Below, in pieces: positions 1 to 64,000 of a stretch of DNA of 64,000 bases; the first letter of the stretch is position 1, and each line of letters starts with the position of its first letter. Source of the DNA: Flexistipes sp. (lineage in GTDB: Bacteria > Chrysiogenota > Deferribacteres > Deferribacterales > Flexistipitaceae). The position numbers and the translations under genes are program-made. The DNA lies in assembly GCF_036172515.1 (NCBI RefSeq), contig NZ_JAXKVW010000002.1, forward strand, positions 1 through 64,000, written 5' to 3'. The notes beneath the pieces are model-generated. The model saw nothing but the letters and a program-made list of their open reading frames with translations. It had not been told where the DNA came from and searched no databases.

Positions 1-599
1 TATTAATACCGAAAGGCATTAGTAGCAGTAATAAAAATGTTTATATAAATATTGGGGTGGTTTTACTACTTTTTTTCAGTTTATTTGTTGTGGTTCGTAA
101 TTATTATTATGATGAAAAAATTTACAATGATATTAAACTTGTGAAACAATTTGGTGTTACTGACAATTTTATTCAGAATGTTAATGAAATGGAAGAAAAA
201 AACAAATTTATATATTCATATGCAAATAAAGATCTTGTGTATTATGCAACATATAACAAAGACGATGACATAGCAAAAATGCTTGAAGAGAATGTCCAGG
301 ATGCTTTAAAATTTCAAAAATCACACTTAACATATTATTCCAAAGCATGGAATATGATTTATAGTACAGATAACTTTCTATCTGATTATGATGGCATTGT
401 TGATACAATTAAAAAAGGCATAGATTTAAAACCTGACTATGAGAAGTTATGGACGCTATTGCATTATGTAAATATGAAAAAAGCTTCTGAGGTAACTGGA
501 AAGCCAATTGAGAATTTTCTTTTATCTGAAGAAGATAGAAAAAATCTTTTAGATAAAATGCAGAAAACTATGGAGGCAATTAAAGAAGGCAAAAAATAA
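1..599 (+). CDS. C-terminal part of a membrane protein, possibly O-antigen ligase/pilin glycosyltransferase-like (5' end outside window)
   Basis: The frame ending at 599 is open back to the left edge, so the GTG at 57 is probably internal and the gene is cut by the window. The visible part has one strongly hydrophobic segment (GVVLLLFFSLFVVV, encoded at about 54-95) followed by a hydrophilic, mostly helical tail of about 165 residues rich in Lys, Asp and Tyr. A last membrane helix followed by a helical soluble tail is the usual ending of Wzy/WaaL/PglL-type oligosaccharide ligases. A type IV pilin follows 280 bp downstream, and ligases of this class (TfpO/PglL) often lie beside the pilin they glycosylate. 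No ligase motif is in the visible part, so the function is inference from shape and neighbour. Confidence 0.5.
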   Translation, partial: LIPKGISSSNKNVYINIGVVLLLFFSLFVVVRNYYYDEKIYNDIKLVKQFGVTDNFIQNVNEMEEKNKFIYSYANKDLVYYATYNKDDDIAKMLEENVQDALKFQKSHLTYYSKAWNMIYSTDNFLSDYDGIVDTIKKGIDLKPDYEKLWTLLHYVNMKKASEVTGKPIENFLLSEEDRKNLLDKMQKTMEAIKEGKK

Positions 600-878
600 G
601 TGTTAGTGGAAATAGAGACAGATGAATAATACTTAACAAAAAAAATTCCTCAACGAGGTAGGGAAAACTTTTTCCCAAAAATAGGGAATTTCCACTTGCA
701 AAAAAAATGCTTCAGAATGTTCAACACTCATGGGGGCGGAAACGATGCAATCTCTCTTTTTTTGTTATTTTTGATTGTCACAACGTAATATTTGATTTCA
801 CAGAATAGCTGAGTTTTTATTTTTTGAAACTGATATAATTAAATAGGCTTCTTTTTATTTTACTAAAGCAGGTGACTT
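600..878. other. Intergenic region between membrane-protein tail and pilin
   Basis: No gene is seen. A small hairpin (GGGAAA / TTTCCC around 660-675) may end the upstream transcript. Positions about 741-785 are a worn fragment of the 140-bp MITE family found intact at 47846 and 60362 (shared GCAATCTCTCTTTTT core). The pilin -10 element lies at 831-839. Confidence 0.5.
831..839 (+). promoter_or_regulatory. Extended -10 element for the pilin
   Basis: TGATATAAT matches an extended -10 (TGnTATAAT) exactly, 40 bp before the pilin ATG. There is no convincing -35 and I see no sigma-54 -24/-12 element of the kind used by Geobacter pilA. Confidence 0.45.
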
Positions 879-1103
879 ATGAAAAAAGATACCATAATTA
901 TCGCTAACGAACGAGAGGGTTTTACACTGATTGAAGTGCTTACGGTTATTGTTATTATAGGCATTTTGGCAGTTATTGCTATTCCGCAGTTTGCAAGTTA
1001 CAGGATTAGCGCCTTTAATTCTGCAGCTCAAAGTGATTTGAGAAATGCCAAATCACACCTTGAGGCTTATTATTTAGAGCATGGAACGTATCCCGCCGAT
1101 TAA
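879..1103 (+). CDS. pilA: Short type IV pilin (PilA-N / e-pilin type)
   Basis: 74-residue prepilin. The 14-residue basic leader ends in Gly14, followed by Phe15-Thr-Leu-Ile-Glu19: the type III signal peptide cut by prepilin peptidase PilD, with the conserved Glu5. The mature protein is 60 residues, a single N-terminal helix with almost no globular head. Its length and layout match Geobacter PilA-N (about 61 residues) rather than ordinary 120-160 residue pilins. Aromatic residues fall at mature positions 1, 24, 27, 32, 50, 51 and 57; Geobacter PilA, from memory, has them at 1, 24, 27, 32, 51 and 57. Good Shine-Dalgarno (AGGTGA) before ATG 879. The 3' end is a plain TAA with no frame continuing behind it, so the short form looks genuine. 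No partner head gene (spc-like) is visible downstream. Confidence 0.9.
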   Translation: MKKDTIIIANEREGFTLIEVLTVIVIIGILAVIAIPQFASYRISAFNSAAQSDLRNAKSHLEAYYLEHGTYPAD

Positions 1104-1115
1104 AGTATGAACCAA

Positions 1116-1138
1116 TCTCACACTTACGAAGTGTGAGA
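1116..1138 (+). terminator. Hairpin after the pilin gene
   Basis: Perfect 10-bp stem (TCTCACACTT / AAGTGTGAGA) with a 3-nt loop, 12 bp after the pilin stop. It has no T-tract, so it may be an mRNA-stabilising 3' stem rather than a strict intrinsic terminator. Confidence 0.5.
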
Positions 1139-1169
1139 ATATCAATAGTGGATATTAAGCACTTATAGT

Positions 1170-1222
1170 AAAAATATCTGGCTCTATTTTAGCGATTCCT
1201 CAATTTTTTTGGGTTCATTCTT
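1170..1222. repeat. 53-bp dispersed repeat, copy 1
   Basis: Matches 4648-4701 with three substitutions and one indel in the T-run. Its origin is unknown; copy 2 abuts the HsdS remnant. Confidence 0.7.
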
Positions 1223-1325
1223 CCCCTAAGGCAGGGGAAGGAACTGGTTTCTCCCTCTAAATTAGGGGAAGATCGAGAGGGGGTATTTCTTTGTTATATC
1301 AAATATATCTGCGTACCTGCTTATT
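1221..1325. repeat. Palindromic repeat family B, copy 1
   Basis: Contains paired CTTCCCCT / AGGGGAAG and CTCCCTCT / GAGGGGG arms and ends ATCAAATATATCTGCGT. Closely similar to 6343-6449. Non-coding. Confidence 0.6.
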
Positions 1326-1354
1326 AAAATATACAAAAGTACATTAAGCGAATA

Positions 1355-1395
1355 TTGACAAAACATCAGCATAGTTTATACTTTTAAGTGTAAAC
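1355..1395 (+). promoter_or_regulatory. vapBC promoter with overlapping operator palindrome
   Basis: TTGACA (1355-1360), 16-bp spacer, TATACT (1377-1382): a near-consensus sigma-70 promoter. A 22-bp imperfect palindrome (GTTTATACTT / AAGTGTAAAC, 1374-1395, one mismatch) covers the -10 and start site. This is the place expected for antitoxin autorepression. The predicted start near 1389 leaves a short leader to ATG 1414. Confidence 0.75.
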
Positions 1396-1413
1396 TGTAT
1401 GAGGATTAAAACT

Positions 1414-1647
1414 ATGGAAGCTACTGCTAAAGATTTGAGATTTTACTCAAAAGAACTTTTGGAAACAGTAAAAAGGGGTGAAGAAATTACCATTACATAT
1501 AGAGGAAAACCATGTGCAAAGCTGGTTAAGTTTGAAAAACCAAAACAAACAAACAGTGGAAATGAGCTTTTTGGAATTTGGAAAGATAACGATAAAGTAA
1601 AAAATGTTGAAAACTACGTAAGAAATTTAAGAAAAGGTAGATTTTAA
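1414..1647 (+). CDS. Type II antitoxin, Phd/YefM-like (VapB role)
   Basis: About 77 residues from ATG 1414, chosen over ATG 1399 because GAGG lies 8 nt before it and the predicted transcription start is only about 10 bp before 1399. The N-terminal half (MEATAKDLRFYSKELLETV...ITYRGKPCAKLV) has the Phd/YefM layout: a short helix set, then a beta hairpin carrying the conserved RGKP-like turn, which forms the DNA-binding dimer. The charged C-terminal tail would wrap the toxin. Its stop overlaps the toxin ATG by one base, giving translational coupling. Binding to the palindrome at 1374-1395 is inferred. Confidence 0.8.
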   Translation: MEATAKDLRFYSKELLETVKRGEEITITYRGKPCAKLVKFEKPKQTNSGNELFGIWKDNDKVKNVENYVRNLRKGRF

Positions 1648-2030
1648 TGCTTGTGGATACTGATGTAATTATTTGGTATTTGAGAGGAAACACCCGGGCA
1701 TATGATTTAATAGAAAGTTTGGATAATTTTTTTATTTCTTCAATAACTTATATGGAACTGGTTCAGGGAATGAGAAACAAAAAAGAGCTTAATCTTTTTA
1801 GAAAAAGTCTGCATAACTGGGGCACAGAAATAATATATATAACTGAAGAAATTTCAGCGAAAGCTGTATTTTTTATTGAAGAATTCTATCTAAGTAACTC
1901 AGTTGAAATTGCTGACTCTTTAATAGCATCAACCGCCATTGTATATGGTTTACCTCTTATAACCGGTAATGATGAACATTACAAACCGTTGAAAAATTTG
2001 CAGATTAAAGTATTCAGACCTGATGAATAA
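1647..2030 (+). CDS. PIN-domain ribonuclease toxin (VapC-like)
   Basis: 127 residues, a complete PIN domain. The N-terminus MLVDTDVIIWYLRG supplies the first acidic residues (Asp4, Asp6), and the middle has the conserved Glu in SSITYMELVQG. SVEIADSLIASTAIVYGLPLITGNDEHY supplies the C-terminal acidic residues (ADSLIA and TGND). VapC toxins are Mg-dependent RNases that cut tRNA or rRNA and are held inactive by the antitoxin. Coupled to the upstream antitoxin by a 1-nt overlap. It ends 46 bp before the left copy of the tRNA-Sec direct repeat, so it lies just outside the island. Confidence 0.88.
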   Translation: MLVDTDVIIWYLRGNTRAYDLIESLDNFFISSITYMELVQGMRNKKELNLFRKSLHNWGTEIIYITEEISAKAVFFIEEFYLSNSVEIADSLIASTAIVYGLPLITGNDEHYKPLKNLQIKVFRPDE

Positions 2031-2075
2031 AGTATAGCTTTAAACCTTATTCATAGGGCCAGCTGCGATGGAAAA

Positions 2076-2101
2076 TTGGCGGGAGTGTGTAGGAATCGAA
2101 C
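2076..2101. repeat. attL-like 26-bp direct repeat of the tRNA-Sec 3' end
   Basis: Identical over 26 bp to 5921-5946, the 3' end of tRNA-Sec (CCA end, acceptor and part of the T arm). The rest of the tRNA is absent here. This is the usual footprint of a tyrosine integrase that recombines in a tRNA 3' end. Confidence 0.85.
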
Positions 2102-2392
2102 TTAGCGTAAAGTGTTATAAATAAAGAGAAAAAAGTATAAGTGATTATGGTTGTGATTATTTTTAAAAGTCACTTTATAATCATTTATAACAGATTATAA
2201 TTAAAATTTATCACACTTTTATCACTTAAATCTAATTAAAAAAAAGTTAACTGCCCAGAGGCCAAAATTAATACAAAGAAAGTTTATGTTTTGTTTTCAT
2301 AAATAACGATAAGCTATTTAAAATAGAATACTTTTAAGATAAAAAATAAAGGTTGCGTGTCTTAAAAATAGAGTAAAAATTTTGCTGTAAGT
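2102..2392. other. AT-rich non-coding segment inside the island's left end
   Basis: No gene is seen. It carries several copies of TTATCAC/GTGATTA-type words (for example TTATCACACTTTTATCAC near 2207-2224). A similar word (TTATCACAATTTTATCAC) sits at about 5859-5876, just inside the right end, so these could be integrase arm-type sites; that is speculative. Confidence 0.35.
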
Positions 2393-2421
2393 TTGCTTTT
2401 GAAATTGTGAAATGCTATACT
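2393..2421 (+). promoter_or_regulatory. Promoter of the HD/YwgA-like cassette
   Basis: TTGCTT (2393-2398), 17-bp spacer, TATACT (2416-2421) with TGC in front, making an extended -10. A purine-rich AGGGGG (2431-2436) stands before the TTG start at 2447. Confidence 0.6.
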
Positions 2422-2446
2422 TAATTCTAAAGGGGGTTTTTGAAGC

Positions 2447-3772
2447 TTGGTAAAATATTCAGATCTTCTTGGAGAAATAGACGTTAAACATAGATTCCGA
2501 GATCCTATATATGGTTTTATCTGGTTAACAGAAGATGAGCTGAAGATTGTGGATTCAGAACTTTTTCAAAGGCTGAGACGTATTCATCAATTAGCTTTAA
2601 CTAAATATGTTTATCCTGCAGCAGAAAACACAAGATTTCCACATTCTTTGGGTGTTTTACAATCTGCTACTAATATATTTCTTGAGTTGTATCGTAATAA
2701 CTATAATAGTTTAAATGAGGTGATGGGCGATACTGTAAATCTTTTTAAAGAGTTACGTTTTGCTGCTCTTTTACATGATATTGGACACATGCCCTTTTCT
2801 CATGCTACTGAAGATATATTTTTGGATGAAGGTACTACCCATGAAGATGTAAGTAAGCATATTGTATTAGATTATAAACCTTTTTTGAGTATTTTTAAAA
2901 AGAATAACATAAAGCCTGAAGTTATAGCAAATCTTTTCAAAGGCAAATTAACAAGTGAGTATAGGATTTTAAAAAAAATTCTTTCTGATTCATTTGATGC
3001 TGATAGAGCGGATTACTTGCTACGCGATTCTTATATGTGTGGGGTTAAATATGGGTTATATGATTTCCAAAGATTTATAAGTAGTTTTGATTTTTCAAAG
3101 AAGACTAAAGATTTTACCATAAAGTACGGTAATATCCATTCAGTGGAATCGCTTTTGCTAGCTAGGTACTATTATAATATGCAAGTACCTTTTCATAGAA
3201 CAAGAAAAGGTTACGATATAGTTCTTAAAAAATTTATCGAAAAATATAAAGAAGAGATAGATTGCGGGATTGTTATTGAAGACGGTAAATTAAAAATGGA
3301 CTTTGAGCAATTTTTCTTTTTTGACGACAATTATGTTTTTGAAATCATTAAAAGGAAGTATAAAGAAGGAGATAAGTTTGCCAAGACTTTAATGCGTGGT
3401 GAAAATAAACTTCATGCTGTATTTGATTTAGAAGTAAAAGCAGAAGAAAAAGAATATGCAAATGAATACGGTGAATTTATTCAAGAGTTAAAAGAAAAAG
3501 GTTTTAAAGAAAATGAGGATTATTTTAAGTTTAAAGAAACTATAAAAATTCATAAGTTGATTAAACAAAGTGATGAGAAAGAAGAAACGGACTATGTAGT
3601 TATTAAAGATGGTAAGGAATATGACTTGCTTGATTTATCTGCAATTTTGAAAAGCTTGAAGGAACCTATTGTAATTTATAGGGTTTACATTGTATCGGAA
3701 AAAAAGGGAGAAGCCGAAAAAATATATAAAAACTTAAAAGAACGGCACAAAAAAATAAAGGGAAATCTATAA
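2447..3772 (+). CDS. HD-superfamily (SAMHD1/YwfO-like) phosphohydrolase
   Basis: 441 residues from a TTG start. The N-terminal half has the family signature in order: HRFRDPIYGFI at 15-25, RFPHSLGVL with metal-binding His66, LLHDIGHMPFSH with the His110-Asp111 pair, and FDADRADYLLRDS with Asp184. Together these form the H...HD...D metal site of nucleotide triphosphohydrolases such as dGTPase and SAMHD1. The roughly 220-residue C-terminal part is Lys/Glu-rich and not recognised. The substrate cannot be told from sequence; dNTPs or a signalling nucleotide are possible. The next gene, 11 bp on, is YwgA-like, and ywfO and ywgA are also neighbours in Bacillus (from memory). The pair lies inside the tRNA-Sec island, which suggests a mobile, perhaps defensive cassette. 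Confidence 0.85.
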   Translation: MVKYSDLLGEIDVKHRFRDPIYGFIWLTEDELKIVDSELFQRLRRIHQLALTKYVYPAAENTRFPHSLGVLQSATNIFLELYRNNYNSLNEVMGDTVNLFKELRFAALLHDIGHMPFSHATEDIFLDEGTTHEDVSKHIVLDYKPFLSIFKKNNIKPEVIANLFKGKLTSEYRILKKILSDSFDADRADYLLRDSYMCGVKYGLYDFQRFISSFDFSKKTKDFTIKYGNIHSVESLLLARYYYNMQVPFHRTRKGYDIVLKKFIEKYKEEIDCGIVIEDGKLKMDFEQFFFFDDNYVFEIIKRKYKEGDKFAKTLMRGENKLHAVFDLEVKAEEKEYANEYGEFIQELKEKGFKENEDYFKFKETIKIHKLIKQSDEKEETDYVVIKDGKEYDLLDLSAILKSLKEPIVIYRVYIVSEKKGEAEKIYKNLKERHKKIKGNL

Positions 3773-3783
3773 GGAGGAAATTT

Positions 3784-4305
3784 ATGTCAAATCGTGAATG
3801 GCTCTTAGGGTTAATAAAAAGACTTAACGACCTTAATAATGATATCACAAAAATTGTTTTACAAAAAATAACTTTTTTTCTTCAGGAACTAGGTGAACCT
3901 TGTCAATATACTTTTGAAGGTTATAAGTATGGACCTTTTAGTCATGGCCTTGCTAGTGAGATTCAATTTTTAGAGCAAGAAGGTTTTATCGATATTGAAG
4001 GCAATAGCATCTTATTTAAAGATAACACAGAGCCTATTAGAGAAAAAGATGAAAAATTAGATAATAGATTAACTTTTCTGGAAAAAGAAATTTTTAATTT
4101 TGATCATAGTTTCAATAAGATGGAACTATTGGGTACGATGCTTTATTGTAAAATGGCATTAGAGGAGTTAGGTGATGAAACCTGTAAAGATAATGTTTTT
4201 AAAGAGTTTAAGAGTTGGAAAGGTGATAAATTCACCGAAGAAGATTTAGAAAATGCATATCAGAAAGTGCAATATTTTTTAAATAAGGGGAAGTCTGAGT
4301 TGTAA
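3784..4305 (+). CDS. YwgA-like partner protein
   Basis: 173 residues with a perfect AAGGAGGA Shine-Dalgarno. The N-terminal 80 residues look like a winged-helix or Panacea/YwgA-type fold: KIVLQKITFFLQELG, then YKYGPFSHGLASEIQFLEQEGFI. The LQK...YGPFS pattern is typical of YwgA and of antitoxin-like Panacea/DUF4065 proteins. The C-terminal half is acidic and helical. No catalytic residues are evident, so a binding or regulatory role for the upstream HD enzyme is the simplest reading. Same operon, 11-bp gap. It could instead be an antitoxin controlling the HD protein. Confidence 0.6.
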   Translation: MSNREWLLGLIKRLNDLNNDITKIVLQKITFFLQELGEPCQYTFEGYKYGPFSHGLASEIQFLEQEGFIDIEGNSILFKDNTEPIREKDEKLDNRLTFLEKEIFNFDHSFNKMELLGTMLYCKMALEELGDETCKDNVFKEFKSWKGDKFTEEDLENAYQKVQYFLNKGKSEL

Positions 4306-4385
4306 GATCATAGTTGCAAAAAATTGTGGAAATATTAGTATGGTCAGAAAAACGAGAGAGTTTAGTTTCTTCTGTATATATCCCA

Positions 4386-4656
4386 TTAAAAACTAATTTT
4401 CATCGCCCCAGACTTCGGAGATTTTACTTCAATTTTCGTTTCCATTTTTTCAATTAGTTTTTTGTTTGAATTAACAATTTGCTGTTCGGCTTCAATTTCT
4501 TTTACGATTAGTTCTTGGACTTGTATAGATGGTAAAGGCACTTGAATTTTGGATAAATAGTTCCAAGAAACTCTTGGTAATTGAGCACCACCAAGCCCTT
4601 GTAAAACTTTATCGTTAAAAAGTTTACTTCTTAAATAATAAGTTAAAAAAAATATC
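4386..4656 (-). pseudogene. Remnant of a type I restriction specificity subunit (HsdS C-terminus)
   Basis: Reading the minus strand, about 85 codons encode the end of an HsdS target-recognition domain and the following central coiled coil: LPRVSWNYLSKIQVPLPSIQ, then QELIVKEIEAEQQIV and a Lys/Glu-rich helix, ending in TAA at 4386-4388. The LP-x6-IPLP-like motif and the helix are characteristic of HsdS. Upstream the frame is closed by TAG within the 53-bp repeat at 4648-4701. No start, N-terminal domain, hsdM or hsdR is present. This is a decayed fragment inside the island. Confidence 0.75.
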
Positions 4657-4701
4657 TGTTTCTATTTTAACGATTCCTCAATTTTTTTTGGGTTCATTCT
4701 T
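4648..4701. repeat. 53-bp dispersed repeat, copy 2
   Basis: Near-identical to 1170-1222. Here it directly abuts the truncated HsdS frame, so the junction may have been made by recombination between repeats. Confidence 0.7.
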
Positions 4702-4713
4702 AAATCAAGTACC

Positions 4714-4776
4714 CTATATACCAGAATTACACTCTGCTAAATCTTCAATGGTTGAAGAAAGTATTTTCAATTTCAT
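4714..4776 (-). pseudogene. Truncated RelE/ParE-type toxin
   Basis: On the minus strand an ATG at 4776 overlaps the antitoxin stop (ATGA). It reads MKLKILSSTIEDLAECNSGI and then hits TAG (4714-4716). The first 15 residues look like the start of a RelE/ParE toxin of the kind paired with this antitoxin family. Intact members are about 95 residues, so only the first fifth remains. Confidence 0.6.
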
Positions 4777-4991
4777 TCAAACCTTTTTAGAAGTTCTTTT
4801 TTTGCTGTATGCCAGTCTTTTACACTTTCTTCGTTATTTTTAAGTCTGTTCTCAGTCTCAGAAAGAGCTTTTTTATGCCAATTCGGGGACGATAAATTTT
4901 CTTCGTTCTTCGAGAGATCTTCCCAAATTGCTTCCATTAATCTGATTTTTTCGTCTTTCGAAAACTCTTCTAAGTTAATATTTTTTTGCAT
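4773..4991 (-). CDS. Addiction-module antitoxin (CHP02574/RelB-like family)
   Basis: 72 residues. The N-terminal FSKDEKIRLMEAIWEDLS, with SPNWHKKALSETENRL in the middle, fits the family of small antitoxins annotated as putative addiction module component. The spaced SP.WH..AL pattern is its most recognisable part. Shine-Dalgarno AAGG precedes ATG 4991. A strong promoter is at 5011-5039. The overlapping downstream toxin is truncated (4714-4776), leaving an orphan antitoxin inside the decayed island. It could still neutralise a related toxin elsewhere. Confidence 0.75.
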   Translation of the reverse strand: MQKNINLEEFSKDEKIRLMEAIWEDLSKNEENLSSPNWHKKALSETENRLKNNEESVKDWHTAKKELLKRFE

Positions 4992-5010
4992 TATACTTAC
5001 CTTTTCCTTT

Positions 5011-5039
5011 AATATAGCATCCAGATCAAATTATGTCAA
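5011..5039 (-). promoter_or_regulatory. Promoter of the orphan antitoxin
   Basis: On the minus strand: TTGACA (5039-5034), 17-bp spacer, TATATT (5016-5011), with TGC before the -10. Near consensus and intact although the toxin is broken. Confidence 0.7.
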
Positions 5040-5049
5040 AATTATATGA

Positions 5050-5097
5050 CTTGGCACCCCCCCATTTTTTAAAGCTATGGCAATACGCAGATATTGT
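5050..5097. repeat. Dispersed repeat family E, copy 1
   Basis: Pattern TTGGCACC..CCCATTTTTT, AAAGCTATGGCAATA, then GCAGATAT. Similar to 6281-6330, with a partial copy near 6213-6232. Confidence 0.5.
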
Positions 5098-5344
5098 TAG
5101 TACATAGATAGAGATCCCTCGGCTTCGCTTGCCCTGTTGAATAATAGCTTTGCTATTTGCCTTCGGCATTCAACAGGGCGAGGGATGACAAAATGCTGTC
5201 TAGCATCCGCCTTGGGCGGATAAATAGAATGTAAACATATTTACCAGTCTAAAAGACTGGTGCTAGCCGCAGGCATTCTTTCGAACAAAGTGAGAAATCT
5301 CTACCATATGAAACGACATAACGAATAAATATACAACTGTGCTT
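5088..5344. repeat. Palindromic repeat family C, long copy with inserted hairpins
   Basis: Outer parts (AGATAGAGATCCCTCGGCTT ... GTGAGAAATCTCTACCATAT ... CAACTGTGCTTA) match the 132-bp copy at 60592-60723. About 125 extra bp are inserted as a run of hairpins: CCCTGTTGAAT (5132-5142) pairs with 5168-5178 around an inner AATAGC/GCTATT stem; ATCCGCC/GGCGGAT; and ACCAGTC/GACTGGT. Confidence 0.7.
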
Positions 5345-5382
5345 AATATTGGGATATCTTCATGCATGAAAATCCCGATATT
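5345..5382. repeat. Long imperfect palindrome
   Basis: AATATTGGGAT and ATCCCGATATT (one G:T mismatch) flank a central TTCATGCATGAA. About 38 bp in all, with no T-tract. Confidence 0.6.
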
Positions 5383-5722
5383 TAGATAAAGTATTGTCAA
5401 ATTGCACAAGTACAAAAATTTTGGGAGGCTGCTAATATATGACCTAATTCTGTCATCCGATTTCTTTGCTCATTAAATAATCACCGTTTTTACCAATTTC
5501 TCTTCCATATTTTTTGATAGATATTTGTTACATACTAAAAATGGACAAAGTTGCAAGAGGAATTCCCGAAAGTTGCATGAAATAATTGAATAAATTGATA
5601 GAATAAATTTTCACTGGTGCTGGTTTTGCTATCAGAATTTATTGGCTCTCAGTTCCGGAAAGGTGGCTCAATTCATAACGGACACCTGGCTCTATCAAGA
5701 CGGAATATTCACATTGCAAAGT
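5383..5722. other. Scrambled non-coding part of the island
   Basis: No intact gene is seen. On the minus strand near 5450-5520 there is a short coding-like tail of about 20 residues (KYGREIGKNGDYLMSKEIG, then stop) without a start or a recognised family; it may be debris of another lost gene. Confidence 0.3.
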
Positions 5723-5854
5723 ACAACTGATATAAACTTTGTTGCCAGACAGTTAGGACACAGCTCCCACCAAATGATTTATAAGACTTACGGCAGGATT
5801 ATTTCGTTAATAAATGGTGAAAAAAATGAGATGGATAAGTTTATCTTTGCGTAG
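5723..5854 (+). pseudogene. C-terminal remnant of a tyrosine recombinase (phage-type integrase)
   Basis: The frame is open from a TTG at 5642, but only the last 43 codons look like an integrase: DINFVARQLGHSSHQMIYKT then YGR. LGHSS carries the second catalytic His, and the Tyr in KTYG is the nucleophile position. The N-terminal and core domains with the first catalytic Arg are missing. It ends 67 bp from the right direct repeat, where an island integrase normally sits. It is likely the remnant of the enzyme that inserted the island. Confidence 0.75.
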
Positions 5855-5920
5855 AAATTATCACAATTTTATCACACTGGCTTTTTCTGAAAAGTTAAGT
5901 TACTGATAACAAGGATAAAT

Positions 5921-5946
5921 TTGGCGGGAGTGTGTAGGAATCGAAC
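5921..5946. repeat. attR-like direct repeat within tRNA-Sec 3' end
   Basis: Same 26 bp as 2076-2101. Here it is part of the intact tRNA gene, so the tRNA stays functional and the island lies on its 3' side. Confidence 0.85.
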
Positions 5947-6018
5947 CTACCTCCCGCCTAACAGGCGGGACAGTCGGCTTTGAAGGCCGCGGGGCGCACC
6001 AGCTGCCCAACCACTCCC
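5922..6018 (-). tRNA. selC: tRNA-Sec (anticodon UCA)
   Basis: 97 nt on the minus strand including an encoded CCA. It has a long GGGAGTGG acceptor side, a G-rich D arm, anticodon TCA (complement of 5981-5983) in the loop CTTCAAA, a long variable arm formed by CCCGCCT/AGGCGGG, a T arm GTAGG TTCGATT CCTAC, and discriminator G. The long variable arm and extended acceptor with UCA anticodon are diagnostic of selenocysteine tRNA. The organism therefore should make selenoproteins, but selA, selB, selD and in-frame-UGA genes are not recognised in this window. The 3' end is an integration site; the 5' end abuts a MITE. Confidence 0.95.
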
Positions 6019-6025
6019 GTAACAA

Positions 6026-6153
6026 GACCTTTGAATAATGTATTCTTATAAATTTTACCACCCCTTAATCCCCTCCTAACTCTTTGATAGGAGGGGAGAT
6101 AAAACTCCTCCCCTAATTTAGGGGAGGTTGGGTGGGGTACTTATTCAAAGGTC
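6026..6153. mobile_element. MITE family A, copy 1 (inserted at the 5' end of tRNA-Sec)
   Basis: 128 bp with perfect 13-bp terminal inverted repeats GACCTTTGAATAA / TTATTCAAAGGTC. The inside holds two nested palindromes built on CCCCTCCTAACTCTTTGATAG and CTCCCCTAATTTAGGGGAG. CCCGTAA occurs on both sides (6016-6022 and 6153-6159), a likely target duplication that includes the first bases of tRNA-Sec. No transposase; presumably mobilised in trans. Confidence 0.8.
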
Positions 6154-6168
6154 CCGTAATGCAATATG

Positions 6169-6196
6169 AATATACATATATTAAAAAATTCATCAA
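6169..6196 (-). promoter_or_regulatory. Apparent ancestral promoter of tRNA-Sec, now displaced by a MITE
   Basis: Minus strand TTGATG (6196-6191), 16-bp spacer, TATATT (6174-6169), then CATATTGCATTACGGG, whose last seven bases equal the target duplication at the tRNA 5' end. Without the MITE the promoter would start transcription a few bases before tRNA-Sec. Confidence 0.55.
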
Positions 6197-6280
6197 GACA
6201 AACGAGAATTTGTTTTGGCACCCTCCATTTTTTTGAATAAGCTTAAACGAATAAATTATTAGCATATAAACATAGAAATC

Positions 6281-6330
6281 TTGGCGTCCTCCCATTTTTT
6301 AGAGCTATGACAATATCTGCATATCTGCTT
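6281..6330. repeat. Dispersed repeat family E, copy 2
   Basis: TTGGCGTCCTCCCATTTTTT, then AGAGCTATGACAATATCTGC. Similar to 5050-5097. A partial copy is at 6213-6232. Confidence 0.5.
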
Positions 6331-6342
6331 ACCCCATCTTAG

Positions 6343-6449
6343 CCTTCCCCTAAGATAGGGGAAGGAACTGATTTCTCCCATTAATTTATAGGGAGACCGA
6401 GAGGGGGTATTTTTTTACTAAATCAAATATATTTGCGTTTCTGCTTATG
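6343..6449. repeat. Palindromic repeat family B, copy 2
   Basis: Same arrangement as 1221-1325 (CTTCCCCTAAGATAGGGGAAG hairpin, GAGAGGGGGTATTT, ATCAAATATATTTGCGT). Confidence 0.6.
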
Positions 6450-6510
6450 CAGACCCAGACCTCTCCGCTGCGGTCGAGGTGACATTTCTTTGTGTTTTTT
6501 CATTTTTTGA

Positions 6511-6616
6511 GACATTTGAAGAATGTATTCTTATAAATTTTACCACTCTTTGCGCCCTTCCTAACTGCGCACTTAACGCATTAAGTGCGGTTAAGCGGAA
6601 TGCTTACTCAAAGGCC
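6511..6616. mobile_element. MITE family A, degenerate copy 2 with exchanged centre
   Basis: The left part (AATGTATTCTTATAAATTTT, then ACCAC) and the right end (TTACTCAAAGGCC) belong to family A. The centre is replaced by an unrelated hairpin CGCACTTAA-CGCA-TTAAGTGCG. Confidence 0.55.
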
Positions 6617-6698
6617 TCGGATGTATAATTTTGAAAGGTTGCCAAAATTTGTTTAATTGACAAATCGCCAGATTCTGTCTAAATAATCAAAACGCGAG

Positions 6699-6845
6699 AT
6701 TTTTGGATAATGTATTTTTATAAATTTTACCACCCCTTAATCCCCTCCTAACTCTTTGATAGGAGGAGAGAAACTGAACTCACTTAATACTAAAGAGTTT
6801 GGATGGCTAAGGGGGTAAAGCTTATAACGGTTCAATTGTTCAAAG
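6699..6845. mobile_element. MITE family A, degenerate copy 3
   Basis: Retains the left half (GGATAATGTATTTTTATAAA, CCACCCCTTAATCCCCTCCT). The right half is diverged and the right terminal repeat is barely recognisable. It lies directly before rpe and may carry its leader or promoter. Confidence 0.5.
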
Positions 6846-6873
6846 TTTTCAAACAAAAACCGGAGGTTTGTTT

Positions 6874-7512
6874 ATGCTGGTTGCTCCTTCTCTTTTAAGT
6901 GCCGATTTTGCCAATCTTCAGAAAGAGGTTGAAGCAGTTGATAATGCAGGCGCTGACTGGATTCATTTTGATGTGATGGACGGTCATTTTGTTCCTAATA
7001 TTACTATCGGCCCTATGGTTGTCAAATCGCTGAGAAAGTATTCAGATAAAATTTTTGATGTGCATCTTATGATAGAAAACCCGGAAAAGTTTGTGAAGGA
7101 ATTTGCAAATGCCGGTGCAGATTTTATCACAGTGCATCAGGAGGCAACGGTTCATATCCACAGACTCATTACATTGATTAAAAGCCTTGGCTGTAAAGCC
7201 GGTGTATCAATCAACCCGGGTACTCCTGTTAGTGTGCTGGAAGAAATTTTGCCGTATATTGATATGGTTCTGATAATGAGTGTTAACCCCGGTTTCGGCG
7301 GTCAGAAATTTATCGAAACCTCGGTAGATAAAATAAAGAAGCTTCGGGGTTTAGCGGATAAAGCTAATCCTGAACTGCTTATCCAGGTGGACGGCGGGTT
7401 AAGTGGCAAGAACATAAATATGCTGGAAGAAGCCGGTTGTAATGTTGCAGTTGCAGGAAGTTATATATTTGGATCAGATGACTATAAAAAGGCCATAGAC
7501 TCGCTTAAGTAA
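6874..7512 (+). CDS. rpe: Ribulose-phosphate 3-epimerase
   Basis: 212 residues. ATG 6874 is preferred over the TTG at 6868 because CGGAGG lies 7 nt before it. Interconverts ribulose-5-phosphate and xylulose-5-phosphate in the pentose phosphate pathway. A complete TIM barrel: [12 protein letters not shown] at the start; the metal ligands in [12 protein letters not shown] (His31, Asp33) and DVHLMI; the Asp in QVDGGL; and the phosphate-binding SVNPGFGGQ and AGSYIFG loops. Usual length for the family. It stands alone, directly behind a degenerate MITE, and faces a converging minus-strand pair. Confidence 0.96.
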
Positions 7513-7513
7513 A

Positions 7514-7711
7514 TTATTTCAGGTTGTTCAACTCTATAACGATTTCTGATATTTCTTCGTCGGAGAATCCTTTTTCTTTTGCAGCTTCCTCTATAGTACC
7601 CCATATCGGCTCACCGCACAAAATGCACCTTATCCCCTTATTTTTTAGATACTGGACGGCTTCATCCTTTATCTCCACCAAATCTTCAATTGTCGTTTCT
7701 TTAGTTATCAT
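7514..7711 (-). CDS. DUF1858-like small protein
   Basis: 65 residues. The layout TTIEDLVEIKDEAVQYLKNK followed by GIRCILCGEP, then two helices (TIEEAAKEKGFSDEEISEIV), fits the DUF1858 fold: helices around a hairpin, with a CxxCGE motif between two repeats. Such domains are often linked to hybrid-cluster or Fe-S redox proteins, but the molecular function is not known. It follows the SDR gene by 10 bp on the same strand and is probably co-transcribed. Confidence 0.75.
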   Translation of the reverse strand: MITKETTIEDLVEIKDEAVQYLKNKGIRCILCGEPIWGTIEEAAKEKGFSDEEISEIVIELNNLK

Positions 7712-7721
7712 TTTTTACCCT

Positions 7722-8534
7722 TTACAGAAAACTTTTTAACTGATCCAGGTTTATTTTCCACAGCTCATCCTGAACTTTTTCATCAAAAGCAATCTGTGCC
7801 GGTGCTATGGCTTTTTTATCCATAAAATATGCACCGGAAACCTGTTCAGACTCTTCCGATTCCACTGCATAGAGGATATTGTTTGCACCTTTTTTAACAT
7901 CGGCTCCGAAAGCACCCCATCCTTCTTTAAGTATTTTTGTATTTATTACGCCGGGATGCAGGCAGTTGACTGTAATTCCGTCGGGGCGGGTAATAGCCGC
8001 AAGTTTTTTGGTAAACAGAATGTTGCATAATTTGGACATTGAATAAGCTTCGTAACCGGCGTGCTCTCCACCTTTTTTGACTTCTTCAAGATCAATGTCA
8101 GAAGCGTGAGCCATCGAAGCGACATTTACAATTTTCTTCTTTTGGCTGTGCTTTATATTTTCAAGAAGTTTTAATGTGAGCAGAACGGGTGCCAGGTGGT
8201 TGACCTGGTATGTTATTTCATATCCATCTGCGGATTTTTTATATTCACTTGAGTATATGCCCGCATTATTTATTAAAATATCCAGCTTTTTGAACTGCTT
8301 TTTAACCTCTTCGGCAAATTTGTTCACATCACTTAGATTTGCATAGTCTGCAACAAAACCGTAAAATTCACTGTTTTTATTAATATTTTCCAGCTCTATA
8401 ACTGTATCCTGAACCTTTCCGGTGTTTCTTCCGTGAATTATCAGTGTATAATCTTTTTCAGCCAGTTCTTTAGCCGTTTGTTTGCCGATGCCGTCTGTTG
8501 CCCCGGTTAAAAGTATAACAGGTTTTCTTTCCAT
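7722..8534 (-). CDS. Short-chain dehydrogenase/reductase
   Basis: 270 residues, a classical SDR with Rossmann fold. The N-terminal TGATDGIGKQTA (10-21) is the nucleotide-binding glycine motif and NNAGIYSSEYK the structural NAG motif. Ser in NVASMAH and the YSMSK pair supply the Ser-Tyr-Lys catalytic triad. An Arg (HGRN) near residue 36 after the second strand suggests NADPH. The closest described type is the retinol dehydrogenase/WWOX-like group, but the substrate is not predictable. Shine-Dalgarno GGAGG precedes ATG 8534. Confidence 0.9.
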   Translation of the reverse strand: MERKPVILLTGATDGIGKQTAKELAEKDYTLIIHGRNTGKVQDTVIELENINKNSEFYGFVADYANLSDVNKFAEEVKKQFKKLDILINNAGIYSSEYKKSADGYEITYQVNHLAPVLLTLKLLENIKHSQKKKIVNVASMAHASDIDLEEVKKGGEHAGYEAYSMSKLCNILFTKKLAAITRPDGITVNCLHPGVINTKILKEGWGAFGADVKKGANNILYAVESEESEQVSGAYFMDKKAIAPAQIAFDEKVQDELWKINLDQLKSFL

Positions 8535-8617
8535 TATCGCCCTCCTGCCGGAATTCTTTTACAACTAAATTAATACAATTTTTCACATGCTTAAAGGGTT
8601 TTATTGCTTAATTCTAT

Positions 8618-8743
8618 ACTTTTGAATAAGTACCCCACCCAACCTCCCCTAAATTAGGGGAGGAGTTTTATCTCCTCTCCTATCAAAGAGTTAAGAGGGA
8701 ATTAAGGGGTGGTAAAATTTATAAGAAAAAATTATTCAAAAGT
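8618..8743. mobile_element. MITE family A, copy 4 (inverted)
   Basis: 126 bp in the opposite orientation to the others, with terminal repeats ACTTTTGAATAA / TTATTCAAAAGT and the same two internal palindromes. It ends 5 bp from the stop of the transporter at 8749, so its hairpins may serve as a bidirectional terminator. Confidence 0.75.
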
Positions 8744-8748
8744 CCCAT

Positions 8749-10089
8749 TCAGGCAATCAGTCTGTTTATTGATTTATTCATAATCGGATAAAGGAAGGTA
8801 TTGGAAAAAAGTCTGCCTATAACGAAAGAGATGGCGGCGACAATGGCACCGGGGATTGCTGAAAAACTGATAAAGCAAAAAAGAGAAGTTATAATAACCA
8901 TAACCTCGATCAGTGTCGCCACAGAAATGGGGGTGGTTATTTTATCCTTGACTAGTACAGATCTTTCAAAAGATATAAACACTGTCAGAGCAGGCAAAAG
9001 AGACATTATCATTGCGGGAATTATTGCGAAATCTGCCAAATCGGGTGTGAGTGCGGAAACTTTTATAAACCAGAGGTCAGCAAGTGGGGTTGCGGTTAGC
9101 AGAAAAACTGCCGATGTTGAGCCAAAGGCAATCATAAATGCAAAATTGCGTACTTTTTTGTAATATGCTTTAGCATTCTCATTCAGAAAGGTTATGGCTA
9201 CTTCCTGATATGAGAGCCCCATACTTCTGAAAATAAATGTAAGGGAATGAACCACAGGCATTACCGCAAGTGAGTCAATAGGGCGGACGCTCTTTGCCAG
9301 AAAAAGTGTTACTATTGGCTGGGCGGAAAGTGCTATGAAAGGTGTAAGTGCAAGGGGTACATAAAATTTTGTAATTTTATTGTATGTGAGGTCGTTGTCT
9401 ATGGTGTTATCGTTCAGTCTAACTTCGGATATAGAGCTTTGTGCAAGAAAATAGGCTGCCAAAGCTTCAGCTATTACACCTGTACTTAGAGCAATTGTCC
9501 CGACATAAGCTCCCTTAAGGTTTGTGATATTAAAGAGAGTGATTGCGGTAATGCCCATGAAAACGAGCCTGAAAACCGTTGTATAAGCTACAACCCTTGT
9601 TAATCCCGACCGTATCAGGATGCCCTGATAAAACCTTCTGAATCCGATGGCAGCAGGCCAGGGAATCAGAAAAACGGTGGCAAGATGGGTAATTTCAGCT
9701 ATTTTATCAGGGATTTGAAGAATTTTATAAGCCACAAAATCAAAAACAGGAGGAATGATAAGGATGACAATGAAAAGTGTGACAAATAAATTGATATAGA
9801 TAGTAAAATTTTTGAGTTTGCTGTATGTGAATTCATTTTTAACCAATGTTGTGGAAGCGCTCATCAGCATAATTATCGGTGCCTCAACAACGAGACCGAA
9901 AGAGTAAGCAATCCCGTATGCAGCAAGGTTGAGCTTTACTTCGCCCATTCTTGCTATAACTGCAGCCAGAAAAGGACCTTCGATGGACATCATTATCCAG
10001 GTCAGTGCCAGCGGGTACCAGAAGACAAAAATTCTGCTGTATTTAAGTTCAGTTTGAGATTGTGACATAAGACGGCTTATATATGTCAA
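8749..10089 (-). CDS. Polytopic membrane transporter, MATE/ANKH-like
   Basis: 446 residues with about 12 hydrophobic segments spread evenly, as in the MOP (MATE/MVF) superfamily. The N-terminal stretch WYPLALTWIMMSIEGPFLAA, followed by Leu-Ala-Ala-Tyr-Gly-Ile-Ala-Tyr-Ser, resembles bacterial relatives of the progressive ankylosis (ANKH) transporter more than drug-exporting NorM. The substrate is unknown. Start uncertain: TTG 10089 gives the full frame; ATG 10068 (MSQSQTE) is equally plausible, and neither has a good Shine-Dalgarno. Confidence 0.7.
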   Translation of the reverse strand: MTYISRLMSQSQTELKYSRIFVFWYPLALTWIMMSIEGPFLAAVIARMGEVKLNLAAYGIAYSFGLVVEAPIIMLMSASTTLVKNEFTYSKLKNFTIYINLFVTLFIVILIIPPVFDFVAYKILQIPDKIAEITHLATVFLIPWPAAIGFRRFYQGILIRSGLTRVVAYTTVFRLVFMGITAITLFNITNLKGAYVGTIALSTGVIAEALAAYFLAQSSISEVRLNDNTIDNDLTYNKITKFYVPLALTPFIALSAQPIVTLFLAKSVRPIDSLAVMPVVHSLTFIFRSMGLSYQEVAITFLNENAKAYYKKVRNFAFMIAFGSTSAVFLLTATPLADLWFIKVSALTPDLADFAIIPAMIMSLLPALTVFISFERSVLVKDKITTPISVATLIEVMVIITSLFCFISFSAIPGAIVAAISFVIGRLFSNTFLYPIMNKSINRLIA

Positions 10090-10118
10090 ATTAACTTAAA
10101 AATAAAGGGAAAAAATAC

Positions 10119-10160
10119 CGCGATGAGTGATGCGTAAAGCGTGATGGGTGATGGGGATGT
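10119..10160. repeat. Degenerate heptamer array (reverse orientation)
   Basis: About five tandem 7-bp units. On the minus strand they fit the consensus TNACSCA seen at 39104-39166. Lies just past the 3' end of the mltF-like gene. Confidence 0.65.
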
Positions 10161-10174
10161 TTTTGAAGGTGAAG

Positions 10175-11539
10175 TTATTCGTGGGCTTTTTGTTTGATAA
10201 TATCGTAATAACTCATAATACGTCTGACATATCTTACCGGCTCTGTTCCCCGTGCATATCCATACGTTGTATTTTTGTAATATTTTCTCTCTCTTAAAAG
10301 CGGCAGAGCTTTTTTCAGGGATGACCATTTCTCAGGGCCCCACCCTTTTTTCCTGCATATATCCTGGGCATCTCTTACGTGACCGTAACCAACATTGTAG
10401 CTGGCAAGTGCAAACAGCATTTTTGTTTCCGGGTCCTTAATTTCATCAAAGCGATGATATATTTTTGCCAGATATCCTACTCCGGCTTTCACACTTTGTG
10501 CCGGTTTCATCCTGTTGTTAATTCCCATCTCTCGGGCAGTTCTTTGTGTAACCTGCATCAAGCCCCGCACACCTGTATAACTTCTGGCATAGGGATTGAA
10601 GTGGGATTCCTGATAAACCATTGCTGCAATCAGACGCCAGTCGAATCCGTGTTTTTCCGCAGCTTTTTTGATAATATCTTTGTATTTGGGAAGCCTTGTT
10701 TTCAATCTTCTGTGAAATGTTTTGATATCCACGTAATCAAATATAGAAACATTCCTGTAATAACGCTCATAAATCTGACTGAATGTCCCGTTTTTTTCTA
10801 TTTTATGAAAAAATTCATTGATTTTTTCCCGCAGTTTGTCGCTGTTGTTTCTCACCGCCCAGCCTAACTGCTGGGACTCAGATATGGGAAAAGCTATCCT
10901 GATATCGGGATAATAGCGTTGATTAAGTCTTGCAATGTTTGAATCAGCTACAGTTACTTCTATTTCTTTTTCAGCTACCATACGGATAAGTTCCTCTGTA
11001 GGCATATTTTCATGAAATACGATATCAATATTAAGACCATTGCTTTTTAATTCTTCAAGGCGCTGTTCGTACGATGTCTGAGGTCGTATGTGAATCTTTT
11101 TGCCTTTTAAATCTTTGATTTTGTCAATGGAGTCATTGTTTTTATGAATAATGACCTGCTGCTGTACTTCCAGATATCCTTCTGAAAAATCGGCCAGCTT
11201 TTTTCTTGGCTTTGTTATGGTGACTCCCGCTGCAATCATGTCTCCTTCACCAGAATTGAGTGCCTGGAACATTTCGTCCCACCCGGGTGTTATAACGTCT
11301 AATTTTACCCCGAGAAACTCTGCGAACTTTTTTACAAGGTCGTATTCAAAACCCATATATTCATCCCGGTAACTGTAATAAACATTAGCATTGTTGGTCA
11401 TGATAACGGTTATTTTGCCTTTTTCTTTTATATCTTCCAGGGTTCCCTTGCTTGCAGGCTCAGCAATAATATGGAAAAAAATATAGAACACAGACAGTAT
11501 CGCGATTATAAGCAGCTCTTTATGTTTTCTAATGCTCAT
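10175..11539 (-). CDS. mltF: Membrane-bound lytic transglycosylase F
   Basis: About 454 residues from ATG 11539, chosen because GGAG lies 8 nt before it; the in-frame ATG at 11551 would contain that site. Order: N-terminal membrane or signal segment (LLIIAILSVFYIFFHIIAE), then a periplasmic solute-binding domain type 3 (about 35-265), then an SLT lysozyme-like domain (about 285-440). The catalytic Glu is in AAMVYQESHFNPYA, followed by GVRGLMQVT and LASYNVGYGHV. This two-domain order is specific to MltF, which cleaves peptidoglycan to 1,6-anhydro-muropeptides. Transcribed away from the ubiB-like gene. Confidence 0.94.
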   Translation of the reverse strand: MSIRKHKELLIIAILSVFYIFFHIIAEPASKGTLEDIKEKGKITVIMTNNANVYYSYRDEYMGFEYDLVKKFAEFLGVKLDVITPGWDEMFQALNSGEGDMIAAGVTITKPRKKLADFSEGYLEVQQQVIIHKNNDSIDKIKDLKGKKIHIRPQTSYEQRLEELKSNGLNIDIVFHENMPTEELIRMVAEKEIEVTVADSNIARLNQRYYPDIRIAFPISESQQLGWAVRNNSDKLREKINEFFHKIEKNGTFSQIYERYYRNVSIFDYVDIKTFHRRLKTRLPKYKDIIKKAAEKHGFDWRLIAAMVYQESHFNPYARSYTGVRGLMQVTQRTAREMGINNRMKPAQSVKAGVGYLAKIYHRFDEIKDPETKMLFALASYNVGYGHVRDAQDICRKKGWGPEKWSSLKKALPLLRERKYYKNTTYGYARGTEPVRYVRRIMSYYDIIKQKAHE

Positions 11540-11671
11540 TATTATCTCCATTCGTTTGGTAAAGCCCTGTACAAAAAAAGTGAGGTATCACAACCTCTGC
11601 CTACCTAATAAGATTAGCCTCTGAAAGGAAAAAATGCAAATTTTATCTTTTTTGCCACTCTTATATTTGTT

Positions 11672-11733
11672 GGTGAGAGAGTGAGGGGGGAGAGAGTGAA
11701 GTGGTGAAGTAGTGAAGTAGGGAGATAGATAGG
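11672..11733. repeat. Degenerate octamer array
   Basis: Seven to eight tandem units of about 8 bp, best seen as AGTGAAGT, GGTGAAGT, AGTGAAGT, AGGGAGAT. Located in the 284-bp divergent intergenic region between mltF and the ubiB-like gene, which shows no other clear element. Confidence 0.65.
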
Positions 11734-11823
11734 ATGCCTGTTAAAAGTTCTGTTGTTCAAAAGAGAAAAACATGATAACTTTTCAATATAGCCATCAGTA
11801 AAATAATAAAAGAGATTAGACAT

Positions 11824-13503
11824 ATGTGGACAATAAAAAAGACCTTCAGAAATCTTGGTAGAGTGAGGGAGATATTTTCCCAGGTGGTTTATTACGGTTT
11901 CGGACGTTTTCTGGATGAAACCAACCTGTCATCTTTAATAGGTTACGGGAAAAAAATAGTTACTCTGGGCAAAGCTAAAGATATTGAAAAACTGCCGGAA
12001 GAGGTACGTTTCAGAAAACTGCTGGAAAGCCTGGGGCCCACTTTTGTAAAAGTGGGGCAATTTCTCAGTACAAGAGGGGATATTTTCCCTGAGAAGTTTA
12101 CCAAAGAACTGGAAAAGCTGCAGGATGAAGTACTGCCGTTCAAGTACAGTGAAGCTGTCAGGCAAGTTGAATCAAACTTAGGTAAAAAACTTTCGTCTAT
12201 GTTTAAGGAATTTTCCAGAGAACCCGTCGCCTCTGCTTCAATAGCACAGGTGCACAAAGGTGTTCTCCACGACGGCACCGAAGTGGCTGTAAAGGTAAAA
12301 AGACCCGGAATAGAAACGAAGATAGAGCACGACCTGGCTATTCTTATATTTTTGGCAGGTGTGGCAGAAAAATACAATCAAGAGGCAAAAAACATACAGC
12401 TTCTCGAAGTTACACAGGAATTTGCCGATCAGCTGAATAAAGAACTGAATTTTGTACTTGAAGCCAATTATATGGAGAAATTCAGAGACTATTTTTCAAA
12501 AAATGACAATATCCTTATTCCACAGGTTATGTGGGAATATACGGATATGGATGTACTTACCATGGAATTTGTCAAAGGTATACCTATTGACAATATTAAG
12601 GAGCTTGAAGAGAAAGATATTGATATGGTCAAACTGTCGGAAACAGGCGTTGATTTTTACCTGAAACAGGTTTTTGAATTCGGGTTCTTTCATGCCGATC
12701 CGCACCCGGGGAATTTTCTGGTAACGGACAAAGGTGAGACTGCAATTCTTGATTTCGGTATAATAGGAAAAGTTGACAGGAAGCTTCTTGAGCACCTGAG
12801 TGCTGTTTTCCTTGGTCTTATCAATTTCGATATTGAATCCATTATAGAGGAGATGGTTTCATTCGGGCTTATCGACAGAGACGCCGACTTGAGAAAAATC
12901 CAAAGGGATATGATGGACGTTATACTTCCTGTTTACGGTCAGAATATTGGCAATGTAGACGTTGTGCTGCTGTTAAATGATATAATAGATATCGGCAGAA
13001 AACATTATTTTAAATTTCCTATCGATTATCTTTTAATTTTTAAAACGTTTTCATTTCTCGAATCCACAGGACGAAAACTTAATCCGGACTTTAATTTTCT
13101 GAATTTTGCCGAACCGTATGCGAAAAAGATTCTGCTGAAAAAATACAGCCCCTCATATCTGTTCAATGACTTCAGGGAAATCTCCTCAAATTACAGCGAT
13201 GTTTTGAGAAGGGCGCCCAAGGACTATAAAATTCTTGTGGACAAACTTAAAGAAGACGACCTGAGTATTAATTTTATACACAGAAATCTGGATGTTATGT
13301 CCAGGGAAATGGACAGGTCGGCAAACAGACTTTCCTTCAGTATTATTATTGCCGCGATTGTTTTGTCATCTTCCCTTTTTATCCTGGCGGATGTTGGTCC
13401 CAAAATACTGGATATTCCGTTTCTCGGGCTCTTCGGTTTTGTTATCGCTTCCTTTCTCGGATTGGGACTGGCCATCGGAATTTTCAAGTCGGGGAAACTG
13501 TAA
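11824..13503 (+). CDS. UbiB/ABC1/ADCK-family atypical kinase
   Basis: 559 residues. The family signatures are in order: KVGQ (76-79) in the N-terminal extension, VASASIAQVHKG (Ala-rich loop replacing the Gly-rich loop), the ATP-binding Lys in VAVKVKRPG, the catalytic HADPHPGNFLV, and the metal-binding LDFGIIG. Two hydrophobic helices end the protein (about 500-555). UbiB-type proteins support quinone and other prenyl-lipid metabolism at the membrane; since mqnC is nearby, menaquinone is the likely quinone. First gene of a run in which UbiB/RNase J and UppP/FtsK all overlap. Confidence 0.92.
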   Translation: MWTIKKTFRNLGRVREIFSQVVYYGFGRFLDETNLSSLIGYGKKIVTLGKAKDIEKLPEEVRFRKLLESLGPTFVKVGQFLSTRGDIFPEKFTKELEKLQDEVLPFKYSEAVRQVESNLGKKLSSMFKEFSREPVASASIAQVHKGVLHDGTEVAVKVKRPGIETKIEHDLAILIFLAGVAEKYNQEAKNIQLLEVTQEFADQLNKELNFVLEANYMEKFRDYFSKNDNILIPQVMWEYTDMDVLTMEFVKGIPIDNIKELEEKDIDMVKLSETGVDFYLKQVFEFGFFHADPHPGNFLVTDKGETAILDFGIIGKVDRKLLEHLSAVFLGLINFDIESIIEEMVSFGLIDRDADLRKIQRDMMDVILPVYGQNIGNVDVVLLLNDIIDIGRKHYFKFPIDYLLIFKTFSFLESTGRKLNPDFNFLNFAEPYAKKILLKKYSPSYLFNDFREISSNYSDVLRRAPKDYKILVDKLKEDDLSINFIHRNLDVMSREMDRSANRLSFSIIIAAIVLSSSLFILADVGPKILDIPFLGLFGFVIASFLGLGLAIGIFKSGKL

Positions 13504-15131
13504 TGTCTTTTGATGTAACTTTTTTGGGCGGAGCCGGGGTTATCGGCATGAATATGTATTTGTACGAGTCCTCAGATACAGCACTCATAGTGGACTGTGG
13601 TGTTATGTTCGCCGATTATTCCTGTCCGGGGGTGGATTATATCATTCCGGATTTCAGATATCTTTACAAAAAAAGAGAAAAACTGAAAGCCCTCCTGCTT
13701 TCCCACGGACACGAGGATCATATAGGCGGTGTACCTTACCTGCTTAAAGACTTTAATATACCTGTTTACAGCGGGGAATTGACACTTAAGTTTTTAAAGG
13801 CAAAGCTCGGTGAGCATAAAATTAAAGGTGATTTAAATGCAATTACGCCGGGGGATTCTTTCAAAGTCGGTGATTTTACTGTCAGCTTTAACCCTGTCAA
13901 TCATTCCATTCCGGAAACGTACAGTGTACTTCTCAGTTCAAATGATTTTTCCTTTCTGCACTGCTCAGATTTTAAAATAGATGATACTCCGGTAAGCGGT
14001 GAGCCTTTTAACAGAAAGCTTTATAAAAAAATCGGCAGTAAAGGTATAGATGCTGTTTTAATAGATTCCACAAATGTATTTGAAAAAGGGAAAACTGTGT
14101 CAGAAAGCAGTTTAAAGAATAACCTGCTTGAGATTTTCCGCGGAATAAAAGCAAGGATATTTTTTACTACATTCTCATCCAATATCGACAGAATAAAACA
14201 GGTACTGGAAGTTTGCAGGCAGCTCGACAGAAAAGTTGTCTTTGAGGGGCGATCGATTTTAAAAAATACACTTCTCGGGAATGAAGCCGGGTATCTGCCT
14301 TTTCCTGAAGATACAGTGGTTAAGCTGTCTGAGGCAAAGGATCTTCCTGATGACAGAATCTGCTACATTGTATCCGGCTGCCAGGGGGAAGCTGGAAGCA
14401 GTCTTTTTAAAATTGTTTCCAGGGAGCGGAAAAAATTGCAGATTCAGGAAGGTGATACGGTTGTTATTTCTTCCAGAGTGATACCGGGCAATGAGAAAAA
14501 TCTGAACGCTCTTATGAACCAGGTTGCTTTTTACGGAGGATATGTTGTGGATATGGATGAAGGAGGGATCCATGCGTCAGGACATGCAGGAAGAGAAGAT
14601 ATAAAGGAATTTATCTCACTTGTAAGACCGAAAAAGGTTATCCCTGTACACGGAGAATTCCGTCATCAAAAGGCGGTGTGCAAAATGGTAATGGAAGATA
14701 ATCTTGCAGAAGAATGTATATTTGCAATTACAGGAGAAAAGCTGGTTTTCAGTGATGACAAAAAAAATGTTTTTACCGAAGAGGTTGAGATTGAAAAGCG
14801 GTATGTGGATACGAGGGGAGATTTTCTTTTCAGTGAAGAGCAGCTGAAAGAAAGACGGCAAATGGCAAGGGACGGTGTTGTGATAATTAACGCTTATTCT
14901 GTTGATGAAAAGGTTCATATAGATACTACCGGTTTTGTTCTCAGTAATAATTCCTTTTTCAGGCTAAGAAAGTTTTTGAGCGAGAATCTAATATTATTGA
15001 ATGATGTTATAAAAGATGATAAAAACAAACTTGCCGAAATGGCAATGAAACTTACCAAGACATTTTTCAAAAAGAATATGGACAGAAGGCCGGTTATTAA
15101 GGTTTTTATCCGGGGGGAAAAATGGAACTGA
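13503..15131 (+). CDS. rnj: Ribonuclease J
   Basis: 542 residues, metallo-beta-lactamase/beta-CASP RNase. LSHGHEDHIGG (68-75) carries the zinc ligands, the later CSDFKID holds a metal-binding Asp, and the beta-CASP domain ends with PVHGEFRHQ. RNase J is a 5'-3' exonuclease and endonuclease for mRNA decay and rRNA maturation. Most RNase J proteins are about 555 residues, so this is full length. The ATG overlaps the upstream TAA by one base (TAATG), and the 3' end overlaps uppP by 10 bp. Confidence 0.92.
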   Translation: MSFDVTFLGGAGVIGMNMYLYESSDTALIVDCGVMFADYSCPGVDYIIPDFRYLYKKREKLKALLLSHGHEDHIGGVPYLLKDFNIPVYSGELTLKFLKAKLGEHKIKGDLNAITPGDSFKVGDFTVSFNPVNHSIPETYSVLLSSNDFSFLHCSDFKIDDTPVSGEPFNRKLYKKIGSKGIDAVLIDSTNVFEKGKTVSESSLKNNLLEIFRGIKARIFFTTFSSNIDRIKQVLEVCRQLDRKVVFEGRSILKNTLLGNEAGYLPFPEDTVVKLSEAKDLPDDRICYIVSGCQGEAGSSLFKIVSRERKKLQIQEGDTVVISSRVIPGNEKNLNALMNQVAFYGGYVVDMDEGGIHASGHAGREDIKEFISLVRPKKVIPVHGEFRHQKAVCKMVMEDNLAEECIFAITGEKLVFSDDKKNVFTEEVEIEKRYVDTRGDFLFSEEQLKERRQMARDGVVIINAYSVDEKVHIDTTGFVLSNNSFFRLRKFLSENLILLNDVIKDDKNKLAEMAMKLTKTFFKKNMDRRPVIKVFIRGEKWN

Positions 15132-15913
15132 TCCAGTATATTATGTTGGGGGTCCTGCAGGGTTTGACCGAGTTTCTGCCGGTGAGCAGTTCGGGGCACC
15201 TTGTGATAGCACAGTCTCTTATTAAAGATTTTCAGCAGCCGGGGCTTCTGTTTGATGTTTTGGTTCATTTCGCAACATTTTGTGCCGTTCTTATTTATTT
15301 TCGCAAAAAAATATTTAAGCTTTTAAAGGCATTGATAGGTTTTGTTGTTCTTAAATACCGTGTCACTTATTTTGAAAACAGAAATATGCTGTGGGGGGTT
15401 ATTGTCGCTTCGATTCCCACTGCAATAATCGGTTTGTATCTTGAAAGAATTTCAGAAGTACTTTTTTCCTCAACCACTTATGTGGGTTATGCTCTTATTT
15501 TTACGTCTCTTCTCCTTGTATTTTCAGACAGGGTTACCGCCAGAGGGGATATAAACACTCCCAAGTCGCTGCTGGTGGGTATTATGCAGGGTATTGCCGT
15601 TATTCCGGGAATTTCACGGTCGGGCTCAACCATTGCAGTGGCGCTGTTTCTGAATATCAAAAGACAAGAGGCAGCAGAATTTTCATTTATTATGGCTCTG
15701 CCCGCTGTTTTCGGTGCCACAATTCTTCAGGCAAAACATTTGAATTCACTGGATTCGCTGATGATATTTCCTTACTTAACGGCGATGGTGGCTGCTTTTT
15801 TCAGCGGTTTGTTTGCTATCTTTCTGATGATGAAGCTTGTTAAAAAGGCCAGACTGGCCTATTTTGCAATTTACTGTTTAATTCTCGGGATTATAACAAT
15901 AATATGGCTGTAG
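15122..15913 (+). CDS. uppP: Undecaprenyl-diphosphatase
   Basis: 263 residues, BacA/UppP family, an integral membrane protein with about 8 helices. LTEFLPVSSSGHLVIA (15-30) has the catalytic Glu17, Ser cluster and His26. PGISRSGSTIA (about 161-171) has the second signature Arg. It recycles undecaprenyl pyrophosphate to the monophosphate carrier needed for peptidoglycan and O-antigen. Overlaps RNase J (10 bp) and ftsK (10 bp). Confidence 0.96.
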   Translation: MELIQYIMLGVLQGLTEFLPVSSSGHLVIAQSLIKDFQQPGLLFDVLVHFATFCAVLIYFRKKIFKLLKALIGFVVLKYRVTYFENRNMLWGVIVASIPTAIIGLYLERISEVLFSSTTYVGYALIFTSLLLVFSDRVTARGDINTPKSLLVGIMQGIAVIPGISRSGSTIAVALFLNIKRQEAAEFSFIMALPAVFGATILQAKHLNSLDSLMIFPYLTAMVAAFFSGLFAIFLMMKLVKKARLAYFAIYCLILGIITIIWL

Positions 15914-18048
15914 AGAAAAATTATAATGAAAAGACTTATGATGTTCTTTTTCTGATTTTTTTGTTTATCAGTATATTTCTTGCCTTATCCATTTATTCCT
16001 ATTCCCCCGATGATCCTTCATTTTCCAATATTGTTTTTACCGACTACAAATCGGAAGTGCACAATTATTTCGGCAAGCTCGGAGCCTATTCCGCTGATTT
16101 TTTCGGTACTATTTTCGGATGGTCCTCACTTTTTCTGCCTTTAATGTTTTTATTTCTGACCTTTAATATCTATTTCGTAAAAAAGGGTAAGCACAGCAAA
16201 GGCATTATATACCTCAATGCCCTGCTGTTTTTTCTTATTTTGGCAGGTATGAGCCTTTTTACCGGCTTTACAGGTGTTGATGATTTTTATTTTCACCTGA
16301 AATACGGAGGGGGCGTCATAGGCCTTGTTTCCAGAGATTTCCTTGCTTCACTGATCGGGGACATCGGCGGAATAATACTCTCTTTATTTGTGGTACTCTC
16401 TTCTGTTTTTCTTTTTGTAAGGATTAATTTTACAAATTTTAATATAAGGCAGATGAAACCGCATATTAAATTCAATCTTAAAAAATCAAAAACCCCAAAA
16501 ACTACAAAAGAACGACCTTCAAAAAAATCATCGAAAAAGAACAATAAGAAAGCGGATAAATCTCAAAAAACACCTGCTGCTGATGCTGAATCCGAAGATG
16601 AAGACGTAAAGGTTTCGGATACATTTGAGCCTGAGAATGTGAAAAAAGCAAGATACAGTATACCTTTAAATTTGCTGGAAGAATCTGAAAAAATCAGTTT
16701 TGCGGAATCCGAGGCAGAATTGAGGCAAAAGGGTAAGATTCTGGAAGAAAAACTTCATGATTTCGGTGTTAACGGACATATCAGGGAAATAAAGCCCGGT
16801 CCTGTTGTTACTCTCTATGAATTTGAGCCTGCCCCGGGGGTAAAGGTAAATAAGATATCCAATCTTGAGAATGATCTGGCTTTGGCCATGAGTGCGGTAA
16901 GTGTGCGCATAATAGCACCGATACCAGGTAAGTCGGTTGTGGGGATTGAACTGCCGAACAAAAGGAGAGCCGCAGTTTCTCTCAGGGAGCTGATAAACAC
17001 GAAAGATTTTGCAAAGCCGGAATCACAGCTTACCATAATTCTCGGAAAAGATATTGCAGGCAAACCGTATATCACCGATCTTACAAAAATGCCCCATTTG
17101 CTGATAGCAGGCACTACGGGAAGCGGGAAATCTGTTTCCGTGAATACGATAATATGTTCGATAATTTATAAATCTTCCCCTGAGAATGTAAAATTCGTAA
17201 TGGTGGATCCTAAAATGGTTGAGTTGAGTGTATATGAAGATATCCCGCATTTGGCGGCACCAGTGGTTACCGATCCCAGGAAAGCCTCAAATGTGTTGAA
17301 GAATGTTGTGGAGGAGATGGAAAACAGGTATACCCTTTTGGCTGATAACAGAGTCAGGAATATAGATTCCTATAATGAAAAAGCTTCGAAAAGTTCTGAG
17401 ATGGAAAAGATGCCTTATCTCGTTGTCGTGGTCGATGAGTTTGCCGATTTAATGATTGTTGCCGGTAAAGAGGTTGAGCAATCCATCATGAGGATTGCCC
17501 AAATGGCAAGAGCTGTTGGAATTCACCTGATACTGGCCACCCAGAGGCCTTCCGTTAATGTGATTACCGGGATAATTAAAGCCAATATGCCCGCACGGCT
17601 TTCTTTTCGTGTTTCTTCAAAAACGGACTCAAGAACGATTCTGGATCAAAACGGTGCTGAAACACTTCTCGGTAAAGGTGACAGTCTTTTCATCCCGCCG
17701 GGGCACAGCGATCCCGTTCGCATTCACGGCTGTTTTGTAAGTGAATGGGAAGTTAACAATATTGTGACTTACCTGAAAAAACTGGGAACTCCGGAATATA
17801 ATATGGATCTGGTAAAAGAAGAGGACTCTGATGCCGGTGGTGTCGATGAAACGGAGAAGGATGAGAAGTATTATGAAGCTCTTGATCTTATTCAGAAAAA
17901 AGGTACGGCATCCATATCGATGGTTCAGAGATATTTGAGGATTGGTTATAACAGGGCTGCACGTATAATAGAAATTATGGAAAAAGAAGGGGTGATTACG
18001 CCGAGCGACGGTACATCCAAACCCAGGGAAGTAATTATAAAGGACTGA
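15904..18048 (+). CDS. ftsK: DNA translocase FtsK/SpoIIIE
   Basis: 714 residues. Four membrane helices occupy the first about 190 residues; a Lys/Ser/Asp-rich linker follows (about 195-240), shorter than in E. coli. Then come the alpha/beta motor domains, with Walker A AGTTGSGKSVSVN near 400 and Walker B VVVVDEFADLM near 510. The winged-helix gamma domain is at the end (from about 655: SISMVQRYLRIGYNRAARII), which reads KOPS-like polarity sequences. It clears chromosome ends through the closing septum and activates XerCD. Start ATG 15904 overlaps the uppP end by 10 bp. Confidence 0.96.
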   Translation: MAVEKNYNEKTYDVLFLIFLFISIFLALSIYSYSPDDPSFSNIVFTDYKSEVHNYFGKLGAYSADFFGTIFGWSSLFLPLMFLFLTFNIYFVKKGKHSKGIIYLNALLFFLILAGMSLFTGFTGVDDFYFHLKYGGGVIGLVSRDFLASLIGDIGGIILSLFVVLSSVFLFVRINFTNFNIRQMKPHIKFNLKKSKTPKTTKERPSKKSSKKNNKKADKSQKTPAADAESEDEDVKVSDTFEPENVKKARYSIPLNLLEESEKISFAESEAELRQKGKILEEKLHDFGVNGHIREIKPGPVVTLYEFEPAPGVKVNKISNLENDLALAMSAVSVRIIAPIPGKSVVGIELPNKRRAAVSLRELINTKDFAKPESQLTIILGKDIAGKPYITDLTKMPHLLIAGTTGSGKSVSVNTIICSIIYKSSPENVKFVMVDPKMVELSVYEDIPHLAAPVVTDPRKASNVLKNVVEEMENRYTLLADNRVRNIDSYNEKASKSSEMEKMPYLVVVVDEFADLMIVAGKEVEQSIMRIAQMARAVGIHLILATQRPSVNVITGIIKANMPARLSFRVSSKTDSRTILDQNGAETLLGKGDSLFIPPGHSDPVRIHGCFVSEWEVNNIVTYLKKLGTPEYNMDLVKEEDSDAGGVDETEKDEKYYEALDLIQKKGTASISMVQRYLRIGYNRAARIIEIMEKEGVITPSDGTSKPREVIIKD

Positions 18049-18065
18049 ATATCCGGGAGGAAAAT

Positions 18066-19043
18066 ATGGCCGATTTGTCAGTAAAATATATGGGACTTAA
18101 CCTGAAACATCCTGTAATTGCCGGGGCATCATCCCTGAGCAAATCCATTGAGGGGATTAGAAAACTTGCATCAGCCGGAGCGTCGGCTGTGGTGATTAAA
18201 TCGCTTTTTGAAGAGGAGCTGAGACATGATGAGGATTACGGCGATGACTATCACCCGGAAGCATATGCCTATGAAATTTCGGATGCCTTTGTTATGTACG
18301 GCACAAGCAACTATTTGAAACTCATAGAAAAGGCCAAAGCGGAAGTGGACATTCCCGTGATTGCAAGTGTCAATTGCCTGGGCGGCAAATGGTGGACTGA
18401 CTTTGCATCTGAAGTGGAAAGTGCCGGAGCCGATGCTCTTGAGCTCAATATAGCTTACCTGCCATTTGATAAGGATGAAAAACCTTCAGAAATAGAAAAG
18501 AAATATTCACAAATAGTTTCGAATGTGAAAAAAGTCGTTGGGATACCCGTTGCCGCTAAAATAGGACAGTATTTTACAAATATCCCCGGTATTGTTTCAG
18601 AGATTGAAAAAAGCGGGGCAGACGCAGTTGTAATGTTTAACAGGTTTTACAGACTCGGGATTGATATAGAAAAACTTGAATTTAAACCGGTGGAATTTTT
18701 CAGCACCGAAGCTGAAACATACAGTGCACTAAGATGGGTGGGAACAATTTCACCACAAACAAAACTTGATATCTCCGCCACTACGGGTATCCATTCGGCG
18801 GATGCTGCTATTCAGCATATTCTCTCCGGTGCTAAAACGTTACAGGTGGCTTCAGCCATGTATACAAAGGGGGAGAAAGTCCTTCAGGAAATTGCTTCCG
18901 GAATAGAGCGTTATCTGGATGAAAACGGATATTCTTCTCTTGATGATATCCGCGGTAAAATGGTGAAGAGTTTGGAAAACCGCCGGGCTCTGGAGCGTAC
19001 TCAATATATGAAAGTAGCCGGCGGCTACGGAGTTAATGTTTAA
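18066..19043 (+). CDS. Dihydroorotate dehydrogenase-like FMN protein
   Basis: 325 residues, TIM-barrel flavoprotein of the class 1 dihydroorotate dehydrogenase superfamily. LSVKYMGLNLKHPVIAGASSL is the family N-terminus; ASVNCLGG, ALELNIAYLP, VAAKIG and VVMFNRFYR follow the FMN and substrate sites. The usual catalytic Cys/Ser loop of true PyrD is not clear, and these DHOD-like proteins often stand beside non-pyrimidine genes, so de novo pyrimidine synthesis should not be assumed. Preceded by GGGAGGAAA, 17 bp after ftsK; likely the last gene of that operon. Confidence 0.82.
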   Translation: MADLSVKYMGLNLKHPVIAGASSLSKSIEGIRKLASAGASAVVIKSLFEEELRHDEDYGDDYHPEAYAYEISDAFVMYGTSNYLKLIEKAKAEVDIPVIASVNCLGGKWWTDFASEVESAGADALELNIAYLPFDKDEKPSEIEKKYSQIVSNVKKVVGIPVAAKIGQYFTNIPGIVSEIEKSGADAVVMFNRFYRLGIDIEKLEFKPVEFFSTEAETYSALRWVGTISPQTKLDISATTGIHSADAAIQHILSGAKTLQVASAMYTKGEKVLQEIASGIERYLDENGYSSLDDIRGKMVKSLENRRALERTQYMKVAGGYGVNV

Positions 19044-19335
19044 CATTCACCACTTCCCTAATAATGCATCACGGTTTTTTCTGCGTACATTTTGGGGTCT
19101 CACCAAATTTGCCCTGATTAATAATTATTACGATTCAGGTAAATTTTTACTTTAATTACGGATAAAAAACAATATAATAATCCTGTGTACGTTAGAAGTT
19201 TGCGCCGGCTGGAATATGTTTGAGAAGACCGAGATTTTTTTATGCGGGAAAATGGATTATTTTTTCCTTTCTGTAAATTTTTAACGACATTTATTTACTG
19301 AACTCAAGTTTTGTATAGGTTAACCGGAGGTTTGT
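19044..19335. other. Intergenic region before mqnC
   Basis: No gene. A TATAAT at 19173-19178 could be the mqnC -10, but no matching -35 is convincing. Confidence 0.3.
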
Positions 19336-20367
19336 TTGGATAGGATTACAGCAGAGGAAGCCAAAAGGCTTTTTGAAAGAAATGATATACTTCAATTGGG
19401 CAGACTTGCCAATGAAAAAAAGAAACATCTGCATCCGGGCAATTATGTAACTTTTGTGGTAGACAGAAATATTAACTATACTAACATTTGTACATGCAAG
19501 TGCAAATTCTGCGGATTTTACAAAGACAAACAGGAAAACGGCGCGTATCTGATTGATCAGGATGAGCTCGCCAAAAAGATAGAAGAAACCACGGCTCTGG
19601 ACGGCACACAGATACTTCTGCAGGGAGGACTTCATCCCGGCCTTGATATTCAATACTACGAAGAACTGCTGGGATTTATTAAGAAAAATTTTGATATCTG
19701 GATTCACGGGTTTTCTCCGCCTGAAATCGATCATATTGCAAAACTGAGCAGTCTTACCATTGAAGAAACATTTACCCGATTAAAAGCTGCCGGTCTCGAT
19801 TCTATGCCGGGAGGCGGGGCGGAGCTTCTTGTGGATACTGAGCGCTCCCGGATAAGCCCGAATAAAATCAATTCGAAACAGTGGCTTGATATTATGCGTA
19901 AAGCACATTCAGCAGGACTCAGGACTTCTGCCACAATGATGTTTAAGAAAAGTGATTCGGTTGATAATATTCTTGAGCACCTTTCAAAAATCAGAGAGCT
20001 GCAGGATGAAACAGGCGGTTTCACCGCCTTTATTCCGTGGCCTTTGCAGCCTGATAATACGGAGCTGGATGAAGAACACTCAACTGCTGTCGACTATTTG
20101 AAAGTTTTGGCACTAAGCAGGATTTTTCTGGATAATGTTAGTAACATACAGGTTTCCTGGGTTACCCAGGGTGAAAAGATAGGGCAAACCGGCTTGTTTT
20201 TCGGCGGTAATGATTTTGGCAGTCTTATGATAGAGGAAAATGTTGTGGCGGCATGCGGTGCAACATACTCGATGAGTATAGACTCAATTCTGCATAACAT
20301 AAGAGAGGCCGGTTTTGTGCCGGCTCAGAGGGACATGGAGTACAATATAATCAAGGTATTTGATTGA
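19336..20367 (+). CDS. mqnC: Cyclic dehypoxanthine futalosine synthase (radical SAM)
   Basis: 343 residues. Starts at TTG 19336 with GGAGG 5 nt before it. The radical SAM cluster motif CxxxCxxC is Cys52, Cys56, Cys59, followed by [11 protein letters not shown] and [10 protein letters not shown] are typical of the MqnC/MqnE group, and [19 protein letters not shown] is the conserved C-terminal motif. MqnC closes the ring of dehypoxanthine futalosine to the cyclic form in the futalosine route to menaquinone. No other mqn gene is in the window. The family is easily confused with MqnE and Cof[20 protein letters not shown] is the MqnC-type start. Confidence 0.93.
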
Positions 20368-20445
20368 AAAAATTGTTTGATAAAATTGACAATTTTGCAG
20401 ATCAAGCTAATGTTAAGTATATATGCGCGATGGAGTACATTGATA

Positions 20446-20468
20446 CAATCCGGCCTATGTCCGGATTG
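20446..20468 (+). terminator. Hairpin between mqnC and uvrA
   Basis: Perfect 8-bp stem CAATCCGG / CCGGATTG with a 7-nt loop, followed by a weak T stretch. It may end mqnC transcripts. Confidence 0.4.
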
Positions 20469-20511
20469 AGTTTCAACAGTTATAATAAAAGAGGAGCTGT
20501 TAAGGGGTAAA

Positions 20512-23337
20512 ATGAATAAACATATAATCATTAAAGGGGCAAGAGAGCATAATCTTAAGAACATCTCTTTGGAAATTCCCAAAGACCAGATGGTCGTTAT
20601 TACAGGCGTGAGCGGTTCCGGTAAGTCCACACTTGCTTTTGACACCCTTTATGCTGAGGGTCAGAGGCGTTATGTGGAATCCCTTTCCGCATATGCAAGG
20701 CAGTTTCTGGAACTTATGGAAAAGCCCGATGTGGATTCCATAGAATTTTTGTCACCTGCTATCAGCATTGAGCAGAAATCCATAAGCAAAAACCCCAGAT
20801 CCACTGTCGGGACAATTACGGAGATTTACGATTATCTGCGTTTACTTTTTGCCAGAGCAGGGGAAGTTTACTGTCCTTCCTGCGGGGAGAGAATTCAGAA
20901 TTACACGGTTCAGCAGATTGTAGATTTTATTATGGGGCTGCCGGAAAAGTCAAAAGTGCAGATATTATCACCCGTTGTCCTGGGTCGGAAAGGAGAGTAC
21001 AAACAGCTCCTTTCAAAACTTCTTAAAAGCGGTTATGTGAGGGCGTTTGTCGATGGAGAACTGCATCGGCTGGAAGAGGAAATATATCTTGATAAGAATG
21101 TAAAGCATTCGATTAGTGTCGTTGTGGACAGAGTGAAGATAAAAGAGGATATCCTGCGGCGGGTTACCGACTCCGTAGAAACGGCGCTCAGATTGTCCGA
21201 CGGTCTTTTAGAAGTGGATGTTGAGGGAGCTAAGCATCTCTTCAGCGAGCATTTTGCCTGTCCGGACTGCAATGTAAGTATAGCTGAAATCGAGCCCAGG
21301 AGTTTTTCTTTTAACAATCCATTCGGTGCCTGCCCGGCATGTGACGGTCTCGGCGAAAAAATGATTTTTGACCTGGACTCTTTGGTTCCTGATCAGAACA
21401 TCAGCATAAGAAACGGTGCTATTAAACCGTGGGAAAAATTTGATAATTTCCATTATTACAATACACTCAATGCGCTGGCTGAAAAGTACGGCATTGATTT
21501 GAACGTTCCGTTCAAGAAGCTTAAAAAGGAACATATTGATATAATTTTATACGGAACCAAAGAGCCCCTGCGTTTGTTTACGTTTAAAGGGGATAAAAAG
21601 ATATTTTATGACAAAAAATTTAACGGTGTGGTGGGATATCTCAGGGAAAAGCTTTATTCAAACAGACCTTCAGATGTTGAATATGCAAAAACATTTATGT
21701 CCAAGATGCCCTGTGACGAGTGCGGTGGCACAAGACTGAGAAAGGAGAGCCTTTCGGTAAAAATCGGAGGAAAAAATATTTATGAAATCTCCACACTCAA
21801 TATATCTCATGCCTTGGAATTTATATCCTCCACCAGATTTGAAGGTTTTAAAAAGGAAGTTGCCGAAAAGATAATACGGGAAATCGGCAGAAGACTCAGG
21901 TTTCTTCTCAGTGTAGGACTGGATTATATAACTCTCGACAGGAAAGCATCCACCCTGAGCGGGGGAGAGGCTCAGAGAATAAGACTGGCCACTCAGGTGG
22001 GTTCCGGACTAACAGGTGTTATGTATGTTCTGGATGAGCCGAGTATCGGTTTGCACCAAAGGGATAACGATATGCTTATTTCCACATTAAAGGATTTGAG
22101 GGACATCGGCAATTCTGTTTTGGTGGTGGAGCATGATGAAGATACGATATTAAAGTCCGACTATGTTGTGGATATGGGCCCCGGTGCCGGAAGGCATGGC
22201 GGGGAGGTGGTTTTCACCGGTTCTCCGGAAGAGTTGAAAGACTGTAAAACAAGCCTTACAGGAGATTATTTATACGGCAGAAACGAAATTGCACTGCCGG
22301 AAAAGAGAAAATCTCCCCAATCCGGTTTTATCAAAATACTCGGCGCAAGACAGCATAATATGAAAAATGTAGATGTTTCCATACCTCTGGGGCTGTTTAC
22401 ATGTGTCACCGGTGTAAGCGGCTCAGGCAAATCAACGCTTATTATGGACATTTTGTATCCTTCCCTTAAACGCAGGATACTATCCTCACCGATAAAACCC
22501 GGGGATCATGACGGATTAAAGGGGTATGAAAATATAGATAAAGTTATTGATATTGACCAATCCCCCATTGGCAGGACGCCCCGTTCAAATCCTGTTACAT
22601 ACACCGGAATCTTTACAGACATCAGGGATATTTTTGCCCAGACACCGGATTCAAAAATCAGAGGATTTAAACCGGGGAGATTCAGTTTTAATATCAAAGG
22701 CGGAAGGTGCGAGAATTGCAGCGGAGAGGGTTATATTAAAATTGAGATGCATTTTCTTCCCGACATGTACGTAAAATGTGATGTCTGCCAGGGCAAACGT
22801 TATAACAGAGATACCCTTGATATAAAGTATAAGGGGAAAAATATTGCAGATGTGCTTGATATGACCGTAAATCAGGCTTTTGAATTTTTTGAAAATATCC
22901 CTAAACTTAAGAATAAGCTGCAGGTCTTAAGGGATGTGGGGCTGGGTTATATAAAACTTGGTCAGCCTGCAACAACATTATCCGGCGGAGAAGCACAGAG
23001 GATAAAGCTTTCTAGAGAACTGATGAAAAGGTCAACAGGGAAAACTCTTTATATTTTTGACGAACCCACAACAGGTTTGCACTTTGAAGATATAAAAAAA
23101 TTAATAAATATATTTGAAAGGCTGACAAAAACGGGAAATACAGTTATAGTTATAGAACATAATCTGGATGTTATAAAATGTGCGGATTACATTATTGATT
23201 TAGGCCCGGAAGGTGGAGACCGAGGGGGAGAAGTTGTTTTTACAGGGACTCCAGAGGAATGTGTGAAATGTGAAGAGTCTTATACAGGCAAATATTTAAG
23301 GAGTAAAGTGGAGCATAATGTGGTACTCCAGGACTAA
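20512..23337 (+). CDS. uvrA: Excinuclease ABC subunit A
   Basis: 941 residues, the usual UvrA length. Two ABC ATPase modules: Walker [11 protein letters not shown] at 31-40 and again near 640. Both have interrupted signature halves ([12 protein letters not shown] and [12 protein letters not shown]). Zinc sites are CPSCGER, CPDC/CPAC and CENCSGEG...CDVCQGKR. It loads UvrB on damaged DNA in nucleotide excision repair. AAGGGG precedes the ATG. The 3' end overlaps the amidase gene by 20 bp, an unusual partner. Confidence 0.98.
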
Positions 23338-25033
23338 GGCGTTATTTTTAATTACTGTATTCATCTTATCTCTGGCTGCACAGAGTGCAGCATCATTGAA
23401 ATCTGAATATTTTGCAGCAAAAGATGAACTGGCTGCGCTGGAAAAATCAAAAAATGTTTCTCACAGTGCATATGACAGGGTTGCCAACAAATTTTACAGT
23501 ATATACAGCCGTGATCCCAAATACTGGCTTGCTGATGATTCTTTATACCTTTGCGGTAAAACCTATCTGAAAAGTTACTGGAGATTTGACAAAAAATATG
23601 ATCTGAAGAATGCCCTTAAATATTACAGACTTCTCGGTGCAAATTATGATTCGAAATGGGCTGCGGATTCGTATTTAAAATCGGCATATATATATTCGGA
23701 ACTTAATGATTATATTTCTGCCAAATATATGCTCAGAAGAGCTATTGAAAAATTTCCCGGCTCCTATTCTGCAGAAGAGGCTGAAAGACGGCTTGACGAG
23801 ATTGAAAAAAAGCTGGGGAATGATAACGAAATCAATGTGAATTTTACTCAGAATAATCCCAAAGAGGAAGCTTTTGATAATGTTGTGAACGGCAGTAAAA
23901 ACACCGGCAATGATGATGCTGAAAGTGTGAACTCCACAGTTGGTTCCGGAGATATCCTGATAGAAGATATCAGACACTTCAGCAGCAAGGAATACACAAG
24001 GGTTGTACTTGATTTATCCGAAAAAGCTGAGTTCGAGAAGCACTGGCTTAAGGCAGACCCATCGCATGACAAACCGCCGAGACTTTTTCTGGATATATAT
24101 GATACCAGGGTTAATTCCAATATTCAGGAAAAAATTAAGATTAAAGACGGTCTTCTGAAAGCTATACGATGGGGGATTTTTAGAAAGGGTGTAACACGGG
24201 TTGTACTTGACAGCCAGAATGTGGAGGATTTTACCGTTTTCAGTCTGAGCAATCCGTCAAGAATCGTAATTGATGTAAGTGACGGGACACTTGTAAATAA
24301 AAAGGCTGAGAATAACTGGAATGTACCGGATGACCCATCCACAGATACACTTGCCGGGGTATTCGGACTAAAAGTTAAAACTATTGTCATAGATCCCGGG
24401 CATGGCGGTAAAGATCCCGGGGCTGTATATGACGGGTTGCTTGAGAAAAATATAGTTCTGGATATAGGCAAGTATCTCAGGAATTATATTAGAGAAAATA
24501 CCGACTTGAAAGTTTTTATGACGAGGGAAACTGACCGGTTTATACCACTGGAGGAACGGACTGCTTTTGCCAACAGGAAAAAAGCTGATATATTTGTTTC
24601 CATTCACGTGAATGCAGCGAGAAACAGGAGAGCCCGGGGTGTTGAAACCTATGTTCTTAACGTTACAAATGATGAAGAAGCCCTGAAAGTGGCCGCTCTT
24701 GAAAATAAAGCTACAGAAAAATCACTTTCGGACTTACAGGGTATTTTGAAAGATATTATGCTTAATTCCAAACTTGAAGAATCTCTTATGCTTGCCCAGT
24801 TTGTGCAGGATGATGTTGTGGCTCAGATAAAGAAGAAAAGTCTTGGTGTAAAGCAGGCACCGTTTTACGTACTGGTGGGAGCTAAGATGCCTTCAATTTT
24901 GGTGGAATGCGGTTTTCTCTCAAACAGCACCTTTGCTAATAAAATACGCTCTTCTGACTACAGACGCGATATAGCCCGGGGCATATATAAGGGGATAATC
25001 GGTTATATAGAAAAGTACAATGGCAAGGGTTAA
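23318..25033 (+). CDS. N-acetylmuramoyl-L-alanine amidase (AmiC type) with N-terminal repeat domain
   Basis: 571 residues. A signal peptide (FLITVFILSLAAQSAAS) leads a TPR-like helical region (about 25-160), a low-complexity linker, an AMIN domain (about 207-330) that targets the septum, and a C-terminal Amidase_3 zinc domain. The domain shows VIDPGHGGKDPGA (zinc His), the Glu in GLLEKNIVL, SIHVNA (zinc His) and ILVECGFLSN (catalytic Glu). It splits septal peptidoglycan during daughter-cell separation. Longer than E. coli AmiC because of the TPR part. Ends TAATG with the TamB-like gene. Confidence 0.94.
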   Translation: MWYSRTKALFLITVFILSLAAQSAASLKSEYFAAKDELAALEKSKNVSHSAYDRVANKFYSIYSRDPKYWLADDSLYLCGKTYLKSYWRFDKKYDLKNALKYYRLLGANYDSKWAADSYLKSAYIYSELNDYISAKYMLRRAIEKFPGSYSAEEAERRLDEIEKKLGNDNEINVNFTQNNPKEEAFDNVVNGSKNTGNDDAESVNSTVGSGDILIEDIRHFSSKEYTRVVLDLSEKAEFEKHWLKADPSHDKPPRLFLDIYDTRVNSNIQEKIKIKDGLLKAIRWGIFRKGVTRVVLDSQNVEDFTVFSLSNPSRIVIDVSDGTLVNKKAENNWNVPDDPSTDTLAGVFGLKVKTIVIDPGHGGKDPGAVYDGLLEKNIVLDIGKYLRNYIRENTDLKVFMTRETDRFIPLEERTAFANRKKADIFVSIHVNAARNRRARGVETYVLNVTNDEEALKVAALENKATEKSLSDLQGILKDIMLNSKLEESLMLAQFVQDDVVAQIKKKSLGVKQAPFYVLVGAKMPSILVECGFLSNSTFANKIRSSDYRRDIARGIYKGIIGYIEKYNGKG

Positions 25034-28000
25034 TGTTTTTACGCAAAACAATACGATCTTTTCTTATTTTATTCCTTTCAGTCACTTCGCTGCTGGTGAT
25101 GCTGAATCTTCTTCTTTCCATTTATCCTGAAAAGATTATTTCATACTTTCTACCTGAAAATTATTCCGTTGCAATCGAAGAAATGCCTTCGGTTTTTCTC
25201 CCTTTTTACTTGACTGTATCAGGGCTGGAGGTCAGTTCTGAAAAATTCGACCTGAGTGTCCGTAAAATGGATTTGAAAGCTGACTATAAATCGCTTGTGA
25301 ATTCAGGTCGCTTCCTTTCGGTAACCGTCTTTGACGGCGGCTTTCGATATCGCAGTGGCCGGGATATAAATGATGTTGAAGTAAGCGTCATTCCCGATAT
25401 TTTCAAAGTTATTCGTATATATGATACAACCGTAAAATATGAATCTGAGCCGGTAATAGTTACTTTAAATGCCAATAGTCTGTTCTTTGATGGTTTCTCA
25501 GGTGCAATCAGCGGACATTTCAGGGAGTCTTCGATATCCTCAGACAGAGCGGAACAGACATTCACAGGGAGTGTAAAAGCACGTTTGCTGGAGCAGAATG
25601 AGCTGATTGTTGATCATTTGAAACTGAACGGCAAGGATTTTTATATAAATATTGAAAACGGTAAATTCAGCGAAGGGGAAAATTATGCGGTTTTCGATGG
25701 GGCTTTCGATACGGAAGTTTTAAATATTTTTACTAAACTTGATGAGGGGAAGCTTAATGTAAAGGGCAAATATGATTCGGGGAAATTGTCCGCAAGAGCT
25801 GAATTAATCAATATAAGAGCGGATAATTTAACAATTGGCGGTTTTGTTGATGTGTATGGGAATATTTTTGAGAAGCTTCTTTTTGAAAGCAGCAAACTAA
25901 GCATTTATGGCATGCAAATAAGCTGCGAAGGCAGTTTTATGCCTAAATCTTTTGATACAAAGCTGACCTACCGTTTTATAAAACAGCCTGTTTTGTTTGA
26001 GAATAAAAATTACAGGGTAAAACTGGGAGGCGGCAACGCTTCAATCACTCAGAATTTCAGTAGATTCGCCGGGAAATTTACCGTTTCTTCCCATGAACAA
26101 TACAAAATAAATTACAGAGCGAACCTCCTGAGTAATAAATTAGTGATTGAGCATGCCGGGCTGAAGGCAGGAAAAACACAGTTATCAGGATCAGGGGTTT
26201 TTGAGAATGAAAAATTGAGCCTGGATTTCAGCGGTGAAGTTGTAAATAACAAAGATTTACAGGTTCATCTGGATTTCAAACATCATCTGAAAGTTGATAT
26301 GATGATGACAGCCGGTACAGGCTCGCTGCATCTTACAGGCACTTACAGAAATATTATCCCTTCAGTTTTGTATAATATTCCCACAAAAAGTGTTAGCGGC
26401 AAAATAGATATCACAAACAATAACCTGGATTTTACTGCCAACGGAAAGCTTAAAAAAGGGAAAGTCAATGTAGCAGGAAGTATTTCAAAAAATACGCAGA
26501 ATTATAATATCCATGCATCTTCAGTCCCCTTTAATATGATTCTTGCATATTTTAAAGTAAACTCTGATTTTGATAATCCGGTAACCGGAAACGCAGATAT
26601 CCTTGTAAAAGACGGTCAGGCGGAAGTTGAAGGTGAAGCATATTTTAATGAGCCGGCAATGCTGCCGTCACATAATATTTCTTATTCATACAGCAGCGGT
26701 GTATTGAACATTGATAGTTTAAAGCTTCAGGACAAAAATATCGTCAATGTCGGATTTCTGAATTTTAAAAGGAACTATCTTAAAGGGAGAATACTTTTAG
26801 ATAGATTCAAGTACAAAGATTTTCCTGTGCTTAAAAATATAAGTTTTTTTATAAATGGAGCCATAAGCGATCCTGCTGTGAATCTTGATTTCAAAATAAA
26901 ACCTGCTGAGTATTTTGATAATGTTTCCGTTTCGGCAACCGGCCATTTTGACAATATTTTCATAAATGCCCGAAGCAGTCAATTTAGCTTTACCGGCACT
27001 GCCTATCCCCTTGAAAGGTCAATAAAAGGAAAAATTGATTTGAAAACAATCAATTTTAATGGAGTAAAGCCTGACGGTTCGTTTTTTGTAAACTCTTCTG
27101 ATTTGGAAAAGTTTTTGATAAAATCTGACCGATTATCGGTTGATTACAAGCGCTATGAAACACAAATATCAAATTTTTCAATGATTTATGAAAATAAAAA
27201 ATTCCAGAAAATTTCCGGCATAGTTGACAGTAAATATATTAAAAATGTTCAAATAAAGAACGGCATTGCTGATAAGCATAAATTCAGCGGGGATGTATAT
27301 TTGGACAATTCAAGTTTGTCAACTTTTTTTCTTAAAGATGCTTATGCATCCGGCAGTTTGAAATTTATTTACCCGTATGAAGGATATCCGGGGGTGTATG
27401 GAGATGCGGAAATTTATGGGAAATTATACTCAGATTTTGCAGAACTCCGTCTGAGAAACGTTAATGCGGATATTGTTTTTGATAATCACTCTACAACCGG
27501 CCGGGTCAGGGGCCATGAGCTTGATACAGCTTTGACAGGAAATTTTCAGATTCCCAAATATTATAAACCATTGGAAGGTAATGCTTATCTGAAAACAAAC
27601 AATCTTTATGTTGAAAAATATGGATTTAAAGGGACCCTTGATATTGAAGGCAGTTATTCCGGAAAAGAAAAACTTGTCCGTGCGGATGTTATAATTAAAC
27701 AAGCCTATTTCAGTCATGATGAGCAGATTCCGGATTCTGTAAGTCAGAAGGGAAAGGGCGGGTTCCCATTTGAGCTTAATATTGATATTCAAACAGCCGA
27801 GCCCGTTCAGCTGCAAAATAAATATATTTCCGGCGGACTTGCTCTGGATCTCCATGTGGAAAAAGAGAATCTGATTGATATAACGGGTAGAATTGATGCC
27901 GTAAATTCAGAGATAACAGTGGGTGAGGGCAGCTTTTCTGTTACAAAAGGTTATATAAGGTTTATGGAAAATTCCCCGCCGTTTCTTTTTATTGACGCTT

Positions 28001-28449
28001 CCGGTGAAGAGAATTTCAGCGATTTGCGTTTAAAAATCAAGGGGTTTCTTCCACAATACGAGGTGGAAGTGAGGAGTACAGACCCGGCGGTGTCTTCAGA
28101 TTATCTGGATACGACCTCCAATATCGGAGAAAAACAGCTGCTTTCAAGAATACTTGGAGGCATGCTGCTGAAGGATATTGTTGGCATTACGGAAAAAGTT
28201 GTCGGCATCAGCGGAATTGATGTGGATATCAATAGAAATGCCATTATGGGCGGACAAAGGGAATATTTAGCTATAGGCAAAAGATTTTCAAACAGATTAA
28301 GGTTGAGATATATGATAGGGGTCTCCGGCGAGGAAAGTTTTAACAGTGTTGTAGGGGAGTATACACTTCTGGACTGGCTGAATCTTTTTGTATACACTAC
28401 GCCTAACGGAGGTACTGGTGCGGGCTTTACTCTTCTTAACGGTTTTTAG
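25033..28449 (+). CDS. tamB: TamB/AsmA-like translocation and assembly protein
   Basis: 1138 residues. One N-terminal membrane anchor (IRSFLILFLSVTSLLVML, about 8-28), then a very long beta-rich periplasmic region of alternating hydrophobic residues. The C-terminal DUF490/TamB domain shows GGLALDLHVE, ITVGEGSFSVTKGYIRF and, close to the end, LRLRYMIGVSGEES. TamB forms a hydrophobic groove across the periplasm and works with TamA in outer-membrane protein or lipid transport. The tamA-like gene follows with a 32-bp overlap, which supports the assignment. Confidence 0.9.
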   Translation: MFLRKTIRSFLILFLSVTSLLVMLNLLLSIYPEKIISYFLPENYSVAIEEMPSVFLPFYLTVSGLEVSSEKFDLSVRKMDLKADYKSLVNSGRFLSVTVFDGGFRYRSGRDINDVEVSVIPDIFKVIRIYDTTVKYESEPVIVTLNANSLFFDGFSGAISGHFRESSISSDRAEQTFTGSVKARLLEQNELIVDHLKLNGKDFYINIENGKFSEGENYAVFDGAFDTEVLNIFTKLDEGKLNVKGKYDSGKLSARAELINIRADNLTIGGFVDVYGNIFEKLLFESSKLSIYGMQISCEGSFMPKSFDTKLTYRFIKQPVLFENKNYRVKLGGGNASITQNFSRFAGKFTVSSHEQYKINYRANLLSNKLVIEHAGLKAGKTQLSGSGVFENEKLSLDFSGEVVNNKDLQVHLDFKHHLKVDMMMTAGTGSLHLTGTYRNIIPSVLYNIPTKSVSGKIDITNNNLDFTANGKLKKGKVNVAGSISKNTQNYNIHASSVPFNMILAYFKVNSDFDNPVTGNADILVKDGQAEVEGEAYFNEPAMLPSHNISYSYSSGVLNIDSLKLQDKNIVNVGFLNFKRNYLKGRILLDRFKYKDFPVLKNISFFINGAISDPAVNLDFKIKPAEYFDNVSVSATGHFDNIFINARSSQFSFTGTAYPLERSIKGKIDLKTINFNGVKPDGSFFVNSSDLEKFLIKSDRLSVDYKRYETQISNFSMIYENKKFQKISGIVDSKYIKNVQIKNGIADKHKFSGDVYLDNSSLSTFFLKDAYASGSLKFIYPYEGYPGVYGDAEIYGKLYSDFAELRLRNVNADIVFDNHSTTGRVRGHELDTALTGNFQIPKYYKPLEGNAYLKTNNLYVEKYGFKGTLDIEGSYSGKEKLVRADVIIKQAYFSHDEQIPDSVSQKGKGGFPFELNIDIQTAEPVQLQNKYISGGLALDLHVEKENLIDITGRIDAVNSEITVGEGSFSVTKGYIRFMENSPPFLFIDASGEENFSDLRLKIKGFLPQYEVEVRSTDPAVSSDYLDTTSNIGEKQLLSRILGGMLLKDIVGITEKVVGISGIDVDINRNAIMGGQREYLAIGKRFSNRLRLRYMIGVSGEESFNSVVGEYTLLDWLNLFVYTTPNGGTGAGFTLLNGF

Positions 28450-30961
28450 TTTTCTTTTTTCAACAAATATTTTTTCTCTTGAAATTCAGGGTAATGTTGA
28501 TAATGGAACAAAAGCGCAAATAAAGAAATTTTATTCAAAAAACGGGCGCTCCAAAACAGGAAAGCTGCTCAATTACCTGGGATACGATTTTTTTACTTTT
28601 AACAGAAATCAACTGATAATAAGCAATCCCGAGCGGATTGACAATGTTGTTTTCCACGGGAACCTTATATTTCTTGACAATACGCTCCAGGGAGCTTCAG
28701 GTTTGGCAAAGGGTGATCCTATATATGCTGAAACTATTGAAAATTCAGCTGAAAAGGTGCGAAAATATTACGTCCGCAACGGTTACAGAAATGCAGAAGT
28801 CAGTGTCAGTATTACCGATGGTGATATTGTTTTTCATGTAAGAGAGGGCAAACGTTTTCTGGTAACGGATATCAATGTGAAAAATGCAGATTATCCGGAG
28901 TCTTTCAATTTTTTAAATCCAAAGATTTTTGATGAAGAACTTGAAGACAATTACGTAAAAACGATTGAAAACTATTTCCGGGGCAAAGGGTATTTTAATG
29001 TATCCACAGATGTCAGTTATGCGAAAAATAACAAATACACTTTTTTCCTGAATATTAACAATCCGGTCTCCTCTGTAATGTCTGTACTGCCAAATTTTCA
29101 TCAGGGAGTCTCACTAATAGTTTTCGTAAAAAAAGGCAAAGAATTTTCCCTGCGTATAGAAGGCATTGAGGATAATGAAACTGAAAAGTTAGTACGTAGT
29201 GAAATAAGCAGAAATTTAAAGGGGATTAGCTCCTTCTATGTCAGATATACGGAAGGTGAGCTGGAAAAACTTCTTACTGATAAAGGATATATAAATCCAC
29301 AGGCTGTAATTATTGTTAAAGAACAAGAGATTATTGTTGATGTGAATTACGGCGAAAGATTTGTCAATACGAAGGTTAATTTCATATACAACAGTCTTCC
29401 TGTAGACAAGTTTTCTGATGAATTTGGCATAAACCGCAGTCTTTTATACAGTAAAAATGAAAAAATAATAAAAAGATTGGTTACAGATAAGCTTTACAGC
29501 AAGGGCTATATTTATGCAAAAGTGGAAGATATAAAGTTTACTAAGAGAAACGGACAGCTGTCTGTTGATATAATAATAAATGAGGGGGATATATATAAAG
29601 TTGATGATGTTTTTGTGAATGATAAGGAAATTCTGGATAATCTTCAGAGAACGGCAACAGCAAAAGAAGTGAACAATCTGCTGGGGATTGTAAAATCCAA
29701 TATAAACAATAAATACTACTTTACTTCAATCTCGTTTGACAAATTTATTATGAATAAAGAAAATAATGTGGATTTGGTGTTTAAATCCGATTTATCACGG
29801 TTTCGGCTGAACAAAGTGATATCTTCTGACGAAAGCCTGAAGGCTTTTATAAAAGAACATTTTTTTGACAATCCAAAGATTACAAAAGTCAAGATTGATT
29901 CTCTTAAAATTTTTCTGGCTTCGGAGAAAAACTATATAAATTATTCGGTGGGTGTTATTCCGATATCGGAAAATGAAGCTGATATTGTTGTTTCAGGCAT
30001 AAAAGGCGAATCCAATGAAATTTTCGGCGGTTTTGCATATGATGATATAGAAAAATTTAATGTTTTTGCCGGCTACAGAAGATTTGATATCTTTGGCACA
30101 GCCCATCAGTTTCAGATATTTACAACATACTCGAGCAGAGAGAAAAGCCTGACTTTTTCTTTGGGGAGCAAAAACTTTTTTGCGCCTAATCTTGCCAATA
30201 TTTATTCTCTTGGGTGGAAAAAAAGAGATGAGGACACTTTTGAATATGAGCAACTGAAAGCGAGTATACAATTTTTTAAAACATTAAATAATTTTAGATA
30301 TGGGCTGGGATTATATGCGGAAGAGCTTAATTTTACAGGACTTGTATATGATAAAAATTTTACGGAAAAATTAAGTGATAATTACAGGCTTATAGGAATT
30401 CCGTTGTCTGCAGGCAATGCCGGCTCGTATCTCGGACCTGTCATTGAAGTGGAGTATTCTGCAGAGCTTAGATTAAAACCGCTTTTTCAGATAGGCCAAA
30501 ATAGCTTTATCACCAGTGAACTGAATACGATGCTGAAAATTTATCCGGCTGACAGATTCAGATTTAAACTGAAGAATGACTTTGGGTATATAAGCCGCAA
30601 TAACACCGATATCCCTCTTACTTACAGGTACACACTTGGGGGACCTTACAGGATGAAAGCCTTTGATTACCGGGATATCGGCACGGAAGATAAAGAGGGG
30701 AATGTTTACGGCGGCAGTAGATTTTACTATTTTCTTTTCGGGGCTGAATATGAAATTAGAAATAACGTTTATCTGGGCCCTTTTGTGGAATACGGAAATG
30801 CCATAGATCAATGGGATTTCTCGGGCGGATATACAGATGTAGGCATCGCATTGACAGCAGATACAATACTTGGGTCCATTGGAATAAGTTTTGCACACGA
30901 AACGGTGGGCAGCAGTAAAAGTGATTCAGCTCTTTATTTAACGTTCAGTGGCTCATTCTGA
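28418..30961 (+). CDS. tamA: BamA/TamA-family outer-membrane assembly protein
   Basis: About 847 residues from GTG 28418, chosen because GGAGG at 28408-28412 is 5 nt upstream and the next residues form a signal peptide (ALLFLTVFSFLFSTNIFSLE). The N-terminal part holds several POTRA domains: repeated NAEVSV, GYFNVST, GYINPQAVI and GYIYAKVEDI strands. From about 550 a 16-strand Omp85 barrel begins (IFGGFAYDDIEKFNVFAGYR), and the end has GGPYRMKAFDYRD, FGAEYEIR, and the final aromatic residue of LYLTFSGSF. With tamB directly upstream, TamA is more likely than BamA, though the POTRA number (above three) is BamA-like. Confidence 0.88.
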   Translation: MRALLFLTVFSFLFSTNIFSLEIQGNVDNGTKAQIKKFYSKNGRSKTGKLLNYLGYDFFTFNRNQLIISNPERIDNVVFHGNLIFLDNTLQGASGLAKGDPIYAETIENSAEKVRKYYVRNGYRNAEVSVSITDGDIVFHVREGKRFLVTDINVKNADYPESFNFLNPKIFDEELEDNYVKTIENYFRGKGYFNVSTDVSYAKNNKYTFFLNINNPVSSVMSVLPNFHQGVSLIVFVKKGKEFSLRIEGIEDNETEKLVRSEISRNLKGISSFYVRYTEGELEKLLTDKGYINPQAVIIVKEQEIIVDVNYGERFVNTKVNFIYNSLPVDKFSDEFGINRSLLYSKNEKIIKRLVTDKLYSKGYIYAKVEDIKFTKRNGQLSVDIIINEGDIYKVDDVFVNDKEILDNLQRTATAKEVNNLLGIVKSNINNKYYFTSISFDKFIMNKENNVDLVFKSDLSRFRLNKVISSDESLKAFIKEHFFDNPKITKVKIDSLKIFLASEKNYINYSVGVIPISENEADIVVSGIKGESNEIFGGFAYDDIEKFNVFAGYRRFDIFGTAHQFQIFTTYSSREKSLTFSLGSKNFFAPNLANIYSLGWKKRDEDTFEYEQLKASIQFFKTLNNFRYGLGLYAEELNFTGLVYDKNFTEKLSDNYRLIGIPLSAGNAGSYLGPVIEVEYSAELRLKPLFQIGQNSFITSELNTMLKIYPADRFRFKLKNDFGYISRNNTDIPLTYRYTLGGPYRMKAFDYRDIGTEDKEGNVYGGSRFYYFLFGAEYEIRNNVYLGPFVEYGNAIDQWDFSGGYTDVGIALTADTILGSIGISFAHETVGSSKSDSALYLTFSGSF

Positions 30962-31066
30962 TATGTATTATTGGCAAATCATGTGAGTTCTGTGTTCAGG
31001 GTTTTTGATTATTGTTGAAAAACCGGACAAACCAACCAATTGACGAATAACAAATATACAAATAAA

Positions 31067-31193
31067 GACCCTTGAATAATGTATTCTTATAAATTTTACC
31101 ACCCCTTAATCCCCTCCTAACTCTTTGATAGGAGGGGAGATAAAACTCCTCCCCTAATTTAGGGGAGGTTGGGTGGGGTACTTATTCAAAGGT
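31067..31193. mobile_element. MITE family A, copy 5
   Basis: 127 bp, ends GACCCTTGAATAA / TTATTCAAAGGTT, with internal palindromes intact. CAAATAA flanks it on both sides (31059-31065 and 31196-31202), a likely target duplication. Confidence 0.8.
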
Positions 31194-31267
31194 TTCAAAT
31201 AATCAATATACCACTCAACCACTACTCCAATTTTTTTAAAAGAGACTAATTTTATCTTAAAAAATGC

Positions 31268-31295
31268 TTGACAATTTGTGAAAACAAATTAGAAT
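31268..31295 (+). promoter_or_regulatory. Peroxiredoxin promoter with palindrome in the spacer
   Basis: TTGACA (31268-31273), 16-bp spacer, TAGAAT (31290-31295). The spacer is filled by a perfect 7-bp inverted repeat AATTTGT-GAAA-ACAAATT (31273-31290), a likely repressor site. It does not match the PerR box I know. Confidence 0.7.
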
Positions 31296-31327
31296 GATTT
31301 TAAAATAAAACAACTAAGGAGGAGTAT

Positions 31328-31921
31328 ATGAGTTTAGTAGCAAAAAAGGCACCGGACTTTTCAGAGGATGCAGTTGTTAACAAGGATTTTAAAAAGGTTC
31401 ATCTTGAAGATTACAAAGGAAAATGGGTTGTACTGTTTTTCTATCCGCTGGATTTCACTTTTGTATGTCCCACTGAAATCACAGCTTTAAGTGATGCTTA
31501 TGAAGAGTTTAAAAAGCGCAATTGTGAGATTGTCGGTGTTTCCACTGACAGTAAATTTTCTCACTTAGCATGGATTAACACACCGAGAGAAGAAGGCGGA
31601 CTGGGTGATTTGAATTATCCTTTGGTGGCCGATTTTGCCAAAAGGGTTTCCGAAGAGTACGGCGTGCTTCTACCGGAAGGAATGGCTTTAAGAGCGACCT
31701 TCATTATTGACCCTGAAGGTAATGTTCAATTTGAACTTATTCACGATTTGGGAATCGGTAGAAATGTAAATGAAATTTTAAGAAACCTTGATGCTTTACA
31801 ATACACCAGAGAACACGGTGAAGTTTGCCCCGCAGGATGGGAGCCCGGTAAAGATACAATGACACCGGATCCAGAGAAGATGAAGGAATTTTTCAGGAAA
31901 AATCCTCAGGGGCACCAGTAA
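31328..31921 (+). CDS. 2-Cys peroxiredoxin (AhpC/Prx1 type)
   Basis: 197 residues. Peroxidatic Cys47 in [13 protein letters not shown] and resolving Cys167 in EVCPAGW, the typical 2-Cys pattern of the AhpC/Prx1 group. Reduces H2O2, organic peroxides and peroxynitrite, recycled by thioredoxin or AhpF-like partners (none is adjacent). Very strong Shine-Dalgarno AAGGAGG. A monocistronic unit: promoter at 31268 and a textbook terminator at 31987. Confidence 0.97.
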
Positions 31922-31986
31922 CAGATAAGGCTTTTTCAAAAGCTGGAGGAAATCTTAAAAATTTTCTTCATACAAACCTCCCTATT

Positions 31987-32010
31987 GTCCGCTTTCGAGC
32001 GGACTTTTTT
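31987..32010 (+). terminator. Rho-independent terminator of the peroxiredoxin
   Basis: Perfect 7-bp stem GTCCGCT / AGCGGAC closed by a TTCG tetraloop, then six T. Confidence 0.92.
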
Positions 32011-32024
32011 ATTTGTTAATTTAA

Positions 32025-32149
32025 GACCATTGAATAATGTATTCTTATAAATTTTACCACCCCTTAATCCCCTCCTAACTCTTTGGTAGGAGGGGAGATA
32101 AAGCTCCTCCCCTAAATTAGGGGGGTTGGGTGGGGTACTTATTCAAAGG
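32025..32149. mobile_element. MITE family A, copy 6
   Basis: 125 bp, ends GACCATTGAATAA / TTATTCAAAGG, same inner palindromes. TTTTATTTGT occurs on both sides (32007-32016 and 32152-32161), a possible target duplication slightly outside the terminal repeats. Confidence 0.75.
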
Positions 32150-32167
32150 CCTTTTATTTGTGTATTA

Positions 32168-32298
32168 GTTGAGCAGTACATTTGTTATTGGTGGGAGCAA
32201 TCGGTACCTCAGTTTCTTTGATACCGTTAATACTTTTACTACCCATACTACCTCAAGTACCTACCCAATCACCCATCACACATTACGCATCACGACTT
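32168..32298. repeat. Composite tandem-repeat element, copy 1
   Basis: Order: a block GTTGAGCAGTACATTTGTTA (32168-32192 in full), then 9-bp units ending TACC (about 32234-32262), then 7-bp units of the TNACNCA type (about 32268-32296). The same order recurs at 37806 and 38925. Confidence 0.65.
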
Positions 32299-33118
32299 AA
32301 GTGTTAAGTTGAGAAAATGTGTTTACATCCAGATACTTGCCTATGGGTTTATACATTTTGACGTTGTCAAAATGTTGTCCGAATTTTTCATGAAGGAGAC
32401 CGTCGTGAATCGCCCATGAGCGCCCCCTTAAACTGTTCCAGTATTCTTTCTTTCTGAAGATATTACTGTTATTAAGGGACCTGTAAAGGCTTCCGCCGGG
32501 TTTGAATTCTTTATCAATAGTTTCCATAAGATTCTTTCCGTGTATGTAGGCAAATCCTTTCTTTTCGTAAAAAATCGCGTTATTATAAGCCAGCGGGTCT
32601 GTTTCGATAAGATGCTTATCCATCGGTTCAGCAAAGTTTTCAAGCCTCTCCAGAAGTTCATCAAAAATTTTTAAGCCTTTTCTTGCCTGGTGGGGGAATA
32701 ATCCATCTTTCAAGGCTTTTTCTTCTTCCGGAATGTTTCTGATCATTGTGGCAAAGTAATTCTGGTGACCGAATTTATCTGAAAAAACATCGTAGAAAGG
32801 ATAGTGGGGGTCACCTGTGACAATTAATGACAGTTCAATCTGATAGTATATTGTGTCAGCCAGTTCCAGCAGAAAAACCCAGTCCTTTTGGCTTTCATTT
32901 ATTTTTATCTCTATTTTCACAAAATCCGCATTTTTATCGCAAAAGATTTTAAAGTAGCAGCTGTCTTTTAATAAATCGGTGTCACGATTTTTAATTTCAA
33001 ATACAGAGTACACCTGATTGGGGATAAGCTCTGAATACAGTTTTTCCTTATCCGTGTACGGGAGTTCGTTTATTTCTTTTATTGAATAAAGTCCTAATTT
33101 TCCAGGTTTTTTGTTAAT
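32297..33118 (-). CDS. Uncharacterised protein, possible ATT start
   Basis: Not recognised. With the GTG at 33013 it is 238 residues. The same frame stays open and coding-like for 35 more codons up to an ATT at 33118 that has GGGAG 7 nt before it (33126-33130), just after an in-frame TAA. No ATG, GTG or TTG lies in that extension. The protein is soluble, rich in aromatic and charged residues, with no signal peptide or membrane helix. Motifs are not diagnostic (GDPHYPFYDVFSDKFGHQNY, SLRGRSWAIHDG). It stands between repeats and the acyl-CoA ligase operon on the same strand, and may be the last gene of that operon. Confidence 0.6.
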   Translation of the reverse strand: MNKKPGKLGLYSIKEINELPYTDKEKLYSELIPNQVYSVFEIKNRDTDLLKDSCYFKIFCDKNADFVKIEIKINESQKDWVFLLELADTIYYQIELSLIVTGDPHYPFYDVFSDKFGHQNYFATMIRNIPEEEKALKDGLFPHQARKGLKIFDELLERLENFAEPMDKHLIETDPLAYNNAIFYEKKGFAYIHGKNLMETIDKEFKPGGSLYRSLNNSNIFRKKEYWNSLRGRSWAIHDGLLHEKFGQHFDNVKMYKPIGKYLDVNTFSQLNT

Positions 33119-33171
33119 AACAGCACTCCCTTACTTCAATATATGTACCGAAACAATACAGGTTTAATTTT

Positions 33172-34806
33172 TTAATGTCTTCTGCGGTTTTCCTCCATCT
33201 GCCTGAGCTCAACCCTTCTGATTTTTCCGCTCACCGTTTTCGGCAGATTATCTACAAAATCAATTTCCCGTGGGTATTTATACGGTGCTGTCTCATTTTT
33301 TACATGCTCCTGTATGTCCCTGATGAGCTCATCACTGCCTTCAAAGCCGGGTTTTAATACAATAAAAGCTTTTACAATTGTTCCCCTCAGTTTATCAGGC
33401 GCTCCTATAACGGCACTTTCTGCAACTGCGTTATGTGTCTGCAAAGCACTTTCCACTTCAAAAGGGCCCACTCTGTATCCGCTTGATTTTATCACATCAT
33501 CGGATCTTCCCACAAACCAGAAATAACCGTCTTCATCCTTATAAGCCTTGTCGCCTGTAAAGTACCATCCGTTATGAAATGCTGCATTTGTGGCCTCTTC
33601 ATCTCTGTAATACCCTCTGAAAATACCAACCTGATTTTTCCCTTCCGCTTTTATTGCTATATGTCCAGCTTCGTTAAACGGCATGGGATTTGCCTCATCA
33701 TCAACTATATCAACGGTAAACCCAGGGGCCGGCTTGCCCATTGAGCCGGGTTTTACTTCTAGGCACGGATAATTGGCTACAGTATTGACAGTTTCCGTCT
33801 GCCCGTAGCCGTCGTAAATAAGGGTTTTTGTATGCTCCTTCCATTTTCTGATAACTTCAGGATTTAGCGGCTCTCCAGCACTGACGGAGTGTCTGAGTTT
33901 TGAAAAATCGTATTTTGATAAATCCTGCAGAATAAGCATTCTGTATGCTGTGGGGGGTGCGCAGAATGTGGTTACTCCGAAATTCTGCAGTATGTTCAGA
34001 TGCAGTTCCGGGTCAAATCTGTCGGACTGGTTGTGCATTACTGCCGTTGTTCCGATCAGCCACTGTCCGAACAGTTTACCCCATACCGCTTTTCCCCAGC
34101 CTGTGTCACTCAGTGTCCAGTGTATATCATTTTCAGCAAGATCCTGCCAGAATCTTGCTGTAATGTAATGTCCAAGAGCATATGTCTGATCGTGAAGTAC
34201 CATTTTGGGAAACTTTGTGGTACCGCTTGTAAAATAGATTATCAGAGGATCTGTGGATTTGGTGGGTTCCACATCGTCCCGTGACAGATTTTCCCCGGCT
34301 TTTGCCATAAGATCCTCATAATTCTGCCACCCTTTGCTTTCGTATTTTATGGCTATTTTCGTAAAACTGTCAGGTGTTGACAGATTACCGAATTTTTCTA
34401 TTGAATCACCGTAGACAACTGCTCCGCGTGCTTTTGAAGCTTTAAGGCGGTAGTCAATATCCTTTTCCCTTAAAATTTTTGGAGCCGGCATAGGTATAAC
34501 CCCGAGCTTAAAGCAGCCAAGCATGACTGAATACCACTCGGGTACTCTGGGAACCATAACATACAGATTGTCACCTTTTTTAAAGCCCTGTTCTTTTAAT
34601 ACATTTGCAAATCTGTTGGACATTCTTTTTAAATCGCCAAATGTATATTTTTCATGGGTTTCACCGTCCGTATCGATCCAGATTAATGCAGTTTTATCCT
34701 TTGTTTCGGCATTTTTGTCTACAACATCAAAACCGAAATTGAAGAAATGAGGGACATCGATGTTAAATTTTTTGATTGTTTTTTCATAATTTTTCATGTT
34801 GTGCAT
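33172..34806 (-). CDS. Acyl-CoA synthetase (AMP-forming, medium-chain/benzoate type)
   Basis: 544 residues, ANL superfamily. The ATP-binding P-loop is YFTSGTTKFPKM. YDGYGQTET (A5) precedes, and GWYFTGDKAYKDEDGYFWFVGRSDDVIKSSGYRVG (A7-A8) leads to the C-terminal lid, with PKTVSGKIRR supplying the catalytic Lys. It activates a carboxylic acid to acyl-CoA via acyl-AMP. The sequence is nearest to the ACSM/benzoate-CoA ligase type rather than acetyl-CoA synthetase (shorter, no Acs N-terminal extension). Third gene of a minus-strand operon after two crotonases, so aromatic or branched acid use is plausible but the substrate is unknown. Confidence 0.88.
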   Translation of the reverse strand: MHNMKNYEKTIKKFNIDVPHFFNFGFDVVDKNAETKDKTALIWIDTDGETHEKYTFGDLKRMSNRFANVLKEQGFKKGDNLYVMVPRVPEWYSVMLGCFKLGVIPMPAPKILREKDIDYRLKASKARGAVVYGDSIEKFGNLSTPDSFTKIAIKYESKGWQNYEDLMAKAGENLSRDDVEPTKSTDPLIIYFTSGTTKFPKMVLHDQTYALGHYITARFWQDLAENDIHWTLSDTGWGKAVWGKLFGQWLIGTTAVMHNQSDRFDPELHLNILQNFGVTTFCAPPTAYRMLILQDLSKYDFSKLRHSVSAGEPLNPEVIRKWKEHTKTLIYDGYGQTETVNTVANYPCLEVKPGSMGKPAPGFTVDIVDDEANPMPFNEAGHIAIKAEGKNQVGIFRGYYRDEEATNAAFHNGWYFTGDKAYKDEDGYFWFVGRSDDVIKSSGYRVGPFEVESALQTHNAVAESAVIGAPDKLRGTIVKAFIVLKPGFEGSDELIRDIQEHVKNETAPYKYPREIDFVDNLPKTVSGKIRRVELRQMEENRRRH

Positions 34807-34815
34807 AATAACCTC

Positions 34816-35457
34816 TCATCTTTGTTTATTTATAGATTTCTTTAATTCTGCCAGAAACAGTCTGTTTTTGTTTGTAATGTTACCCGTGAATTTATCAGCA
34901 TAACTGTGCATATTTTCGCAATTTTCAAATGTTTCACTTAAAAATCCTCCTTCTTTCATAAACTCAGCAGAGTATGTTTCACCAGTGATGAAATGTTCTG
35001 TAAAATGTCGCTGTTTCATTAAGCGGCTGATCCGCTGGGTTCCTCCGAAACCTGTTATGATTCCGAGCTTTGAGCCGGGGTGGGCAAATTTGCTTCTGAG
35101 GGTGGCGAATCTGAAATCACATGACGATGCAAAGTCCATCCCGCCGCCCATGCAGAATCCGTCGATTTCCGCTATTACAATCTGCGGAATTTTGTCCAGC
35201 AATCCGAACAGTTTGCTCCCGAGCATTGAAAAACCCTTGGCTGTGTAACCGGAATATTTTAACATTGTCAGAATATTGGCTCCGACAGCGAAAGAACCTC
35301 CGTGACCGGAAATTCTCAGTACTTTTACAGGTGTTTCCGAAAGTGAGGCGATATTGTCGTATAACTCTCTTATGGTTTCAGGTTCAAGGAGGTTGAATTT
35401 ATTATCAGGATATAGGTTAAGTTTTGCAGTCTCTTCTTTTATTTTCAGTTCTATCAT
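34816..35457 (-). CDS. Enoyl-CoA hydratase/isomerase family protein (short)
   Basis: 213 residues, crotonase fold. Oxyanion-hole strands are visible: GSFAVGANI and then IDGFCMGGGMDFASSCDFRFA. The catalytic Glu expected after the FAHPGSKLGI region is not obvious. It is shorter than the usual 255-270 residues, mainly at the C-terminus, which may alter oligomerisation. Gap of 9 bp to the ligase and 7 bp from the other crotonase, so the two may form a hetero-oligomer or catalyse successive steps. Confidence 0.82.
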   Translation of the reverse strand: MIELKIKEETAKLNLYPDNKFNLLEPETIRELYDNIASLSETPVKVLRISGHGGSFAVGANILTMLKYSGYTAKGFSMLGSKLFGLLDKIPQIVIAEIDGFCMGGGMDFASSCDFRFATLRSKFAHPGSKLGIITGFGGTQRISRLMKQRHFTEHFITGETYSAEFMKEGGFLSETFENCENMHSYADKFTGNITNKNRLFLAELKKSINKQR

Positions 35458-35464
35458 ATTTTAT

Positions 35465-36265
35465 CTACAATGTCTCAAAATCTTCCCATCTGTCAGTAAA
35501 ATCAGGAGTCCGTTTTTCCTTAAATGCTGTCATGCCCTCTTTTTTGTCATTACTTGCAAATGAGGCCATAAAGGCATTCTGCTCATAAAGGAGTGCCTGT
35601 TTTAAGGGCATGTTCAATCCATTATTAACAGTTTCCTTAGCAAGACCGAGAGCAAACTTGCTTCTGTGCTTTATAATATCAGCCATTGCATACACTTCTT
35701 CTTCATTGCTGCTTTGACTTTTTGTGATTTTGTTGACTATTCCCTTATCAAACAGCTCTGATGCCGGAACGGTGTTTCCCGTAAATATCAGGTATTTTGT
35801 AAATGTTTCGTATATTTTGCGGCTTAAAAGCTGTGTCCCGCCGAATCCCGGCAGCACTCCGTAATTGACCTCAGGAAAGCCGAACTGAGAACGCTCTGTG
35901 GCAAAAATCAGGTCACACGAGAGAACAATTTCAAAACCGCCTCCAAGTGCCGCACCATCCACGGTACAAATGATTATTTTTTTGCACCCCTTTATTGTTT
36001 CCACAAGCTCGGCACCAGCTTTTGCAAAATATCTGCATTCAGCTTCATTTTTTTCGTCAAAATAACCGATATCGTATCCTGAGGAAAATACTTCCTTTGT
36101 GCCGCTTCTCAGCCATATCAAATCAGCCTGTTCGTTAGTTTCAAGTTTTTTTATTGAACGGGTTAGGTTTTCCAAAAGATAGATATCAATGCTATTTTTT
36201 GTTTCCGGATTGTTCAGGGTGACAATTCCTATATTCTCATAAAAAGAAGTTGCTGCCTTATCCAT
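35465..36265 (-). CDS. Enoyl-CoA hydratase/isomerase family protein
   Basis: 266 residues, full-length crotonase. The oxyanion-hole motifs are SSGYDIGYF and VDGAALGGGFEIVLSCDLIFA; FGFPEVNYGVLPGFGGTQLL has the family Glu (PEV), and the C-terminal trimerisation helices are present. Reactions in this family range from hydration to isomerisation and ring cleavage of CoA thioesters, and the sequence does not settle which. First gene of the three-gene acyl-CoA operon. Confidence 0.88.
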   Translation of the reverse strand: MDKAATSFYENIGIVTLNNPETKNSIDIYLLENLTRSIKKLETNEQADLIWLRSGTKEVFSSGYDIGYFDEKNEAECRYFAKAGAELVETIKGCKKIIICTVDGAALGGGFEIVLSCDLIFATERSQFGFPEVNYGVLPGFGGTQLLSRKIYETFTKYLIFTGNTVPASELFDKGIVNKITKSQSSNEEEVYAMADIIKHRSKFALGLAKETVNNGLNMPLKQALLYEQNAFMASFASNDKKEGMTAFKEKRTPDFTDRWEDFETL

Positions 36266-36349
36266 ATTAAAAATGTCCTCTTTGCTATGATTTTATATCT
36301 CATGGATAATAAAACAATGTTAATAATAAATCAAGAAAAGCGGCTGGAT

Positions 36350-37783
36350 TTATTTGTTATTAAGAAAATTTTTTATATCCTCACTACCGAATATTCTGAG
36401 TGTGCTTGTGGAGCCGGGGACACCGAGCGGATATCCAATAGTAGCCAAAAACTTATCCTCAGTATCCAGATCCCCTTTTGAATAGGCATATTTGATAAAG
36501 TGCTCTATCATCTTATCGATGTTATTGTATTTTTTAAGAACAAGGTAAGGTGTGACACCCCAGACTAATGCCAGCCTGTTTGCCGTTTCTTCACTGTGGC
36601 AGCATGCCAGTATGGAAACGTTTGGTCTGTAGGAAGCAACTTTTAAAGCAGATGTACCGGAACTGGTAAACACAACTATGTGTTTTATTCCGAGATTTTC
36701 AGCTATATGACAGCTTGCTGATGGAATGGCAGAATCTTCCGAGGTTTCCACTATTCCGTAATTAAAATATTCCAGATATTTTTCCGATTCTCTTATTGTT
36801 TTATTTAACACCTTTACTGCTTCCACGGGATATTTCCCCACTGTTGTTTCGTCAGAAAGCATTACAGCATCCGTCCCGTCAAAAACTGCATTTGCAATAT
36901 CGGTAACTTCCGCTCTGGTGGGTCTGGGGCTGGAAATCATGGAGGTAAGCATCTGGGTTGCTGTAATGACAGGTTTCTGGAATTTATTAGCTTTTAAAAT
37001 CAACTCCTTTTGTAAAACGGGCAGTTTCTCCAGATCAATTTCCACTCCCAGATCCCCCCGTGCAACCATTAGTCCGTCTGAGACTTCCAGAATTTCATCT
37101 ATGTTTTCGATGGCTTCGTGTTTCTCTATTTTGGCTATAATTTTGGGACGAAATTTTTTCCCGGAAATTATATTTTTAATGTTTTTGACATCGTCTGCCG
37201 TTCTCACAAAAGAAAGAGCTATGTAGTCAAATCCCAGCTCGAGTCCATATTGCAGATCTTCAATATCTTTTTCCGTACAACTTTGGATATCGAGCTTGAC
37301 ATTGGGAAAGTTGACTCCTTTTTTTGATGAGACAATACCTCCCACCAGAACTTTAGCAGTAACAAGCTCATCAGACGTTTCCACTACTTCGAGTTTAATC
37401 ATCCCGTCTGCAATGTAAATCCTGTCACCTTTTTTAAGCTGTTTTAGTATCGACGGGTTGTTTAATGTTAAAAAATTTTTTCCAGAAGATTTGCCGTTTT
37501 TATCAAAGTAAATATATTCATTCTGATGTACACTAAAAGGTTCTTTTATTTCACCAAGTCTTATTTTAGGTCCTGCCAGATCCTGCAATATTGCTGTATG
37601 GATTTCAAACTTTGCCGAAATCTTTCGGATTCTTTTGAAAATTTCTTTATGACTTTCATGCGTTCCGTGTGAGAAATTCATACGGAAAACGTTTACACCA
37701 TTTGATATCAGCTCTTCTATTTTTTCTTCACTCTGGGTTTCCGGACCGATTGTAACCACTATTTTAGCTTTTCTGTTGTCCAA
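36350..37783 (-). CDS. pyk: Pyruvate kinase
   Basis: About 477 residues from TTG 37783, chosen because AGGAGG lies 6 nt upstream and the next residues (DNRKAKIVVTIGP) are the family N-terminus; the longer frame to 37852 has no ribosome site. Barrel motifs: RMNFSHGTHE, KIRLGE, IAKIEKHEAIENIDEI (catalytic Lys), ARGDLGVEI and TATQMLTSM. The regulatory C-domain ends normally. Converts phosphoenolpyruvate and ADP to pyruvate and ATP. Single gene; its upstream leader holds a composite repeat. Confidence 0.97.
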   Translation of the reverse strand: MDNRKAKIVVTIGPETQSEEKIEELISNGVNVFRMNFSHGTHESHKEIFKRIRKISAKFEIHTAILQDLAGPKIRLGEIKEPFSVHQNEYIYFDKNGKSSGKNFLTLNNPSILKQLKKGDRIYIADGMIKLEVVETSDELVTAKVLVGGIVSSKKGVNFPNVKLDIQSCTEKDIEDLQYGLELGFDYIALSFVRTADDVKNIKNIISGKKFRPKIIAKIEKHEAIENIDEILEVSDGLMVARGDLGVEIDLEKLPVLQKELILKANKFQKPVITATQMLTSMISSPRPTRAEVTDIANAVFDGTDAVMLSDETTVGKYPVEAVKVLNKTIRESEKYLEYFNYGIVETSEDSAIPSASCHIAENLGIKHIVVFTSSGTSALKVASYRPNVSILACCHSEETANRLALVWGVTPYLVLKKYNNIDKMIEHFIKYAYSKGDLDTEDKFLATIGYPLGVPGSTSTLRIFGSEDIKNFLNNK

Positions 37784-37805
37784 AATTATCCTCCTGTATT
37801 GGTTG

Positions 37806-38010
37806 TTGAGTAGTTGAGTGGTGTATTTGTTATTGGTCAGTGCGGTTGGCACTTTAAATACTCCTACTACCTATAGTACCCATAATACCTCTAATACCAA
37901 TAATACCTCAACAACCCTTGCCCGGTAACGGGCGGGTCAAATACCCTTAACCACCTCTTCTTAACGCTTTGCGCATCACTTATCACGCATTACAGATTAC
38001 CCATCATGGA
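37806..38010. repeat. Composite tandem-repeat element, copy 2
   Basis: Order: GTTGAGTA-GTTGAGTG units leading into GTATTTGTTATTGGT (to 37837); then six 9-bp units of pattern NNTANTACC (about 37862-37917); a GC hairpin CCCGGTAACGGGCGGG; then five 7-bp TNACNCA-type units (about 37974-38009). Lies in the pyk/cysQ divergent region. Confidence 0.7.
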
Positions 38011-38052
38011 ACCTATCTACAATTCTAAGTGATTTGAATGAAAAAGAAAAGG

Positions 38053-38080
38053 TTGATATGACTTCTTTATATGGTAAAAT
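38053..38080 (+). promoter_or_regulatory. cysQ promoter
   Basis: TTGATA (38053-38058), 16-bp spacer, TAAAAT (38075-38080), 29 bp before the ATG. Confidence 0.55.
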
Positions 38081-38108
38081 TAACGGAATTTGATGATTGA
38101 GGATTTAA

Positions 38109-38918
38109 ATGCCTGATAATTTTTGGGAAGATGTTATTAGTACTGCCGTTGAAGCCGGTGATAAAATTCTGGAAATCTATGAAGGGGATTTTGATGTGGA
38201 CTGGAAAGATGACTTTAGCCCTTTGACCCAGGCCGACCGCAGTTCACACGATTATATAACAAATAAGCTGGAAAAGATTACACCCCATATCCCGGTTTTT
38301 TCAGAAGAATCGAATAACATAAGCTGGGATATAAGAAAAGAATGGGAAGATTACTGGCTTGTGGATCCTTTGGACGGAACAAAGGAGTTTATCAGAAAAA
38401 ACGGAGAATTTACCGTAAATATAGCTTTGATAAAAAATTCAAAGCCCTTTTTCGGGGTTGTGGTGATCCCTGTCCAAAAGGTTATATACTGGGCACATAA
38501 AGACTGCGGCTCTTATAAAAGAAACTATGGCGCTAACGATAAAAAGCTGCCGCTTGAAAATAAAGGAGTGGATCTGGACAATTTGAGGATATTGGGGAGC
38601 CGTTCCCACCGCAGTACTACCATAGAAGTTTTCAGCTCCTATTTTAATGAGCCTGAAATTGTGTCAGCCGGAAGTTCCTTGAAATTCTGTCTGCTGGCTG
38701 AGGGGAAAGCCGATGTATATCCGAGGTTTGGCCCCACTTCAGAATGGGACACAGCTGCGGGGCAGTGTGTACTTGAATGTGCCGGGGGGTATGTACTGGA
38801 TAAAACAGGGTCACCTCTTAAATACAATATGCAGGATTCCGTAATAAATTCTCATTTTATAGCTCTCAGAAAATACGATAAAAGACTTTTTAAGTATTTT
38901 AAGGAATTTGAAAATTAA
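38109..38918 (+). CDS. cysQ: 3'(2'),5'-bisphosphate nucleotidase
   Basis: 269 residues, inositol-monophosphatase superfamily. Metal-site residues are the Glu in FSEESNN (Glu66/67), the DPLDGT motif (Asp86-Asp89) in VDPLDGTKEF, and the Asp of SEWDTAAGQ. TKEFIRKNGEFTVNI is the CysQ-specific continuation. Removes the 3' phosphate from PAP, a by-product of sulfate activation and carrier-protein transfer, and can act on oligoribonucleotide ends in some lineages. Monocistronic between two composite repeats. Confidence 0.93.
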   Translation: MPDNFWEDVISTAVEAGDKILEIYEGDFDVDWKDDFSPLTQADRSSHDYITNKLEKITPHIPVFSEESNNISWDIRKEWEDYWLVDPLDGTKEFIRKNGEFTVNIALIKNSKPFFGVVVIPVQKVIYWAHKDCGSYKRNYGANDKKLPLENKGVDLDNLRILGSRSHRSTTIEVFSSYFNEPEIVSAGSSLKFCLLAEGKADVYPRFGPTSEWDTAAGQCVLECAGGYVLDKTGSPLKYNMQDSVINSHFIALRKYDKRLFKYFKEFEN

Positions 38919-38924
38919 CCACTT

Positions 38925-39166
38925 GTTGGGCGGTGCATTTGTTATTGGTGAAAGAGCGAGGTGGGGATATAGAGGAAAAGGTTAAGGTATAGATATAGAT
39001 AAAAGTTTGCAGAATGCTTTCTGCACAAGCAGTTTATTCAACCGTCTCAACTTTTTCAACCACTTCAACTACCTTGAATTTCGCAACGCTTTATGAATCA
39101 CCCTAACCCATCACCCATTACCCATGACCCCTCACGCATTACGGGTCACGCATCACCTTTCACGGA
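38925..39166. repeat. Composite tandem-repeat element, copy 3 (best heptamer array)
   Basis: Order: GTTGGGCGGTGCATTTGTTA block (38925-38949); a purine-rich stretch; 9-bp units of pattern NNNNTCAAC (about 39032-39070); then nine consecutive 7-bp units in exact register (39104-39166) with consensus TNACSCA. T1, A3 and C4 are invariant, while position 2 takes all four bases. Ends 50 bp before the tRNA promoter. Confidence 0.75.
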
Positions 39167-39215
39167 CATAAAGGCACTACTTCAATATTCTGATGTTGTC
39201 TTATTGCAAAAATTG

Positions 39216-39244
39216 TTGACAATTTATATACTATTTGCTAATGA
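39216..39244 (+). promoter_or_regulatory. Promoter of the tRNA cluster
   Basis: TTGACA (39216-39221), 17-bp spacer ending TGC, TAATGA (39239-39244). A perfect -35 and extended -10, 40 bp before the first tRNA. Confidence 0.65.
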
Positions 39245-39284
39245 TATCAGTCTCGTACGCCCGGCTTTAAACGGGTGTATACTT

Positions 39285-39358
<74 letters not shown>

Positions 39359-39364
39359 TGTTAT

Positions 39365-39439
39365 GGTGGGTGTAGCTCAGCTCGGTAGAGCACTGGATTG
39401 TGGCTCCAGTGGTCGCGGGTTCAAATCCCGTCACTCACC
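39365..39439 (+). tRNA. tRNA-His (anticodon GTG)
   Basis: Anticodon GTG at 39400-39402 in the loop TTGTGGC. The extra G(-1) at 39365 is opposite C39439, the tRNA-His identity element. T arm GCGGG TTCAAAT CCCGT. Confidence 0.95.
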
Positions 39440-39454
39440 CTTTCCCTGATTTCA

Positions 39455-39535
39455 GCGAGTGTGGCGGAACTGGTAGACGCGCTAGACTTAGGATCTAGTG
39501 CCTTCGGCGTGGGGGTTCGAGTCCCTCCACTCGCA
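39455..39535 (+). tRNA. tRNA-Leu (anticodon TAG)
   Basis: 81 nt with the long class II variable arm (TGCCTTCGGCGT). Acceptor GCGAGTG / CACTCGC, anticodon TAG at 39489-39491. Confidence 0.95.
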
Positions 39536-39576
39536 CTTTTGGGTGGTTATCATTGCCTTGGTATTTTACATATACC

Positions 39577-39649
39577 GCGGGTGTAGCTCAGCTGGTAGAG
39601 CGTGACCTTGCCAAGGTTGAGGTCGCGGGTTCGAGTCCCGTCACCCGCT
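39577..39649 (+). tRNA. tRNA-Gly (anticodon GCC)
   Basis: Acceptor GCGGGTG / CACCCGC, anticodon GCC in the loop CTTGCCAA, T arm GCGGG TTCGAGT CCCGT. Followed by a CTCTTTTTCTC run that may end transcription. Confidence 0.95.
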
Positions 39650-39940
39650 CTCTTTTTCTCCATTCTTATTAACAATTTAGTTTTTTATTTAAGCCGCTGT
39701 GATAAAATTGTGATAAGCAAATCATTAAATGTTTCAGAAATGCGGCTGTAATGCTGTAAAGGGTAAATAGTGAGGTAGCAAGATAGAGAAGTGGGGAACT
39801 AGAAGCAAAGGAGAAAGGTATAGGAAAAGGCTGATGTTTTTGAGGAAGTTGATAACATCGTTTCTGTAAATGCCATTTCCACACTTCGTAGGTGTAGGTG
39901 AACTCACAGGTCTATAAAATCCCACTATCAAAATGTTAAG
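39650..39940. other. Intergenic region with a degenerate octamer array
   Basis: No gene. About 39756-39800 reads as 8-bp units (TAGTGAGG, TAGCAAGA, TAGAGAAG, TGGGGAAC), similar in style to 11672-11733. Confidence 0.45.
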
Positions 39941-41101
39941 CTAATTTTTCATTTTTAATGAGCGGTAAATTACATCAAAAATAAGAGTGTTTTCATGTGT
40001 TCCTTTGAACATTTCAGCGTTAACGCCGGAAGCAAATATTTTTATTTTATCAGCGGTATGTTCGTCGCTATTCCACTGTATAAAAAATTTCGTGCCGTCA
40101 GGCATATAGAATGGTCCGTCTGCAAAAAGAGATTCCTTATCCGCTGTGATTTCAAATTTTCCCGTTTGATGATCCGATGTCACAATGAGGAGAGTTTCTG
40201 ATGTCTGAGGTAACTGATAAGCTGTTTTAACAGCCTTATCGAATTGCAGCATACTGTTCAGCATATCATCTGCATTATTTTCATGGCTTGCCCAATCAAT
40301 CTGTCCGGCTTCCACCATTAAGAAAAAGCCATCCGGATCGTCTGAAAGTATTTTAACAGCTTTCTTTGTTAACAACGCCAAATTAGGTTTAATTGGTCTT
40401 GTTATCTCTTCCGCACCGAACAAGCCAAGTACGCGATTTGTGATACCGGTATCAAGATTTTTAAGTTCCTGCTTAGAGCAAACATAAACGTAGCCGTTCT
40501 TAACTGCTTTGCTTATCAGGTTAATGCCGTCATCCCGTTTTCCTTCACCGGCAAAACAACCTTTTTGATTTTCAGGTAAAAAATAGTTCTCTCCTCCTCC
40601 AAAAAGCACTTCAATATTTTTATTTATAATCTGCATAGCTATTTCTTCCATCTGATATCTGTTTCGTACATGGGTTGCGAATGCCGCAGGAGTGGCATGA
40701 GTCAGCTGAACAGTGGTCACAATGCCCGTTGATTTACCGTATTTCTCGGCGTATTCTAATATATTCTTTAAGTTATTGTAATCGGGATCTTTTCCTATAA
40801 TTTCGTTATTTGTTTTTGTGCCAGTTGCCATAGCTGTAGCTGCAGCTGCAGAATCAGTGATTTCTCCATTCGCAGAAAGTGTCCTGATATAGCCTTGCAC
40901 TTCCAGCTTCTGCATAAATAACTTTTTGTCCTTGCCGCTTTTTACGAGCTTGGCAGCTTTAATGTGAGAGCTTCCCATCCCGTCTCCGATCATAAGGATT
41001 ATATTTTCAGGTGTGTTCTCAGCGTACAAAAAGGTATTAATGGAAATCTGCTGAATGAAAATAAATGTGACTGCAAGGATTAAGTTGATTATTCTTATCA
41101 T
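39941..41101 (-). CDS. Alkaline phosphatase (PhoA family)
   Basis: 386 residues. An N-terminal signal peptide (IINLILAVTFIFIQQIS, then Ala-Glu) marks periplasmic export. IILMIGDGMG (metal Asp40) and TDSAAAATAMATGTKT with nucleophile Ser84 define the family. VEAGQIDWASHENN and TSDHQTG supply the remaining zinc ligands. Hydrolyses phosphomonoesters to release phosphate. It is shorter than E. coli PhoA (about 450 mature) and closer to the compact Bacillus-type enzymes. No PHO box was recognised in the short upstream region. Confidence 0.93.
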   Translation of the reverse strand: MIRIINLILAVTFIFIQQISINTFLYAENTPENIILMIGDGMGSSHIKAAKLVKSGKDKKLFMQKLEVQGYIRTLSANGEITDSAAAATAMATGTKTNNEIIGKDPDYNNLKNILEYAEKYGKSTGIVTTVQLTHATPAAFATHVRNRYQMEEIAMQIINKNIEVLFGGGENYFLPENQKGCFAGEGKRDDGINLISKAVKNGYVYVCSKQELKNLDTGITNRVLGLFGAEEITRPIKPNLALLTKKAVKILSDDPDGFFLMVEAGQIDWASHENNADDMLNSMLQFDKAVKTAYQLPQTSETLLIVTSDHQTGKFEITADKESLFADGPFYMPDGTKFFIQWNSDEHTADKIKIFASGVNAEMFKGTHENTLIFDVIYRSLKMKN

Positions 41102-41213
41102 AGTTGTATAAAATAAAATAACAATTGTATATTTGGCAAGGCAAACGTATTTTTCCCTTATTTTAGCACTATGGCAGTGGTGAGTATTTTAAAAAGAAAT
41201 ACCAGGATCTTGT

Positions 41214-42386
41214 ATGAACAAAAGATGGGATGTTATTATAATAGGTGCCGGTCCGGCCGGGAGTATTTCGGCCTGCAAATTGTCTGAAGCAGGGCTAAGT
41301 GTATTAATTTTTGACAAAAAAGATTTCCCCCGAGAGAAAGTGTGTGGTGACGGTCTGCTTAATGATTCCATAAAATGTTTAAAAAGATGTGGAGTATATG
41401 ATGATGTCGAAAAGAACGCCAATTATATAGATGAAACCTTTTTTTACAGCTCATTCGGCACAAAAGTCGTTATTCCCGGCGAGTATTTCACCATAAAAAG
41501 AGAAATTTTTGATAATATTCTTCTAAAACATGCAACGGGAAAAGGTGTAAAGTTTTTACCCAAAAAGATTAACGGAGTTGAAGAGGGGAATGATTGTTTT
41601 GTATGTCATTCTGCTGAAGGAGAATCATTTAGTTCAAATTTCGGTATCATTGCCACCGGCACGGACATTAATCTTTTAAAGCCAAGCGTTTCGGATAAAA
41701 TAAACTGCAAACCGGAAGCTGTCGGTGTAAGGAAATATATACAGTCTGATTATATAACAGATAAGATGTTTGTATCATACGAGCGTTCCATTATTCCCGG
41801 ATATGCCTGGATTTTTCCATTGGGCAGCGGTTTGTATAATACCGGCTGCTGCGCTTTTTACGGCAAAAAAGGCGTAAACAACCTCAAAAAGGTTCATGAT
41901 GAGTTTTTGAAAGGATTCACTGAGGCTGGAAAGATTGTTGCGGCTAAAACAGGCGAAACAAAACTTAAAGGCGCGGTTTTAAGATGCGGGTTAAAAACAG
42001 GGCATTTATTAAATAATAAAAGCAGCAGATATATATGTATAGGTGAAACTATCGGTACAACCTATCCTTTTACCGGTGAAGGAATAGGTAAAGCAATGGA
42101 ATCCGGCGAGTTTGCTGCCGAATATATCTTAGAAAGAATTAGGTCGGATTTACCATTGGTGCCGTCAGAATACTATAAACTTCTTTACAACAGGGTATTC
42201 TATAAACATTTTGGATACAAAACCGCACAAAAATGGCTTTCAAATAAATTTCTGAATGATTTGCTTGCCAAAAGGGCCACCAAGAGCAATTTTTTATACG
42301 AGGCAGCCAAAGGAATTATTAATGAAACGATCGATCCCAGACAAATTTTTTCCATTAAAGGTGTCTTGAAATCCTTCCTAAAGTAA
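41214..42386 (+). CDS. Geranylgeranyl reductase-family flavoprotein
   Basis: 390 residues. The FAD-binding Rossmann motif IIGAGPAGSISACKL (9-23) is followed by DKKDFPREKVCGDGL, the family motif with a conserved Cys near residue 44. PLGSGLYNTGCC and GETIGTTYPFTGEGIGKAMESGEFAA close the FAD site. This family reduces double bonds of prenyl chains, such as those of chlorophyll, archaeal lipids or menaquinone, and also includes related NAD(P)/FAD oxidoreductases. Partial saturation of menaquinone side chains would fit, but is inference. Single gene. Confidence 0.85.
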   Translation: MNKRWDVIIIGAGPAGSISACKLSEAGLSVLIFDKKDFPREKVCGDGLLNDSIKCLKRCGVYDDVEKNANYIDETFFYSSFGTKVVIPGEYFTIKREIFDNILLKHATGKGVKFLPKKINGVEEGNDCFVCHSAEGESFSSNFGIIATGTDINLLKPSVSDKINCKPEAVGVRKYIQSDYITDKMFVSYERSIIPGYAWIFPLGSGLYNTGCCAFYGKKGVNNLKKVHDEFLKGFTEAGKIVAAKTGETKLKGAVLRCGLKTGHLLNNKSSRYICIGETIGTTYPFTGEGIGKAMESGEFAAEYILERIRSDLPLVPSEYYKLLYNRVFYKHFGYKTAQKWLSNKFLNDLLAKRATKSNFLYEAAKGIINETIDPRQIFSIKGVLKSFLK

Positions 42387-42392
42387 ATGAGC

Positions 42393-43271
42393 TTAATTTA
42401 TTCTTATTGTCATTGTCACTCCTGAAATTACAACGATGGAGCCTGTGATTTGAGAAAAAGAGATATTCTCATTAAGCAGAAAGTATGCTCCAAGCATTGT
42501 AAATACTGGAAGTAGATTTAACATAACAGAAGCCTTGCCCGCTCCCAGAACAATCACCGATCTGCTGTAAAGTATTAAGGCTATAAAAGATGGGAATACG
42601 CCCAGATAGAATATGCCTGCCATTTTGCCAGCCTGAAAAATATCCGGCATTCCGGTTATCGACCATTCAATCATTACAATTGGAATCAGAATCATTACCG
42701 AAATACCAGTCATAATCCATACAATTCCGAAAATCCGGAAATTGTGCATGTACTGTTTAACATGCAGAGAATATACTGACCAGAAAATGATTGCTGCAAT
42801 CATGATTAAATCTCCTTTATTGGGTGTATGTTGCACAAGAAAAGTTAAATTTCCGTCGGCTACGACCCAAACAGCACCGGCAAAAGAAATAATCACCCCC
42901 AGCCATTGAACAGGTGTGATTTTCTCTTTTATAAACCACACACTTAAAACAACTGTGAGAGCCGGAATAACGGTTTCCAGAATCGAAACATTGGCAGAGC
43001 TTGTGAACTGCAAAGCACTGTAGATAAAAGAGCTGAAAAATGTGATGCCTGTCAGAGTCATTATCAGCAGAGGAAGTTTATATTGCAGGTAGAGCTTCTT
43101 ATCTTTAACAGCCTGAAAGAAGCCGAAAGGTGTTAACATAATAAAGGCCACTGTCAGGCGTCCCAATGCAATTGTGAAGGGAGGGAGTTCGTTGATGGCT
43201 TTGCCGACAAGAATATTGCCGGAATACATTAAAATAACCAATAACATTGCAATGTATGCTTTTAGTCGCAT
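42393..43271 (-). CDS. EamA/DMT-superfamily transporter
   Basis: 292 residues with ten hydrophobic segments as two EamA repeats. The N-terminal MLLVILMYSGNILVGKAINE, and PALTVVLSVWFIKEKITPVQWLGVIISFAGA in the middle, are typical of RhaT/YdcZ-like exporters. The substrate is unknown; members export amino acids, metabolites or nucleotide sugars. GGAGG precedes ATG 43271; it diverges from the formate dehydrogenase operon. Confidence 0.88.
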   Translation of the reverse strand: MRLKAYIAMLLVILMYSGNILVGKAINELPPFTIALGRLTVAFIMLTPFGFFQAVKDKKLYLQYKLPLLIMTLTGITFFSSFIYSALQFTSSANVSILETVIPALTVVLSVWFIKEKITPVQWLGVIISFAGAVWVVADGNLTFLVQHTPNKGDLIMIAAIIFWSVYSLHVKQYMHNFRIFGIVWIMTGISVMILIPIVMIEWSITGMPDIFQAGKMAGIFYLGVFPSFIALILYSRSVIVLGAGKASVMLNLLPVFTMLGAYFLLNENISFSQITGSIVVISGVTMTIRIN

Positions 43272-43346
43272 AATATCTTCCTCCCTGAAATTTGCAGGTT
43301 AAACAATTAACTTTCTGTTTGCAAACGGTATATTTTGTTTTATCTT

Positions 43347-43376
43347 TTGAAGTCATTTGCTGTAATGTGTTATAAT
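43347..43376 (+). promoter_or_regulatory. Formate dehydrogenase operon promoter
   Basis: TTGAAG (43347-43352), 18-bp spacer, TATAAT (43371-43376) with TGT before it (extended -10), 19 bp before the ATG. Confidence 0.65.
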
Positions 43377-43394
43377 TTTAATACAGGAGTATAA

Positions 43395-44924
43395 ATGCCG
43401 GTAATTGACAGATATAAAAAAATATTCGATTTTTTGAAAAATCCGGGAAGTTATGAAAACTTTTTTGCTGAATTGAAGGCGATTAATTCAAAGAATCAGA
43501 GAGTAACTAAAGGTGAGTTAAATCAGCTGTCTGTAAAGTACGGTCTGCCCAAAAGTACGGTATTTTCCATTGCCTCATTTTACGGTCTTATCAAGATTGC
43601 TGAAGATACAGCCAGTCAGGATAATATTTTGCGCTGCTGCGCTCCCGCCTGCAATGTGAATCATAAAAATATTACGGATGCCGAATGTGTCCATTGTATC
43701 GGTTTATGTGATAACGCACCGGCAGCAGTTATAAATGGAATACAGGTGAAAATTACCGAAAACGGCACAAAAGAAGCAGATAAAGCGAAAATATTGAATA
43801 GTCAAAAAGAAAAGACGTTTCTGCTTTCCCCTGATCAATGCGAATATTATTCTGAGCGTTTGAGGATTTTGCTTGTAAAAGAACCGGATGAAATAATATC
43901 GAAGGTTTCAGAGGCAAATCTAACAGGAAGAGGAGGGGCAGGTTTCCCCATGGATAAGAAACTGGAAACGGTTAGAAATACCGACGGCGAAAAAATAGTA
44001 ATATGCAACGCCGATGAATCCGAACCTTTTGTGTTTAAAGACAGGGGTATTATTGAGAGCAATCCCTATTCTGTTCTGTCAGGGCTTATATTGGCAGCTC
44101 ATTGCGTTGGAAGCAGTGAAATAGTCATTTATATCAGGGGAGAATATACCAGGCAGAAACAAATCTTAACGGATACTATAAATTTATTTAAAAAGGAAAT
44201 AGATGAAAAGAAACTGAAAAGTTTTGATTTCCGGATTATATCCGGAGCAGGAGCATATGTTTGCGGCGAAGAGACCGCCCTGATTAATTCCGCTGAAGGT
44301 AAAAGGGGCAATCCTGAGACTAAACCGCCTTATCCGGCGGAAGCCGGCTACAAAGGCAGGCCTACACTACTTTCAAATGTGGAAACGTTTGCCTGGATAT
44401 TTGAAATTCTTGATAAAGATATAGTACATGCCGGCAAAAAAGTGTTTTCTCTGTCAGGCGATGTGAAAAACAGCGGTATATTTGAGTCCGATTTAAATAT
44501 TTCCGTAAATGATATTTTGAAAAAATACGGCGGAGTTTCCGGCAAAAAACAGGGCTTTGCTTTATGCGGCGGCGCTTCCGGTTTTTTTATTCATCCTGAA
44601 AACTATAATTTACCCCTTTCAGAGCTTTATCAATCTGAGGCAGGAATAACCTCTCTTTATATTTCTGATGATACCAACACCTTGAAAGATGTTATGTTAT
44701 ATATCCTTCGCTTTTTTGCTGATGAATCGTGTGGGCAGTGTATCCCTTGTTTTGCGGGTTATAAACGCATTTATGATATGCTGAATGATTCTTCCTGTGT
44801 TGAACAAGAAGCACTTGACATTGCTGAATCGATGTCAGCTTCCACTTTATGCGGTCTGGGTAAATCCGTTCTTACTCCACTCAAATCTTATTTTAAATTA
44901 AAAAAGAGGAATTCGTGTGGTTAA
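43395..44924 (+). CDS. NAD-dependent formate dehydrogenase, NuoE/NuoF-like fusion (beta/gamma) subunit
   Basis: 509 residues. Residues 1-110 are a compact NuoE-like [2Fe-2S] domain with Cys81-x4-Cys86 and Cys101-x3-Cys105; only 14 residues separate the pairs, far fewer than the about 35 usual in NuoE. The rest is NuoF-like: GRGGAGFP and SGAGAYVCGEETALINSAEG bind FMN and NADH, and SCGQCIPCFAGYKR plus TLCGLG hold a [4Fe-4S] cluster. It passes electrons between NAD(H) and the catalytic subunit, whose GTG start overlaps this gene's end by 8 bp. HydB-like NADH subunits of hydrogenases are an alternative, but the partner gene decides for formate dehydrogenase. Confidence 0.87.
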   Translation: MPVIDRYKKIFDFLKNPGSYENFFAELKAINSKNQRVTKGELNQLSVKYGLPKSTVFSIASFYGLIKIAEDTASQDNILRCCAPACNVNHKNITDAECVHCIGLCDNAPAAVINGIQVKITENGTKEADKAKILNSQKEKTFLLSPDQCEYYSERLRILLVKEPDEIISKVSEANLTGRGGAGFPMDKKLETVRNTDGEKIVICNADESEPFVFKDRGIIESNPYSVLSGLILAAHCVGSSEIVIYIRGEYTRQKQILTDTINLFKKEIDEKKLKSFDFRIISGAGAYVCGEETALINSAEGKRGNPETKPPYPAEAGYKGRPTLLSNVETFAWIFEILDKDIVHAGKKVFSLSGDVKNSGIFESDLNISVNDILKKYGGVSGKKQGFALCGGASGFFIHPENYNLPLSELYQSEAGITSLYISDDTNTLKDVMLYILRFFADESCGQCIPCFAGYKRIYDMLNDSSCVEQEALDIAESMSASTLCGLGKSVLTPLKSYFKLKKRNSCG

Positions 44925-47640
44925 TATTCGTATAAACGGAAAAGAAACAGCGGTTAAAAGCGGCAAAACAATACTTAGGGTACTTCAGGATATCGGTATC
45001 CGTGTACCCACACTCTGTTTTCATAAATATTTGTCTCCCGTAGGGAGGTGTAAAGTATGTATTGTTAAAGCTGATAACCGCTTTGTGACCGCCTGTGATA
45101 CACCAGTGAAAGATAGCATGGAAGTTGTTACGGATTCCCCTGATGTTGAGAAATTGAGAAAAATTAATATTGAACTGATGCTGAGCAATATAGATACTTC
45201 AAAAGTTCCGAAAAAAGCTGAAATCAATGATTTACTCTATTCATTCCGGCAGAATACACCAAAAAATAAGGAAATAAAGGAAAACCCTTTTTTCAGATAT
45301 GATGCATCGCTGTGCGTGTTGTGCGGAAGATGCGTGGCAGCCTGCACTGAGTTACAGGGGCGCTTTATATGGGATTATGCATCAAAAGGTTCTGATATAC
45401 ATCTTATTGTCGGAATGGATGAAACATTTGAAGAGGCACACTGTGAATTTTGCGGTACTTGTGTTGATTTCTGCCCCACCGGTGCAATTGCAGACAAAAC
45501 CTCCCTCAGTTCTGAAATAAGTACTGTCACCACTGTCTGCAGTTATTGCGGAGTGGGTTGTAAAATTAAGCTTACCACAGACGGCAAGAAAATTGTTTCC
45601 GGACCTTCTGATGAAGGGGATAAGTATAGTTCGCTTTGTGTAAAAGGGAGGTATGCTAACAGTTACGTTCTGAGTGAAGAAAGACTGAAAAAGCCGCTCG
45701 TAAGGAAATACCTGCTCTCAGGGAAAGAAAAAAATTCTGATGATGAAGACATGAACAGCTTTGTTGAAACCGGCTGGGATAATGTGATGGATATTGTTTG
45801 CGATAAACTTATTCAGATAGAAAAGTCATTTGGCAGCGATGCTTTGGGGTTTCTTGCTTCAGCCAAATGTACAAATGAAGAGAATTATCTGATGCAGAAA
45901 CTTGCCCGGCAGATTTTCAAGACCAACAATGTGGATCACTGTGCCAGGCTCTGTCATTCCTCAACAGTTGCAGGGCTTATTCAGGCCGTAGGTTCCGGAG
46001 CAATGACGAATACAATGGAAGATATTCTGCAAAATGCTTCCACGATATTCATTATAGGGTCAAATGTTACTGAGCAGCACCCTGTTTTCGGTGTGGGAAT
46101 CCGCCAGGCTGTAATGAATAAAGGTATTAACCTTGTAGTGGCTGATCCGAGGTTTACGGACATTGCTGAATTTTCCGACATATATCTCGGTATTAACGGA
46201 GGTTCGGATATTGCCCTTCTGAACAGTTTGTGTCGGATAATTTTAGAGAACGGTTGGGAAGATAAGGAATTTATTAATAACAGGTGTGAAAACTTTGATC
46301 AATTTAGAGAACATGCCCTGTCCGTTGATATGAATGATGTTATTGAAAAGACAGGTCTGAAATATGATGAGCTTTATAAAGCAGCTGAAAAAATCGCATG
46401 CAGCAAACCTGCTGCAGTTATCTGGGCAATGGGGATTACTCAGCATATCTGCGGCGTTGACAATGTTCTGGCTCTTGCCAATCTGCAAATGCTTACGGGA
46501 AATCTGGGAATAAAAGGCGGCGGTTTGAATCCGCTGAGAGGGCAGAACAATGTGCAGGGAGCATGTGATATGGGAGCTCTTCCAAATGTGTTTAACGGTT
46601 ACCAGAACGTTACCAACCCGGAAAAATTCATTTTTTTTCAGGACAAATGGGGGTTTGCTGATGATAAACCGTTGAACGGTGATCCGGGATTAACGGTTAC
46701 GGAGATGATTGAAAAGGGGGGAACCGGAGAGATAAAAGCTCTGTACATTATGGGGGAAAACCCTGTGATGACAGATCCGGATGTGAACAAAGTGATGGAA
46801 TGTTTGGAAAAGACGGAATTTATTGTTCTTCAGGATATTTTCTTCTCGGAAACGTCTAAATATGCAGATGTAGTTTTACCGGCGGCGAGTTTTGCAGAAA
46901 AAGAGGGAACGTTCACCAACACGGAGAGAAAAATCCAGAAACTCACACCTCTTCTTCCCCCACTGCATGAATCAAAAACAGACTTAAATATTCTGACACA
47001 GTTGGCACAGAAGCTGATTGAAAAGAAAGGGTATCATAAATCCGGAGAATTCAGCGGCTGGGGGTATAATTCGGCAAAAGATGTTATGGATGAGATAAAT
47101 AAAATGACACCTATCTATGCCGGTGTATTGACTGAAAGACTTGAAGAGGATGAAGCGCTTTATTGGCCGGTGAAAAATAAAAATGATACCGGCACGCCTG
47201 TGCTGCATGAAAAAACATTCTCAAATGGTAAGGGAAAATTCCACCCGGTAAATTATATCCGTCCCAATGAGCTCCCTGACAGTGAATATCCCTTTCTGCT
47301 GAACACCGGTCGGGAAATATTTCACTGGCACGGCGGAGAACTCACAAGACGTATCAAAGAAATAATGTCCGCGGCAGGAGAAGCGGTTGTTTTGATAAAT
47401 TCAAATGATGCTGTAGATATGGGCATTGAGGACAATGCGGAGGTTGAGGTTTCATCCAGGCGGGGTGTTATCAGTGCAAAAACTTTTCTGACGGACAGAG
47501 TGGGCAAAAAAACAGTATTTGGAAATTTTCACTTTGTGGAAGGTAATGTTAATAAGCTCACAGTAAAGGCACTGGATCCTGCCGCCAAAATACCGGAGTA
47601 TAAAGTATGCGCCGTAAAAATCCGTCCGCTGAATCATTAG
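44917..47640 (+). CDS. Formate dehydrogenase catalytic (alpha) subunit, Mo/W-bis-MGD
   Basis: 907 residues from GTG 44917 (AGAGGA 6 nt before). Order: N-terminal [2Fe-2S] domain (PTLCFHK...GRCKVC...ACDTP), a NuoG-like His/Cys region and two [4Fe-4S] motifs (CVLCGRCVAAC and CEFCGTCVDFCPTGA). From about 205 comes a [4Fe-4S] site CSYCGVGC and the molybdopterin domains. The metal ligand is Cys346 (TGT at 45952) in DHCARLCHSSTVAGL, where E. coli FdhF has Sec. The adjacent His after it and GGGLNPLRGQNNVQGACDMG are FDH hallmarks. The architecture matches cytoplasmic FdsA-type NAD-linked enzymes, which oxidise formate and can reduce CO2. No fdhD/fdsC chaperone gene is adjacent. Confidence 0.93.
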   Translation: MVNIRINGKETAVKSGKTILRVLQDIGIRVPTLCFHKYLSPVGRCKVCIVKADNRFVTACDTPVKDSMEVVTDSPDVEKLRKINIELMLSNIDTSKVPKKAEINDLLYSFRQNTPKNKEIKENPFFRYDASLCVLCGRCVAACTELQGRFIWDYASKGSDIHLIVGMDETFEEAHCEFCGTCVDFCPTGAIADKTSLSSEISTVTTVCSYCGVGCKIKLTTDGKKIVSGPSDEGDKYSSLCVKGRYANSYVLSEERLKKPLVRKYLLSGKEKNSDDEDMNSFVETGWDNVMDIVCDKLIQIEKSFGSDALGFLASAKCTNEENYLMQKLARQIFKTNNVDHCARLCHSSTVAGLIQAVGSGAMTNTMEDILQNASTIFIIGSNVTEQHPVFGVGIRQAVMNKGINLVVADPRFTDIAEFSDIYLGINGGSDIALLNSLCRIILENGWEDKEFINNRCENFDQFREHALSVDMNDVIEKTGLKYDELYKAAEKIACSKPAAVIWAMGITQHICGVDNVLALANLQMLTGNLGIKGGGLNPLRGQNNVQGACDMGALPNVFNGYQNVTNPEKFIFFQDKWGFADDKPLNGDPGLTVTEMIEKGGTGEIKALYIMGENPVMTDPDVNKVMECLEKTEFIVLQDIFFSETSKYADVVLPAASFAEKEGTFTNTERKIQKLTPLLPPLHESKTDLNILTQLAQKLIEKKGYHKSGEFSGWGYNSAKDVMDEINKMTPIYAGVLTERLEEDEALYWPVKNKNDTGTPVLHEKTFSNGKGKFHPVNYIRPNELPDSEYPFLLNTGREIFHWHGGELTRRIKEIMSAAGEAVVLINSNDAVDMGIEDNAEVEVSSRRGVISAKTFLTDRVGKKTVFGNFHFVEGNVNKLTVKALDPAAKIPEYKVCAVKIRPLNH

Positions 47641-47833
47641 ACATCTGTCAGCCTTGGTTATAGTGAAATGGTAAAGTGGCTGAGGGATTGGTATGAGTTT
47701 ACAGTTTACAGGGCAAAGGCCCAAGGAGCAAGACCAAAACCCGTTGAAATGGTTGATTGGTTTTGGGTTTTTCCTACAGCTCGTAATACCTTTAACTACC
47801 AAGCACATAAATCTAGTATACAATACAATTTTC

Positions 47834-47997
47834 AATAATATAATTCAAGTTTCGCACTTACGCCTTCTGCAAGTCTTTGCGAGGAGTGAATACGACGAAG
47901 CAATCTCTCTTCTTTTCTTGTTTTGAGATTGCCACAACCCTGTTTCCACAGGGTTTCGCAATGACCGAATTAAGTGCGAAACTTGAATAATATAATT
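47834..47997. mobile_element. MITE family D, copy 1, with target duplication
   Basis: 140-bp element (47846-47985) with 15-bp or longer perfect terminal inverted repeats (TTCAAGTTTCGCACTTA / TAAGTGCGAAACTTGAA). Inside are CGAGGAGTGA..ACGACGAAGCAA and the palindromic CCCTGTTTCCACAGGG. AATAATATAATT stands on both sides (47834-47845 and 47986-47997), a 12-bp direct duplication. No coding capacity. Confidence 0.85.
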
Positions 47998-48095
47998 TTA
48001 TAATGCGTTTTTTTATGATTAGCCAAAGTATGGTGTCATATGCGCGGCTGGCGCCTCAACTACCTCTAATTACCCTTTAATAATTTTTCCCCCTA

Positions 48096-48149
48096 TTGAC
48101 ATATATAAAATTTTTGCTATTTTAAAATAAACCGGTTGGTCGGTTTATT
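48096..48149 (+). promoter_or_regulatory. Promoter and TetR-type operator of the redox operon
   Basis: TTGACA (48096-48101), 16-bp spacer ending TGC, TATTTT (48118-48123). Right behind it is a perfect 9-bp inverted repeat AATAAACCG-GTTGGT-CGGTTTATT (48126-48149) covering the expected start site. The operon's second gene is a TetR regulator, its likely ligand. Confidence 0.8.
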
Positions 48150-48168
48150 AACTAAAGCTGGAGCTGAT

Positions 48169-48972
48169 ATGAATTTAAACGAAAGAGTAATATCGGAAAT
48201 TGAATCTCTTGTGGAAAAAAGTAGTTTAAACAGAAACCATAGATATGGTTTTTCCTATTTTAAGTCCCCCTTGGTGGGCTTTGCCTCTGTAAACAATCCG
48301 CTGTTTTCAGATTACAAAGATATTATCGGTGATTTTCATTATCATCCGAAAGAATTTTTTGAAACGCTTCCTGAGGATGGTACCGTTATTGTATGGGTTC
48401 TTCCGGTAAATGAAGAAGTGAGAAAATCCAATGCCAAAGAAAACAGATTTCCGAGCCTTTACTGGGCACTTCAGCGTGAATACGGTGAGCGTTTTAATAT
48501 GCTAATAAGAAAACATATTCAGGAATATATGAAGGAATCCGGCTACAATGCAGTATCCCCTATGCTGAGTGATAAATGGAAAAGGCTGGATAATACAAAA
48601 GTCGGTTTAGCTTCAACATGGTCTGAAAGACACGCGGCATTTGCCGCCGGTTTAGGCACATTCAGTCTGAGTGACGGTTTTATTACAAGGCGGGGCATCG
48701 CACACAGGTGCGGCAGTGTTGTTACAGATGCAGTACTGGATATCAATGAGTCTGAGTATAGTGATCATCGTGAAAACTGTCTGTTTTTTAACAATATAGC
48801 TGAATGCGGAGAATGTATAAGCAGATGTCCGGCCGGAGCCATAACTGAAAAAGGACACGATAAAAGTCTTTGCGACAAATACACTTATAATACGATACGA
48901 AGACTCAGAGGTGATTATTACAATGTTAAAACTACCGGATGCGGTTTGTGTCAGACGGCCGTGCCGTGTTAA
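48169..48972 (+). CDS. QueG-like [4Fe-4S] protein
   Basis: About 267 residues from ATG 48169 (GGAG 5 nt before), not the TTG at 48136, which lies inside the operator. It resembles the epoxyqueuosine reductase family: WSERHAAFAAGLGTFSLSDGF near the middle corresponds to the QueG cobalamin-site region, CGECISRCPAGAI is a ferredoxin cluster motif and GCGLCQTAVPC a second. Canonical QueG is longer and has an extra C-terminal HEAT part, which is absent here; this is more likely one of the QueG-related Fe-S reductases of unknown substrate. First gene of a TetR-controlled operon. Confidence 0.72.
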   Translation: MNLNERVISEIESLVEKSSLNRNHRYGFSYFKSPLVGFASVNNPLFSDYKDIIGDFHYHPKEFFETLPEDGTVIVWVLPVNEEVRKSNAKENRFPSLYWALQREYGERFNMLIRKHIQEYMKESGYNAVSPMLSDKWKRLDNTKVGLASTWSERHAAFAAGLGTFSLSDGFITRRGIAHRCGSVVTDAVLDINESEYSDHRENCLFFNNIAECGECISRCPAGAITEKGHDKSLCDKYTYNTIRRLRGDYYNVKTTGCGLCQTAVPC

Positions 48973-48999
48973 TACAGTCTGCCGTTTAAGGAGTAAAAT

Positions 49000-49620
49000 A
49001 TGGGCGAAAAGGGAGAAATCACAAAAAATAAAATTTTGAAAGCCGCTGTTAAGCTGATTTTTCAAAAGGGTATAGAAGCAACGAGTATCAGCGATATTGT
49101 CAAAGAAGCCGGTGTGGCAAAAGGGAGTGTTTTTTTTCATTTTCCTGATAAGCAGACTTTGGTGTCTGAAGCTTTGAAGCAATACGAAAATAAATTCTTT
49201 ATTTTTCTGGAACAATCTTTGTCAGGCAATACTCCCGGAGAGCGGCTCATTAATTTTTTTGAGAATGTAAGCAAAGCTCATAAAGAGAGGAATTATACAG
49301 GGGGCTGTATATTTGGAAATACTGCCCTGGAGATGGCTGATAAAAACGAAATTTTTACCGGGATCGTGTCAAACGTTTTCAAAAAATGGGTAATAAATCT
49401 TGAAGAAGTTATTCAAGAAGCTGTTAAAACAGGTGAAATAAGAAAAGATATCCAACCGGATGTTCTGGCATCAACAATTGTAGCAGCCCTGGAAGGCGGA
49501 ATTATGCTTGCCAGGCTGGAAAAAAGTGGCAAACCGTTGGAAAAATCTATGTGCGCATTTGTGAAAATACTTGATATAAAAACACAGAGCAGAAAGGAGG
49601 AAACATGTCTAAATTATTGA
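49000..49620 (+). CDS. TetR/AcrR-family transcriptional repressor
   Basis: 206 residues. The N-terminal TetR helix-turn-helix is full: ILKAAVKLIFQKGIEATSIS, then DIVKEAGVAKGSVFFHFPDK (about residues 10-60). The C-terminal ligand domain (TetR_C, LmrA/YxaF-like, GCIFGNTALEMAD) binds an unknown small molecule. It likely represses its own operon through the palindrome at 48126-48149. AAGGAG before ATG; the end overlaps the next gene by 16 bp. Confidence 0.92.
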   Translation: MGEKGEITKNKILKAAVKLIFQKGIEATSISDIVKEAGVAKGSVFFHFPDKQTLVSEALKQYENKFFIFLEQSLSGNTPGERLINFFENVSKAHKERNYTGGCIFGNTALEMADKNEIFTGIVSNVFKKWVINLEEVIQEAVKTGEIRKDIQPDVLASTIVAALEGGIMLARLEKSGKPLEKSMCAFVKILDIKTQSRKEETCLNY

Positions 49621-49982
49621 CAGACAATGAAGCAACCGGGAAAGCGAAAGAAGTGTTTGATGAACTCAGGGAGAAAATGGGAATGGTCCCCAATTTTTTC
49701 AGGGCTCAGGCAGCCGTTGATCCGGAATGGACAGCTATTAATTTGAGCCGCTGGAAGCATATTATGCATAATGAGCGCAAACTGGACCGTAAAACGAAAG
49801 AACTTATAGCTCTTGCTGTGTCGTTGGTAAATAACTGTGAGTACTGTAGTATGGCACATGAAGGTGCTGCGAAAATGGCCGGAGCGAGTGATGAGGAGTT
49901 AAATGAATTAAGGCAGGTTGTGGAACTGTTCCAGAGCTTTACTGTAATTGCCGATTCGCTGAACGTGCCATGCGAGGTTTAA
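49605..49982 (+). CDS. Carboxymuconolactone decarboxylase/AhpD-like protein
   Basis: 125 residues, all-helical CMD fold. The AhpD-type site is Glu67...Cys78-x2-Cys81-x3-His85 (NNCEYCSMAHEG). Proteins with this CxxC/His relay are peroxidase-linked disulfide reductases, as AhpD is for AhpC. The next gene is a peroxiredoxin, so this may be its reductant or partner. AAAGGAGG before ATG. Confidence 0.9.
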   Translation: MSKLLTDNEATGKAKEVFDELREKMGMVPNFFRAQAAVDPEWTAINLSRWKHIMHNERKLDRKTKELIALAVSLVNNCEYCSMAHEGAAKMAGASDEELNELRQVVELFQSFTVIADSLNVPCEV

Positions 49983-50005
49983 ATATAGGTCTATAAGAGG
50001 CGTCT

Positions 50006-50650
50006 ATGTCACTTAAAGAAAAATTAGAAGAGTTGAAAAAACAAAGTGCCGGGAAAATTCCCGAAGATGCCAGGGAAGTAATGCAGAGAGCAACAGAAGA
50101 CTTGATAAAGAGCGGAATCGAAGAAAATATTCCCAAAGCTGGTTCAAAAGCTTACGATTTTACCCTGCAAAATTATGACGGTTCGGCAGTCACCCTCTCT
50201 GAAGAGGCTTCAAAAGGTCCTGTTGTCCTGAGCTTTTACAGAGGAGGCTGGTGTCCGGTGTGTAATTTGGAACTGAATTATTTGCAGAGCAGATTGTCCG
50301 ATTTCCAAAGCCATGGGGCAAATCTAATAGCGGTATCTCCGGAATTGCCGGAATATGCCAATGAAACGGTGGAAAGACACAGTATCGAATTCCCGGTTTT
50401 ATATGATTCAGACAATAACGTTGCTGCAAAATACGGTCTGGTATTCAAAATGCCGGAGGATCTTGTGGAGATTTATGAAAAATTCGGTCTGGATGTTGCA
50501 AAGCACAACGGCAACGAAAAATATGAAATACCGATTCCTGCTACCTTTGTGGTGGATAGAGACCTTACCTTAAAATATGTATTTGGGAAAGCTGATTACA
50601 ACCAGCGGGCTGAACCTGATGATATTATAGAGGTTTTGAAAGGCCTGTAA
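50006..50650 (+). CDS. Peroxiredoxin-like protein (AhpC/TSA family)
   Basis: 214 residues. Thioredoxin fold with FYRGGWCPVCNLELNYL: Cys83 at the peroxidatic position and Cys86 forming a CxxC, as in AhpC/TSA proteins of the Prx-like2 type rather than typical 2-Cys Prx. The first 45 residues form a helical extension (LKEKLEELKKQSAGKIPEDA). IPIPATFVVDRDLTLKYVFG is the conserved back strand. Follows the AhpD-like gene by 23 bp. Confidence 0.88.
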   Translation: MSLKEKLEELKKQSAGKIPEDAREVMQRATEDLIKSGIEENIPKAGSKAYDFTLQNYDGSAVTLSEEASKGPVVLSFYRGGWCPVCNLELNYLQSRLSDFQSHGANLIAVSPELPEYANETVERHSIEFPVLYDSDNNVAAKYGLVFKMPEDLVEIYEKFGLDVAKHNGNEKYEIPIPATFVVDRDLTLKYVFGKADYNQRAEPDDIIEVLKGL

Positions 50651-50742
50651 AATAATGATAATTTTTAATGGTTATAGAAGCAGGATTTCAGCCCTGCAGG
50701 TACAGGGAGCTCTGTTCGAAAACAAAATGTACCCCTCTGCGT

Positions 50743-50763
50743 CTCCCCCTATTTCAGGGGGAG
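50743..50763 (+). terminator. Hairpin after the redox operon
   Basis: Perfect 8-bp stem CTCCCCCT / AGGGGGAG with loop ATTTC, but no T-tract. It separates the peroxiredoxin from the DsrE gene. Confidence 0.4.
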
Positions 50764-50889
50764 AAGAAAGTCCTGAGCGCTTAAAGCGTTAAGTGATCGG
50801 GTAGACTGAGTAATTATTTAAAGTTTTCAGCAACATATGCAGAAGCATTGGAAATGGCGGACAGATTAAATTAAAATAAAGGAGGAAAC

Positions 50890-51231
50890 ATGAATAAGGA
50901 TACTTTGGTGATTTTATGGACAAGCGGCGATATTGAAGTCGCAGAAAATATGGTTTTTATGTATACACTAAACGGCAAAAAACGCAGCTGGTGGGAAAAT
51001 ATCAACTTTATTATATGGGGACCATCTTCAAAACTTCTAAACGATACACCTGAGTTGCAGGAGAAAATAAAAGAATTTATCCGTGAGGGCATAAAAGTGG
51101 AAGCATGTAAAGCGTGTGCAGATAATTACGGGGTTGCAGATAATCTTGAAAATCTGGGAGTGGAAGTCAAGTATATGGGGCAGCCATTGACCGATTATAT
51201 CAAAGAAGGTTACAGTGTTCTGAGTTTTTAA
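50890..51231 (+). CDS. DsrE-family protein
   Basis: 113 residues with the DsrE/TusD-like alpha/beta fold: DTLVILWTSGDIEVAENMVF, INFIIWGPSSKLL, and VEACKACADNYGVADNLENLG with a CxxC (KACKAC-type) in the region where sulfur-carrier members have their active Cys. Possible sulfur or thiol relay protein. AAAGGAGG before ATG. The Cys-rich gene follows 37 bp later. Confidence 0.82.
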   Translation: MNKDTLVILWTSGDIEVAENMVFMYTLNGKKRSWWENINFIIWGPSSKLLNDTPELQEKIKEFIREGIKVEACKACADNYGVADNLENLGVEVKYMGQPLTDYIKEGYSVLSF

Positions 51232-51268
51232 AGTAGAAATATTTTGAAAATTTTTATTGAGGATAAAC

Positions 51269-51475
51269 ATGGAAATTATTAAAAAGTCTGTAATAACATG
51301 TCCGGAATGCGGATACGAAAAAGAAGAAACGATGCCTACAGATGCCTGCCAGTATTTTTACAGATGTGATAACTGTAAAAGTATATTAAAACCCAAAGAG
51401 GGGGACTGCTGTGTTTTTTGCAGCTACGGTTCGGTTAAATGTCCCCCCGTACAGCAGAAAAAAAGCTGCTGCTGA
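51269..51475 (+). CDS. GDCCVxC-motif Cys-rich protein
   Basis: 68 residues from ATG 51269 (GAGGA 5 nt before), not the TTG at 51257. Eleven Cys: CPECG (11-14), Cys27, CDNC (33-36), GDCCVFC (46-51), the Cys of VKCPP and a CC end. GDCCVFCSYGSVKCPP is the signature of a small family that, from memory, is annotated as GDCCVxC (seleno)protein. Here all positions are Cys. Zinc or thiol binding is likely, with function unknown. Co-transcribed with dsrE. Confidence 0.78.
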   Translation: MEIIKKSVITCPECGYEKEETMPTDACQYFYRCDNCKSILKPKEGDCCVFCSYGSVKCPPVQQKKSCC

Positions 51476-51490
51476 TTCGGTTGTCTAAAT

Positions 51491-52795
51491 CTAAACAATA
51501 CTTATATCGTTTTCGTATGCGCGCTTGAAATTGATTTCTGAGATAATTTTGTTATATCTTTCAATCAGATCCTTTTCATCGAAAGCCGGGATGTAAATAT
51601 TCGCCAATTCGTAACTGTAACTGTCCTGATAAGTCAACTGAGATAGTCTTGTTCCTTCCTTTACCAGAGGTTTGATTATAATATCTTTATTTTCCTTGTT
51701 GATTTTTTTCAGTTCCCGGTATGTAGGCACTTTTGTAATAAAGCCGTCTTCAAATGTTCTGGTCATAAATTTGGCAGCCTTTTTATATTTTCCGCTGAAT
51801 TTTTCCGGCAATTCAGGCTTTTTCCCAAGGGCCAGATCCAGCTGGATTTTATGATTTGCCACACCGTCAACGCTGTCAAAAAGAAATGCATGTGACTGTG
51901 AATGTCTTGGATTTATCTCCAGCAGAGTAATTTTGCCGCTAGTCTGATTATAGAAAAATTCAATGTTAAAGGTATTGTTGTTATAGCCTATGTGTTTCAT
52001 TATTTTCCGGGTAATTTTTTCCATCTCCTCTTGTATATTCTGAGGGATTTTTGAGGGGTATTCATATCTGGAAAATGAGGAGCTGTCTGTTTCCCTTACA
52101 GAATCGACAATCCCGTATACAAAAACTTCATTGTTATAAACATAGCCTTCCAGTGTACACATACTCCCGGAAAGTAAGCTTTCAGCTATACACGTTTTGC
52201 CTTTATTTTTCGTCAGTTCTTCCGGCAGATTAAGTTGGTGTATAAAATCCTCGAAAGGTTCGGTTACTTTCCCTATATATCTTCTGATCTCTTCTCTGGC
52301 ATCCATAAAATCCAGGTCACTGTTTATCCGATAAGCCAGATAAGAGCTGAATGATTTTATCGGTTTAATCCAGTATGGCGGCAGCATTTTCACATCTGAC
52401 ATATAGTTGTCGTTAAAGGGGTCGAAAACTTCAAAAAGTGGAATATGCTCCGGAATGACTTTTGCCTGCTCGAGTCTGCTGAGATATTTGTGCTCACATT
52501 TTAATATGCTTTCAACGGGAACACCGGGCAGTCCGTATTTTTCTGTGAGAATAGAAGCAAGAAGGGTAACGGGATAGTCCCAATAGCCCATTATCGCATC
52601 GACGCTGCCGTCAAAAGATTCAATCCGTGAAACAGCTTTTTTCAGCAGTGATTTGATGGGTTTTCCGTCACCGTCTCTTATTTCCTTGAAAGATAATAGA
52701 GAGATAAAATTGTGCTCTTTGGATTCAGGTAATGATTCAAGCATATCGATGTTAAAATCGTCATAACCGACAATAAAAATATTCTTTTTTTTCAT
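51491..52795 (-). CDS. ATP-grasp enzyme of unknown substrate
   Basis: 434 residues. An N-terminal Rossmann-like lobe (NIFIVGYDDFNIDMLESLPE) is followed by the ATP-grasp fold: PPYWIKPIKSFSSYLAYRI (ATP Lys), ESLLSGSMCTLEGYVYNNEV, and the metal-binding FNIEFFYNQTSGKITLLEINPRHSQSH (Glu...Asn). These enzymes join a carboxylate to an amine or thiol through acyl phosphate. It is biotin-carboxylase/D-Ala-ligase-like but matches no named member I know. AGGAG before ATG. Solitary, convergent with the GDCCVxC gene. Confidence 0.85.
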   Translation of the reverse strand: MKKKNIFIVGYDDFNIDMLESLPESKEHNFISLLSFKEIRDGDGKPIKSLLKKAVSRIESFDGSVDAIMGYWDYPVTLLASILTEKYGLPGVPVESILKCEHKYLSRLEQAKVIPEHIPLFEVFDPFNDNYMSDVKMLPPYWIKPIKSFSSYLAYRINSDLDFMDAREEIRRYIGKVTEPFEDFIHQLNLPEELTKNKGKTCIAESLLSGSMCTLEGYVYNNEVFVYGIVDSVRETDSSSFSRYEYPSKIPQNIQEEMEKITRKIMKHIGYNNNTFNIEFFYNQTSGKITLLEINPRHSQSHAFLFDSVDGVANHKIQLDLALGKKPELPEKFSGKYKKAAKFMTRTFEDGFITKVPTYRELKKINKENKDIIIKPLVKEGTRLSQLTYQDSYSYELANIYIPAFDEKDLIERYNKIISEINFKRAYENDISIV

Positions 52796-52913
52796 ATAAT
52801 ACTCCTTTTAAGCAGAAGATGCACTTTTATTGTATTAATTTTGGTAGATAGAAACGTAAAAAAAGCTTAAAGATAAAATAATAAAGTTTAAATCAATCGG
52901 GAAACTATACTGA

Positions 52914-53105
52914 TTACTCTTCCCAGTAGATGCAATCAGTGGGGCAGGAATCGATAGCTTCCTGAATTTCTTCTTCAGGTCCGCCTTCCGGTTTGATTAC
53001 ATATGCCTTTTCCTCGTCTTCATCAAAGCCGAAAACTTCTTCGCAGATTTCCACACAAGCTCTGCAGCCGATACATTCTTCCTGGTCCAATGCTACTTTT
53101 GCCAT
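52914..53105 (-). CDS. Ferredoxin, single [4Fe-4S]
   Basis: 63 residues, acidic. Cys11-x2-Cys14-x2-Cys17 with the distal Cys in DSCPTDC make one [4Fe-4S] cluster, as in Desulfovibrio/Thermotoga ferredoxins. A sixth-Cys pair (Cys21 and the last Cys) could form the disulfide seen in that group. Low-potential electron carrier. AGGAG 6 nt before ATG. Confidence 0.95.
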   Translation of the reverse strand: MAKVALDQEECIGCRACVEICEEVFGFDEDEEKAYVIKPEGGPEEEIQEAIDSCPTDCIYWEE

Positions 53106-53237
53106 AACAGACTCCTATGTGGGAAATTATAAAACCATTTTATATATTTTGCTTGTTATGTTATAAAAAGTCAAGGTTTTTTTTATAAAATAATACTACC
53201 TGGAAGCATATAAAATCCATTTTTTAGGAGGCGTTTA

Positions 53238-53873
53238 ATGTTTAACATTCTATGTATTGTCGGAAGCAGAAGAAAAAAAGGCAACACAGCAACATTGGTG
53301 AAAGAGGCAATGAAAGCTTTTGATACAGAAGAAGTGCAGGCGGAGCTGATTTTTTTGGACGATTACAACTTTGAAAGCTGCAACGGATGCAACGGATGCC
53401 AAAATTCCTTTACCTGTGTGATTGATGATGACATGCAGAAAATTTATCCGAAAATTCTTGCATCTGATGCTGTTGTTTTAGGCTCGCCAACATATTTTTA
53501 CAATATTACTGCGGAAACGAAAGCCTTTATCGACAGATGCTTTTGCCTTGATTTTTTTGATGAGGATGACCGTTCTGTCTGGATAAGTATCAACGATACC
53601 GGAAAACAAAAATATGCAGCTGTAATATCGGTGGCTGAGCAGCATTCTGAAAAGGATATGGGAGTAACCCCTGAAGTGATGAAGGGTTCCCTGGAATCCC
53701 TGGGATATCGTGTAGTTGATGTGGTCAAAGCTCTTGGTCTTTTCAGCGCGGGTGAGGCAGCCCATGATACAACTGCTTTGCAGGATGCTTACAATGCTGG
53801 TGAAAAACTTCTCAGAACACTCAGGCTGAGAAGAAAGATTGAAATATTAGTGCAGAATAAAAAGTCTGAATAA
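53238..53873 (+). CDS. NADPH-dependent FMN reductase / iron-sulfur flavoprotein family
   Basis: 211 residues. Flavodoxin-like fold with the FMN phosphate loop IVGSRRKKGNTATLV (6-20). CNGCNGCQNSFTC is a Cys cluster like the one that binds [4Fe-4S] in iron-sulfur flavoproteins. SPTYFYNITAETKAFIDR is the family's flavin-side motif. Probably a low-potential electron transfer protein; its divergent neighbour is a ferredoxin, a natural partner. AGGAGG before ATG. Confidence 0.87.
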   Translation: MFNILCIVGSRRKKGNTATLVKEAMKAFDTEEVQAELIFLDDYNFESCNGCNGCQNSFTCVIDDDMQKIYPKILASDAVVLGSPTYFYNITAETKAFIDRCFCLDFFDEDDRSVWISINDTGKQKYAAVISVAEQHSEKDMGVTPEVMKGSLESLGYRVVDVVKALGLFSAGEAAHDTTALQDAYNAGEKLLRTLRLRRKIEILVQNKKSE

Positions 53874-53887
53874 AAGCAGAAACCGGA

Positions 53888-54034
53888 ACCTTTGAATAAG
53901 CAGCCTACCCAACCACGCACCGAGCACATAAGTTCTTATGTGCTCGGTGCGTGGAGCTTTATCTCCCCTCCTATAGAAGAGTTAGGAGGGGATTAAGGGG
54001 TGGTAAAATTTATAAGAATACATTATTCAAAGAT
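53888..54034. mobile_element. MITE family A, copy 7, with a 42-bp palindromic insert
   Basis: Ends ACCTTTGAATAAG / ATTATTCAAAGAT in inverted orientation. The segment normally filled by the CTCCCCTAATTTAGGGGAG hairpin is replaced by a perfect 20-bp inverted repeat with a 2-nt centre (53913-53954). GAAACCGG occurs on both flanks (53879-53886 and 54037-54044), a likely target duplication. Confidence 0.8.
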
Positions 54035-54062
54035 CTGAAACCGGGGCTCCGGCTTCTGCACA

Positions 54063-57000
54063 TTATTCGATTTTTGTCTTTTTACCTTCAAACCAGTAGC
54101 AGAACATAGGAATAAAAACAAGAGTGATTACCGTGCCGATAAGCAGTCCGCCGATGGCGACATCAGCAAGCGGTGATACCCTTTCCAGTCCTACAGCCAT
54201 TTCCAGAGCCAGGGGTATCATTCCGGCAATTGTACTCACAGCCGTCATCAAAACCGGTCTGAAACGAACCTGTACGCTTTTAACTGCTGCATCAAAAGGA
54301 CCGTACTCATCCTTGAATTCCCTGTAAAAATCAACGAGTAGAATTGCATTATTAAGAATGATGCCGAAAAGAAGGAGCAGTCCAACCATAGCAGGAAGGC
54401 AAAGGGGTTTGTTAAAAAAGAGAAGTGCCCAGAATGCTCCGATTGCAGATAACGGCAGCATCGGTATCATGATAAGCGCCAGCTTCATCGATTTATAAAT
54501 CGTGTACAGGGCGATTAAAAGGAAAATTGCAGATATTCCTACAGCTACTGACAACCTTTTGAAACTGTCATTAAGGGCTGTAATATTTCCCTCCTGGCTT
54601 ACCTTGTATCCGGCGGTATCCAGTTCTGCAATCTTTTTCTTTACATCGGAGGTAACAATCGATACCGGTCTTTTTCCTGTGTATCCGTTCACATCTATAC
54701 TATATAACAAATCTTCCCTGGTAATTTTGGCAGGAGTAAATCCCGTTTTAATATCTGCTAATTGGGACAAAGGAATAAAACCTTTATCAGTTTTTATTGG
54801 CAGCAGACTCAAAGACCGGATATTCTCACCAAAAGGTTTTTCATAGTAAACTTTTATCTCCTGGCTTTTAATGGATGAAAAGGAAGATTTATCTCCGGCT
54901 CTGACACCTTTCAGGGCAAGCTGCCTGCTGAGCTCGGTACCGGTTAAGCCGTAAAAAGCGAGTTTGTTTTTATTTATATCCAGCAATACCTCTTTCATGT
55001 CATTATTCCAGTTGATATCAACGGAATTTATACCTTTGACATTCAACATTCTTTCTCTGACTTTAGAGGCAATCTGTGGAAGTGTTTCAAAATCCTCAGC
55101 TTTGATTCTTGTGACCACCGGTGCTTTTATCGAAGAAAAAGGGGTGGCTCCGTGATCGGAAACATTGACATATTTCGCCCCTTTAATCTGACTCAATTGT
55201 TCTCTGATCCTTTCTTCCACGTCCCACATACTTGCTTCTCTGTTAAATCTGTTAGTCAGGTGGATTATAATATTAACCTCGCCTGAAAGGGCACCGTTGC
55301 CCATTGCCAAAACCCCGGGCTCGCTGCCGATGGAGACGGATGATTTTTTTACTTCAGGCTGTTTGTGAAGCCATTCAGTAAATCCTTTTATACGTTGCAG
55401 GCTCTCATGCGCAGGCATATTGGAGCTGAAACTCACCTGAACTTTAATAATCCCTGTATCCATAGGGGGCATCACATCCCTGCCGATAACGGGTACAATA
55501 TTTTTTCCGCTTACAACGAGCAGGGCAAAAGCTATTACAATAATAAGAATTTTTATAAAATGTGATTTTTTCGTAAACCTAAGCAGAGTGACATAAGGGA
55601 TTTTCAATTTATCAAGTGTTTTGAAATAAAGATTGTTCAGCACTTTTTCAATCTTCCACTGACCCATTCCGTTTTTATAAAAAAGTATAAAAACTCTTGG
55701 AATAAAAGTTATTGAAAGAAAATATGACACGGATAAGGCTATAATAAGTGTGAATGATAGAGGTTTGAAAATTTTTTCAGGAAATCCGCCGACAAACATT
55801 AAAGGAAAAACGGCGATAATTGTGGTCAGAGTCCCACTGAAACTTGCCAGCGTTACCTCTTTTGTTCCCTCTTTTACAGCCCTGTCTATAGGTTTATTCA
55901 AATCATTAAAGTGACGCTCAATATTTTCCAAGACAACAACAGAGTCATCCACAACCAATCCAAGAGCCAGCACAATTGCAGTCATCACAATCAGGTTAAG
56001 TTCGCCTCCGGTAATCCAGATAATGCCTAAACTTGTGAAAAATATAATGGGTATTGTTATTGCGGAAGCCAGCGTAGCCCTGATATTTGCCAGAAACAAA
56101 AGTATGACAAAAACAACAATAATTATAGTCAATTTTAATGTATCAAACATATTTCTCAAAGATGTATCTACCAGATCTTTTTGGGTGTCGGATATGCTGA
56201 ATGCAATATTATCAAATCGATTTTTCAATTTACCGGCAATTTCCCGTGCAGCATTGCTGGCATCAACTATGCTGCCGCCCGGAGGGCGTTTTACGATTAC
56301 GGCAATTCCGCTCCTTGCATTCCCAACATATGCAGAACGGTTCTTTTCATGCCCCCAGCTTATTTCAGCCACATCTTTCAGCTTTACATTGCTCTTTACA
56401 GGAAGTTTTCTAAGAGAGCCGACGGGCACATCTTCACCGTAAAAGTTGACAGTAATATAGTTGTTTTCGGACTGCAGAAAGCCCATCGGGATATCTTTGT
56501 AGGTATTGTTTATGATTTTAATTACATCTGCTGCAACAAGTGAGTATTTGCGCATTTTCATGGGATCAAGCTCAACAGATACCGCTCCCTTGTATCCGCC
56601 GAAAATTTCCACATTCCCGATATATTTGTTTTTCAGCAATTCACGTTTGACGTCGCTTTCAGCAATTTTCCGGACATCTGCCAAAGTCATTGAGTCAACC
56701 GCAGGAGTTAGTGTGAACACATCAACAGGTGCATTAAAAGCGCCTGAAGTGTAGATTGAAGGTGCGGCATCTTCCGGCAGCTGTGAGCGTACACGGTTAA
56801 GAGCATTGTTTACATATACCGCCGCTTCACCCAGCTCTTTTGAGTAATCAAATTCAGCTCTGACAACGGACATACCGGCGATGTTTGTGGAGCTTACGCT
56901 TCTTATGTTTGCAAGGGTGTAAATTTCCTCTTCCAGTACTTTTGAAACAGTGGAAGATACTGTCTCTGCAGTTGCTCCGGGAACCTGTGTGATCACAAAT

Positions 57001-57128
57001 ACCTGGGGGTATTCGGCATCCGGGAAAAAATTTCTCGGCATTTTCATGAAACCGATCAGACCTAAGAATATAAATCCAGCCAACAGGCTGTATAATAACT
57101 GCGGTCTTTTATAAAAAAAATCGAACAT
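54063..57128 (-). CDS. RND-family efflux transporter (AcrB/HAE1-like)
   Basis: 1021 residues, 12 membrane helices in the RND pattern (one N-terminal helix, a large periplasmic loop, six helices, a second loop, five helices). FPDAEYPQVFVITQVPGATAETV is the typical pore-domain entry, and ALGLVVDDSVVVLENIERH carries the paired Asp of the proton relay. GGFPEKIFKPL and LLFGIILNNAILLVDF also fit. The short loops and FFDxxEYP-like start point to the general HAE/MdtB group rather than heavy-metal CusA (no Met clusters). Final gene of a tetR-tolC-mfp-RND operon; ends near a MITE that may serve as terminator. Confidence 0.95.
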   Translation of the reverse strand: MFDFFYKRPQLLYSLLAGFIFLGLIGFMKMPRNFFPDAEYPQVFVITQVPGATAETVSSTVSKVLEEEIYTLANIRSVSSTNIAGMSVVRAEFDYSKELGEAAVYVNNALNRVRSQLPEDAAPSIYTSGAFNAPVDVFTLTPAVDSMTLADVRKIAESDVKRELLKNKYIGNVEIFGGYKGAVSVELDPMKMRKYSLVAADVIKIINNTYKDIPMGFLQSENNYITVNFYGEDVPVGSLRKLPVKSNVKLKDVAEISWGHEKNRSAYVGNARSGIAVIVKRPPGGSIVDASNAAREIAGKLKNRFDNIAFSISDTQKDLVDTSLRNMFDTLKLTIIIVVFVILLFLANIRATLASAITIPIIFFTSLGIIWITGGELNLIVMTAIVLALGLVVDDSVVVLENIERHFNDLNKPIDRAVKEGTKEVTLASFSGTLTTIIAVFPLMFVGGFPEKIFKPLSFTLIIALSVSYFLSITFIPRVFILFYKNGMGQWKIEKVLNNLYFKTLDKLKIPYVTLLRFTKKSHFIKILIIVIAFALLVVSGKNIVPVIGRDVMPPMDTGIIKVQVSFSSNMPAHESLQRIKGFTEWLHKQPEVKKSSVSIGSEPGVLAMGNGALSGEVNIIIHLTNRFNREASMWDVEERIREQLSQIKGAKYVNVSDHGATPFSSIKAPVVTRIKAEDFETLPQIASKVRERMLNVKGINSVDINWNNDMKEVLLDINKNKLAFYGLTGTELSRQLALKGVRAGDKSSFSSIKSQEIKVYYEKPFGENIRSLSLLPIKTDKGFIPLSQLADIKTGFTPAKITREDLLYSIDVNGYTGKRPVSIVTSDVKKKIAELDTAGYKVSQEGNITALNDSFKRLSVAVGISAIFLLIALYTIYKSMKLALIMIPMLPLSAIGAFWALLFFNKPLCLPAMVGLLLLFGIILNNAILLVDFYREFKDEYGPFDAAVKSVQVRFRPVLMTAVSTIAGMIPLALEMAVGLERVSPLADVAIGGLLIGTVITLVFIPMFCYWFEGKKTKIE

Positions 57129-57147
57129 ATTTCACCATCCCGTGTTA

Positions 57148-57249
57148 GTTCAAAGTTCAGCGTTCAATGTTCTATGTTGGTATTTTCCACATTCATTTAA
57201 ACCAACACAAACACTTAACCTTTAGCACTTAGCGCTCAGTGCTTAGCAC
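57148..57249. repeat. Two short heptamer arrays around the end of the adaptor gene
   Basis: Five exact-register 7-bp units beginning GTT (57148-57182), then four 7-bp units TTAGCAC, TTAGCGC, TCAGTGC, TTAGCAC (57222-57249). The last three lie inside the adaptor gene and form its final codons and stop. Confidence 0.6.
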
Positions 57250-58371
57250 TTTCACCGGCACTCCGGAGAGTACTCTCAGAAGGATATCCGGTTTTGCTGT
57301 AATTACCCGTTTTACACCGCTTAGGTTATCGGCAATTATTCCCTGGATGCCCGAATGAGCCACATCAATCTGTCTCGCTTTAACATTTCCGCTTGAGTAA
57401 ACAAAAACAAATTTATCACTGTCTTTATCAAGCACTGCATTATAGGGTAAAAGTTTATTATTTCCCCGATAGGTAACTAATTCAATCGGCAGAATTTCGC
57501 CCGGCGATGCTTTAAGCTTTTTTATATAAGATGTTTTATATCTGAGCGTACCGGATGCATCAGTATCATTCAGGCCTTTTATGTTATAAAATTCGCCATT
57601 GGTTTTTATTGTTTTTGCTGTTTTATCCGGTGGCAGTTGTATTTCCAGATACTTTTTGTCATTGCCGGTAATATCCAGAATTTTTCTTCCTGCCATAATA
57701 TTTTCACCTTCGGAAGCATATTTTGTGGAAACTGTTCCGCTGACAGGTGAATAGATTTTTGTATATTTAAGGGACGCTTTCACCTCGCTTATTTTGCTCT
57801 CAAGGATTTTAATCTTATTCTGCAAAATATTGATTTTATTTTTCTGTATTTTTATCTCCGATTTCAACGCTGCTATGGAGGTTTCCTCCGACTCATATTC
57901 TTCTATGGAGGCCCCTTCCACTTTCAAAAGCTCAGCAGTTCTGGCGTGTTTTTTCTTTAAGTTCTGCAGGGCAGTATGCTTTGCCCGGAGTACACTTTTT
58001 ACAGACTGTATATCCCATTTTAAAGACTGTTTTTCTTCCTGCAGTCCGTTAATCTTCGAATTAAGATCATCACTGTCGATTTTAGCCAGAAGATCCCCCT
58101 CTTTCACTCTTTCGCCTGTTTGAACGGGGAGTTTTTCAATTCTGCCGGCGATTTTAGTATTTATTTCGGCTCCGGAATCACTTTTTACTGTGGCAATATA
58201 CGGAAGAGTTAACAGCACTTTGTCTTTCTTTAATGTAAATGATTCAACAACAATGGGTCTTACGGCGGGTGGTTTTGCCTCAGCCATCTGTGCTTTACGC
58301 TTTTTTAAAAGCATTACTGCAGCAAAAACAACCACAATTACTATTAATATTGATATTATTTTTTTAATCAC
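57229..58371 (-). CDS. RND efflux periplasmic adaptor (membrane fusion protein)
   Basis: About 380 residues from GTG 58371, chosen because it overlaps the tolC stop as GTGA with GAGGTG just before it; the longer frame to 58431 would read into tolC. N-terminal membrane anchor (IISILIVIVVVFAAVML). A lipoyl/barrel-sandwich hybrid (AEINTKIAGRIEKLPVQTGE, then the mate YTKIYSPVSGTVSTKYASEG) is split by a long coiled-coil hairpin (about 95-195), followed by beta-barrel and membrane-proximal domains. Bridges the RND pump and TolC. Confidence 0.92.
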   Translation of the reverse strand: MIKKIISILIVIVVVFAAVMLLKKRKAQMAEAKPPAVRPIVVESFTLKKDKVLLTLPYIATVKSDSGAEINTKIAGRIEKLPVQTGERVKEGDLLAKIDSDDLNSKINGLQEEKQSLKWDIQSVKSVLRAKHTALQNLKKKHARTAELLKVEGASIEEYESEETSIAALKSEIKIQKNKINILQNKIKILESKISEVKASLKYTKIYSPVSGTVSTKYASEGENIMAGRKILDITGNDKKYLEIQLPPDKTAKTIKTNGEFYNIKGLNDTDASGTLRYKTSYIKKLKASPGEILPIELVTYRGNNKLLPYNAVLDKDSDKFVFVYSSGNVKARQIDVAHSGIQGIIADNLSGVKRVITAKPDILLRVLSGVPVKVLSTER

Positions 58372-59645
58372 TTTAGCACCTCGATTAATCTTATTCCGTA
58401 TAAGAGAGCCTGTCCTGCATAAATCTGCCATTTTTCATTTTTCAAAGCAGCCAGATTTGACTCTGACTTTAAAACATCGACCTCATAGCTGAGATAATCA
58501 TCCACAGTCATCCGTCTGTTTTTATATGCCACCTTTGCCGTGTTCAGCAGTTTTTTAGCATAAACTATATCTTCTTCCGCCTGCTTGATTGATTTTTTGA
58601 CAATAGGCAGTTTATTGATATATTTCCTTTCAAGAGAAGACAGGACGGAGCGTTTACTAAGATAATCCTGTTTTGTCTTTAATATTTCGTTTTTCGCAAT
58701 AGCGACTTCTTTGTGCGATTTTGCATCGAAAATAGGTATTGACAGTTCCACCATAACATTGCCGATGTCTTCACTTTCAAATTCATCTTTATTGTAGGAT
58801 TCACCCATATTCTGCGTATAGCTGGCAGAGAGATTAATTTTCGGATACCTGTATGCTCTTTGTTTCTCAAGCTCCTGTTTTGCGGTTTTTATGTCGTATT
58901 TATAAGGTTTCAGCTGAATAAAACCTGCATCATTATTGGAGAGAAATTTATCAAAATCAGCTGTCTTATTCATTTCTGCCGGTTTTTCAATGTGTCTGCC
59001 GGTAATTTTATATATATCCGCTTTAACATCCTCCGTCTGCCTTTTTAAATTCTCAAATTCCATTTTTAACTCAAGCAGGGACTTCTTTATGTTGTAAAGC
59101 TCCGATTTGGGAATCCGGCCGGCATCTACACCAGTTTTCACAATCTTTTTTGTTTTTTTCAGAGAGTCTATTCGCTTTTGCAAATATTCACGTTTTTTAT
59201 TTAAATAATGAAAATAACTGTTCATAGAAACCAGCAGTGACTGATTTTTGATAACCGCAATGTCTGTCAGAACTCCAAATTTTTCTTTCTTTAATTTTAA
59301 AATATCAGCTGTATCAAATAATTCTTTAACAAAAACCGGCATCGAAGCTTTAACACCGTATCTGTAAATATTTTCAGAGATAGGGAGGGATTTATTTACA
59401 TTCATTTCACCCGGTGTGATCGGCACCAGATTTTGCGGCCGGCTTGAATATTCGTATGATGCGTAAAAGTCCACTTTCGGGGTAAAATTATATAGTGTCT
59501 TTGCTCTTTCCTGCCGGGAAATCTTTTCACTCAATTTCAGGCTTTTAATCTCAGGTCTTTGTGAGGCGGCTTCAAGCAAAGTGGCAATATCCGCAGCGTA
59601 AGAGCTGATTGGAATCAGCAATATTGCGATAAAATATTTTATCAT
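58368..59645 (-). CDS. TolC-family outer-membrane efflux protein
   Basis: 425 residues. A signal peptide (IKYFIAILLIPISSYA) precedes two repeats of the OEP fold with long helical hairpins (IKSLKLSEKISRQERAK; LKLKKEKFGVLTDIAVIK; second repeat from about 240) and YPKINLSASYTQN barrel strands. Somewhat short for TolC but complete. AGGAGC before ATG, which overlaps the tetR stop (ATGA); GTGA overlap with the adaptor. Confidence 0.92.
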   Translation of the reverse strand: MIKYFIAILLIPISSYAADIATLLEAASQRPEIKSLKLSEKISRQERAKTLYNFTPKVDFYASYEYSSRPQNLVPITPGEMNVNKSLPISENIYRYGVKASMPVFVKELFDTADILKLKKEKFGVLTDIAVIKNQSLLVSMNSYFHYLNKKREYLQKRIDSLKKTKKIVKTGVDAGRIPKSELYNIKKSLLELKMEFENLKRQTEDVKADIYKITGRHIEKPAEMNKTADFDKFLSNNDAGFIQLKPYKYDIKTAKQELEKQRAYRYPKINLSASYTQNMGESYNKDEFESEDIGNVMVELSIPIFDAKSHKEVAIAKNEILKTKQDYLSKRSVLSSLERKYINKLPIVKKSIKQAEEDIVYAKKLLNTAKVAYKNRRMTVDDYLSYEVDVLKSESNLAALKNEKWQIYAGQALLYGIRLIEVLK

Positions 59646-60274
59646 GAGTGCTCCTTGTGAAATGATGAATATAAAATTCGGGCAAAACTGTCCGCAAATT
59701 CTTCCAATGAAATATTTAGTTCAGTCGAATCAGCAACAACACCGGCCGCTGAAGCTCTTTCCCTTACCGGTATTGTGGAATAAAAGAACAGAAGGGAGCT
59801 GATTGTCAGTGCGTGAAATACCACCGGGTTCTTCTCAGGCAAAGAATATCCTTCACTCTTTGCCGTTTTCAATATTTCCCGAATTATTTTGATAATTTCG
59901 CCCATTTGTGACATTGCATCATCTGTTAATCTGTTTCCTTCCCCTGCAACTTCCCTCAGCATCATTGGGGCAATGTGCGGGTGTTCTTTGATAATTTCTG
60001 CAAAAGTCAGGATATAAGAATATATTTTAGATTTAAAAGTCCGGGATTTTTTTACATTTAAACTTAAACGTTCGGCATAATTGCCAAGAACATCGGATAT
60101 TACAGCCTCGTACAGTTCTTCTTTTCCACCTATGTGATAGTAAATCGTGGCTTTGTTTACCTTTGATTTGTCAGCTATTTCGTCCATTCTACCCCCGTCA
60201 AAACCTTTGGCGGAGAATTCTGCAGAAGCTGTTTTCAAGATAATCGTTTTTGTTTTTTCGCTTTTTATACTCAT
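59642..60274 (-). CDS. TetR/AcrR-family repressor of the efflux operon
   Basis: 210 residues. HTH region: ILKTASAEFSAKGFDGGRMD, then EIADKSKVNKATIYYHIGGK (about 12-55). The C-terminal ligand domain has no recognised subfamily beyond AcrR/YbiH-like. GGAG 8 nt before ATG. It heads the efflux operon it presumably represses by binding the palindrome at 60294-60307. Confidence 0.92.
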   Translation of the reverse strand: MSIKSEKTKTIILKTASAEFSAKGFDGGRMDEIADKSKVNKATIYYHIGGKEELYEAVISDVLGNYAERLSLNVKKSRTFKSKIYSYILTFAEIIKEHPHIAPMMLREVAGEGNRLTDDAMSQMGEIIKIIREILKTAKSEGYSLPEKNPVVFHALTISSLLFFYSTIPVRERASAAGVVADSTELNISLEEFADSFARILYSSFHKEHS

Positions 60275-60290
60275 ATTGATGACTCCATAT

Positions 60291-60310
60291 TTAACTAACC
60301 AGTTAGTAAA
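60291..60310 (-). promoter_or_regulatory. Operator of the efflux operon TetR
   Basis: Perfect palindrome ACTAAC-CA-GTTAGT (60294-60307) with TT/AA continuing outward, 20 bp before the tetR ATG. On the minus strand a TTGATT just upstream may be the -35, placing the operator in or beside the -10 region. Confidence 0.7.
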
Positions 60311-60361
60311 ATATTAATCAATTTTCTTCCGGATGCAATAGTAAATTTTTAAAAAATCACT

Positions 60362-60500
60362 CAAGTTTCGCACTTGCACTTATTACACGTCTTTGCGAGG
60401 AGTGATAACGACGAAGCAATCTCTCTTTTTATATTATTTTGAGATTGCCACAACCCTGTTTCACAGGGTTTCGCAATGACACAGAGAAGTGCGAAACTTG
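60362..60500. mobile_element. MITE family D, copy 2
   Basis: 139 bp, terminal repeats CAAGTTTCGCACTT / AAGTGCGAAACTTG, same inner sequence as 47846-47985 with few changes. Flanks share an imperfect AAATCA(T)CT, a worn target duplication. Confidence 0.8.
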
Positions 60501-60591
60501 AGAAATCATCTAAATTGTTGATTTTCATTTTTTGATACAAATCAATTATTTTTTATCTGTGCACATTTATACTAAAATAATATGTATTAAG

Positions 60592-60723
60592 CAGATATTA
60601 TTAGTACATAGATAGAGATCCCTCGGCTTCGCTCGGGATGACATAAATTGTTGTTATTCCAAACGAAGTGAGAAATCTCTACCATATGAAACGATATCAT
60701 GAATAAATATGCAACTGTGCTTA
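60592..60723. repeat. Palindromic repeat family C, short copy
   Basis: 132 bp; same ends as 5088-5344 (GATAGAGATCCCTCGGCTTC ... GTGAGAAATCTCTACCATAT ... CAACTGTGCTTA). GAGATCCCT..and AGAAATCTCT-type arms pair. It ends just before the cupin Shine-Dalgarno and so forms its mRNA leader. Confidence 0.7.
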
Positions 60724-60741
60724 GAAAGGAGGATTTGGATT

Positions 60742-61059
60742 ATGGAAATTATCAGAATGGGCGAAATTGAAGGATTTATCAACAAAAGAGGAATCAAGGC
60801 AAAACAGCTTCTGAAAAATGACGATGTTCAGATTATGAATCTTATTTTAAATCCCGGTGATGCTGTTCCTGAGCATTCGGTACCCGTGTATGTATTCTTT
60901 TATGTCGTTGAGGGCAGTGGTACATTGAAGATAGGTGATGAAGAGAATGTAGTTTCCGCAAAAGATATTATTCTATGTCCCCGAAATACTGTAATGTCTC
61001 TGAAAGCGGATCAGAATGAAACATTTGTAGTATTAAATGTAAAAACACCGAGCTTATAA
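60742..61059 (+). CDS. Cupin-domain protein
   Basis: 105 residues from ATG 60742 (AAGGAGG 9 nt before); the longer frame to 60709 starts inside the repeat. Single small beta-barrel cupin: NPGDAVPEHSVPVYVFFYVVEG and DIILCPRNTVMSLK correspond to the two cupin motifs. Only one His (EHS) and the Glu of VVEG remain of the usual metal ligands, so metal binding is doubtful. Function unknown; it stands 49 bp before the NADH dehydrogenase. Confidence 0.8.
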   Translation: MEIIRMGEIEGFINKRGIKAKQLLKNDDVQIMNLILNPGDAVPEHSVPVYVFFYVVEGSGTLKIGDEENVVSAKDIILCPRNTVMSLKADQNETFVVLNVKTPSL

Positions 61060-61108
61060 ACTTTTTAACATCATCTTATCTGAAGGATTGCTTTTTAAGG
61101 AGATTCAT

Positions 61109-62341
61109 ATGAAAAAGGTTGTCATAATCGGTGCAGGATTTGGCGGTCTGAATGCTGCCAAAATTTTAGCCGGCAACAAAGATTTCAGCATTACAATACT
61201 CGATAAGGAGAATCATCATCTTTTCAAACCTCTCCTTTATCAGGTGGCTTCAGCAGGATTAAACGAATCCGATATCGCTTATCCAATTCGCAGCATTTTT
61301 GCAAAAAATGAGAATGTAAAAGTATTCAAAGAGAATGTGGTGGATATTGACGGCGAGTCAAAAAAGGTCATTACCGACTCTAAAATTCATGAGTATGACT
61401 ACCTTATTATTGCATGCGGTGCTGTGGAAAACTACTTTAAAAATAGCAACTGGATCAGTTTTGCTCCTCCTCTTCAAAAATTATCCCACGCACAGCATTT
61501 GAGAAACAAAATCCTGAATGCCTTTGAAATGGCTGAAAAATCCGAAGACGATGAGGAAAGGAAAAAGCATCTGACTTTTGTTATAGTGGGGGGCGGTCCC
61601 ACCGGTGTTGAATTAGCTGGCGCGATTGGAGAAATTACACGTATTACTCTCACCAAAGATTTTCGGAATATTGACCCGTCTTTGTCCAGAATTATTTTAA
61701 TTGAAGCAAATAACACAATTTTGCGCAGTTTTGATAAAAAACTTATTAAAAAGGCATTAAGGGATTTGGAGTCACTGGGTGTTCAAATCTGGAACAGCAG
61801 TAAAGTTACCGATATAAGAGAAGACAGTATAAGTATTGCAAGCGAAACACTAAAAACTTCCACAATTATGTGGGCTGCCGGGACAATGGCAAACAGTTTA
61901 GCTGAAAGGATTCATTGTGATAAAGATCAAATGGGGAAAATATTGGTTGAAAATGATCTCAGCTTAAATCAGTTTCCGGATGTTTATGCTGTTGGTGATA
62001 TTGTTCATTTTGAGCAAAACGGTCGCGTTTTGCCGGGCTTAGCTCCTGTGGCAATGCAGCAGGGAAAATATGCGGCAAAGGTAATTTTAAAAAGAGAAGC
62101 CGGAAAACCTTATAAACCTTTTAAATACAGGGATAAAGGACAGTTGGCAACAATTGGAAGGAGCAAAGCAATTGCCGAAATAAAACGTTTTAAAGTTTCC
62201 GGGACATTGGCATGGATTACATGGCTTTTCGTACATGTTTTATACTTGACCGGATTTAAGAACAGGATGCTTGTAATGCTGCAATGGGCGTGGTCGTATT
62301 TTACATTTAAAAAAGGTGCAAGAATAATCATTGATAAATAA
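61109..62341 (+). CDS. ndh: Type II NADH dehydrogenase (Ndh-2)
   Basis: 410 residues from ATG 61109 (AAGGAG 6 nt before). Two Rossmann motifs: FAD-binding VVIIGAGFGGLNAAKIL at the start and NADH-binding FVIVGGGPTGVELAGAIGE near 165. NHHLFKPLLYQVASAGLNESDIAYPIR is the quinone-side signature. The AVGD motif (VYAVGDIVHFEQNG) and the C-terminal amphipathic helix region (FVHVLYLTGFKNR) are present. A peripheral membrane enzyme passing electrons from NADH to quinone without proton pumping. Confidence 0.94.
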   Translation: MKKVVIIGAGFGGLNAAKILAGNKDFSITILDKENHHLFKPLLYQVASAGLNESDIAYPIRSIFAKNENVKVFKENVVDIDGESKKVITDSKIHEYDYLIIACGAVENYFKNSNWISFAPPLQKLSHAQHLRNKILNAFEMAEKSEDDEERKKHLTFVIVGGGPTGVELAGAIGEITRITLTKDFRNIDPSLSRIILIEANNTILRSFDKKLIKKALRDLESLGVQIWNSSKVTDIREDSISIASETLKTSTIMWAAGTMANSLAERIHCDKDQMGKILVENDLSLNQFPDVYAVGDIVHFEQNGRVLPGLAPVAMQQGKYAAKVILKREAGKPYKPFKYRDKGQLATIGRSKAIAEIKRFKVSGTLAWITWLFVHVLYLTGFKNRMLVMLQWAWSYFTFKKGARIIIDK

Positions 62342-62494
62342 TTTTAAGGCAATCAATATTCAGTTTAACTGAGTTCTGCCCCCGTATCTGGTCTGTTTTT
62401 TGACTTTTAAAATCAAGTAATTATGATACTTTAATGATATCAGGAATTATATTACAATTTGTTAAAATATCGAAAGCCAATTTATGGAGACTAT

Positions 62495-62974
62495 ATGTCA
62501 AAAAATCTTTTGTTGGTTGTTATTACTCTGACAGCAATCATAGTTTCCGCAATAATCAACAAAGAAAAGACAGCATTGGGATTGCGCAAAGGTATGAAAA
62601 TGTTGATCACGCTTTTGCCCCAGTTTCTTATACTGCTTGTATTGGTCAGCATTTTTTTTGCATTAGTACCTCAAAAAACATTGTTATCTTTTTTAATAGA
62701 GCATGCTGGGTGGTTTGGCATTTTAGCAGCGTCTATTATCGGTTCTGTTACATTAATTCCAGCTCCAATAGCTTACCCTTTAACTGATCTGTTGATCCAA
62801 GAAGATCTACCATTAACAATACCTGCTGTTTTTATTACAACTCTCATGATGGTCGGTATTTTGACACTTCCGGTGGAAAAAGCATATTTCGGTTTTACTC
62901 TTGCCATTTTACGCAATATTCTTTTCTTTGTTGGAGCCTTAATTATTGGTCTCTTAGTCGGAGTAATTATATGA
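62495..62974 (+). CDS. Half-size permease, N-terminal-type half (ArsP_1/DUF318-like)
   Basis: 159 residues from ATG 62495 (GGAG 5 nt before). Four hydrophobic segments. MLITLLPQFLILLVLVSIFF and the GSVTLIPAPIAYPLTDLLIQ loop resemble one repeat of the COG0701/ArsP_1 permease fold, which usually has two such repeats in one chain of 300 or more residues. Its stop overlaps the next gene's start (ATGA), and that gene supplies the second repeat, so the two chains probably form one transporter. The substrate is unknown; metal or arsenical efflux occurs in the family. Confidence 0.72.
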   Translation: MSKNLLLVVITLTAIIVSAIINKEKTALGLRKGMKMLITLLPQFLILLVLVSIFFALVPQKTLLSFLIEHAGWFGILAASIIGSVTLIPAPIAYPLTDLLIQEDLPLTIPAVFITTLMMVGILTLPVEKAYFGFTLAILRNILFFVGALIIGLLVGVII

Positions 62975-63525
62975 AAAAAATATCTAACATTCCATTTGGA
63001 TATATACTTGCACTAATTTTTGCTATCACGTCATTTGTTTTTATTGTATTAGAAATCCCTTTAGGAAAACAGTTTATCAGGGAATTTATGATATTTTCAA
63101 GTGAAATGGTCATTATCATTCCGTGTATATTTATTCTGATTGGACTTCTTGAAGTTTGGATTCCAAAACAGTTACTTCAGAAGCATATAGGGGAAGAATC
63201 TGGTTTTCGTGGTGTTTTCTATGTAATTATGTTAGCTATGCTTCAAGGAGGACCACTATATGTAGCCTTTCCTACAGCCTATCTGCTTTGGGAGAAGGGC
63301 TGTAGCATAAGAAATGTTTTTATGTATCTTGGTGCCTTTTCTTCCCTTAAGATCCCGATGGTGCTATTTGAAGTTAATTATTTGGGTTGGGAATTTACAC
63401 TTGCGAGGGCATCAATTGCGTTACCGGTATTTATAATTATAGCAGATATAATGGCAAGATATGCTAGGGCGAAAGGGTTACAATTAAACAATTTCAACCA
63501 TAAAGAGACAAAAAGCCAGCAATAA
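62971..63525 (+). CDS. Half-size permease, C-terminal-type half
   Basis: 184 residues. Six hydrophobic segments. FILIGLLEVWIPKQLLQKHI and MLQGGPLYVAFPTAYLLWEK mirror the P-G-rich re-entrant loop of the preceding protein. The basic C-terminal tail is cytoplasmic. ATGA overlap with the first half makes equal, coupled expression likely. Confidence 0.72.
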   Translation: MKKISNIPFGYILALIFAITSFVFIVLEIPLGKQFIREFMIFSSEMVIIIPCIFILIGLLEVWIPKQLLQKHIGEESGFRGVFYVIMLAMLQGGPLYVAFPTAYLLWEKGCSIRNVFMYLGAFSSLKIPMVLFEVNYLGWEFTLARASIALPVFIIIADIMARYARAKGLQLNNFNHKETKSQQ

Positions 63526-63691
63526 AAATTCTCTGAAACCGGGCTACAATGTGAAATTTTTGAAAAATTCATGTTATCAGTCTCTTTGACTTATTTACCT
63601 TTTAAGTAATTCGCAATTCGACTTATGATTTTACTTTAGCGGCAACGGGTTTGTTAATTAATAAAGTTTTGATTTAAAGAAGGAGCGGGAA

Positions 63692-64000
63692 ATGCCGGGT
63701 TTAAATACGATTTTTGTGATATTAGCTGCGCTGTGCTGGGGACTGTCAGGGGGGATTGGCGGTGTTCTAATGGCAGACGGCTGGGATCCTTTTGTGGTGT
63801 CCTTTTACAGGGGCGCCATCGGTCTGTTGTTTGTTGTCGGCTGGCTGGTGCTGCGTCCTCAGAAGAGCGGCCTGACAAACCGCCGTTTGTGGTTTTGGTC
63901 GGCTGTTGCCGGGCTCGGTGTGGCCGGTAACTTTTCTTTCTATTTCGTAAGCATCTCTGAGGGCAGTGTTGCAGTTGCAGCCACTCTTATGTACTGTGCT
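63692..64000 (+). CDS. EamA/DMT-superfamily transporter (3' end outside window)
   Basis: ATG 63692 with AAGGAGCGG before it. The first 103 residues are visible; the frame runs off the right edge. Hydrophobic helices in the EamA pattern: LNTIFVILAALCWGLSGGIG, then DPFVVSFYRGAIGLLFVVGW, LWFWSAVAGLGVAGNFSFYF and EGSVAVAATLMYCA. This is the RhaT/YcxC-like start of a ten-helix exporter. GC content of the visible part is about 54 percent by hand count, well above the neighbouring genes, which hints at recent acquisition. Confidence 0.85.
   Translation, partial: MPGLNTIFVILAALCWGLSGGIGGVLMADGWDPFVVSFYRGAIGLLFVVGWLVLRPQKSGLTNRRLWFWSAVAGLGVAGNFSFYFVSISEGSVAVAATLMYCA

Follow-up and report, generated by a model that had tools for sequence, protein, structure and literature searches.

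Gene content at the start of the contig

The window, i.e. the whole stretch of 64,000 nucleotides of Flexistipes sp. DNA that we analyzed, begins with the first base of contig C2 in a genome of 31 contigs. The short pilin gene encoded there (pilA-N2, hereafter N2), its flanking elements and the related genes at the end of contig C1 are listed in Table 1.

Table 1. Features of the N2 gene (window coordinates) and of the related genes on contig C1 (L009 coordinates).
Feature	Position (strand)	Description	Evidence
Wzy_C-type O-antigen ligase / pilin-glycosylation-like gene, 3′ end	3..599 (+)	cut by contig start; putative 5′ part at C1 end	
Possible extended −10 element of the N2 promoter	831..839 (+)	TGATATAAT	pattern match
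Likely ribosome-binding site	870..875 (+)	AGGTGA	read from sequence
Orphan short prepilin PilA-N2, 74 aa	879..1103 (+)	leader 879-920, mature 921-1100, stop 1101-1103	translation, Pfam, structure matches, G015 orthologue
REP-type palindrome, hairpin	1116..1138 (+)	TCTCACACTTACGAAGTGTGAGA; 12 nt past N2 stop codon	palindrome counts, folding
pilA-N1	L009:8109-8345	contig C1	genome search with the window pilin
pilA-C, 114 aa	L009:8360-8704	signal-like start; 15 nt after pilA-N1	
Wzy_C O-antigen-ligase ORF	L009:8708-9814	runs off C1 end	Wzy_C PF04932, 59.2 bits

The N2 reading frame is translated without an internal stop into a prepilin of the form MKKDTIIIANEREG/FTLIEV..., in which a 14-residue leader with a terminal glycine is followed by F1-T-L-I-E5. 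The mature chain of 60 residues lacks a globular domain and contains seven aromatic residues (positions 1, 24, 27, 32, 50, 51 and 57; 11.7%), with a largest aromatic-free gap of 22. The glycine at position −1, the hydrophobic helix and E5 are those of a class III prepilin. N2 matches the Pfam N_methyl domain (PF07963) with 31 bits at a cut-off of 21.2, and its best match among solved structures is the 'Geopilin domain 1 protein' of 9egp (E 9.9e-24), followed by 7tgg (E 9.8e-22) and 2m7g/6vk9 (E 3.6e-19). In the structure-match alignment, the aromatic residues of the Geobacter chain fall on the aromatic positions of N2. Its Desulfuromonadales matches are 61–68% identical in 29 of the 30 fetched loci and 58% identical in the remaining one. 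Since the N_methyl match exceeds its cut-off and the structural matches are to geopilin domain 1, N2 is, judged by its sequence, a genuine PilA-N-type short pilin of the Geobacter family. The reading frame does not owe its existence to chance, because the homologue in a congener with a closed genome (G015, one contig of 2,526,590 bp) keeps both length and stop position, with TGA for the TAA of the window. The initial annotation had described a short, aromatic-rich pilin resembling Geobacter PilA-N, with the same mature length and aromatic positions, and our analysis confirms this description; the alignment and the calculation of aromatic density and gap that it had proposed yielded the geopilin matches and values given above. 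The aromatic content of N2 is ordinary, because 36 of 39 distinct short pilins (N2 counted in) fall within 10.5–16.9%; the paired pilin N1 of the same genome has 13.6%.

By itself, the extended −10 match says little about a promoter, because the window contains 10 matches to this pattern at 4.1 expected. The candidate element sits in the 78 nt upstream that differ from G015 at just 2 positions; it is absent from the list of a sigma-70 scan. Inspection by eye revealed no correctly spaced GG/GC pair of a sigma-54 promoter upstream of N2, and Rfam at gathering thresholds returned five tRNA genes in the whole window and nothing at the pilin. A selenocysteine tRNA is found at window positions 5926-6018 (−) with an Rfam score of 65.1 bits; the genome therefore probably makes selenoproteins. 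The REP hairpin behind N2 folds with −12.9 kcal/mol (z −4.9), and at ≤2 mismatches its palindrome occurs in 13 places here and in 10 in G015 compared to 0 for a reversed control. The palindrome also flanks a gene on contig C25 (G000:C25:823-1646, L177) that resembles REP-associated tyrosine transposases; with 66.7 bits it falls short of the NCBIfam threshold of 80, but it passes that of Pfam for Y1_Tnp. Y1-transposase-like genes (MTKPRSSFVSLEDTSWYHC..., recognized by eye from the sequence start only) further lie ~0.55 kb behind the pilin/PilA-C pair of two genomes (loci L123 and L128).

A second short pilin with a PilA-C neighbor

A search of the same genome with the window pilin identified N1 near the end of contig C1, 64% identical to N2 over residues 9-72 and followed by pilA-C and a ligase gene. 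A PilA-C profile built from nine Deferribacterota proteins, searched against a set that included the 80 loci of the genome-contig scan, detected PilA-C in 28 of the 29 Desulfuromonadales short-pilin loci L141-L169. A 13-row PilA-C profile matched the 'Geopilin domain 2 protein' chain 9egp_B (6e-21) as well as 7tgg (2.8e-16) and 6vk9 (7.1e-11). Because these are the geopilin domain 2 chains, the N1 gene and its neighbor are, by homology, a classical PilA-N/PilA-C pair. Each of the two genomes contains one clear PilA-C, located beside pilA-N1 (E 1e-29 here, next 0.06; 8.2e-25 in G015, next 0.03). No PilA-C is adjacent to N2 or to its G015 orthologue, so that neither forms part of a two-gene PilA-N/PilA-C unit.

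The arrangement of these genes can be followed without interruption in G015, where two sensor-type genes are succeeded by pilA-N1 and pilA-C (L122:10243-10849), a 609-aa ligase, N2, a lipoprotein-like gene and rpe; the genes upstream of pilA-N1 encode a PAS-domain and a HisKA/HATPase-domain protein. The G015 N2 comprises 74 aa and is 91% identical to the window pilin, to which the G015 N1 is 71% identical over the matched part. Because of the G015 gene order pilA-N1, pilA-C, ligase, N2, the window pilin is best described as an orphan paralogue. From this synteny we infer that C1 and C2 are adjacent; their ends do not overlap. If the two contigs abut, the distance between the two pilin matches would be 2,546 nt, compared with 2,512 nt in G015. 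The frame of the ligase fragment at the beginning of the window is open from base 3 to its stop; it has no Pfam match of its own and resembles residues 460-586 of the G015 ligase weakly in BLASTP (23% over 140 aa, E 3e-4), the full G015 gene matching Wzy_C (PF04932) with 54.1 bits. In a third Flexistipes genome (88% complete) neither short pilin was found at E <= 1e-8, and N2 is thus present in two of the three Flexistipes genomes examined. Between N2 and rpe, the window additionally encodes, among other genes, a Phd/YefM antitoxin-like and PIN-domain toxin-like pair (1399-2030); no Phd/PIN pair is listed at this place in G015.

Conservation of N2 and of its neighbors

The DNA of this genome and of G015 is 94.8% identical over the sensor-type gene stretch and 98.3% identical over the genes before it. 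The mature part of N1 is strongly diverged between both genomes (dS 0.34, dN 0.14), the PilA-C proteins are both detected by the profile yet cannot be aligned meaningfully by BLASTP, and the ligases align over only 99 aa (35% identity) besides the 140-aa stretch mentioned above. The pilA-N1/pilA-C/ligase segment as a whole (L009:8109-9815 versus L122:10243-12694) is very divergent despite 95–98% identical upstream DNA. We read this segment as a possible pilin cassette that is exchanged or evolves fast, comparable to the combinations of pilin alleles and accessory genes known from elsewhere.

The mature part of N2, on the other hand, is identical in 58 of 60 residues between the two genomes, without an indel and with a dN/dS of 0.19. 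Only two of its five nucleotide changes are non-synonymous, whereas the synonymous rate in rpe or in the PAS gene would predict 13.7–14.5. Over the N2 block of 345 nt, 16 differences were counted, which are distributed over the upstream stretch (2/78 nt), the leader (7/42), the mature part (5/180), the stop codon (1) and the downstream stretch (1/42). Hence, it is the leader that differs most (7/42 nt versus 9/303 elsewhere in the block; Fisher p 0.0012). The non-coding flanks, however, resemble each other as closely as the mature coding sequences do (3/120 versus 5/180), so that selection could be mimicked by a recent exchange or by locally slow substitution. The block ends on its 3′ side at the REP palindrome in both genomes, and in G015 a palindrome adjoins its 5′ side, too.

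Core helix, leader and phylogenetic position of N2

Five residues of the N2 core helix (V6, T8, I10, V11 and V18) are absent from 60 other short pilins, in which positions 10 and 11 are invariant; this comparison leaves out the upstream copy of locus L192 and the second pilins of the genomes G013 and G014. The L192 copy has a threonine at position 10. The five changes are not all unique to N2: of the second pilins found in two further Deferribacterota genomes, one carries I10 together with V18 and the other T8. The second, diverged short pilins of G014 (L124:5520-5900, −) and G013 (L127:4884-5421, −) each have a PilA-C-like ORF behind them, apparently with frame breaks; these genomes belong to another Deferribacterota family. 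Membership of N2 in their lineage is unsupported by the 58-column tree, which has few columns. The leader of N2 carries a net charge of 0 in the window and of +2 in G015, and the residue before the cleavage glycine is glutamate in the window and valine in G015 as compared to lysine in 36 of 36 other listed leaders. Since the leader is poorly conserved and uncharged overall in the window, weak processing of N2 is possible.

In the 58-column tree, N1 and N2 group together with a support of 92/59, and N2 joins the G015 N1 with 96/81. A 60-column tree with other rows (including L042) again places N2 with the G015 N1 (88/81), and this genome's N1 is not placed with N2. The stem of N2 measures 0.84 (60-column tree) or 0.41 (58-column tree) changes per column, its tips 0.017–0.031. 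For this combination of long stem and short tips we favor a duplication within the lineage that would have been followed by rapid change and subsequent constancy.

The same data bear on whether N2 is a relic, i.e. an ancient pilA-N whose PilA-C disappeared during cassette exchange and which is now decaying, too recently for stop codons to have appeared. The missing partner gene, the diverged leader with glutamate or valine for lysine, the conserved non-coding flanks, which point to a whole block that is slow to change, and the failure to find N2 in the third member of the genus are all in line with decay. The mature part, however, has been kept nearly identical, without an indel and with its stop retained as TAA or TGA; non-synonymous changes are far below the neutral expectation taken from two nearby genes, and the long stem with short tips fits a new constraint better than decay. 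We thus regard a relic as unlikely, while still giving it appreciable weight.

That N2 is a type II secretion pseudopilin, or else a conventional minor pilin without relation to PilA-N, hardly deserves credit. Its top NCBIfam match is indeed GspG (5.9e-13), and the FTLIEVL motif is common in pseudopilins, but N2 reaches only 49 bits against the GspG cut-off of 88.85 (TIGR01710) and 14.3 bits against the T2SSG cut-off of 21. A separate GspG with a T2SSG domain (132.9 bits) is encoded in another cluster, and both the identity of N2 to N1 and their grouping in the 58-column tree speak against this reading. A role as membrane signal instead of filament subunit, for instance as a pilin that is read by a PilS-type sensor kinase, appears very improbable as well. 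PilS senses PilA, PAS and HisKA/HATPase genes precede pilA-N1, and the N2 changes fall among the first 18 transmembrane-helix residues; nothing, however, marks the two sensor-type genes as PilS orthologues, and N2 keeps E5 and F1, which are required for assembly.

PilA-C partners among short pilins

A PilA-C gene is found next door in 55 of 63 short pilins, while seven lack it and one (L195) lies on a contig that ends 129 nt further on. The census script, which called a PilA-C match within 300 nt downstream, yielded 53; L158, whose candidate includes one unread base and was missed by the profile, and L201, whose candidate lies inside a longer overlapping ORF that does match, were added by eye. 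The 63 comprise 12 pilins from Deferribacterota loci, 31 pilins from L141-L169 (29 of 30 loci, L170 being long) and 20 from 20 chosen stretches, and remain from 64 rows after L169:1046 (15 aa) was dropped as an artefact. The sample is non-random, as the 20 stretches were chosen to include second copies with frames under 130 aa; some rows are near-identical. It omits several single short copies, L196 (which has no row), the second G014 pilin (L124) and the copy located upstream in L192. N2 accounts for two of the seven partnerless pilins; the others are the tandem copies situated upstream in L143, L162 and L191 and those in L193 and L194. L192 holds one more tandem copy without PilA-C outside the 63. 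Partnerless extra PilA-N copies are thus recurrent in Desulfuromonadales genomes with a paired copy, and N2 is assigned to this minor class.

A proposed role for N2

We propose that N2 is a second, diverged PilA-N and probably (with a likelihood of roughly 0.6) an accessory or alternative subunit of the N1 pilus. N2 would have arisen by duplication from a pilA-N1-like gene, would then have changed quickly and stayed near-constant while pilA-N1, pilA-C and the ligase gene were exchanged or diverged fast. The prepilin would probably be cleaved by a putative prepilin peptidase of this genome, and the type IV pilus machinery could insert N2 into the same pilus, where it may borrow the PilA-C of pilA-N1 or stand as a head-less subunit. 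With a possible extended −10 element upstream and the REP hairpin behind its stop, N2 may be transcribed alone. Type IV pili are plausibly made by this organism, because contig C22 encodes a PilM-like protein (26.9 bits, cut-off 27), a secretin, a PilC-type T2SSF protein and a PilB-type T2SSE protein with an MshEN domain. PMC3236037 describes F. sinusarabici as non-motile.

According to a report cited by Shu et al. (PMC5174107), the PilA-C protein GSU1497 is essential for the stability of PilA, and SPC of Geobacter has been employed to stabilize pilin (PMC10232502). This leaves three outcomes for a PilA-N that has no partner of its own: it borrows one, it dispenses with one, or it fails. The second of these outcomes would correspond to N2 as a head-less pilin whose altered core helix permits a PilA-C-free bare-helix filament, separate from the exchangeable N1/PilA-C pilus, for which we see little probability. 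A bare-helix filament is the architecture once proposed for e-pili.

Conductivity and cytochromes

The initial annotation had interpreted the pilin as a candidate building block of conductive pili. In this view, N2 would be the major, head-less pilin, and the pilus would conduct via stacking of aromatic side chains. Pilins of Deferribacterota reportedly worked when expressed in Geobacter, a result ascribed to Walker et al. (2018, ISME J). N2 does agree with Geobacter PilA-N in its mature length and in the placement of its aromatic residues. The statement of the initial annotation that no separate head-domain gene follows holds directly downstream of N2, but a PilA-N/PilA-C pair is located ~2.5 kb upstream according to the G015 synteny, across the contig break. 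The multihaem cytochromes it had suggested looking for elsewhere in the genome are present. The CXXCH pattern occurs 191 times in forward and 125 times in reverse orientation compared to 66 and 82 in a reversed control, and among the matches listed are one protein each with 12 CXXCH motifs (exceeding the ExtM cut-off), with 8 (a relative of hydroxylamine oxidoreductase) and with 4 (lipoprotein-like), together with an incomplete frame that passes the cut-offs of both ExtN and ExtO. ExtM/ExtN-type cytochrome genes lie on contig C8.

Pilin-based conduction itself is contested, with PMC9207759 still arguing for PilA e-pili and PMC12954529 against them. The latter source attributes the 3-nm 'e-pilus' to DNA; it reports that solved Geobacter pili contain as much PilA-N as PilA-C and that they conduct poorly. 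The 'e-pilin' genes of Deferribacterota have been discussed before (PMC6896113, PMC13186404), and the former notes that one iron-reducing Deferribacter and one that does not reduce iron have them in common (PMC6896113). As the same genome possesses another short PilA-N that does have PilA-C as its neighbor, as N2 deviates from the family in core helix and leader and as its aromatic density is ordinary, we consider a conductive pilus made of N2 improbable. The reading as a stand-alone wire is thus unsupported, N2 being a diverged spare copy downstream of the usual pilin and head-protein gene.

At the heart of the dispute about pilin-based wires is whether PilA-N needs PilA-C to work. Being partnerless, altered in its core helix and near-constant in two genomes whose neighboring genes differ, N2 offers a clean test of the need for PilA-C. 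Length and aromatic positions do not suffice to call an 'e-pilin', as the partnered N1 has the same pattern, and experiments on 'the Flexistipes pilin' must state which of the two genes was used.

Comparison with known systems

Shu et al. 2016 (PMC5174107) had already included Flexistipes and Deferribacter in their list of truncated pilins; a second Flexistipes pilin found no mention in the open-licence papers searched. N2 shares with Geobacter PilA-N (9egp, 7tgg, 2m7g, 6vk9) the mature length of ~60, the class III site, E5 and the aromatic residues at positions 1, 24, 27, 32, 51 and 57. It differs in that no PilA-C is adjacent, in V6, T8, I10, V11 and V18 of the core helix and in a leader without lysine before the cleavage glycine. 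The Flexistipes N1/PilA-C pair resides at the same locus, its N1 being 64% (this genome) and 71% (G015) identical to the window pilin over the matched part, but unlike N2 it has its PilA-C partner, a basic leader and strong divergence between the two genomes. N1 with its PilA-C is the combination seen in the solved Geobacter pili (PMC12954529), which leaves N2 as a pilus-forming head-less pilin unsupported. The extra PilA-N copies of Desulfuromonadales resemble N2 in that a PilA-C of their own is absent and the same genome also has a paired copy. They occur dispersed (L193, L194) or in tandem (L143:1926-2177, L162:1036-1242, L191:1986-2198, L192:2007-2330); unlike N2, the tandem copies are placed directly upstream of the pair and not behind a ligase gene, and their core helices differ from that of N2.

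Follow-up and report, generated by a model that had tools for sequence, protein, structure and literature searches.

Two adjacent genes in the window, as the whole 64,000-nucleotide stretch of Flexistipes sp. DNA analysed here is called, probably constitute a cassette in which an enzyme that acts against viruses or controls the nucleotide pool is kept on a leash. The first encodes a predicted HD-domain dNTP triphosphohydrolase (dNTPase), and the second a predicted relative of YwgA and of the C-terminal domain of DarG (DarG-CTD). Restrained nucleotide-depleting enzymes are of a known kind, and the HD-YwgA pair is undescribed within the open-access literature searched, where YwgA is almost unmentioned and no account of the pair was found, whether under YwgA alone or together with YwfO (subscription papers and recent preprints fell outside the scope of the search). 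Free dNTPase activity harms the host, and the safe-keeping of such enzymes has been answered once, by the Clover system, by means of an inhibitory nucleotide; the HD-YwgA pair points to a second answer, namely a dedicated inhibitor protein with the lock fold of DarG, present in bacteria, archaea and viral contigs. The pair also gives YwgA a testable role, and it raises the prospect that certain HD dNTPases with a housekeeping annotation each form one half of a two-gene module.

Table 1. Features of the cassette and of the island that carries it (window coordinates).
Feature	Position	Strand	Details
HD-domain dNTP triphosphohydrolase gene (predicted), SAMHD1/EF1143/YwfO type	2447..3772	+	441 aa, TTG start
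YwgA/DarG-C-terminal-domain-like partner gene	3784..4305	+	173 aa
Candidate promoter, TTGCTT-17-TATACT	2393..2421	+	Upstream of the pair; hexamers and spacing recur in G005
Left attachment-site copy	2076..2101	.	26 nt (TTGGCGGGAGTGTGTAGGAATCGAAC) identical to the 3' end of tRNA-Sec
Right attachment-site copy	5921..5946	.	Inside the intact tRNA-Sec gene, 3' end
tRNA-Sec (selC), integration target	5922..6018	-	ARAGORN; Rfam RF01852, 5.8e-12
Tyrosine recombinase C-terminal remnant, LGHSS...Y motif	5642..5854	+	PHROG integrase families, E 0.0017-0.017 (weak)
HsdS C-terminal remnant (type I restriction specificity subunit)	4389..4661	-	PADLOC Specificity_I, best 3e-9
Orphan addiction-module antitoxin-like gene, PF09720	4773..4991	-	Pfam, 5e-11
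Imperfect 24-nt direct repeat, left copy (TAAAATTTATCACACTTTTATCAC)	2202..2225	+	Possible integrase arm site
Imperfect 24-nt direct repeat, right copy (88%)	5852..5875	+	Possible integrase arm site

The HD protein

The two genes of the original prediction were recovered with the same boundaries (Table 1). The HD protein matches the Pfam families HD (6e-9) and HD_assoc_2 (2e-5) and, by sequence, the PDB entries 2HEK (4e-38) and EF1143 (1e-35); its closest solved sequence relatives are Aquifex 2HEK, Enterococcus faecalis EF1143 and BT4208, followed by SAMHD1. Its AlphaFold2 model (pLDDT 91) has EF1143, 2HEK and SAMHD1 as top fold matches, the best being EF1143 with dGTP/dATP; the match extends over nearly the full length, C-terminal half included, with a TM of about 0.75 against both EF1143 and SAMHD1 (about 460 alignment columns). 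The long C-terminal half, at first regarded as unusual, is ordinary for the family, being spanned by this EF1143/SAMHD1 match. The metal site, on the other hand, is as complete as had been claimed: R63, H66, H110, D111, H114, H119, H132, D186 and Y190 are all present and all nine are invariant among 44 paired HD homologues, their SAMHD1 counterparts, mapped by motif, being R164, H167, H206, D207, H210, H215, H233, D311 and Y315. The roles of these metal and catalytic residues in enzymes of the SAMHD1/EF1143 type have been described, and EF1143 is a proven dNTPase regulated by dGTP (PMC8177086).

The protein falls below the curated cutoffs of dGTPase families, scoring 29.6 bits for the anti-phage dGTPase family NF041026 of NCBIfam, whose cutoff is 400, and it groups with EF1143, YwfO and SAMHD1 and not with Dgt. 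Fold, C-terminal region, metal site and catalytic residues all being those of a SAMHD1/EF1143-type dNTPase, sequence and model indicate that the gene encodes a complete enzyme of this type, which would be expected to hydrolyse dNTPs. A weak match to AntA (E 0.03) was disregarded.

The YwgA/DarG-CTD-like partner

The partner is matched by the PADLOC DarG model at 1e-14, over the C-terminal part of that model. Its predicted structure (pLDDT 92) has two PDB matches below E=1e-3, both of them DarG chains (B/D) of 7yk3, the DarTG complex of M. tuberculosis; the fold match is modest (TM 0.68, E 4e-4) though it is the sole confident one. It also shares 24% identity with the YwgA-type protein encoded after a YwfO-type HD gene in Priestia megaterium. 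Because the PADLOC DarG match and the sole confident fold matches agree, the partner is assigned, on profile and model, to the YwgA/DarG-CTD superfamily as a stand-alone member. The original prediction had described it as Panacea/YwgA-like, and of this the YwgA half stands while membership of Panacea (DUF4065/SocA) was rejected: no Pfam family matches the partner up to E = 1, and the NCBIfam SocA match (E = 0.01) is far under the SocA cutoff. Searches with tblastn returned no matches in phages and only distant ones in plasmids, several of them annotated as macro-domain proteins.

The DarG C-terminal domain physically occludes DarT through mimicry of single-stranded DNA (ssDNA), as PMC11481870 states with reference to Deep et al. 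(2023). The window partner is acidic (pI 4.8), and DNA mimicry by charge was considered and rejected as a general trait of YwgA proteins, such acidity being absent family-wide (median pI 6.4).

Gene arrangement and the tRNA-Sec island

Both genes lie on the plus strand, 11 nt apart, with a Shine-Dalgarno-like AAGGAGG ahead of the partner gene. A genome of another family in the same order (G005) carries the same pair with the same gene order and TTG start, window positions 2175-4464 aligning with its copy (L014 2120-4437) at 86% DNA identity; relative to this copy dN/dS is 0.14 for the HD protein and 0.28 for the partner, values which indicate purifying selection on both. The claim that the pair has its own promoter is plausible as regards the candidate site, which has a counterpart (TTGCTT-17-TATAAT) at the matching place in G005, although a consensus scan found promoter-like sites to be no more numerous than in shuffles.

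The cassette had been called mobile, and this is borne out by the repeated attachment site (att) at selC and the remnant of an integrase, and also by the cassette's absence from two genomes of the same genus and its near-identical counterpart in a different family. Between the att copies lie the cassette, the HsdS remnant, the orphan antitoxin gene and the C-terminus of the tyrosine recombinase; the latter stops 67 nt before selC, and no integrase reading frame is left upstream of it. In one genome of the same genus (G001), tRNA-Sec and everything to the right of the start of rpe run collinear with the window, at about 97% identity over the part beginning with rpe, while the sequence that borders the island on the left, 801-1145, lies 963 bp from selC. 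Because of this arrangement in G001, the 4.8-kb stretch of the window between that left border sequence and selC is best described as an insertion or replacement. Neither the HD gene nor the partner was found in G001 or in a second genome of the genus (G002). What remains is an integrative island in decay, with an incomplete integrase, and the two copies of the 24-nt direct repeat are possible integrase arm sites.

Contrary to the original view of the cassette as the only intact multi-gene unit in its surroundings, a Phd/YefM antitoxin gene and a PIN (VapC-like) toxin gene with a one-base overlap (1399-2030, plus strand) are intact too, though they lie directly left of the left att copy and outside the att-bounded element. 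A truncated type IV pilin-like N-terminus (879-1103, plus strand) was noted beside selC, in DNA (801-1145) conserved in G001. Non-coding repeat families occupy 1170-1330, 4648-4700, 5044-5435 and 6025-6780, and parts of 5917-6868 have dozens of copies in two genomes of the genus. Elsewhere in the same genome (G000), contig C14 carries a complete DarTG (L005 339-2079), in which the C-terminal domain of DarG is related to the partner.

Distribution and co-evolution of the pair

In an unselected survey of 385 genomes drawn from many families, the HD and YwgA profiles repeatedly matched the same loci. When stand-alone YwgA matches were defined, with an improved profile, as reading frames of at most 230 aa with E ≤1e-12, an HD dNTPase gene adjoined 14 of 17; one of the others is truncated by a contig end and two are unpaired, one of them near what was read by eye as a TIR-like protein. 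The remaining strong matches to the YwgA profile lie in reading frames of about 350-376 aa, the length that DarG proteins should have. Scans of viral and of genome contigs with single proteins returned nothing; the YwgA profile was too diverse for a contig scan, and pairs emerged from scans of both contig sets with the HD profile, which yielded 121 loci. Of the 190 HD loci examined in all, 50 are paired, a biased frequency since the query profile was built from paired HDs; L186, whose YwgA gene escaped the reading-frame filter, is counted as paired. The HD gene comes first in 37 of the 48 listed pairs, the two genes overlap in 26 and are separated by no more than 15 nt in 40, and no HD-YwgA fusion was found. 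Hosts include Bacillota, Planctomycetota, Spirochaetota, Armatimonadetes, Chloroflexi, Methanothrix, Desulfurococcales and viral contigs, and within the window's own order the presence of the pair is sporadic.

On the HD tree, pairing state changes label 13 times, whereas shuffled labels give 40.5 changes and none of 500 shuffles came down to 13. The window protein, its G005 counterpart and a deltaproteobacterial protein (L148, 46% identity) group together with full support within a largely paired set. Distance matrices of HD and YwgA proteins are correlated (r = 0.83, 42 pairs), a value that none of 2000 permutations reached (maximum 0.21). HD and YwgA move and evolve together, and the pair recurs as a co-inherited unit in bacteria, archaea and phages. 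The idea of an enzyme joined to a putative controller is supported by the adjacency of the two genes, by their co-evolution and by the DarG-CTD-like fold predicted for the partner.

Two further arrangements were observed. An unpaired YwgA-like gene (L269 7278-7946, G366) lies, as judged by eye, downstream of a gene for a TIR-like protein and near Doc-like and helicase-like genes, possibly as the result of a partner swap. Plasmid HD proteins of 806-829 aa (L025 4403-7274 and L027 4480-7379) are preceded by partners of about 140 aa that belong to a different, shared family (P0005 and P0007, E about 1e-22 to each other), and perhaps represent another enzyme-controller pair.

Genomic neighbourhoods

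Some pairs are embedded in recognisable defence loci. In Desulfacinum (L162) the order is HmaA-HD-YwgA-HmaB-HmaC, with matches at 2e-186, 6e-114 and 5e-114 for HmaA, HmaB and HmaC, and in a planctomycete (L186) an HmaA-type helicase gene is followed by HD, YwgA and HmaB; the insertions between HmaA-type and HmaB-type genes, at L162 6980-8861 and L186 6986-8837, possibly represent an extended Hma system. HmaB lies downstream of a third pair (L154), and other pairs have nearby a DrmD-type helicase (L174), a PglZ-type protein with a DUF1156 methylase and a helicase (L088), or a KAP NTPase (PDC-S20; L095). The G005 pair sits beside a ThaI-type restriction enzyme and its methylase. In IMG/VR viral contigs, pairs lie near genes recognised by eye as integrase-, terminase- or tail-like, and one pair (L230) lies beside a type I restriction enzyme.

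The most frequent neighbours of pairs are DNA methylases and SNF2 and other helicases, whereas those of HD relatives without YwgA are mostly housekeeping families, e.g. thymidylate kinase, rRNA dimethylase and TatD, a comparison which is a tally and not a formal test and in which two mad2-like matches stay in the control. Most cellular pairs have no recognised defence gene within three genes. The proposed defence role is thus suggestive: it agrees with the pairs in Hma-like operons, by restriction-modification genes and in viral contigs, but many pairs have no such setting. Occurrence mainly in conserved core contexts had been named in advance as an argument against a defence cassette, and such contexts do occur in part: the pairs of Priestia (L026) and of a second Bacillaceae genome (L213) apparently sit on the chromosome, surrounded by housekeeping genes.

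Proposed mechanism and alternative explanations

An HD dNTPase under DarG-CTD-like control is the most economical reading; Clover provides the example of a restrained dNTPase, and DarTG that of a lock fold which binds its enzyme directly. In this mechanism the HD protein would be an oligomeric, Mg/Mn-dependent dNTP triphosphohydrolase able to strip the cell of dNTPs, and the YwgA protein, through its DarG-CTD fold, would bind it and hold it inactive, probably by masking a surface for nucleotides or nucleic acid, in the way that DarG masks DarT. Some signal, for instance infection by a phage, would then lift the restraint, dNTPs would fall and phage DNA synthesis would stop. The module would travel via islands, viral contigs and larger defence operons, the window copy being carried by a tRNA-Sec island with a decayed integrase. 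In this scheme the hydrolysis of dNTPs, the inhibition by physical binding and the role of infection as trigger are inferred, and what was observed is the identity of the genes, their operon arrangement, the catalytic residues, the modelled folds, the mobility, the co-evolution and, for part of the family, a setting among defence or viral genes. This restrained nucleotide-depletion effector is our tentative first choice, at a probability slightly short of even. Against it speak the many cellular pairs that lack a recognised defence gene nearby, the housekeeping surroundings in L026 and L213, the missing HD-YwgA fusion, the want of general acidity in the YwgA family and the modest fold match to DarG. 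A bolder version, in which the pair is a widespread and undescribed immune module whose SAMHD1-type dNTPase is silenced by a DarG-CTD-like lock mimicking a nucleotide or ssDNA and opened by phage infection, is conceivable but doubtful; if it were true, one lock fold would serve two unrelated poisons of DNA replication, DarT and a dNTPase, and would be built into operons of the Hma-like type and into the genomes of phages.

The main rival is a housekeeping regulator of the dNTP pool, sometimes recruited to mobile elements, in which HD trims dNTPs during slow growth or starvation, YwgA tunes it to the state of the cell and mobility is incidental. The copies of Priestia and Bacillaceae among conserved metabolic genes speak for it, as do the thymidylate kinase, rRNA dimethylase, TatD and similar genes beside most HD relatives without YwgA; the sporadic presence in the window's order, the copies on an island, in viral contigs and in Hma operons, and the lack of the window copy in two other genomes of the genus speak against it, and overall it is regarded as unlikely, if a serious contender. 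Co-evolution is silent on the sign of regulation, and YwgA might instead be an activator or sensor that turns HD on when it encounters ssDNA or a phage product; since the surface contacted by the DarG-CTD fold is one to which DNA ordinarily binds, sensing linked to nucleic acid is conceivable. Nevertheless, to our knowledge every characterised use of this fold, namely in DarG, is inhibitory, and the Clover partner likewise restrains its dNTPase, so that activation seems rather improbable. Least credible is the notion that HD acts on another substrate, such as a modified or signalling nucleotide or single-stranded nucleic acid, the pair being a toxin-antitoxin system in the narrow sense that maintains the island: the partner has an antitoxin-like fold and toxin-antitoxin genes lie nearby (1399-2030 and 4773-4991), but the catalytic residues all match those of proven dNTPases and EF1143 with dGTP/dATP bound ranks first structurally.

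Comparison with known systems

The window HD protein resembles SAMHD1 in catalytic residues and fold, and differs from it in having no SAM domain and a dedicated partner gene. With the YwfO-YwgA pair of Bacillaceae (Priestia L026) the cassette shares gene order and sequence similarity (33% identity over 260 aa for HD, 24% for YwgA), although the Priestia pair lies among chromosomal housekeeping genes while the window pair is island-borne and belongs to another part of the HD tree. The Hma system (HmaABC) can contain an HD-YwgA pair, as in L162 and L186, but no Hma genes adjoin the pair of the window. The likeness to DarTG lies in the fold of the partner, shared with the C-terminal domain through which DarG blocks the toxin directly; the cassette, in contrast, has neither a DarT gene nor a macrodomain or NADAR domain in its antitoxin-like protein, and the partnered enzyme is an HD dNTPase.

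In Clover, an operon of the CloA dGTPase and the CloB nucleotidyltransferase protects against phages, CloA alone being toxic and restrained by its partner (PMC12265719). In the window cassette, likewise, the gene of an HD dNTPase shares an operon with that of a linked, co-evolving partner, but the authors of the Clover study compared CloA with SpdGTPase and the E. coli dGTPase, whereas the window enzyme is nearest to EF1143 and SAMHD1. A nucleotidyltransferase of the CloB type is absent from the cassette, and where CloB is an enzyme that makes p3diT, the YwgA protein has a DarG-CTD fold and no match to a known catalytic domain. The pair is best read as applying a Clover-like principle with an unrelated partner.
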